A DNA stretch of 34,615 nt, taken from Candidatus Altimarinota bacterium (lineage in GTDB: Bacteria > Patescibacteriota > Gracilibacteria > BD1-5 > UBA2023). Made by a program: the position numbers and the translations under genes. Location of the stretch: positions 1 to 34,615 of the forward strand of contig JANQGT010000030.1 in the NCBI GenBank assembly GCA_028277205.1, written 5' to 3'. Positions 1 through 34,615 of this stretch are shown here, in pieces (within the stretch, counting starts at the first letter, position 1; every line of letters begins with the position of its first letter). The notes under the pieces are model-generated. The model was given only the letters and a program-made list of their open reading frames with translations, searched no databases and was not told the origin of the DNA.

Positions 1-682
1 GATTTTTCACACGGACGCGGATACTGTCGGCATGCGGATTTGCTCCGAACTCCGTCACGTATCGCCCCGCCGAAAAATCAAACTGAAAGATCCCCACGAC
101 GCGCATGTCCAGTGTATCCGGATCGTAGTCGTACAGGACTTTTTTTGCGAATGCCGCCTGTCCCGCCGGATTGTCCCCAGTGTCGATGGAGATGAAAAAT
201 GCATCCGGCTCTATGAACTCAAACATGGCGATCTCGCCGCCCGTCGCATCATTTGCCCGCAGGATAAACTCGGTGTTTGCGATGATTTTTTGCATGATGT
301 TCGCGTACTTTTCGTCTGTCGCACTATCGAGCGTGATTCTAAATTCGGGAGTTGCTTCTTGCGAAAAATCCTCGGTGTCCGAGTTATTTGGTTGACTTGC
401 ACTCGTCTGCGTCTCGGCTTCATCGGCACTACTCTCATCCCCTGTCGCCTGCGGACTCTCTCCCAAAAGCGATCGCAATCGCGCCACTTCCGCTTCGAGC
501 TGAGCGTTTTCCTCCTCCAGTGCCTCGATGCGTTCATCGTAGGTTTGCAGCATTCGTAGCAAAATGGTGCCGACTTCCCGCTTCATCTCGGCGATGGAGT
601 CCGCAGAGGCGGAGGGGGCGATGGCTATGCCGAAAGCGGCAATGAGGGCAAGGGCGAGGCTTTTTATAGCGATGCGCTGCAT
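1..682 (-). CDS. Secreted/surface protein with signal peptide and coiled coil (truncated by window edge)
   Basis: Open minus frame starting MQRIAIKSLALALIAAFGIAIAPSASADSIAEMKREVGTILLRMLQTYDERIEALEEENAQLEAEVARL; no stop before base 1. Absent from the ORF track because it runs off the edge. Confidence 0.75.
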   Translation of the reverse strand, partial: MQRIAIKSLALALIAAFGIAIAPSASADSIAEMKREVGTILLRMLQTYDERIEALEEENAQLEAEVARLRSLLGESPQATGDESSADEAETQTSASQPNNSDTEDFSQEATPEFRITLDSATDEKYANIMQKIIANTEFILRANDATGGEIAMFEFIEPDAFFISIDTGDNPAGQAAFAKKVLYDYDPDTLDMRVVGIFQFDFSAGRYVTEFGANPHADSIRVRVKN

Positions 683-693
683 AGGAAAAATGA

Positions 694-1092
694 TTATGAG
701 ATGAAAGTACGTGGCATGTGGAGTGCTTCGATTTTATGTGCGTCGTAGTCGAGGATATATGCAGCGTAGTACTCTGCATCATACTCGGGTCGGATACCGG
801 GTTCGCCGTCGGATTGCGCTCCCATCTCGATGGCTCGACGATGAAATTCATCGACTGTCTCGCGACTCGGCGCCCTCAGACAATAGTGCGCGCCATTGCA
901 TCATATAGGCGCTCCTCGCTCAGTATGCAGCGGAGTGTTTATGACCAGAAAGCCCCGCTCGTCGCCGTAGGCTATGAACTTCTCTTCGATACTTCCAAAA
1001 AATCGAGAATACCCGAGTGCATCCATGAGCTGATCATAGAGCGCGATACTGCGTACCAGATCCGAGACACCGAGGGAGATATGATCAAACAT
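694..1092 (-). CDS. Glyoxalase/VOC family protein
   Basis: MFDHISLGVSDLVRSIALYDQLMDALGYSRFF...GAPI[UGA=G]CNGAHYCLRAPSRETVDEFHRRAIEMGAQSDGEPGIRPEYDAEYYAAYILDYDAHKIEAL; typical VOC N- and C-terminal motifs; ends TAA after reading through one TGA. Confidence 0.85.
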
Positions 1093-1108
1093 ATGCCGGA
1101 AAGTACGA

Positions 1109-1747
1109 CTATCATGGTAAAAAATTCTTTCAGAAAAGCAAGTCGCGCACCGGACGAAAACTCCGCCGATGCAGCGGACACGGACCGTATCGCTGCAGCA
1201 TCTCGGCATGCAGCCGGGTGCCGTATCATTTGTGCCAGGCAAATCCATAGTCTGGATAGGTATCGTGAAATTGGCGCATCATTCTGTCACGTACGACCTT
1301 TGCGATGATGCTCGCGAGCATGACACTGGGAATGATCGCATCCGCACGCACGAGAAATGTCGGCGCGATTTTCGGTATGTCAAATGAAAAATTGTCCCGT
1401 CCGTCGATGATGCATTTAGCTTTCAAACCGGTTTTTTGATATGAAACAAGTGCCTGTATCGCCGTCTCCATCGCCCGGCGCGTCGCCTCGCGAATGCCAA
1501 AATCGTCTATAGTCTGCACGTCCGAGATACCGGTTTCCCAGTGCACGATACCGGTTTTTCGCAGGTGTGAGAGTGCTTCGAAGAGATATTCCCGGGTATG
1601 CTCCGCAAGTCGCTTTGAGTCGCGAAGCCTGGAAAATATCTCATGTGTCTCGAGACCGGATTCGTATCACGCAGCTGCCGCTACGACCGGTCCTGCCCAT
1701 GGACCGCGCCCTGCCTCATCGACGCCGATCACACTGAAATTTCGCAT
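1109..1747 (-). CDS. rnhB: Ribonuclease HII
   Basis: MRNFSVIGVDEAGRGPWAGPVVAAAA[G]YESG...FALVSYQKTG...CIIDGRDNFSFDIP...ADAIIPSVMLASIIAKVVRDRMM...YPDYGFAWHK[G]YGT..H; DEAGRGPWAGPV and YGFxxHKGYGT motifs; ends TAG. Confidence 0.93.
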
Positions 1748-1811
1748 ACCGCTTTCGTTTTCATGATTTTGTGAGTATACTGGGAGATACTTGTTTTGGA
1801 AATAGTTTCTC

Positions 1812-2510
1812 ATGAAAGACATCCAAAACCGCAAAATCCAGATCCTGAAATATATCGTGGAGGAGTACCTGGAAAGCGGCGGCGTAACGGGATCGAAATC
1901 GCTGCGAGAAAAGCACAGTCTCTCGGTCTCGAGCGCCACGATCCGAAATGACATGGCGTCTTTAGAGAATATGGGACTCATCTTTCAGCCGTACAACTCT
2001 GCGGGTCGTCTGCCGACATCACGGGGTCTGCGCGTTTTCGTGGACTATCTGATGGAGCACATGCCCCAGATATTCATGGAGGCGGAGTCCCGCCTCGCAG
2101 CACGACATGATGCGAAACGACTCGATGACGCACTGTATCTGCTGGTCTCACGCCTGACGAAGATCACCGGTGAGATCAGCTTTGCGGCGGTGCCCGATAC
2201 GCTCACGAGCTACTATCTGGGACTCGGGACATTTTTGGAGCGTACGCACGATACGCTCGGTGTCGAGGCGTACCGCATCGTGCGAGTGCTGGAGGACAAG
2301 CACAATTTTCTACAGCTCATCTCGTCGCTCGATATTTCATCGCGGGTTTCTGTCTTTATCGGGGAGGAAAATATCATCCCCGATTTCGAGAGCTGCACTA
2401 TGATCGTCAAGGAATTTACCCTCGAGGGACACACCGGCTATCTCGGACTGCTGGGTCCGGTGCGGATGGACTATGCATTCAATATCTCGGCGGTACGGCA
2501 GGTGCTGTAG
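1812..2510 (+). CDS. hrcA: Heat-inducible transcription repressor HrcA
   Basis: MKDIQNRKIQILKYIVEEYLESGGVTGSKSL...SSATIRNDMASLENMGLIFQPYNSAGRLPTSRGLRVFVDYLM...LGLLGPVRMDYAFNISAV; characteristic of HrcA. Confidence 0.93.
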   Translation: MKDIQNRKIQILKYIVEEYLESGGVTGSKSLREKHSLSVSSATIRNDMASLENMGLIFQPYNSAGRLPTSRGLRVFVDYLMEHMPQIFMEAESRLAARHDAKRLDDALYLLVSRLTKITGEISFAAVPDTLTSYYLGLGTFLERTHDTLGVEAYRIVRVLEDKHNFLQLISSLDISSRVSVFIGEENIIPDFESCTMIVKEFTLEGHTGYLGLLGPVRMDYAFNISAVRQVL

Positions 2511-2539
2511 CTATCTATGATATTACGTATCTGTTGAGG

Positions 2540-2851
2540 TTAGGCTGCCATATCGAGCGAGAATATAGCGTTCCCATATCGATTGAGAGTATAGCTTTCC
2601 CATATTGCTAGATCCGCTCCTCAAGATTCTTTTTGTCTGAGATGCTCTATGACTAAATCCAAATCTTGAGGAGTGCCTCCATCTATTATTCTTTTTACGT
2701 ATTCCATTAGTCCAGTACTTCAATCCCGCAGTCCCTCTTTCATGACTGCATCCACCCTTGCATATATCATCGCTATCACATCCGGGCTTTGTTCTTTATG
2801 ATCTTGACTCTGAGGAGGGACACGATCCGAAACGCAATTAGATGCTGACAT
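2540..2851 (-). CDS. Small hypothetical helical protein (visible only with UGA=Gly)
   Basis: MSASNCVSDRVPPQSQDHKEQSPDVIAMIYARVDAVMKEGLRD[G]STGLMEYVKRIIDGGTPQDLDLVIEHLRQKES[G]GADLAIWESYTLNRYGNAIFSLDMAA*; open through two TGAs, ends TAA. Confidence 0.5.
2549..2609. repeat. Degenerate 26-bp tandem repeat (about 2.3 copies)
   Basis: catatcgagcgagaatatagcgttcc / catatcgattgagagtatagctttcc / catattgct. Confidence 0.6.
2617..2673. repeat. Inverted repeat, 12-bp perfect arms
   Basis: CTCCTCAAGATT (2617-2628) and AATCTTGAGGAG (2662-2673). Confidence 0.7.
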
Positions 2852-3005
2852 ATGAGACATAGCGCGTGATTATGTATTTTTATATTGTGTATGACCACGA
2901 GTGACAGTGTAGTCCATGCTTGTAGAAATATCAAATCTTTTTTTGATATGTGTAAAGCAAAGCTCCCGCTTTGATGAAATAGCATGCAAACACAATTTTC
3001 ACATG

Positions 3006-5318
3006 CTACTCTCCCGCCTCCCGCGTCCTCGGGATGCGATAGTACCCCAGCAGGTACTCCGTCACATTTCGAAAGAGGACGGACGATGTCGTCTCGGAGT
3101 AGAGATTGGTACGGGGGCGTTCCAGTTTTACCATGACGACGAATTTCGGTGCGTGCGCCGGCGCGTATCCTCCAAACGACGTGATAGTCCGACCCTCTTC
3201 GGATGGCTCGTACTGCCCGCCTTTGGCGATCTGGCTCGTCCCGGTTTTTCCGGCGACGTCGTATCCCGGTACCGCTCCTTTTTTTGCAAATCCGACACGC
3301 GTTCCCTCGACGAGCATCGCGGTGACGCGGCTTGCCGTTTGCTCGGAGATGACGCGCCGCAGGGGCTTCGGGGCATTTTCGACGGTGGCGCCGGACGGCA
3401 GGTCGATGGACTTTACGATATACGGCTCCATGTAGACACCGCCGTTTGCGAGTACACTGTACGCTGCCGCCATCTGGAGCGGCGTGGCGGTGATTCCCTG
3501 ACCGAATGACATGGTAAACAGTCTCGCGCGCGCCCACCGCTCGTACGGCTCGATTTTACCGAATACCTCACCCTCGAGCGTGATACCGGTTTTTCGTCAA
3601 AATCAAAAGTCCCGAATGTACGTATCAAAGAGAGATTTTCCGATTTTTTGGACGATGTCGATCATCCCGACGTTGCAGCTCCAGTTGAGCGCGTGCAGAT
3701 AGGTGTGCGTACCCAGACATTCGCTGTCTGCATTTCTGATGATAAATCGGTCGATTTTCGCGTATCATTTGTCGTGGTACATGTCGGAGGGGCTCACGTC
3801 TCCGGTGTCCAGACCGATCGCCATCGTCACGGCTTTGAATACGGAACCTGGCTCATACAATGAACCGATGGCATCGTTTACATACAGTGCCGGTCAAAAA
3901 TCGTTTGTGTACGCGTATTTCGGGATGACGGGGTCGCTGCGCTCCTCATCCGTGGCGCGTCGTAGGAGGATTGTTTCTCCTCGGATGCGATACTCGTCAC
4001 CATTTTCGGAGTCCTCTACGAAGAGAGGCTTTCCGAGCATTTCAAATTCGAAATTGCGATATTCGCGCGCCTCGACGCGCTGGATCGTGTAGACCTCACC
4101 AAATTCATTTGGATCGAATGTCGGATAGTCCGCCATCGCGATGATGGCACCCGTATGCGGATCCATGACGACGACCGTACCCTTGTTTGCTCCGGTTTCC
4201 TCTACGGATTGTTTGAGGAGTCTCAGGACTTCTTTTTGCACATTTCTATCGATGGTGAGGTGCATGTCGACACCGCTGACGAGATCCTGCTCTGTCAGCT
4301 CGTAGGCGCCGATGACGCGTCCGGAGGCGTCTTTTTTCGTGCGCTTGACGCCGTCGCGCCCGCGCAGCTCGCGATCGAAATACCCCTCGATCCCGTAGTG
4401 TCCGTGATTTTGATGATCGACGAAGCCGGTAATTTTCGCCATGATATTGCGCTCCGGATAAAATCGGGTCGGATGATTTTCTAAAATAATATAGCTATAA
4501 ATACTCTCCTCCACAGTCAAAAGTCCGCGTGCGATAGCGTCGCGTTCGTTTTGTATGCGGGCTTCTATCTTTTCCTTTGATCGCAGATTCAGCCGGCGCA
4601 AGAGCTTGACATAACGGACTCTTCGCAGCTCGAGCAGCGGCGCGATATCGTCGACGCTCTGATCCACAAAACTCGCGGCGATATTCGCGACGCTTTCGGG
4701 ATTGACGATTTGGAGGGGATTAGCGATCAGGATACCGTTTTCGCATCGCAGTCCCGGTTTTTCACTCAGATTGACGTCGATACACGATTTATCCGAGAGG
4801 ATCTCGTCGGAGAGACGGACCTGCTCTATGTATTCGCGATCGAGCCGAGTCTCGATATGCGTGCGGATTGTTTGCTTGAGAAAGGTCTCGTCCTGGCGAT
4901 AGTCGGGGATTTCCGTCTCCCGCAAAAACTGGCGCAGTGCCTCGTAGCAGTCCGAGCGATCGCCGTACACGCAGAGCTCGTCATGGACGATGTCCGTGAC
5001 AAAGGTGATGAGTCGCTCTTTCGAGCCGTCCTGTCCGGGATCGACAGCGAGATCCGGCAGCGATGTACTCATGGTCAGGATGCCCGCCGGATCATTATCA
5101 GAGTATACTGTCCCACGTGCGACCGAGTCCGTGACTTCGGTGGTTTGCTGTGCCTCCGCGAGCTCGGTGTAGTACGAGTGATCGAGGACGGTATAGTGAA
5201 ATGTCGTCCAGAGAATACACAGTCCAAAGAGAAAAAAACAAAGAAGTACCCACCGAGCGCGATCGATGCGCATGATCATATCGAGGAGGCGGGTGATGAG
5301 TTTCGAGATGCGAGACAT
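3006..5318 (-). CDS. Class B penicillin-binding protein / peptidoglycan transpeptidase (FtsI/PBP2-like)
   Basis: Two track ORFs joined through TGA: N-terminal TM segment, YEPGSVFK (SxxK), NWSCNVG (SxN), D F[UGA]F[UGA]RKTGI = FGFGRKTGI, AGKTGTSQ (KTG). Ends TAG. Confidence 0.93.
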
Positions 5319-5321
5319 GGG

Positions 5322-6179
5322 CTAATCGGTATGACTGATGGTGGAAAATGTGCCGGACGCAAGTGCGCGATAAACGGTCTGGATGCGTGCAGCGGTGGAG
5401 TATATATCGAGCGAGAGCCGATGAGAAGCGGCGAGTATGCGTGAAATCTCAAAGAAATCGTACTCCCGCCTGAGGGCTGTATAGTATCCTGCGAGCGCAT
5501 CCTCGATATAGCGAATGCGCGAAAACGGATCGAGCGGGAGAAATATTCCTCTTCGGGTCGTGAGTATACTCGAAAATTTTTTTGAGGCTATATCCGTATA
5601 CACTCTCGCTCGCCGACGACGCAGATCCGCATCCCGCACGATTCATACTGTCTCCGGCAGTGTCCCGGCGGAGTCTGCGATCGCATCCAGCAGAGCTTCA
5701 TTTGGAAAAATGGTGATGGTATTTTCATCCGCGATTCACGCTCGCAGCCTCGTATCCATCACCTCCGCGCTCTCGCAAAAAAACAGCGACTCGCCCCACG
5801 GACGCAGCTCGCTCGACTGGGAAGGATCCGAGATCGCATATCCGCGCTTTTTCGTGCGTGAGACGATACTCGCCGGGACAAACAGCGCGAGTACCCGATG
5901 GATGGGGATGAAATACCGCGAGGATACGGTGCGGATCGCATCGATCGTGGCGGCGGAGCAGAGCGGCGAATCGGAAAATACGGCGATGATATCCCGCACA
6001 CTTCAGGGAAAATCGCGCTCTTTTTGCATGCTCGCCACGATGCCGTCGTCCGTGCGCCGGGATATCGGTACCTCTACGAGCGAGCCGATCCGTACCCGCT
6101 CCACGAGCTCGTCCGGGACGCGATACGTAAATCCGGCATCTCGGTACGATGTGTGGAGGGGGATGACTTCGACGAGCAT
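5322..6179 (-). CDS. PriA-like protein lacking helicase core motifs (285 aa)
   Basis: MLVEVIPLHTSYRDAGFTYRVPDELVERVRIGSLVEVPISRRTDDGIVASM resembles the PriA 3'BD; later TTRRGIFLPLDPFSRIRYIEDALAGYYTALRREYDFFEISRILAASHRLSLDIYSTA is collinear with the PriA GTRSALFLPF..IIVDEEHD..YHARDVA..GSATPS region but lacks Walker A and DEAH. Confidence 0.65.
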
Positions 6180-6299
6180 GAGAGTTTTTCGTACTGTATA
6201 CGTGAGGTGATGAAAATCAATGAGTATTTTCCCTTGACTTTTAGAGATTTTGGAATAAAGAGACAGACAGTATTTTACAAACTTACTATCATATTGATT

Positions 6300-6689
6300 A
6301 TGAACGTTCTTCCTTTTCTTCGTAATGTTGCGGGTACCACTCATAATGCTGGTCTTGCTCTTTCTTTCGCTATTCTCCTATCGTCGGGGACTCCTGCGAT
6401 GGTGCAGTCGGCACTGCATCAAACATGATCAATGCAAACTGAAAGTGTTTCGCAAGAGGTTTACAAAGCGTGTCAGGCAGTCGCAAAGCGTGCTGATCAG
6501 GTGCTTCTTGCCGGTGCTGTAGATCGGGACGTTCTTAATCAATTTGCCGAGGAAGTTGATGATTTTATAAAAAGACTGAGTGCGGTTGGAATGTCGCAAG
6601 AGGATTTGCTAAAAGTTCTCAAGTGTGGACAGAGAGGTAGGAGGCGACTGGGAGAGGAGGTACCTCCAAATCAAGCAGTAGTTTCATAG
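6300..6689 (+). CDS. Small hypothetical protein
   Basis: MNVLPFLRNVAGTTHNAGLALSFAILLSSGTPAMVQSALHQT[UGA=G]SMQTESVSQEVYKACQAVAKRADQVLL...; two track ORFs are in frame across TGA 6426-6428. Confidence 0.65.
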
Positions 6690-6731
6690 AATTCACATTT
6701 CGGAGAGAGTGCAGTGTAGCCTTTCTGATGT

Positions 6732-6759
6732 AAAAATAGGAGATTTACCTCCTATTTTT
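6732..6759. terminator. Bidirectional rho-independent terminator between convergent genes
   Basis: aaaaataggag-atttac-ctcctattttt perfect stem with A/T tracts. Confidence 0.8.
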
Positions 6760-9037
6760 CATATCGGCGCATCTCCTCCACCGCGCGCAGCTGTCAGGCG
6801 ATTTTCGCCTCGACAAATGTGCGCGATTTCGAGTAGCGCTCGCGTGAGACGCGGATGACGGCGTCGCGGCGGGTAGGGTCGATCTCGGTACGCGAGACTG
6901 CCGGCGGGAGTGTCTGCGCCCGAAACGGCGGCGTCGGCGTCCCGTCTACGGAGAGGCGAGCGTAGATATGATAGCGGGGGAGAGTCTGCAGCTCGTCTGC
7001 GCGCTGTCGCGAGAGGCTCATGACACTTGCCAGAGTCTGCTCGTCAAACGCGCCGACCTGAAATGCAAAGAGCGATCCCACATTTCAAAAAACGGCGCGC
7101 TGCACGCTCTCGGACATTTGGGCGACGTACTGATTTGCGAGGGTCAGAGAGAGCCCGAATTTGCGCGCTTCGGAGAGGATACTCTCAAAGCTCTCCGTCG
7201 CAAAATTTTGAAACTCGTCGACATACAGCGCAAACGGGACGCGCTCCGACTCGGCGATATTTGCACGGCTCATCGCCTCGATCTGCAGACGCGTGATGAG
7301 CAGCGCTCCCAGAAATGCGGTCACGTCCTCGCCGATGGTTCCTTTTGGGAGGCGGATGACGAGGATTTTTCGCTGATCCATGATCCACCGCAGGGAAAAT
7401 GCGCTTTTCGGCTGCAGGAGGACATTTCGGAGGATGGGATTGCCCAGAAATTGTCCGACTTTATTGAGTATCGGAGCCACCGCCTCGGTCATCTGCCGCC
7501 GATCCATTTTTTCAAATTCGTACTTCCAAAAATTTGAAAGTACCGGATCGTCGATATCGCCGACGATCTTTCGGCGATAGCCGTCGTTTGTCAGCATATG
7601 GACGACAGAGGCGAGTGTCGCATCACGTACCGACAGGAGTGTCAGGAGCGCATTTCGCAATATGTACTCCAGTCGCGGACCCCAGCTGTCGCCGTATATC
7701 CGTTTGAAAACGGAGAGGACGCTGGACGCCGTCACGCTGCGGTGACGCGGATCGACGGCTTCGAGGATATTGAGCGCGACGGGATGCTCTGTGTCCGAGG
7801 GATCAAATACGACGATGTCATTTGTGCGGCGACTCGGAATGAGATCGAGCAGCGAGAGCGACGGATCGCCATGCGGATCTATGAAGGCAACACCGCGTCA
7901 TTTTTCGATGTCGTCGAGGATCATATTTTGCAGCAGTGTTGTCTTTCCCATACCGGTTTTCCCGATGATGTAGATGTGACGGGTCCGGTCCTCGGGACTG
8001 ACTCCAAACGGCTCCTCGGCTCACTCTCGCACACCGACGGGCGTGTCGTGCTCTGCGATCGCAGGGAGCACGAAGGACGATGCGTTTTGTTTTTTGGATT
8101 CGGATTTCGATGCCTGTTCTTTTTTTGGTACTGGTATTTCCGACAGCGCTATGAAGCTCGCAATTTCTGGGGCGGTCAGAATACCGGTTTTCGAGAGGGG
8201 GGCATCGAGTGTCGTCGTCCGGATGCGAGTGCCGCGAATGCGATTTTCATCCGCCGAGGAGGTGAGCCGGGAGACGACCGAATCGATCGACGAGTCATCC
8301 GCATGCTCGGCGGGCAGTCCGACGGCGATCGCGACGCTAAACCCGGGTTCGGCGATTTTTCATGCGACGGAGTCCGGTATCGTCCCGGCGGGTGTCTGCG
8401 TGCGTGCCGGAAACGGATTGAACAAAAATACAAAAAACCGGAACAAGAGCCGAAACGGAAGGGCGAAGATCCGCAGTATGTCGTACCATCCCGATCGGAT
8501 GAGTGTGCGTTTCCAGGCTGACCGGGATCATAGCAATGCGCGTACGAGTCGCTCCGAGCGCCACCGGTCGGATGCCGGAATGAAATCAATGCAAAACATC
8601 GCACCGTCTCCCAGACGCGAGAGCGATCGATGAATGCTACCGGTACGCGAGGTGTGCGATACCGGTATCGCGTCAGGTGTCGAAAGCGCTGTTTCCCGCA
8701 GGCGATAGGCGATGCCGAGATCATCCGGCGTGTCTCGACGCACGAGGCTCGCCTCGTCAAATTCGTACGTGTACCGATCGATAAATCCTCGCTCCCGCTC
8801 CGGCGGCACGAGAAAAAAGCTGCATACAGCGTCGTCTCTGTACAGTACGAGGTAGCGTATGGGACGTGCGCGCCCCGAGAGCAGTCATGATAATCCCCAT
8901 CGGGATTTCGCATCATCATGAAATGACCGTATGAATTCCTCTACCTGGGTTTTTTCAGACAGCACGGTCGTATCCGTGATTTCATACCAGAGTGATCGAT
9001 CGGGCGCGGATGTCGAGTTTTCGGGACGAGATTGCAT
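6752..9037 (-). CDS. Membrane-anchored VirD4/TraG/HerA-like (type IV secretion coupling-type) ATPase
   Basis: Hydrophobic LRIFALPFRLLFRFFVFLFNPFP; Walker A HIYIIGKTGMGKTTLLQNMI; GVAFIDPHGD; IVVFDPSDTEHPVALNILE; Walker B FALYVDEFQNFATESFESILSEARKFGLSLTLANQYVAQM. Several in-frame UGAs; ends TAG. Confidence 0.85.
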
Positions 9038-9047
9038 AGATGGAGGT

Positions 9048-9881
9048 CTAGCGTGCCGATCGTGCGGCAAAGAATACGGATGAGAGCAGGGGAGAGAGGT
9101 GTTCTATGACGCGCTCTTCCATGGCGTCAAATGCGGTCTTTCGAAACAATAAAAGATAGCCTCCGGTACCGCGTATGCTCGTGAGTGGTTTTTTGTATGT
9201 ATGCATGTCGTGGGAGATATTGCGAAACATGCTCGGATTCGGCGCCTTTGCGCTCTTGAGCGATTCGATTTCCGTGCCCGCTTTTTCTGCGATGCGCGTC
9301 TGGGGAAATCGCGTGTCGAGCATATACGACCAGAGATCGGGGATGATCGGGTGCGCCTCTACGAGGATGATGGCATGACAGTCGAGCGCGCGATGCGTAT
9401 ACAGGAGCCCCTTTGTCAGGCGCTCCCGCGCCTCGATCTCCGTCTCTGAAAATGCCTGCAGGATATCGCCGACGAGACCGAGCTCGCGGGCGGCGGTATC
9501 GAGGCGGGCGTTTGTCACGCAGAGGATGTGTTTGAGCGCTTCGGAAAATTGCTCCGGTCGCTCTCGCTTTAGAGTGCGTATCGTGTCCTCACTGATGGCG
9601 CGCACCACGGCTCAGTCCGCGTCCGCCTGCGCCAGCAGATGCTTTTCCAGCTTTCAAAAAAACACGCCCTCTCCGAGAAATCCTGCGGTCGAGACCGCTC
9701 AGACTCGTCGTCGAAATGTCCCGGCTCAAACGGCGTATATGCCGACGGATCCGGACTCCACGATATAAAAATACGAATCATGTCCCGGAGAAAACAGTGT
9801 CTCATCGGCACTCAGTGTCCGTATTTCTCAGGCGTTGTCGCCGTCTTTTCATCGAAAGATGTCGAGCATGTCCGTACTCAT
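9048..9881 (-). CDS. Cyclic nucleotide-binding-domain (Crp-like cNMP fold) protein with C-terminal extension
   Basis: MSTDMLDIFR[G]KDGDNA[G]EIRTLSADETLFSPGHDSYFYIVESGSVGIYAV[G]AGTFRRRV[G]AVSTAGFLGEGVFF[G]KLEKHLLAQADAD[G]AVVRAISEDTIRTL; six UGA-Gly codons; ends TAG. Confidence 0.8.
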
Positions 9882-9892
9882 ATCCCTCGAGA

Positions 9893-10954
9893 TTATGAAA
9901 TATGAGCGATGAGATCCGGATCCCGCACGCGACTTTTGAGTGTTTCCTTTGTGATGAGTCCGTTCATGTACAGGCGTTCGAGGTACTGATCCATGAGAAA
10001 CATGCCCTCCTTTGCATACAGCTCCAGTACGCCGTAGAGCTGATGTGTCTCGCCGCGCATGATGACGGCTCGGATCGCATCGTTATTGATCAGGAGCTCT
10101 CTCGCCGCGACGCGAGCGTCGTCGTCTTTTTTTGCGACCAGGATCTGCGAGAGGATCGCGGTGAGGCTCATGGCGAGCTGGGTGCGGACTTGATTTTGCT
10201 GCTCGGTGGGAAATGAGTCGATGATGCGATCGACGCTCTGGACAGAGTCATTCGTATGCAGTGTGGAGAGGACGAGGTGTCCGGTCTCGGCGAGGGTGAT
10301 CGCGGCGGCGATGGTCTCCGGATCGCGCATTTCTCCTACCATGATGACGTCCGGATCCTCGCGCAGACTCGCGCGCATCGCTCGAGCAAATGACTCGGTG
10401 TGTGATCCGATCTCGCGCTGATGGATGAGGGACTGCTTGTTTTGAAAATGAAATTCGATCGGATCCTCGATCGTGATGATATGTCGGGCATGATGGATAT
10501 TGATATGGTCGATCATCGATGCGAGCGTCGTCGATTTTCCCGATCCGGTCGGACCCGTCACGAGGATGAGTCCCTTGCCGCGATCCAGCAGATCGAGGAG
10601 TGCGGGCGGGATCTGGAGCGACTCCGCGGAGGGTATATCGGTGGGAATAAACCGAATCGCCAGAGAGTAGCCGTATGCGTCGCGAGACGCATTCACACGA
10701 AATCGATGCTCCTCCTCCATATGAGAGGTGTCCAGATCGCCCGAGTCGCGAAACTCTCGGAATCGCTCGGAGCCGACCATGTGCACGATGATGGCTTTCA
10801 CGTCCTCTTCGCTCACACTCCCAAAGTCCTCGACCGCGCGAATTGTCCCGTCTTTTCGGCGGATGCGCGGGACGGTAGTGCTTGCGATATGCAAATCGGG
10901 AATGGCGTGCTCTACCATCTCTGACAGCAGCGCCCGAAATCGATCGAGAATCAT
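9893..10954 (-). CDS. pilT: Type IV pilus retraction ATPase PilT
   Basis: VTGPTGSGKSTTLASMIDHIN, HIITIEDPIEF, SLREDPDVIMVGEMRDPETI, TGHLVLSTLHTNDS; no in-frame TGA. Confidence 0.94.
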   Translation of the reverse strand: MILDRFRALLSEMVEHAIPDLHIASTTVPRIRRKDGTIRAVEDFGSVSEEDVKAIIVHMVGSERFREFRDSGDLDTSHMEEEHRFRVNASRDAYGYSLAIRFIPTDIPSAESLQIPPALLDLLDRGKGLILVTGPTGSGKSTTLASMIDHINIHHARHIITIEDPIEFHFQNKQSLIHQREIGSHTESFARAMRASLREDPDVIMVGEMRDPETIAAAITLAETGHLVLSTLHTNDSVQSVDRIIDSFPTEQQNQVRTQLAMSLTAILSQILVAKKDDDARVAARELLINNDAIRAVIMRGETHQLYGVLELYAKEGMFLMDQYLERLYMNGLITKETLKSRVRDPDLIAHIS

Positions 10955-11078
10955 GACATAAAAACAGGGGCTTCCTTGATGCTATCACATTATAGCGCTT
11001 TTTCGCAAAAGAAGATATATGGACATATATCCAGATATGGTTTTATAGAAAATCACATGTCGTTTTCCGTCTTGCGGA

Positions 11079-12416
11079 TTAGGATTTTTTTGATCAAAAC
11101 AGTGCGACGAGCTCTTCGATATTTCACACGTGTTGTGCGTGTTTTCAGATCTTTTTCGACTCTGATTCTTTTGGCAGTACGATCGTCTCGAATGCGAGAT
11201 CTTTCAGGAGCTTGAGGCGCTCTGGCAGTGACGGCACCGGGCGTATCGTCCCCGTGAGCGAGAGCTCTCCCAGAAATACCGCATTGCCGAGAGAATACTT
11301 TCATCGTGCCGAGAGGATGGCAGCGAGCAGCGCGAGATCGATGCCCGGCTCTGCGACCGACAGTCCGCGCGATATATTCACATATACGTCGTAGCTGTCC
11401 AGTTTTGCCTCGGCATAGCGATTTGCGATGGCGATGACGAGGTCGAGCTTTCCCTGGGGAATGCCGCGACTCGATCGCTTTGGATAGCCAAATTTCGTAT
11501 AGGTCGTCAGTGCCTCGATCTCGACCAAGAGCGGACGCGTCCCCTCCATCGCGACCGTGAGTACCGAGCCGGTGAGTGATGCGTCGCGATGCTTTACAAA
11601 CTCTATGCCGGGATTCGGCATATCTCGCAGTCCTCACGCCTCCATGCGAAAAAGTCCTATCTCATCCGTCGGTCAAAACCGGTTTTTGAGCGCACGGAGG
11701 ATGCGGTAGTTTTCATAGCGTACCCCCTCGAAAAAGAGCACGGTATCCACCAGATGCTCCAGGATTTTCGGTCCGGATACTGCTCCGTCTTTCGTCACGT
11801 GTCCTACGAGCACGATGCTCGTACCGGTTTGTTTTGCATAGTGGATGAGCCGCTCGGCGACCGCCCGGATCTGGACGATACTGCCAGCGCCTCACGATGC
11901 CTCGCGACTCGTGATCATGCTGACAGAGTCGATGATGATCAGTCTCGCGCCGCTCTCGCGTGCCGTCTCGATGATATCATCGAGATCAGAGAGCGCTGCC
12001 GCGTGGACGTTTGCCGCTGCTATACCGAGTCTTTTCGCTCGCTCCGAGAGCTGTCAGAGCGTCTCCTCCGCGGTGACATAGAGAGCGGGATTTTCTGACT
12101 GCGCGTACCATGCCGCCATTTGCAGCGAGAGCGTAGATTTCCCGATACCGGGCTCGCCGGAGAGCAGTATCACCCCGCCCGCCACGACGCCTCCGCCGAG
12201 CACGCGAGAGAGCTCTGCGCTTTCCAGAGCAGAGCGATGCGCCTCTGAAATCATCTGTGTCTCCGAGAGTGCGTGTGTCGCGCGTGCCTTTCCGCCGGAT
12301 GTCTTTGCGGAGGTCTCGTCGGATTCGCGTGGCTCTAGTGTCCCCCACGACCCGCAGGAAAAACACTTTCCCTGCCATTTCGCCGAGAGCGCGCCGCATT
12401 CGGTGCAGATATACAT
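11079..12416 (-). CDS. radA: DNA repair protein RadA
   Basis: MYICTECGALSAKWQGKCFSCGSWGTL zinc finger; LLSGEPGIGKSTLSLQMA; RFGPTDEIGLFRM (KNRFG motif); C-terminal Lon-like domain; joined through TGAs, ends TAA. Confidence 0.93.
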
Positions 12417-12471
12417 TTACAAAAATGAATTTTATATTTGCAGTGTATGCGATATCGCCTCTCGTGCAACC

Positions 12472-13242
12472 CTACGAGGGCGAGACGAGTACGAAATCAA
12501 TAACTGCGACCGTGCGTCCGTACTCTGCCGAGATTTTCGATGTCAGGATGACATATCCCCTTGGGACGCCGTACGTACCTGAAAATATTTTAAGGATTCC
12601 TTCGCAGATTTCGAGTACGTCCGGCTTTCTTGCGGTAGAGGTTGCGTCAGTATGCTCAGTCGTCATGAGGCAGCATTCTCGATCCTCGGGATGGATTTGA
12701 CATGTGGATTTACACTCGCATAGCTCTTTACGCTCTGCGTGTGAGATACTGGTATCTCTACAGGTGCCATCGACGGCGCGGGTGCGACTACGCGCATCTG
12801 TCGTGTCGTTTTCGCTTATGGTGAGACGACATCATCGATCTTCGTGATATATCTGACAGGCGTATCAGGCTTCGCTCATGTATCTGTATAGCAACAACAC
12901 TCTCGTCTCAGGTTCGATTTCATCGATTCTTGCAAAGAAATTTGCAATGTTTTTCAGAGCTGCCTGTTCTTGAGCTTTGATTTGCTCTGGAGTCAGACGA
13001 CGCTCTTGATTGGCGTTTAGCTGGCGGTGTTTTCGTGCTTCGAGGAGGATCTCTTGTCTCGTACGATCGCCCGTTTCAAATAATTCTATTTCCCGGACAT
13101 ACGCATGATCCCCGCGGCGATGCTCTGCGAGTAGCACATGAGCACGATTGGCAATACGATCTTTTTGTACTGCCGTCTCGGCTTTCCAGGCACCGAAATG
13201 GGATATGCGGGAACTGGCAGGGCGCGCGTGTGGAGCAGTCAT
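12472..13242 (-). CDS. Hypothetical protein with Cys-rich central region
   Basis: ORF 12865..13359 continues through UGA codons into YACQIYHEDR[G]CRLTISEND...GTCRDTS...ELCECKSTCQIHPEDRECCLMTTEH...ISAEYGRTVAVIDFVLVSPS*; ends TAG. Confidence 0.6.
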
Positions 13243-13379
13243 AGTGATAACACTAAAAAAATACTCGCGCGAAGATACCATAGCCATAGTTACTATTTTG
13301 TTACTATACGACATATTGCTCTTGAAAGGTCGTATATTTTTTGTACTATATTCGGTCAATTTTTTTGGTTTTTCTTTTT

Positions 13380-14192
13380 ATGAAAATCATTTATCAGGGG
13401 GAGCCAGGAGCGTATACTCATATTGCCACAGAGATATTTGCTCGTAAAAATATGATCTCACCGGAAAATATCGTAGCATTTCCCACATTTGAGTCCGTAT
13501 GGCGCGCTATCGGTACCGATACTATCGCCGTGCTTCCCATCGAAAATTCGTATATGGGATCGATCCATGAAAATCTCTATGCATTTCTCCGCTACGGCGT
13601 CACGATCATCGCGGAGACGAGTCTCGACATTCACCACATGCTCCTGTCGTACGAGACGGATATAGCCCGGGTACGGCGTGCCTACTCGTTTCCGCCGGCG
13701 CTCAGCCAGTGCTACGAATTTTTACGCTGACACGGTATCGAGCCGGTCGCACACTCCGATACGGCAGCGGCGGCGCGATATCTCTCCGAGACTCGCGAGT
13801 CCGGGGCGGCGGTGATTGCTTCCGAGCGCGCGGGCGAGATATACGATGTACCGATCATGATGCGAAATATCGAGGATCAAAATGGAAATACGACCCGGTT
13901 TTTGGTCGTGGCGACACCGGACACCGTCCTCGAATCCGTGGAAAAAACCGGGAAAATCTCCATCCTCTTCGAGGCGGCGGACGTCCCCGCGGCGCTCTAT
14001 AAATGCCTCGGAGCCTTTGCGACACACGACATAAATCTCACGAAAATCGAGAGCCTGCCCAGTCGGCGCGATCCGTTTACGTATCTCTTTTGGCTTGATT
14101 TTTCCGGGGCGAGCACCGATGCGCGCGTACGCAGTGCGATGGACGAGCTTCGATTTTTCACCAAAAATATTACGATATTGGGAGAGTATTAG
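13380..14192 (+). CDS. pheA: Prephenate dehydratase (with ACT domain)
   Basis: MKIIYQGEPGAYTHIATE...IAVLPIENSYMGSIHENLYAFLRYGVTIIAETSLDIHHMLL...ALSQCYEFLR[UGA=G]HGIEPVAHSDTAAAARYLSE...NTTRFLVVA...KTGKISILFEAADVPAALYKCLGAFATHDINLTKIESLPSR. Confidence 0.92.
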
Positions 14193-14362
14193 ACCAGGGT
14201 CAACGGAGGGCACCGAGACTCTGGCTCACACTGGAGCTCGCCTGGGAAATTGGCATCATGTTTTTTGCGACCGGAGAGCGCTTTTTCCATCGTGTCTCAT
14301 GCTCGGCTATAGGCGATGTACGCACATATGACTGATCCGGAGAGACTGACATGAGAGGACAT
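14189..14362 (-). CDS. Possible small ORF (57 aa)
   Basis: MSSHVSLSGSVICAYIAYSRA[G]DTMEKALSGRKKHDANFPGELQCEPESRCPPLTLV*; open only with UGA=Gly; no family recognised. Confidence 0.25.
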
Positions 14363-14381
14363 GCGCTCAGCTATCGATACG

Positions 14382-15236
14382 CTACCGTACATTCCCGTCT
14401 CTCACGCCACGACGCAGCGACTCCCTCGCTGCCCGGTACGCATTTTCCAAAAGCATCGCTACAGTCATCGCCCCCACACCTCCCGGGACCGGCGTGATGT
14501 CGCACAGGTCTTTGAGATTTTCAAAATCCGCATCGCCGACGCCCCGACCATCCACCCGGGTGTATCCGACGTCGATGACGGTCGTACCGGGACGTACCCG
14601 GTCTCGCGTCAAAAATCCCGGGACTCCGATCGCGATGATGACTATATCCGATGCGAGCGTCAGTTCCCTTGAATCGTGAGTCAACGCATTGCACGAGAGC
14701 ACCGTCGCATCCGCAGCGATGAGAGCGAGTGCCATGGGTTTTCCGACGATATCGCTCTGTCCCAGTACGGCGACGCGCTTTCCGGCGACCGGTTTTTCGT
14801 AGTACTCCAGCAGACGCATGACCCCCTTTGGAGTGCAGGACATGTATCCGTCCGTCCCGAAAAAAAGATTGCCGGCACTCTGCACGCCAAAACCGTCCAC
14901 GTCTTTTTCGGGAGCGATGGCGCGGATGATGCGCTCGCGCGAGAGGTGTTTCGGCAGCGGCAGCTGGACGATGAGTCCATGAAACCGATCATCCGCATTG
15001 ATGCCATCCATGGTCTGCAGGAGCTGCGTCTCGGAGGTGCTTTCCGGCAGACGAAACACCTCGAAATCAATGCCGACCCGCCGGGCGTATTTTCGCTTTT
15101 GTGCGATGTAGGCGATGCTGGCAGGACTGTCTCAGACCAGGATGGCTGCGAGTCCGGGCGCAGTGCCGAGTACGCTGATATCGGCGGCGAGTGTCTCGTA
15201 GATACTGCGTGCGACGCGACGTCCGTCGAGGATCAT
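14382..15236 (-). CDS. folD: Bifunctional methylenetetrahydrofolate dehydrogenase/cyclohydrolase FolD
   Basis: MILDGRRVARSIYETL...GLAAILV[UGA=G]DSPASIAYIAQKRKYARRVGIDFE; GLIVQLPLPKHL; PEKDVDGF; VLGQSDIVGKPMAL; TPVPGGVGAMTVAMLLEN. Confidence 0.95.
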
Positions 15237-15382
15237 CTTTGTATTGATTAGAGGCAATTTCTCATCCGGGAAATGTCCCGAGTATAGAGCAAAAGCGAAA
15301 AAATGCCACCGCGTGCGCGAGTATTCGTCTTTGACTGAAATCTCGATTTGCCTATACTATCACGGTTTTCTGTTGCTTTTTC

Positions 15383-16978
15383 ATGATGTTTCGACTTTTC
15401 CTGCAGATATTCGCTGCCATGCTTGCGTGTCTGTACTGCAGTCTCTGGGCGTATGCGCAGACCCCCGAGACTGCGACGGACGCCACCCCGAGTATTTTGC
15501 TCGATGGAGCCGACATTGCTCCGTTTTTCATCGAAGAGGATACGCTGAGCTGTATCGAGGAAAAATACGAATTCGTCGGTCCCGAATCCGTAAAGGCGCT
15601 CACGAATGTCGACTACGTCATCCGAGCGCGCGGAGACATCACGCTGCAGGATACCGAGTATGTCCGGTATGAGCTGTATAAGGACGGCGAACGCATCGAA
15701 TCGCACGAAGGTATCAAATACGCGCGTTCGTTTGTCGAGCCGGGAGGATCTACCATCACGGCATTTGTGCGGGATCGGGATGGCTGCGAGTATCGATTTG
15801 AAAAATCAATCACAGTCTACGAGCGCATCATCGTCTTTATCGGAGAGGAGCGGGCGGAGCTGCGGCTCGGATTCGAGGACGAGTTTGAAAAACAAGCGAC
15901 GTTTTTTCTGATGTTGCCGTTTTCCGGCGAGCCGGATCCGTCGGTCGCAAATCGCCTGACGCGCCTGGTATCCGAAAATCTCTATCACGTCAAACACGCC
16001 GACAGTCTGGTCATCGCCTCGGCGTATACGAGTGCGGTGATGGAGTCGCTTTGAAAGCTGCAAACCGTCTACAATCTCGATTTTTCCAGTACGGCGCTCT
16101 ACCTGGTGACCACGGAGAGCACCTACGTCGCCAAGCGCGTCTTTTCAAAATATCTGCGTACGCTCGGTATCGAGGCGTTTTGGCTCGTACCGGAGCCCGC
16201 ATTTATAAATCTCCTGCTCGGTCTCTCTACCGCGTCCGGATGATACGTCCCGGAGGATGAGGGAGGCGTGCGCATTTCTTTTGATCGTATTCCGCGTTAT
16301 CAGCTTTTTTCCTACGCTGTGGACTATCTCATATTTCAGGAGTTTCCCGTGACGCTTTTGGCGTGGCTTTTGTCTCTGACGGTCGCTGTTACATTTCTCA
16401 ATTTTGCTCGGCAAATAGTGTGACTGCATACATTCGGATTGTTTTATCCGCTGTTGTTTGCGTTTTCATTTGCATTTCTCAATGTCGCACTGACACTGCT
16501 GCTTTTCATCGTGGCGTTTGTGTGCATCCTCGCGGTCAATGCGTTTTCCGCTCGCGTGTACATCATGCACAATGGTCGCATCGCCCTCGTGCTCATCGCC
16601 TATATCGCTTTGTCGTTTCTGCTCTTGCTCGTGGCGAGTCTGTGGTCGGTTCCCTTTTTGCGGCTCGACATCATGCAAAATGTTTCGAGTATTTTTCCGT
16701 ATCTGGCTATCCTGCTCGTGGCGTATCGGATTTTCGACGATGACTTTCATCCGTTTCGTCTCGATGATATTTTGTATCTCGTTCAGCTGTTTTTGGTCAG
16801 CTTCGCGGTCTTTTTCATCCTGAATTGGAATTGGCTTCAAAATTTTCTGTTGTCGTTTCCGGAGGTGATTTTGCTCATCCTCGGGCTCAATATCGCGATT
16901 GCCCGATTTACGGGACTGCAGCTCTCCGAGTATTTGCGGTTTTTGCCGCTGCTGCGACGAAACGTCGAAGAAGAATAA
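15383..16978 (+). CDS. Membrane protein: signal peptide, Ig/PKD-like ectodomain and C-terminal ~7TM region resembling the 7TM domain usually fused to inactive transglutaminase
   Basis: Single frame through UGAs: ...SAVMESL[G]KLQTVYNLDFSS...STASG[G]YVPED...LNFARQIV[G]LHTFGLFYPLLFAFSFAFLNVALTLLLFIVAF...; neighbouring ATP-grasp gene supports the 7TM_transglut association. Confidence 0.7.
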
Positions 16979-16993
16979 TTTTTTAGCGCGGGT

Positions 16994-19351
16994 ATGATGT
17001 GATATTTCGGCATTCTGGGTATCAATGCGAGAAATCTCCGCTACGTGCAAAAACGCAATCCCCGTGAGGCGATACACCTCGCGGATGATAAGCTCAAGAC
17101 GAAGCGCTTTTTGCAAAAGCACGGCATTCCGGTACCGGACACCTATTTCGTGCTCAGCTCGCGCGAGGAGGTGCAGAGTGCGAATTTCGACACGCTTCCC
17201 GAGACATTCGTGGTAAAGCCGAATCACGGAAGTCGGGGTCGCGGGATCACCGTCCTGACGCGCGATCACGCGAAAAATATCTTTCGATTTTCGGATACCG
17301 AGTACGACGACGACACATTTCGAAAGTATCTGGCGGATATCGTCGACGGGACGTATTCGCTGCATTTCGGGGGAGATCAGGCGTTTTTCGAGGAGCGCAT
17401 CGTCCCGTCGCACGGATTCGAGCGGTTTTGCGCTCACGGTCTCGCCGACATTCGCATCATCGTGGTCAATCTCGTCCCGATTCTCGCCTATATTCGTATG
17501 CCGACGGAGCGCTCCGGATGACGGGCAAATATCCACCAGTGAGGCATCGGTCTGGGGCTCGACATCGGCGATGGAAAGGTCGTGACGCTCTATCGGGATC
17601 GCCGGATATTCACTCGCGCGTTTCCGATGGAGTATGCGTTTTTGCGATGAAAGGGTGTGCCGTTTTGGGATGAGATCCTCCTACAGTCCAGCTGCACTCA
17701 GCAGGCGGTCAATCTCGGCTATCTCGCTGTGGACTGGACGATCACGACGACAGGTCCGAAAATCCTCGAGATCAATGCCCGGGCGGGACTGGAGATACAA
17801 AATGTCACCGGAGTGCCGCTGCGAAAACGAATCGCAAAGATCGAAGACATGCGTATCGCAAATCCTGAAAAATGACACGAAATCGCGAAAGCCCTTTTCG
17901 CGCGAAACGTCTCTCATATCTCCTCGTCGAAAGTGCTCTCGCTCTCCCAGCCGTGAGCGATCCGGGAGACATCGTGAGAGGAGAGAAGCGAATCTATCAT
18001 CGTCGAAGTCAGTCTGGCGCACGCGCACAATCGCATCGCTCCGGCACTCGAAAAGACTATCGAGTCGTTTTCAAAAGACGTGATCGTCGAGACGCAAAAT
18101 TATTCGCTGGCAAATCCCGCTCGCACTGTCGATCCGAGCTTATTGCCAAATGTCTTTGTGCTCGGACGAAAGGCGGTCTCGGAGTACTATATCCGTCCCG
18201 CTTCGCAGAGCATGGGCGTCTTTGTGCCAAAGGAGTGAAGCATCAAGGACGATGAGATCGAGCGTTTGCGAGTACTGGACAAGCGAGTAAACGAACTCTC
18301 GCGCGCTGTCGCCGGACTGCATGCGAGCACTCCCATAAATCTGGACGAGGCGAAAGAACAATTTCAGCGTACTGGAGGACGGGAAAATCCGGTATTTCGC
18401 TATCGAGAGATACCGCCGGCGAGTATCGAGCAGACTCGCAAAGACATAGAGACGACGCTCTCGCAGTACTTTCGGGGTGTATCCGCACTGCAGAGTGATT
18501 TTGCATGATTGTTTCATGAAAAGCTCGAAGAGCTTCATCTTTTTACGCAGTATCTTTTCGCGGTGCGTTTTCAGGATTTTGATCGTATGCGTCGTACGAG
18601 CGAGCGTCTGTATGGAGGATTTGACGCTGCGCTGATCCGTCGCACCGAGGCGGATGTGGAGACGCTGGGCAGGCTCACCCGCGAAGGGCGGGGAGGATCG
18701 ACGCTCTCGCATGACGAGGTCATCGCCTACATTCATAAATATCTGGAGGACTGCGGTCTCTCGGGATCGGTGCGTGTGCGCGTACGCGATCAGATCCCGC
18801 GATTCGTCGTACGTCGAAAATCGGTGCCGGAAATCTCTATCACCCGTCGTCCGCTGTCTCTGACCCATGAGGAGCTTCTCGGCATACTCGCGCACGAGGT
18901 GGACGTGCATATCGTTCGTGCGCTTTCGGGGCGACGCTCGTGATGGCGCATCATCGAGTCCGGGACCGGTTTTTATCTGTCGTGTGAGGAATGACTGGCA
19001 CTGTATCGCAGTCGAGAGGCCTCCGTATCAAAGCGGGAATCTCGTCGTGTCGCGATTCACTATCTGGCGCTCACCCGATGATGAGATGTTGATTTTTGTG
19101 GATTGTTTGAGTATCTGCAGGGCTTTGAAGAATTTGGCGATTTTGACGCGGCGTTTACAAAGGCGGCGCGCATGAAGAGAAATGTTTGCGATACGTCGAT
19201 TGCCCACCCCGGCGCCCTTTTTCTCAAGGACAAGATCTACCACGAGTGATACTCGATGATCGCCGACTGGATAGGGTGATGAGGCGATATCGAGACACTC
19301 ATGAGCGGAAAGATCAAGATTGCCGATCTGCGATACTCTGACGGAGGATAG
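16994..19351 (+). CDS. ATP-grasp (alpha-L-glutamate ligase-like, RimK-related) fused to DUF1704/MATCAP-like HExxH metallopeptidase, 785 aa
   Basis: MM[G]YFGILGINARNLRYVQKRNPREAIHLADDKLKTKRFLQKHGIPVPDTYFVL...FVVKPNHGSRGRGITVL...AVNLGYLAVDWTITTTGPKILEINARAGLEIQ, continuing in the same frame to LAHEVDVHIVRALSG...FYLSCEE[UGA=G]LALYRSREA...LFLKDKIYHE[G]YSMIADWIG[GG]GDIETLMSGKIKIADL*. No TAA/TAG until 19349. Confidence 0.85.
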
Positions 19352-19423
19352 ACTGCTCCCGCATTGACCGGATGCGCATCTTCGCGGTTTTTTGTAAAAA
19401 TGCCGACCGTCAATGCAAATATG

Positions 19424-19452
19424 TTGCAAAAATACAGAAAACCTGATACAAT
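19424..19452 (+). promoter_or_regulatory. Sigma70-type promoter for the pilin-like gene
   Basis: TTGCAA - 17 bp - TACAAT. Confidence 0.65.
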
Positions 19453-19489
19453 GGGCATGCCTTACGCTTATATTCTAAATTTTTTTCTT

Positions 19490-19858
19490 ATGAACAAGCT
19501 TCAGGCGTCGATGTACGGTGCTGCGGCGATCGTACTGGGCATGCAGCAGGCATACGCACAGGGATGATGAATTGATTTCTGAGCGGATCGTGTCGACTCG
19601 GGACTGCAGGGAAGCTCTAACACCGCCGATGTCGCCGTGCAAAATCTCGTGGAAAACTTTATGCTTTTCCTCGGTATCATCGCGGTCATCTACGCGCTCT
19701 ACGGAGGATTCAAAATCCTGACCGCCGGAGGAAATGAAGACGGTGTCAAATCCGGAAAGCAGATCCTCATCCAGGCGGGAATCGGTCTCGTCGTCATTTT
19801 CCTCGCAAACTCCGTCGTGCAGTTTGTCCTGCGAAATCTCTTTACGAGCGGTGTGTAG
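19490..19858 (+). CDS. VirB2/TrbC-like pilin or small two-TM secretion protein
   Basis: MNKLQASMYGAAAIVLGMQQAYAQG[GG]IDF[G]ADRVDSGLQGSSNTADVAVQNLVENFMLFLGIIAVIYALYGGFKILTAGGNEDGVKSGKQILIQAGIGLVVIFLANSVVQFVLRNLF; signal peptide plus GGFKILTAGGNED hairpin. Confidence 0.75.
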
Positions 19859-19877
19859 CCGATACCTCTCATCTATG

Positions 19878-19903
19878 AAAAGTCCCGATCGGGACTTTTT
19901 TTG
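19878..19903 (+). terminator. Rho-independent terminator
   Basis: aaaagtcccgatcgggactttttt. Confidence 0.85.
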
Positions 19904-20016
19904 CTGCGATGGAGATCGAGACGGACAATCGATAGGTATCAGACTGCCATGATGATCGTCGTCATAAAAGCGGCTGTATGGCTGTTTTGATAGCGGGTGC
20001 ATATCTCTCGCACGAT

Positions 20017-20038
20017 AAAACCCCCGCGATCGCGGGGG
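20017..20038 (-). terminator. Rho-independent terminator (minus strand)
   Basis: aaaacccccgcgatcgcggggg: GC stem followed by a T tract on the minus strand, just downstream of the Fn3 gene. Confidence 0.75.
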
Positions 20039-20061
20039 AGGGGGTATCAAAATGAACCTAT

Positions 20062-21156
20062 CTAGCCCTTTGTCGTATTTCGTCGTACGAGGAAGAACAG
20101 TGTCCCGGCGATCGCGAGAGCGAGTAGCACGAAGAGTGTCGTCTCCGCTCCGGCATCAGGTAGCTCTGCAGGCAGCTCTGATCCCTCATCCGCATCCCCC
20201 GCCTCAGCCTCCGCCGAGAGCGATGTTTCCATGACTTCATCCGCCGTATCGTCCTCTGTCGGCTGCTCCGGCCCTGCCGCATCCAGCGCTATCTCCTCAT
20301 AGGGAGGCAGGATAGCCGCAGTGGTGAATTCTTGAAATCCTTTGATGCCCTCCTCTATGAGGCGTCCCTCGGTATCGGTCGCACTGATGACAGTGATGGA
20401 GTAGCTGGTCAGAGGATCCAGCTCGGATGCCAGAGTGACGAGCGCGGTATTTGGCATGACGGGATCTTTCGTGGTGGAGTCCAGAGCCAGTGTGGCATTA
20501 TCGCTTGTTTTGATGATGCGGATATCGAGTGATTCTTCGGAGAGCTCCGAGTTGAATTCGATGCGAATCACGCGATCATTGATCGCTCAGGCGCTGACGA
20601 CAGAGAGACTCTCTCCGGATTCGAGCAGTGTCTCGGAGTCGATGGTTGCGAGATTGACAGCGAGCTCGTCCGAAAACATGTCTGACTCGTTTTTCGCCTC
20701 ATCGACGGCGACGAGCGAGAAATAGTAGGTCATTTCCGGATCGAGCCCGGAGATGGTCGTGCTCGTTTCCGGGGTTTCATCGGTTTCATTTTCGTACTGC
20801 GCAAATTCATCCTCGGAGTTTGCCACGGATGTCGTACCGTATTTTACGATATATCCGGCGGCGTTTTCGACGGCATCCCACTCGAGCGTGACCGATCCAT
20901 CTTCGAGGCTGACGAGACGCGGAGCGGAGGAGACTTCGAGCGGATCCATTTCTTGCATATCCGAGCTTGATGCCTCGAGCATAGCCTCGATGGCGGAGTC
21001 AAAGGACTCATCCGTCATGTCGTCGCTGGATTCGGATATGACTTCTTCGGTTCATGTTGCCGTGGTATCTTCGGTATTTTCCTGTGCCAGAGCGCTGGTC
21101 GGCGCGAATGCAGCCAGCAAAGCAAGGCAAAAGAGAAGAACAGTCGATCGTGCCAT
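20062..21156 (-). CDS. Secreted fibronectin type III protein with LPDAG-TM-RR C-terminal anchor
   Basis: MARSTVLLFCLALLAAFAPTSALAQ...VTLEWDAVENAAGYIVKYGTTS...TTISGLDPEMTYYFSLVAVDEAKNES...; C-terminus ELPDAGAETTLFVLLALAIAGTLFFLVRRNTTKG*; three track ORFs joined through TGA. Confidence 0.85.
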
Positions 21157-21267
21157 AGAGAGAAAAATTAGGAAAATGTGTCGATAGGCGTGATGGTACA
21201 CGCTGATCATTATACTACAATCATCGCCATGCCGCAACTCTTTTGCGACGCTCTCGCTGATTATTGC

Positions 21268-21299
21268 TTGTCAAATAATTTGGAATATGCTACTATAAT
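21268..21299 (+). promoter_or_regulatory. Putative promoter upstream of the prepilin-like gene
   Basis: TTGTCA ... TACTATAAT; spacing depends on which -10 hexamer is chosen. Confidence 0.45.
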
Positions 21300-21378
21300 T
21301 TCAGAATACCGCATCAAAATAACAAAGGCATCGCCCCGCCGTTCTCGCATATTCGCGTCCTCTCATCGTCCGTCTATC

Positions 21379-23454
21379 ATGACTCCTGCTCGTTTTCTTG
21401 GACATACTTTCGCTCGATGTTCCTCTGGGGGATTTACGCTCGTCGAGGTATTGGTGGTCATGTCGATCATCGGTCTTATCGCGGTCGCAGGGCTCAATTT
21501 TGATTTTCAAAAAAAACTCGCAAGCGAGGAGCGCGAGGCTTTCGTGGAGAGTGTCGCAGAATTGGTCTCCACCACCCGAATGAATGCCCTCATCGGAAAA
21601 GGCGTGAATGTCGGAGGGGAGATCATCACGCCGGACGAGACGCGCGTACGCATGAGCTCCGGAGGTATTTCCATACTGTACTACTCCTGAGGGACGCATG
21701 TCGCGACCGGTGCGACGTACGATCATCCCTTTCGATGAGACGCTGATTTTTCCGTCGGCGCACTTCGTGTGACCAGACGCGACAACACCGTCGAAGAGTT
21801 TTCCGACGCCGAGTTTGATATCGTCTTTCAGGGAAGCGATATGAGTTTTACGGGGACGAGCATTGATTTTTCGGAGACTGTCAGCGCGGAATTACTCGTA
21901 GGATACAAGGGTGCTTTTCAGGGAGTGACATTTGATAATCGGGCTCTCGCCACCCATATCGAGGACAGCTGTATATGAGGATGCTGTCAGGCTCGATCGG
22001 GCTATTCTCAGGACGGGTACGTCTGGAATCTCCCGGCGCTTTCTATATGAGAGGCGAGTGATACACTGCTCGGTACAAAGAGTATCTCCAACGGGACACA
22101 AACAGCCAGTCGTATCGTCACGTGTCGTCCGGATCTCACATTTTCCGGATCGACGATATCGGAAAATACTCCGGTCTGCAATACCGGCTATGAGTGGAGC
22201 GAGACCTCCGAATCCTGTCGTCCCATGCGCTGCAGCGCGGCGTCGGATCTCATCGTAGACGGGTATCGGTGGAGCGTCCCAGAGCAGCAGCTGGATACTA
22301 CGAGCATGGCTGTCACCGGGACGAAAATCGTCTCTCATGGCACGCGTACGGCTACTCGCACATTTACGTGTACGAGTGCATGAGATCGCGTAGGAAATGC
22401 CATGACAGAAGATCCCGTCGTCTGCGATACGGGATATACGTGGGACGATGATACCAGTCTCTGTGTCGCCGACGATTGCTTTGCGGATGCATACACCGAG
22501 AGCGGATATACATGGAATATTCCTCTCCAGGTCTCCGGAAACGAATCATCGATCATCGTCTCGGAGGCGATCTCTATCACCAATGGTACGCGCACAGCAA
22601 AGCGCCGCTTTACGTGCGTCGCCGGCTCGCGCATCGCCGGTGATATCATGGAAAATCCCGGTACTTGTGACAGTGGCTATGTCTGGAATACCATTACCGA
22701 AACGTGTCTTTCCGGAGCATGCAGCGCGAATACCGCCTACCAATCTCAGGGATATGCGTGGAATGTCTCGTATCAGGATCCGAATACCACTTCTTCTGTT
22801 CTCTCGGCATCGAGGACTATCGAAAACGGGAGCCGAACAGCATCCGCGCGATTTTCCTGCAGTGCCAGATGAGAGCGTACGATTCAGGATTTTATCGAGG
22901 ATCCGGGGACATGCTCCGAAGGATACATATGGAATAGCACTGCCGCCGCCTGCCTCGCGAGTGACTGTTCGCAGAATGTCTCTCTTGTTTCCGGGGGATA
23001 TACATTTTCCGTGCCTGCGACATCATCCGGAGCGACGACTCCCGAGCTGGTCGGGACACAGGCACTCCCAAACGGACAGCGTACGGCTACTCGCTCGTTT
23101 TCGTGTGTTCAGGGTGCATTTTCCGGTAGTGCACTCGTCGAAAATTTGCCCGTCTGCGATGCGGGATATGCGTGGGACGAGGACAGTGGCGCGTGTGTCG
23201 GAGCGGTGTGCGCCATGCAGGAGGACTACTCTGCGGATGGATATACATGGGATATCCCCGAGCTGCAAAACAATACCACCTCCGGCATCATCACCGGGAC
23301 CGAGTCCATCGCCAACGGGAGTCGTACTGCCGTACGGACATTCACATGTATCAATGGTACTCTGTTTGGAAATGCCATGACCGTCTCTCCCGCGGGAGAC
23401 TGCGACAGCGGCTATGAATGGGACTACGCGCTCCAGAGCTGCATATCCGAATAG
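21379..23454 (+). CDS. Type IV prepilin-like protein (class III methylation motif) with large Cys-rich repeat C-terminus, 691 aa
   Basis: CSSGGFTLVEVLVVMSIIGLIAVAGLNFDFQKKL at the N-terminus; one frame through UGA codons to 23454; repeats with the pattern C..Y...GY.W..P...GT..I.NGTRTA.R.FTC..G...G.A...P..CD.GY.W...T..C. Confidence 0.88.
21982..23451 (+). repeat. Six tandem Cys-rich protein-coding repeats, period 243-249 bp (about 81-83 aa)
   Basis: Repeat-initial Cys codons at about 21982, 22231, 22477, 22720, 22966 and 23209. Confidence 0.85.
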
Positions 23455-23570
23455 ATTCGACCGATTCTTGCGAGAGTGTCTTTGCGGATGGTTTTTTGCG
23501 TCCGTGTACATTCCGCTTGCATTTTCCGTTGCAAACATATCGTTTCTCTATATAATTCTCCCGCTTTTTC

Positions 23571-23645
23571 GAGGCTATCGTCTAGTGGTCAGGACAACAG
23601 GTTTTCATCCTGTAAACCGGGGTTCGATTCCCCGTAGCCTTACCA
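23571..23645 (+). tRNA. tRNA-Glu (UUC), CCA encoded
   Basis: GAGGCTA-TC-GTCTAGTGGTCAGGAC-ACAGG-TTTTCAT-CCTGT-AAA-CGGGGTTCGATTCCCCG-TAGCCTT-A-CCA; anticodon TTC. Confidence 0.95.
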
Positions 23646-25054
23646 AGTGGAATTGTACTCGCAGAGAGCCATGCAAATGGTTCTTTTTCGTGTACTTGTA
23701 GCCGTTTTTTCTCATCCACTTCGAGTTTCACCAGTGCTTCTTTGAGGATGACCCCGCGTAGATGGTCATCCCCGGTTTTATAGGCAATGGAGAGGTCTTT
23801 GAGGAGTTTCACCATTTCACGAAATTCCTCCTCGATCGCCGCGTCCATCCCGATGAGACACTGCAGCTCCTCGACGAGTTTTTGCTCCGAGAAGATGAGT
23901 GTTCTCTTTGCCTCGGCGTAGTCCTCGGAGTCGATTGCTCCGTCGAGTGAGAGCGCGAGGAGACGACTCTTTCGCTCGCGTATCGTGGAGAGCTGTTTCT
24001 CCACGCGCTTTCGCTCTTCGATGATGCTGCCGTTTTCACGAAGAATATGCTCACGCACCGATCGCTCCATCTCCGGGACGAGATCGTCCGGGATCCGCCA
24101 CCGCTCCACGACTGACTCGAGCTTTGAAAAGATTGCTTTCTCCGAGATGGAAATGCCGTGCGTATCGTCGTGGTAGTAGTGGTATTTTCCCTTGATTTTT
24201 GACGCTTTGAGAGACTTTCCCGTCTTCGCGGAGACGACGATACCCTTGAGAGCAAACGAGTGCTTTTTATACCCGATGAGCGTGCGTTTCTTTTCGTTTG
24301 CTTTATCCCAGAGATCGCGAGAGACGATACGCTCGAAAATCCCCTCTCCGACCTGTCCCGCGAATCGGACGATGCCGAGGTAAAATTCGTTTTGGACAAT
24401 CTTTGAGACGGTTGATGTCTTCCATTTTGCGCCCGTTCGTGTGCGAATCCCGCGATCATTCAGGTATTCGGCGATCTGGATATAGCTGTATCCCTCCGTA
24501 CGCAGCGCAAATAGTTTCTCAAGGATGGGGCGCTCGTCGTCATGCGGGATCACGCCTCCCTCGTGATTCTTGTATCCGTACGGAGCCTTGTACGGGACTT
24601 TGCCCTCCGCCACCATCGCATTCATCCGGCGCATGACGCGCTGGCGCAGCTTTGCGATTTCCTCTGCACCGAGTGAGAGAAATATCCCCATCGTCAAAAG
24701 CTCGTGCTCGGTGTATACGCAGTTGTGTGTATGGACTTCTCGGATCTTCCCCTGACGAATTGCCCACTTGATCGTACCCTCATCCACCTCATTTCGAGAG
24801 AGGCGATCGATGTCCCACGTGATGAGCGTGTCCGCCTTTCATTCATAGAAATAGCCTATCATCTCCGCGAAGAGGGGACGACCCGGTTTCTTGGCGCTCA
24901 TTCGCTCCTCGAAGATTCTCACGATCTCGCATTCGCGTCCCTGCTGCCTCAGCCCCTCGATATACTCCTCCGCCCACGTGCGCTGGTCGTCGATGCTCGC
25001 CTTTTGGTGGCGGGAGTCGTCCGTGGATTTTCGGAGATAGATGATTGTGGGCAT
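23582..25054 (-). CDS. Large serine recombinase (resolvase/invertase-type site-specific integrase)
   Basis: MPTIIYLRKSTDDSRHQKASIDDQRTWAEEYI...FYE[UGA=G]KADTLITWDIDRLSRNEVDEGTIKWAI...; recombinase and coiled-coil domains; C-terminus TGNRTPVYRMKTCCPDH is encoded antisense to tRNA-Glu. Confidence 0.92.
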
Positions 25055-25112
25055 GGAAAAATCTTTGGGAAATATATTTTTTTGATTTCTATCGGATACG
25101 CATTATAATCAC

Positions 25113-25150
25113 GTTCAAATTGAACATGATTTCGTTCACTTTGAACATGA
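25113..25150. promoter_or_regulatory. Two 17-bp operator-like repeats between divergent recombinase and regulator genes
   Basis: GTTCAAATTGAACATGA (25113-25129) and GTTCACTTTGAACATGA (25134-25150), each with TTCAnnnTGAA dyad symmetry and 21-bp phasing, downstream of a TATAAT. Confidence 0.7.
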
Positions 25151-26266
25151 ATGAGCAAAAAAAGTGTACATCTTACCGAACGGATTTTCTCATTGGTTCA
25201 GGAAAATCCCGGTCTCTCATCAACGCAGATAGCAAAACAACTTTCTGTGGGGCGAACAACTGCGTTTTTGCATTTGCGGAAGCTTTTGTCTCTCAATAAA
25301 ATACGAGTTGAAGGAAAAACAAGTTCTGTTCGCTATTTTCCTCATGAGTTCGTCTATGTTGGGAGTAACATTCGGGATGGTATCGAGTGGACTCCTAATA
25401 GAGTGCAGATACTGAAAGCAGAAGTAATTTGTAGGATCGAAAGTGAGTATGACGAGGTAGTATCACAAGACGAACTGGAAGAAGTATTTGATCAATACTG
25501 CATGTACATCGCTCCGGACGACACATTCCTCGTGGGGTTTGACGGATTCGTCGGGTGGTGTACCGACTCGAGACATAACTTCTCGGATCGGATCGTTGAA
25601 AAAGCAAAAGAGTACCTTGAAATTTGTGGGAGTATCGAATACCGGAGGAAGAGAAACGGTATGCTCGACGCCTCGGAGTCAGCCCGTGCGAATCTCCGGG
25701 AACTCGTCGAAATAGGATTTGATCATTTCTTCTTCCTTGAAGCTTCGGTATTGGAAAATGGATTTGGACGTTCACGCACAGCGCTGGAGCTGTACCATGG
25801 AAAGCTCGGCAATCAGTCATTTTTGGAACAGGTTACCGACCGATATGCAGATACTATTCGTCAGTATGTCAAAAATACTGGAGTTGACTGTCTCGCGTTT
25901 GCTCCCCCGACACATAGTCGCAAAATACAATTTCGCGATGTACTTGAAAAAAGTCTCAATCTCAAACTTCGTAAGATCAAGGCGGAAAAGATTCCCCCTT
26001 TTGGAAGAATCCTGCAACCTCAAAAAGACATACACGACCGAAAACATCGGGTGCATAATGCTTCAATGAGTCTTTCTGTGGAAATACCCCCTGATATTGC
26101 TGCGTATAAACATATTCTCATCCTTGACGACAGCTTTACCACCGGAGCAACGCCGAATGCGATTGCTCGAAAGATTCGTGATGGCGGGTACTCTGGAAAA
26201 ATATCGATCATCACGATATGTGGTTCATTTAGCTATGATCTGGCGATCACCGAACATGAGATATAG
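25151..26266 (+). CDS. Winged-helix regulator fused to a phosphoribosyltransferase-type domain
   Basis: VHLTERIFSLVQENPGLSSTQIAKQLSVGRTTAFLHLRKLLSLNKIRVEGK (wHTH); HILILDDSFTTGATPNAIARKI (PRPP-binding loop); no in-frame TGA. Confidence 0.8.
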   Translation: MSKKSVHLTERIFSLVQENPGLSSTQIAKQLSVGRTTAFLHLRKLLSLNKIRVEGKTSSVRYFPHEFVYVGSNIRDGIEWTPNRVQILKAEVICRIESEYDEVVSQDELEEVFDQYCMYIAPDDTFLVGFDGFVGWCTDSRHNFSDRIVEKAKEYLEICGSIEYRRKRNGMLDASESARANLRELVEIGFDHFFFLEASVLENGFGRSRTALELYHGKLGNQSFLEQVTDRYADTIRQYVKNTGVDCLAFAPPTHSRKIQFRDVLEKSLNLKLRKIKAEKIPPFGRILQPQKDIHDRKHRVHNASMSLSVEIPPDIAAYKHILILDDSFTTGATPNAIARKIRDGGYSGKISIITICGSFSYDLAITEHEI

Positions 26267-26311
26267 AGAATGATAGTATAAATTTTTCTCGCGCTTTTTC
26301 TACCGACACTT

Positions 26312-26390
26312 ATCGAGTTCTCAAACAGAGAGAGTGCACCTGCTTGTCCGAGCGATCCGTGGATTTGCGGAGGTAGATGATGGTGGGTAT
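26312..26390 (-). pseudogene. Decayed N-terminal fragment of a second serine recombinase
   Basis: Minus-strand (ATA)PTIIYLRKSTDRSDKQVHSL..., then frame loss and TAA; close match to the MPTIIYLRKSTDDSRHQ start of the intact copy. Confidence 0.7.
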
Positions 26391-26405
26391 GGGGAGTATT
26401 TCGAA

Positions 26406-26493
26406 AAATTGAAATTATTTTTTGCGAAATTGAAATTAGCGTCAGGTTTTTCTGAATTTGAAGCCAAAATATTTTCTGAAGAAATTGAAATTA
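26406..26493. repeat. Three copies of AAATTGAAATTA
   Basis: 26406-26417, 26427-26438 and 26482-26493; the first two spaced 21 bp. Confidence 0.65.
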
Positions 26494-27420
26494 GTCACCT
26501 TTTTCAGCATCATGTATTTGCATCTGTGAGGGTGCTGAAATATGTTTATAAACCTCAGTAATAATGTATTCTGATTTCTCGGTTTGATCTTGATTGATAG
26601 TCCTTCGAGTTAATACTCTTGCCTCAATTTGATCATTTTTACCAAATTTACGATCCTGATCAATTTCCGAGTTAAATTGTTGATCTTGAATTGCCACAAA
26701 AAAGCTTCGCTTTCAGTCTGTTACCTTCCATTTCTGTCAAGGAATAAAACTGACGGTTATGATTTTCAATTTCATATTTTCTTTCTCTTCGTAAACTTCA
26801 CTATCTGGTGGAGTTACTGCCAGTTTACACGCATCTTCCTTGTCGATTCGTATCTCGTTTTCTCCATCTTTTGCCACAAACAAGTCAATACCCTCTTCTC
26901 ATAGAGGTTCTGATATTGCCTCTGACAAATGCTGTCTAACTTTTCGATTTTCATAGAGATGATAAATCTCTTCTGTCACATTGATTGTCACGCCTCATTC
27001 GATTTGCAACACAACATTTCCATCTTTCAGCTCTGTAGATTGAATTTTTTTTCCGTGCAGATCCTTCACAAGTGAAATCAGAGATCCTCACCACAGGATA
27101 GTCATAGTCATTCATATATATCCGAGTATCTCTGCAATATTGAGTACCGAATTTACCTCATTACTATTAAAAATAGTAAGCAATCATTGAGTTGCCTGAA
27201 AAGTCTCCTGAGAAAAAAGAAGTTCGACTCCAAAACTTCACTCTCTGAATCGCGCATCAACCTTGACAGACACATTTGTTTTTCATTTATTGAGTATGTA
27301 TGCCGCCTCTTTGACGAGGTTCGCAAGTGCAAGAAGTGCTGGCGCAAGCTCCGAGACCTCCATTGTGTGGCTTCGAAGCAGTGGTCAGTCGTAGACTATG
27401 TTGAGCTTTTTTTGATCCAT
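26491..27420 (-). CDS. Uncharacterised protein, 309 aa, very rich in UGA-Gly codons
   Basis: MDQKKLNIVYD[G]PLLRSHTMEVSELAPALLALANLVKEAAYILNK[G]KTNVSVKVDARFRE[G]SFGVELLFSQ...ILGYI[G]MTMTILW[G]GSLISLVKDLHGKK...; open to TAA; the track shows only its ends. Confidence 0.8.
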
Positions 27421-27616
27421 ACCTTCTGACTCGGAGAATAAATTAATGGCAGTATATATCACAAACAAGAATTACAAGCAAAGCATACGGCGTTTATCTC
27501 ATAAAAAGAATAAGAGATTTAAGGCAATAAATGTCCGATATCTAAAAACACCTCCCCACACCTCCGCTCCACCACCTCCACAGGCACCCCGAAGCACAAG
27601 GCAATCATACCATATA

Positions 27617-28300
27617 TTACTCGGAATCAGAAGTGTTAGAACGCTCTTCTCGGCGTTTCAATTCTTCCTCTGCGAGCTCTAGCAGTTGTTTCGCAGGCAT
27701 TTTTTCCAATGACTCCACCCATGGCTCTACAGTATCATAGCGTGTGTTTTTCACATGCGTTCTCTCTCCGTCGCATGCATTCCATACACCGCGATGCGCC
27801 TTTCGCGCTCGATTTTCCGCAGCCTGAAGAATATTATGATACCGTGTCGGTCAATCATAGACATAGTGAAATCCGTATCCATTTTCTATAGCCCTCTCCT
27901 GATACAGCTCGCCGTCTATCCAAACATGGGCAAGATATCGACCGTATTTGTCCTTTCGGGACTGGGTGCGGTCGTATTCGATTCGTACCGACTTTCCGAG
28001 AAGAAGATCCGTCGCAAATGCTGAAGCTTCATCTCAATAGCATTCCTTGTATCCGGTTCGGGTAGTATACGTTTCAGGCGTATCGATTCAGAGTATGCGA
28101 ATAACGTCAAGCGCTCAGTTGCCGCGTATCTTGATAGTGTCGCCGTCGACGACCTGCACGACGGTGTACTCTTGCATACTCCCTTGCTTGAGGACGGACA
28201 CCGCATTTCATCATGCTCGATAGGGAAAACTTGCGCGATCGTATATGGTAATCACGAGAGCGATCATGAAGAGAATGCCAAGTAGATAGAGCTTTTTCAT
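27617..28300 (-). CDS. Staphylococcal nuclease-like (SNase/thermonuclease) protein, N-terminal membrane/signal segment
   Basis: MKKLYLLGILFMIALVITIYD...YTVVQVVDGDTIKIRGN[G]ALDVIRIL[G]IDTPET...ECY[G]DEASAFATDLLLGKSVRIEYDRTQSRKDKYGRYLAHVWIDGELYQERAIENGYGFHYVYD[G]P...RKAHRGVWNAC. Confidence 0.92.
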
Positions 28301-28312
28301 ATGCTTGAGGCG

Positions 28313-28876
28313 TTATTCGTCGTTTGATTTTTGTTTTCTTCTGTATTCATCGCAAAAATGTGCGACAACGGCGAGATATATGATCAGCAAAGTCAGCAGA
28401 GTCGGCTCCATCATGAGTGCTCCTCAGTAGAGCGATACGTTCAGGAATGCGAACAAGATGAGTGCGAAAAACAGCAGTTGTTCATCGGACTCCCAGAGAA
28501 AGTACTCCCACAGCAGGGATGCGTTTTTTTGCTCTCTTTCCTGTCGTTCTTCCGGACTTTCATCGTCAAAATCCGGTTTTCGCAGTGTGGGAAAATACCC
28601 GGAAGCGAACAGCAGTCATACCAATCCCCCTATGACCTGAGCAACCAGTGCTCGCGTCGTAAACGCCTCGAACATTGATTCTCGCTTCGCTCGATAGCCA
28701 TACCCGCAGTCCTCGCTGAAGTAATCGGGATCCTCCGTCTCGATACACCGCACAAGACACGTGTACCCATTGCAAGAATGGTGTAAAGCGGCGACGACAA
28801 ACGGGAGCGTGAAAAACATGCCGAGTACCGCGAAGAGCGCGTAGTGTGCGTAGAGGAGCTTGATGGGTTTCTGCAT
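28313..28876 (-). CDS. Hypothetical membrane protein
   Basis: MQKPIKLLYAHYALFAVLGMFFTLPFVVAALHHSC...IGGLV[G]LLFASGYFPTLRKPDFDDESPEERQ...LLFFALILFAFLNVSLY[G]GALMMEPTLLTLLIIYLAVV; ends TAA. Confidence 0.7.
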
Positions 28877-28885
28877 GTCCGATTG

Positions 28886-29293
28886 TTAGCAAAACAATTC
28901 TTGCGAACGTTTTTCCACCTGACGTCTCGGAGCTCCGAATACCCGCTCCAGCACCACGGCATCGCATCCGTATAGTGATACGGCTTCATGAAAGGCGTCT
29001 TTTGGCATGAGGAGTTTTCGGGCGTAGTCGTCGGCACGAATCTCCCTGGGATCCAGAGCGTGTACGTATCGTCCCGAGGACGCCCCGACCTCCCGATGAA
29101 AGTAGTGCCCGAGCTCGTGAGCGATCACCCAGCGCCGCTCTATGAGAGATAATCTCGCATCGACGATGATACGAAATTGATCCCACCAAAAGCACAGTCC
29201 GCGCAGACGAGACAGACATGTTTCATCGATCGTGATGCCGAATTCCCGAGCTACCCGGTACAGATCGACGGGGATGGTATCCTCAAGGATCAT
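28886..29293 (-). CDS. ImmA/IrrE-type metallopeptidase
   Basis: IVDARLSLIERRWVIAHELGHYFHREVG...REIRADDYARKLLMP; HExxH plus the distal E. Confidence 0.88.
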   Translation of the reverse strand: MILEDTIPVDLYRVAREFGITIDETCLSRLRGLCFWWDQFRIIVDARLSLIERRWVIAHELGHYFHREVGASSGRYVHALDPREIRADDYARKLLMPKDAFHEAVSLYGCDAVVLERVFGAPRRQVEKRSQELFC

Positions 29294-29316
29294 ATGGGCA
29301 TAAAGAACAACAAGTG

Positions 29317-29763
29317 CTAATCGCCTCTGTGTTTTGGTTTGTCCGATTTTTCTCCGTATTTGTGGCGAATGAAATCGATGGCGAGCTTTATGTCTTCGAT
29401 CGCCTCCTTGTCTGAAATTCCATATTCTCGAGAGAGGGCAACTTCAAAGTCCTCAATGCGTTCGCCGGATGACTCTGCCAATTTTATCCCATGCGAATGC
29501 TCGAGCTCGGCTTTTTTGGCTTCGATGATGAGATTTTCCATCTGCGTCTCGGAAAGACCCATTGCGATACCGATTTTGCGGAATGCTGAAGTATTTCATA
29601 TCGTCCGACCATTCAACATATTCGATATATACTGGTATGATACTCCGATTTTATCAGCGATTTCGACAGCAGTAAGATTCTTTTCTTCTTTCATGCGAGT
29701 GAGTTTCTCAGCAAGAAAGTCGCTGAGAAAACGTTTATCGAAAGACTCGTTTTGTCGAGCCAT
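29317..29763 (-). CDS. XRE-family HTH regulator
   Basis: MARQNESFDKRFLSDFLAEKLTRMKEEKNLTAVEIADKIGVSYQYISNMLNGRTI[UGA=G]NTSAFRKIGIAMGLSETQMENL...; adjacent to ImmA/IrrE. Confidence 0.85.
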
Positions 29764-29923
29764 ACTAAAGAAATAGTGATGCTAAACTGAAATAATTGTA
29801 CCAATTTTGAAAAAAAGGCAAGCAGAAAGTGAAAGAAAATCGAATAAAAACTTGAAATCACAACTTACTCGATTATACTTGTTTTCAAATCACAGAAATC
29901 TAAAGCCATTACCTTACGTTATT

Positions 29924-30205
29924 ATGCTTTCGAATACAACTCAATCGCATGTATGAGTGTCGCAGAAAAGAAAAATCCATCTCCTCCTCGAGGAAACCCC
30001 CGGACTCAAGTTTCGTCTCTCGACATACCTCGAACGGTCTCCCTCGAGTATCAGTGGCGTCCTCAAGAAGAACCTCTTCCAATGGCGCATCCGCGAGCAA
30101 TGGACAGACGCCATCAACGACCTCCTCGGCACCGACTACACGATCAATGATCTCTTCTCTCCCGCGACAGATCCCGCGACAGATCCCGAGCCCGCACACT
30201 CCTAA
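29924..30205 (+). CDS. Small putative HTH/Cro-like protein
   Basis: MLSNTTQSHV[G]VSQKRKIHLLLEETPGLKFRLSTYLERSPSSISGVLKKNLFQWRIREQWTDAINDLLGTDYTINDLF*; divergent from the XRE gene. Confidence 0.6.
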
Positions 30206-30215
30206 CTCCTCTCCC

Positions 30216-30542
30216 ATGACCGCGCTCATCACCATCACTCCTCGCGAAGACGGACAGCTCTGGACGACCTCTCTCGGTACCTCGGGTACGTACTCCGTCG
30301 GCGATGTCGCAAGGGTACTCGGTACCGGGCAAAATCGTCTGTTCAAATTTCTGAAAGCACGCGGCATCCTCCGATCCGACCGCACTCCCAGACGGGAATA
30401 TCTGCGCCTCGGATATTTCCGGATCGTGCGCGGCGAATATCAGCGTGCGGACGGCATCGTTTGCGAATACGCGAGGTTACCAAAATTCATCTTGCAAAAA
30501 GAGACCTCTTTCGCTATATTTGTGCTTCTCTCGCGAGAGATT
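30216..30542 (+). CDS. KilAC-like phage antirepressor domain protein (possibly truncated; frame open into rlmN)
   Basis: MTALITITPREDGQLWTTSLGTSGTYSVGDVARVLGTGQNRLFKFLKARGILRSDRTPRREYLRLGYFRIVRGEYQ; no TAA/TAG before rlmN in the same frame. Confidence 0.65.
30477..30483. other. Candidate right attachment-site core (TTACCAA) matching the tRNA-Glu 3' end
   Basis: TTACCAA at 30477-30483 and at 23640-23646 (includes tRNA CCA). Confidence 0.3.
30492..30520 (+). promoter_or_regulatory. Promoter for rlmN
   Basis: TTGCAA - 17 bp - TATATT, then GAGAG upstream of ATG 30543. Confidence 0.55.
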
Positions 30543-31622
30543 ATGATGCACTGAAACACCACACCAAAGACGAGCATCCACGATGAGGCGGGTATGCGGG
30601 ACATACTCGTATGAGCAGGGGAAAAACCGTACCGTCTCGCGCAGATATACGCCGAGTTTTACAAAAATAACAAGACGGATTTTTCCGAGTATACGACGAT
30701 ACCGCTCTGACTTCGCAGTGCGCTGTCGGAGCATGTGGATACGCAGTCATTGTCCGTCGAGACCATACAAACGTCTGACGACGATCAGACGACCAAAATC
30801 CTTTTTGCTACCACAGACGACAAAAAAATCGAGTCGGTCATCATGCGCCATCTCTCGGGACGCACGACGCTCTGCGTCTCGTGTCAGGCGGGCTGTCCGA
30901 TGGCGTGTGTGTTTTGCGCGACGGGAAAGCTGGGACTCGAAAAAAATCTCTCGGCGTGAGAGATTCTTGATCAGGTGGCATTTGCAAAAGAGGTGCTGCG
31001 CGAGGAGGGACGAGAGCTGCGAAATATCGTCTTTATGGGTATGGGCGAGCCATTTCTAAACTATGCGAATGTATCGTCTGCTATCCGCATCCTGACCGAT
31101 CAGAAAAAATGGGATTTTTCGAGTCGGCGTGTGACGGTGTCCACATGCGGCATCGTCCCGAAAATTCGCGAGATCGCCCGGGATTTTCCGCAGGTGAGCC
31201 TCGCGATATCGCTACATGCGCCGGATGATGAGACGCGTCGCGCCATCATGCCGGTCAATCATACCTATCCCGTCGCCGATCTCATGGATTCACTCGACGA
31301 ATACGTACAGATGACAAACAAGCGCGTGTTTTACGAATACATCATGATCGCGGGGGTGACCGATCGCCTGGAGCTTGCGCCGATGCTTGCCGAGCTTTTG
31401 CGCGGTCGGCTCGCGCATGTGAATTTCATCCCCTACAATCCAGGTGAGGGCATCATGGGACGCGGGCATCGTCCGTCCAGCCGTCTCATCATCGAAAAAT
31501 TTCAGCGGACACTGGAGCGAGCGGGCGTGCCCTCCACAGTGCGCCATACGATGGGTGACGACATCGCGGCGGCATGCGGTCAGCTGGCACGAAAAGAAAC
31601 GATGTCCCGTACTCTCGCATAG
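30543..31622 (+). CDS. rlmN: 23S rRNA/tRNA adenine-C2 methyltransferase RlmN (radical SAM)
   Basis: [18 protein letters not shown]...[29 protein letters not shown][UGA=G]EILDQV...[14 protein letters not shown]...[14 protein letters not shown]...[19 protein letters not shown]. Confidence 0.95.
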
Positions 31623-31708
31623 CTACAGAGTGCATGAAATCCTCTCCGACTCCATGGTCGGGGAGGACTGAAGCATAGGCAAATACATACGTCAGGGGAT
31701 ATTTTTTC

Positions 31709-31736
31709 TTGACTTTAAAATTAGCACGTATACACT
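31709..31736 (+). promoter_or_regulatory. groESL promoter
   Basis: TTGACT - 16 bp - TACACT. Confidence 0.6.
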
Positions 31737-31747
31737 GTGAGTGCGAG
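31721..31747. promoter_or_regulatory. Degenerate CIRCE (HrcA operator)
   Basis: TTAGCACGT-N9-GAGTGCGAG versus consensus TTAGCACTC-N9-GAGTGCTAA; overlaps the groESL promoter. Confidence 0.75.
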
Positions 31748-31775
31748 GTTTTTTATCCATAATTCATGAAAATCC

Positions 31776-32078
31776 ATGCAGATACAGCCTCTCTCCGATC
31801 GCGTCCTCCTGAGGGGAATCGCTCCCGAGAACGTGACTAAAAGCGGTATCGTCCTCCCGTCGAAAGGCAAAGACGACGTGCCGAATATGTACGAAGTCGT
31901 CGCCGTCGGTTCCGGAAAGGAAGTCGACGGAACAATCCGTCCGATAGAGCTCTCGCAGGGTGATAAGGTCCTAGTCGCGAAATACGCGGGCGACGATATC
32001 GAGCTCGACGACGAGTCCGGCACCAAGCAAAAATACAAAATCGTCGGCGCCGAGTATGTACTCGCGAAATTTTCATAG
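31776..32078 (+). CDS. groES: Co-chaperonin GroES
   Basis: MQIQPLSDRVLLRGIAPENVTKSGIVLPSKGKD...YEVVAVGSGKE...GDKVLVAKYAGDDIELD. Confidence 0.95.
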   Translation: MQIQPLSDRVLLRGIAPENVTKSGIVLPSKGKDDVPNMYEVVAVGSGKEVDGTIRPIELSQGDKVLVAKYAGDDIELDDESGTKQKYKIVGAEYVLAKFS

Positions 32079-32109
32079 TTTTTTCTCTCATTTCTAACTC
32101 CTATACGCT

Positions 32110-33759
32110 ATGGCAAAACAGGTTATTTTTTCAGACGATGCCCGCCTCAAGATGTTTGCGGGTATGGAAACGGTGGCTCGCACCGTCATCGCGACCATCG
32201 GTCCGAAAGGGCGAAACGCCATTTTCAGTAAAGGATACGGTGCTCCGCAAGTGACCAACGACGGAGTGACGATCGCAAAAGAAATCGAGCTCGAGGATAA
32301 AGTCGAGAGCCTCGGAGCCGAGCTCATAAAAGAAGCGGCGACCAAGACAAACGACGCCGCCGGAGACGGTACGTCCACCGCCACGCTTTTGACGTATGCG
32401 ATGGTAAAGGAGGGACTCCGAGAGATCCGCTCCGGTATCAATGCCATAGAGCTCAAAAACGGCATGAAGCGTGCGGGTGCGTTGGTCTCCGACGAGCTCG
32501 CAAGCAATGCCAAGGACATCAACACAAAGGAAGAAATCGCCCAGGTCGCGACGATCTCCGCGCAGGATGCGGAGGTGGGACGGATCATCTCCGAGGCGAT
32601 GGAAAAAGTCGGAAAGGACGGCGTCATCACAGTCGAGGAGGGACAGACATTCGGACTGTCGGTAGAGGTGACAGAGGGAATGAAATTTGACAATGGATAT
32701 GTCTCTCCCTACATGGTGACAGACGCGGAGAAAATGGAAGCACGTCTCGAGGATGCGCATATCCTCATCACGGACAAAAAAGTCTCGTCCATGAAAGACA
32801 TTCTCCCGCTGCTCGAGCAGCTCGCGGCGTCGGGAAAACGCGAGATCGTCATCATCGCCGACGATGTCGAGGGAGATGCGCTTGCGGGCATTATTCTCAA
32901 TAAGCTCAAGGGCGTCCTGAATGTCCTCGCGGTCAAAGCACCGGGATTCGGTGATCGAAAAAAAGAGATGCTGCAGGATATCGCCGTGCTCACCGGAGCG
33001 ACGGTCATCACCGATACGCTCGGCTACAAACTGGAGGATGCGACCATAGAGCACCTCGGTCGCGCGAAGACCGTCGTGGCGAAAAAAGACGCGACGACCA
33101 TCATCGCCGGACAGGGCGACAAAGATATGATCAACCGACGTGTTGCTGAGATCCGCACACAGATCGATCAGACGAAGTCTGACTACGATCGCGAAAAGCT
33201 CGCCGAGCGCCTGGCAAAGCTGGCGGGTGGTATCGCCGTCGTAAAGGTCGGTGCAGCATCCGAAGTCGAAATGAAGGAAAAGAAACTGCGCATCGAGGAC
33301 GCGCTGAATGCGACGAAAGCCGCCGTCGAAGAGGGGATCGTCCCCGGCGGAGGTGTCGCACTGCTGAAAGCTGCCAAGACCCTCGAAGCGGCGGACTATG
33401 AAAACTCCGATCAGCGCATCGGTGCACTCATCGTCGCGCGTGCACTCTCGTATCCGGTGCGACAGATCGCGGAAAATGCCGGCAAGGAGGGAGCGGTCAT
33501 CGTCGATCATATCCTCGCGAGCGCGGATGTAAACTACGGGTACGATGCCGGATCGGATGCATTCGTGGATATGATCCAGACCGGAATCATCGATCCGAAA
33601 AAGGTGGCGCGCGCCGCACTGGAAAACGCCATTTCCATCTCCGGAATGTTTCTGACGACAGAGTCCGTCGTGGTGGAAATCCCCAAAAAGGAAGAGCACT
33701 CGCACGCAGGCGATATGTGAGGTATGGGGGGAATGTGAGGTATGGGCGGAATGTACTAA
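32110..33759 (+). CDS. groEL: Chaperonin GroEL
   Basis: Canonical GroEL; beyond the track stop, GDM[UGA]GMGGM[UGA]GMGGMY* gives the GGM-repeat tail; true stop TAA 33757-33759. Confidence 0.98.
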
Positions 33760-33779
33760 ATACCGACTCGTCTCGACTG

Positions 33780-33808
33780 AAAAACAGGATCGCAGGTCCT
33801 GTTTTTTT
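33780..33808 (+). terminator. Rho-independent terminator after groEL
   Basis: aaaaacagga-tcgcagg-tcctgttttttt. Confidence 0.85.
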
Positions 33809-33921
33809 ATGATGAGAATACTATATGGGACCCAGCTGGATAGGGTCTTTCAGGGGTGTATAAAATACTTGATTTATGAAAAATATGTGATGTAATTGAA
33901 ATAATAAACTTTATTATCACG

Positions 33922-34551
33922 ATGTTCATGCGCCAGCTCTCACACTCTTACGCTGATTCTTTTTCTAAAAATGCGGGCTGAAATTCAGAAAAACGCTTTA
34001 GACATGAAATCAAATGAGAATATGTATGGTGATGATTTTGATCAAATGCCGCACCACGCGCGCTGGTGATGGGAAGTAACGGCAAACCAAAACGAATGGA
34101 AATATCCGGCTCCGGCTGGAATGTGCGAGTTTCCAATAAAGCAGGACAGCAGCGTCAAATGAGACTCGTACGTACGTACAGATATGACGATGATTGTATC
34201 TGCGTGACCCTAGAAGGTACTGACTGAAAGACGATGGAAATACTCTGACGAGAAATGCCTGATGGAAAAATCGTAGATAAAAACGGCTTTATCGTGACGA
34301 TCACGCAGTGAGATAATCGAGATAAAGATATCGCAAGGGGTGATGTGGCACGCGTCAGAACAGTAAGCGCTGAGCAAGCACGCAAAGTTGTCGATGAACT
34401 CATGGATCGAGTAAATGCATGAAAAATGGCGCTATGAGATGTTGCGAGGCGGGTTGAGCAAATTATCAGAGAATGAAAACCGGGTTCGGGGGAGATTGCC
34501 AGGGCATTTCATCGAAGAATTCAGGGCATGCAGCAAAAAAAAGCAGCGTAG
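33922..34551 (+). CDS. Hypothetical protein, 209 aa, invisible without UGA=Gly
   Basis: MFMRQLSHSYADSFSKNAG[G]NSEKRFRHEIK[G]EYVW[GG]F[G]SNAAPRALVMGSNGKPKRMEISGSGWNVRVSNKAGQQRQMRLVRTYRYDDDCICVTLEGTD[G]KTMEIL[G]REMPDGKIVDKNGFIVTITQ[G]DN...GMQQKKAA*; about 11 UGAs; ends TAG. Confidence 0.75.
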
Positions 34552-34615
34552 AACGCCACTTTTCAAAAGAGAGTATAGAGAGCATATTTTTCTAGTCCAC
34601 CACTTTCGGTGCATA

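Follow-up and report, generated by a model that had tools for sequence, protein, structure and literature searches.

A conserved RloB/RloC-related gene pair of Gracilibacteria combines a 7TM protein with a glutamate-ending tail and a candidate fused writer and eraser

Results

Gene pair and genetic code

The window, that is, the whole stretch of 34,615 nucleotides analysed, comes from a draft genome of 1.06 Mb in 52 contigs (completeness 93%) and carries two open reading frames on the forward strand, at 15383-16978 and 16994-19351, where the initial annotation had placed them, with 15 nt between them. Translation of both frames with table 11 was ruled out, there being three in-frame TGA codons in the first and 16 in the second; under code 25, in which TGA is read as glycine, each is a single protein (P0001 and P0002). 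Five of the 16 TGA codons of the second gene (G176, G183, G294, G667 and G752) occupy positions at which standard-code relatives have an invariant glycine, and one of them, G667, belongs to the EEG zinc motif. Provided that TGA is read as glycine, the two-gene observation is confirmed, and the repeated occurrence of the pair in the class and the phylum shows that the arrangement is not due to chance. Relatives named by sequence belong to Gracilibacteria, Absconditabacteria/SR1, Peribacteria and Peregrinibacteria, together with one Magasanikbacteria record, which places the genome with the Gracilibacteria/SR1 group. The features are as follows.

15383..16978, forward strand: RloB-type 7TM protein P0001, 531 aa (PF14402; AlphaFold2 mean pLDDT 82.1; code 25)
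15566..15820, forward strand: PKD/Ig-like beta sandwich, ectodomain residues 62-146 (AlphaFold2, Foldseek, PKD profiles in homologues)
15824..16228, forward strand: Rossmann-like alternating alpha/beta domain, ectodomain residues 148-282 (AlphaFold2 secondary structure)
16349..16909, forward strand: 7TM region, residues 323-509 (PF14402, hydropathy, model helices)
16967..16975, forward strand: C-terminal Glu-Glu-Glu, residues 529-531 (codons GAA GAA GAA, then TAA)
16994..19351, forward strand: fused ligase, pseudo-retropepsin and MATCAP protein P0002, 785 aa (code 25)
17009..17878, forward strand: ATP-grasp ligase of RimK/RloC type, residues 6-295 (PF14397, TIGR02291, Foldseek to RimK/LysX)
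17879..18268, forward strand: degenerate retropepsin (RimB/RloA-like) domain, residues ~296-425 (hhalign)
18011..18022, forward strand: position of the retropepsin D-T-G-A, here S-L-A-H, residues 340-343 (alignment with intact DTGA relatives)
18278..19333, forward strand: MATCAP/TMCP-type metallocarboxypeptidase domain, residues 429-780 (PF08014; phmmer and Foldseek to 7z5g)
18893..18910, forward strand: HEVDVH, the HExxxH zinc motif, residues 634-639 (H634, E635 and H639 invariant in the alignment)
18986..18994, forward strand: EEG third-ligand motif, residues 665-667 (E665, E666 and G667 invariant in the alignment)

An RloB-type 7TM protein with a PKD-like ectodomain

The proposed kinship of P0001 to the 7TM_transglut/RloB family is borne out by PF14402, which matches residues 325-523 (E = 1.3e-11, 44.9 bits, cut-off 25); the RloB model also matched, weakly, in the profile search. 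An AlphaFold2 model built from an alignment of 24 relatives consists of an N-terminal helix (signal or anchor), a disordered stretch at residues 25-55, the sandwich at 62-146, the alpha/beta domain at 148-282 and the 7TM bundle. Collagenase PKD domains were the top Foldseek PDB matches for the ectodomain (E = 5e-5), and the Pfam PKD models PF18911/PF00801 matched 8 of the 24 homologues, none of which was matched by transglutaminase models in the Pfam profile search. A transglutaminase ectodomain is ruled out by the profiles, the model and Foldseek together, so that the Ig/PKD-like character suggested in the initial annotation holds and a Rossmann-like domain is added to it: the ectodomain is predicted to be PKD plus Rossmann-like instead of transglutaminase. 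Foldseek gave no convincing named family for the Rossmann-like domain, and a PDB sequence search with P0001 returned chance-level matches only. A predicted outside position of the ectodomain, with seven helices after it, would put the C-terminus in the cytosol.

Ligase, degenerate retropepsin and MATCAP domains in one polypeptide

P0002 had been described as a RimK-related ligase fused to a DUF1704-type peptidase, and both domains were recovered. The ligase region matches ATPgrasp_ST (PF14397; E = 3.6e-52) and TIGR02291 (E = 6.6e-57; 192.9 bits, under the equivalog cut-off of 314.2), and the peptidase identification rests on MATCAP/DUF1704 (PF08014; E = 1.1e-15, 57.9 bits, cut-off 27) and on phmmer against PDB sequences, in which human MATCAP (7z5g) matched P0002 with E = 5.2e-11; TIGR02421 also matched P0002, under its curated cut-off (E = 3.9e-22). 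With the AlphaFold2 model of P0002 (mean pLDDT 82.5), Foldseek found MATCAP 7z5g at E = 1.7e-11 (TM 0.67 by target length) and RimK/LysX at about 1e-7 (RimK 5zk6, E = 1.1e-7). Among 18 relatives, ligase residues K75, E133, E134, D152, R154, D247, E259 and N261 and the HExxxH and EEG motifs of the MATCAP domain are invariant; to judge from these alignments, the active-site residues of both enzymes are intact, and carboxypeptidase activity is predicted. Both enzyme domains are without a signal peptide and are predicted to be cytosolic. A PF14401 profile search of the same genome gave no match, nor did it with control sequences.

The description of P0002 as ligase and peptidase was nevertheless incomplete, since it overlooked a degenerate retropepsin between the two. 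A Pfam search gave no assignment for residues ~296-425, but a profile of 60-odd relatives covering this region matched RimB/RloA retropepsins in hhalign with a probability of 96.2% (P = 2.3e-9), whereas six further windows of that alignment reached at most 0.2% and 30 column shuffles at most 0.6%. The catalytic D-T-G-A is replaced by S-L-A-H in P0002 and by D-L/P/S-x-x or similar in relatives, and DTG is missing in 32 of the 33 MATCAP-fused members scored; because this motif is lost, no aspartic protease activity is expected of the domain. A PF05618 search of the same genome found none, and a genuine match was present in just 1 of 145 class genomes (G113), where a retropepsin gene with an N-terminal anchor and an intact ARVDTGA directly follows the 7TM and ligase genes (locus L045), an arrangement that reads as an RloB-RloC-RloA-like operon.

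Distribution in the class and the phylum

A neighbourhood survey of 145 class and 380 phylum genomes showed that the pair is conserved in relatives. Within the class, the 7TM protein was found in 111 genomes, MATCAP in 118 and a TIGR02291-type match in 118, and all 111 genomes with the 7TM protein also carry the ligase. The architecture had been put forward as new in a reduced bacterium; it is not special to this one, as among 117 class genomes with at least one of the components, 75 carry the 7TM gene and the ligase-MATCAP gene side by side in that order. The remainder have the reverse gene order (9), all three parts with the 7TM gene unlinked (25), 7TM and ligase with no MATCAP detected (2, in one of which, G076, the contig stops within the gene) or no 7TM gene (6). 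Across the 380 phylum genomes, the 7TM protein occurs in 110, each with a ligase, and the ligase alone in three more (Fisher P = 2.6e-93, relatedness not corrected for).

Ligase ORFs from outside the class typically span 430-510 aa and terminate in an intact retropepsin whose motif is DTGA or close to it, and MATCAP is either not in the neighbourhood or encoded as a separate gene. Of the 7TM ORFs sampled there, 38 of 60 are only 214-349 aa long, leaving no room for an ectodomain like that of P0001. Because the 7TM protein and the ligase are kept in spite of these short ORFs, the ectodomain is not part of the core, and the short 7TM ORFs, together with the survey of ligase-retropepsin and MATCAP forms outside the class, indicate that the constant core is a 7TM bundle plus a ligase with a putative eraser. 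The RloB/RloC pair is thus widespread in Patescibacteria, with an ectodomain that is exchangeable or dispensable.

A glutamate-ending tail that accompanies MATCAP

P0001 ends in NVEEE (tail peptide LRFLPLLRRNVEEE). Among 74 class 7TM proteins, 69 end in EE and 38 in EEE; chance is ruled out by the background of other ORFs from the same loci, 7 of 334 of which (2.1%) end in EE and none in EEE. The tail could also be a by-product of a Shine-Dalgarno sequence for the downstream ligase, but EE is retained in 24 of 25 7TM genes that have no ligase downstream and the tail glutamate codons are mostly GAA (109 GAA to 29 GAG), which rules this out.

Across 89 loci of the class and phylum, a dead retropepsin motif, MATCAP and a glutamate-ending tail go together at the level of sequence. 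Loci with a dead motif have MATCAP fused or adjacent, and 33 of them end in EE and 4 do not, as against 2 with EE and 50 without among loci with an intact D[T/S]G (Fisher P = 1.3e-17, ignoring relatedness). In all 44 loci where the retrieved sequence contains no MATCAP (the gene lies elsewhere in a few of these genomes), the motif is intact, and in none does the 7TM protein end in EE. In a maximum-likelihood phylogeny of the ligase domain, the combination of dead motif, MATCAP and glutamate tail stands in three separate places: a clade made up of 31 class members; a second clade, of five members (L123, L124 and L134-L136), in which MATCAP is a separate neighbouring gene and the motif reads NTG or NTS; and a pair (L129 and L130) with the motif DTS, in which the L129 tail has one terminal glutamate only. 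The tree yields only about three independent contrasts, none of them opposite on average, a number at which a sign test cannot reach significance. Exceptions occur: MATCAP is present and the tail lacks glutamates at L060 and L062, an intact DTGE accompanies a glutamate tail at L151, and DTG is kept in a protein with fused MATCAP at L066. In G113, with its intact RloA-like protein, the 7TM tail ends in ISE rather than EE, and RloB of Legionella, the only proteobacterial one examined, ends in KARS.

Discussion

Proposed mechanism

We propose, at a probability of roughly 0.5, that the two genes form an Rlo-type (RloB/RloC-related) writer/eraser module that acts on the glutamates at the C-terminal end of the 7TM protein and in which MATCAP stands in for the retropepsin; the reason is that the constant partner of the ligase has a glutamate tail wherever MATCAP took over. 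The 7TM protein would sit in the membrane with its PKD and Rossmann-like ectodomain outside and its glutamate-ending tail inside. The cytosolic ATP-grasp domain of P0002 would add an amino acid to these glutamates, most likely glutamate, as RimK does, and the MATCAP domain of the same polypeptide would remove terminal glutamates. The retropepsin domain would be the ancestral eraser, its catalytic motif lost, kept for a binding or structural role. It counts against the proposal that members whose retropepsin is intact keep the ligase and the 7TM protein without a glutamate tail, so that the ligase would have to act there on another target or tail; the exceptional loci and the KARS end of the Legionella RloB also speak against it. 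By analogy, the physiological role may lie in envelope or osmotic stress. Somewhat more tentative is the extended reading, in which a reversible cycle of C-terminal glutamylation operates on a polytopic membrane protein and the eraser was swapped, the aspartic protease being lost and the tail gaining glutamates each time the metalloenzyme took over.

If this is true, RpsF would not be the only natural target of C-terminal glutamate ligation, and the tyrosination/detyrosination pair of tubulin would have a prokaryotic counterpart. The phylum comparison points to one concrete target of an Rlo ligase, the tail of its 7TM partner, and puts a peptidase of the MATCAP type, familiar mainly for its action on tubulin, next to a bacterial ligase, where it may have taken the place of an aspartic protease. 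A literature search returned no paper joining Gracilibacteria and ATP-grasp and none relevant on DUF1704; a mention of ligase and DUF1704 genes as neighbours in a 2009 amidoligase survey is possible.

Alternative readings

An alternative interpretation, which we regard as unlikely though it fares best of those considered, is that the acidic tail is a docking site, for the MATCAP cleft or the dead retropepsin, and that the enzyme modifies another peptide or protein, perhaps one that is exported or sensed through the 7TM region. The correlation between tail and MATCAP counts for docking too, the 7TM protein and ligase are linked even where the glutamate tail is absent, and RimK makes free poly-Glu too (PMC11957791). 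In Pseudomonas aeruginosa, moreover, the RloA protease is secreted, which together with the genetics suggests an extra-cytosolic, periplasmic product and speaks against a modified 7TM tail (PMC12239564). However, that the tail is the substrate is the simpler reading, because glutamate-rich C-termini are acted on by RimK-type ligases and MATCAP-type peptidases alike, and no other conserved candidate substrate was seen next to the genes.

Envelope modification, as proposed in the initial annotation, would mean that the ligase produces peptides or amides, which the 7TM protein passes on to polymers of the envelope, the PKD domain binding these. PKD domains often bind surface polymers, and the module is akin to RloB. 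Loss of RloB alters vesiculation and stress phenotypes (PMC12239564, PMC12096838), which also counts for this reading. The pair is nevertheless kept where the 7TM ORF is too short for an ectodomain (38 of 60 outside the class), both enzyme domains are predicted to stay in the cytosol, and the sole trace of a substrate in the sequences is the glutamate-rich C-terminus of the 7TM protein, predicted to be cytosolic, so we consider it improbable. Least probable is a role like that of RimK and RimB, in which P0002 would act on ribosomal protein S6 or some other protein of the cytosol and the 7TM neighbourhood would be secondary: the protein has a RimK-like fold and a RimB-like remnant, but RpsF of the same genome ends in RLDSEA, with no glutamate end, which rules it out as the obvious substrate, and among 380 genomes none has the 7TM gene but lacks the ligase, even where the two lie far apart.

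Comparison with known systems

The preferred reading, a writer/eraser module acting on the 7TM tail, has its closest model in rloABC of P. aeruginosa, which encodes a retropepsin (RloA), an inactive transglutaminase with 7TM region (RloB) and an ATP-grasp protein (RloC), and for which 96% of RloB matches were reported in Proteobacteria (PMC12239564). Under hypo-osmotic stress, cells lacking the RloA proteases are rescued when rloB or rloC is lost as well (PMC12239564), from which it follows that writer and 7TM protein act together against the eraser in that species; we assume that the same logic would carry over to the patescibacterial module. As in rloABC, a PF14402-family 7TM protein and a TIGR02291-type ligase are encoded as neighbours and a retropepsin relative is present. 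Unlike in rloABC, the ectodomain is predicted to be PKD plus Rossmann-like rather than transglutaminase, the retropepsin is dead, cytosolic and fused to the ligase rather than secreted and active, and there are a fused MATCAP and a glutamate-ending 7TM tail. The module probably works like RloABC but is not classed as RloABC, because the transglutaminase ectodomain and the secreted active retropepsin are both missing.

RimK extends the C-terminus of RpsF with glutamate and RimB takes it off; RpsF is the only protein for which C-terminal poly-alpha-glutamylation has been reported (PMC11957791). The module shares with RimK/RimB the ATP-grasp ligase fold, the retropepsin relative and the proposed writer/eraser logic, and retropepsin-RimK fusions were found in Aureibacter and Thioclava; it differs in having a metallocarboxypeptidase as its putative eraser, a 7TM partner and an RpsF without a glutamate end. 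MATCAP-family enzymes trim C-terminal residues next to glutamate, TMCP2 being most active on tubulin ending in glutamate (PMC10499314). The fold and the HExxxH and EEG motifs are common to P0002 and the MATCAP/TMCP tubulin carboxypeptidases (7z5g; PMC10499314), and the eukaryotic counterpart likewise opposes an ATP-grasp ligase on glutamate-rich C-termini, although the MATCAP domain of P0002 is fused to its putative opposing ligase and tubulin is absent. The module is thus real and widely conserved, a variant of the Rlo/Rim kind that is new in its ectodomain, its eraser and its domain fusion.

Genetic code and downstream genes of the window

In-frame TGA codons occur within coding frames all along the window (1-34615), where TGA encodes glycine (code 25), and gene calls made with table 11 are broken for this reason. 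The features downstream of the gene pair are:

19364-19858, same strand as the pair and just 3' of it: small protein with two hydrophobic helices
20062-21171, - strand: protein that appears to be secreted and has repeat-like beta domains
21178-23454: long protein that starts like a type IV prepilin (GFTLVEVLVVMSIIGL)
23571-23645: tRNA-Glu
23582-25054, strand opposite to tRNA-Glu: large serine-recombinase-like ORF

Judged by eye from its sequence, the small protein looks like a TrbC/VirB2-type pilin. The apparently secreted protein ends at its C terminus in LPDAG, a hydrophobic stretch and Arg, an arrangement resembling a sortase sorting signal. In the long protein the prepilin-like start is followed by repeated units of ~70 residues each, with Cys. 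The 3' end of the serine-recombinase-like ORF overlaps the tRNA-Glu, and this overlap (23571-25054) may mark an integrated element.

Related loci in other genomes

Among the 60 7TM loci sampled outside the class but within the phylum (L114-L173), 38 encode 7TM ORFs without an ectodomain, as bare or near-bare bundles of 214-349 aa. Within the class, two genomes (G124, locus L060; G144, locus L062) are exceptions to the rule that the 7TM protein ends in Glu where MATCAP is present: both have MATCAP, and the C-terminal residue is Lys, not Glu.

On plasmids of Aureibacter and Thioclava (loci L107 and L112), a single annotated reading frame joins a retropepsin domain to RimK, the latter being a 30S ribosomal protein S6--L-glutamate ligase. 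A genome from the same order (G113, locus L045) carries consecutive genes for a 7TM protein, whose N-terminal part includes a very long stretch rich in Glu and Lys, a stand-alone ligase, and a retropepsin that is intact and carries an anchor; compared with rloABC of Pseudomonas aeruginosa, this gene row is an RloB-C-A-like operon.
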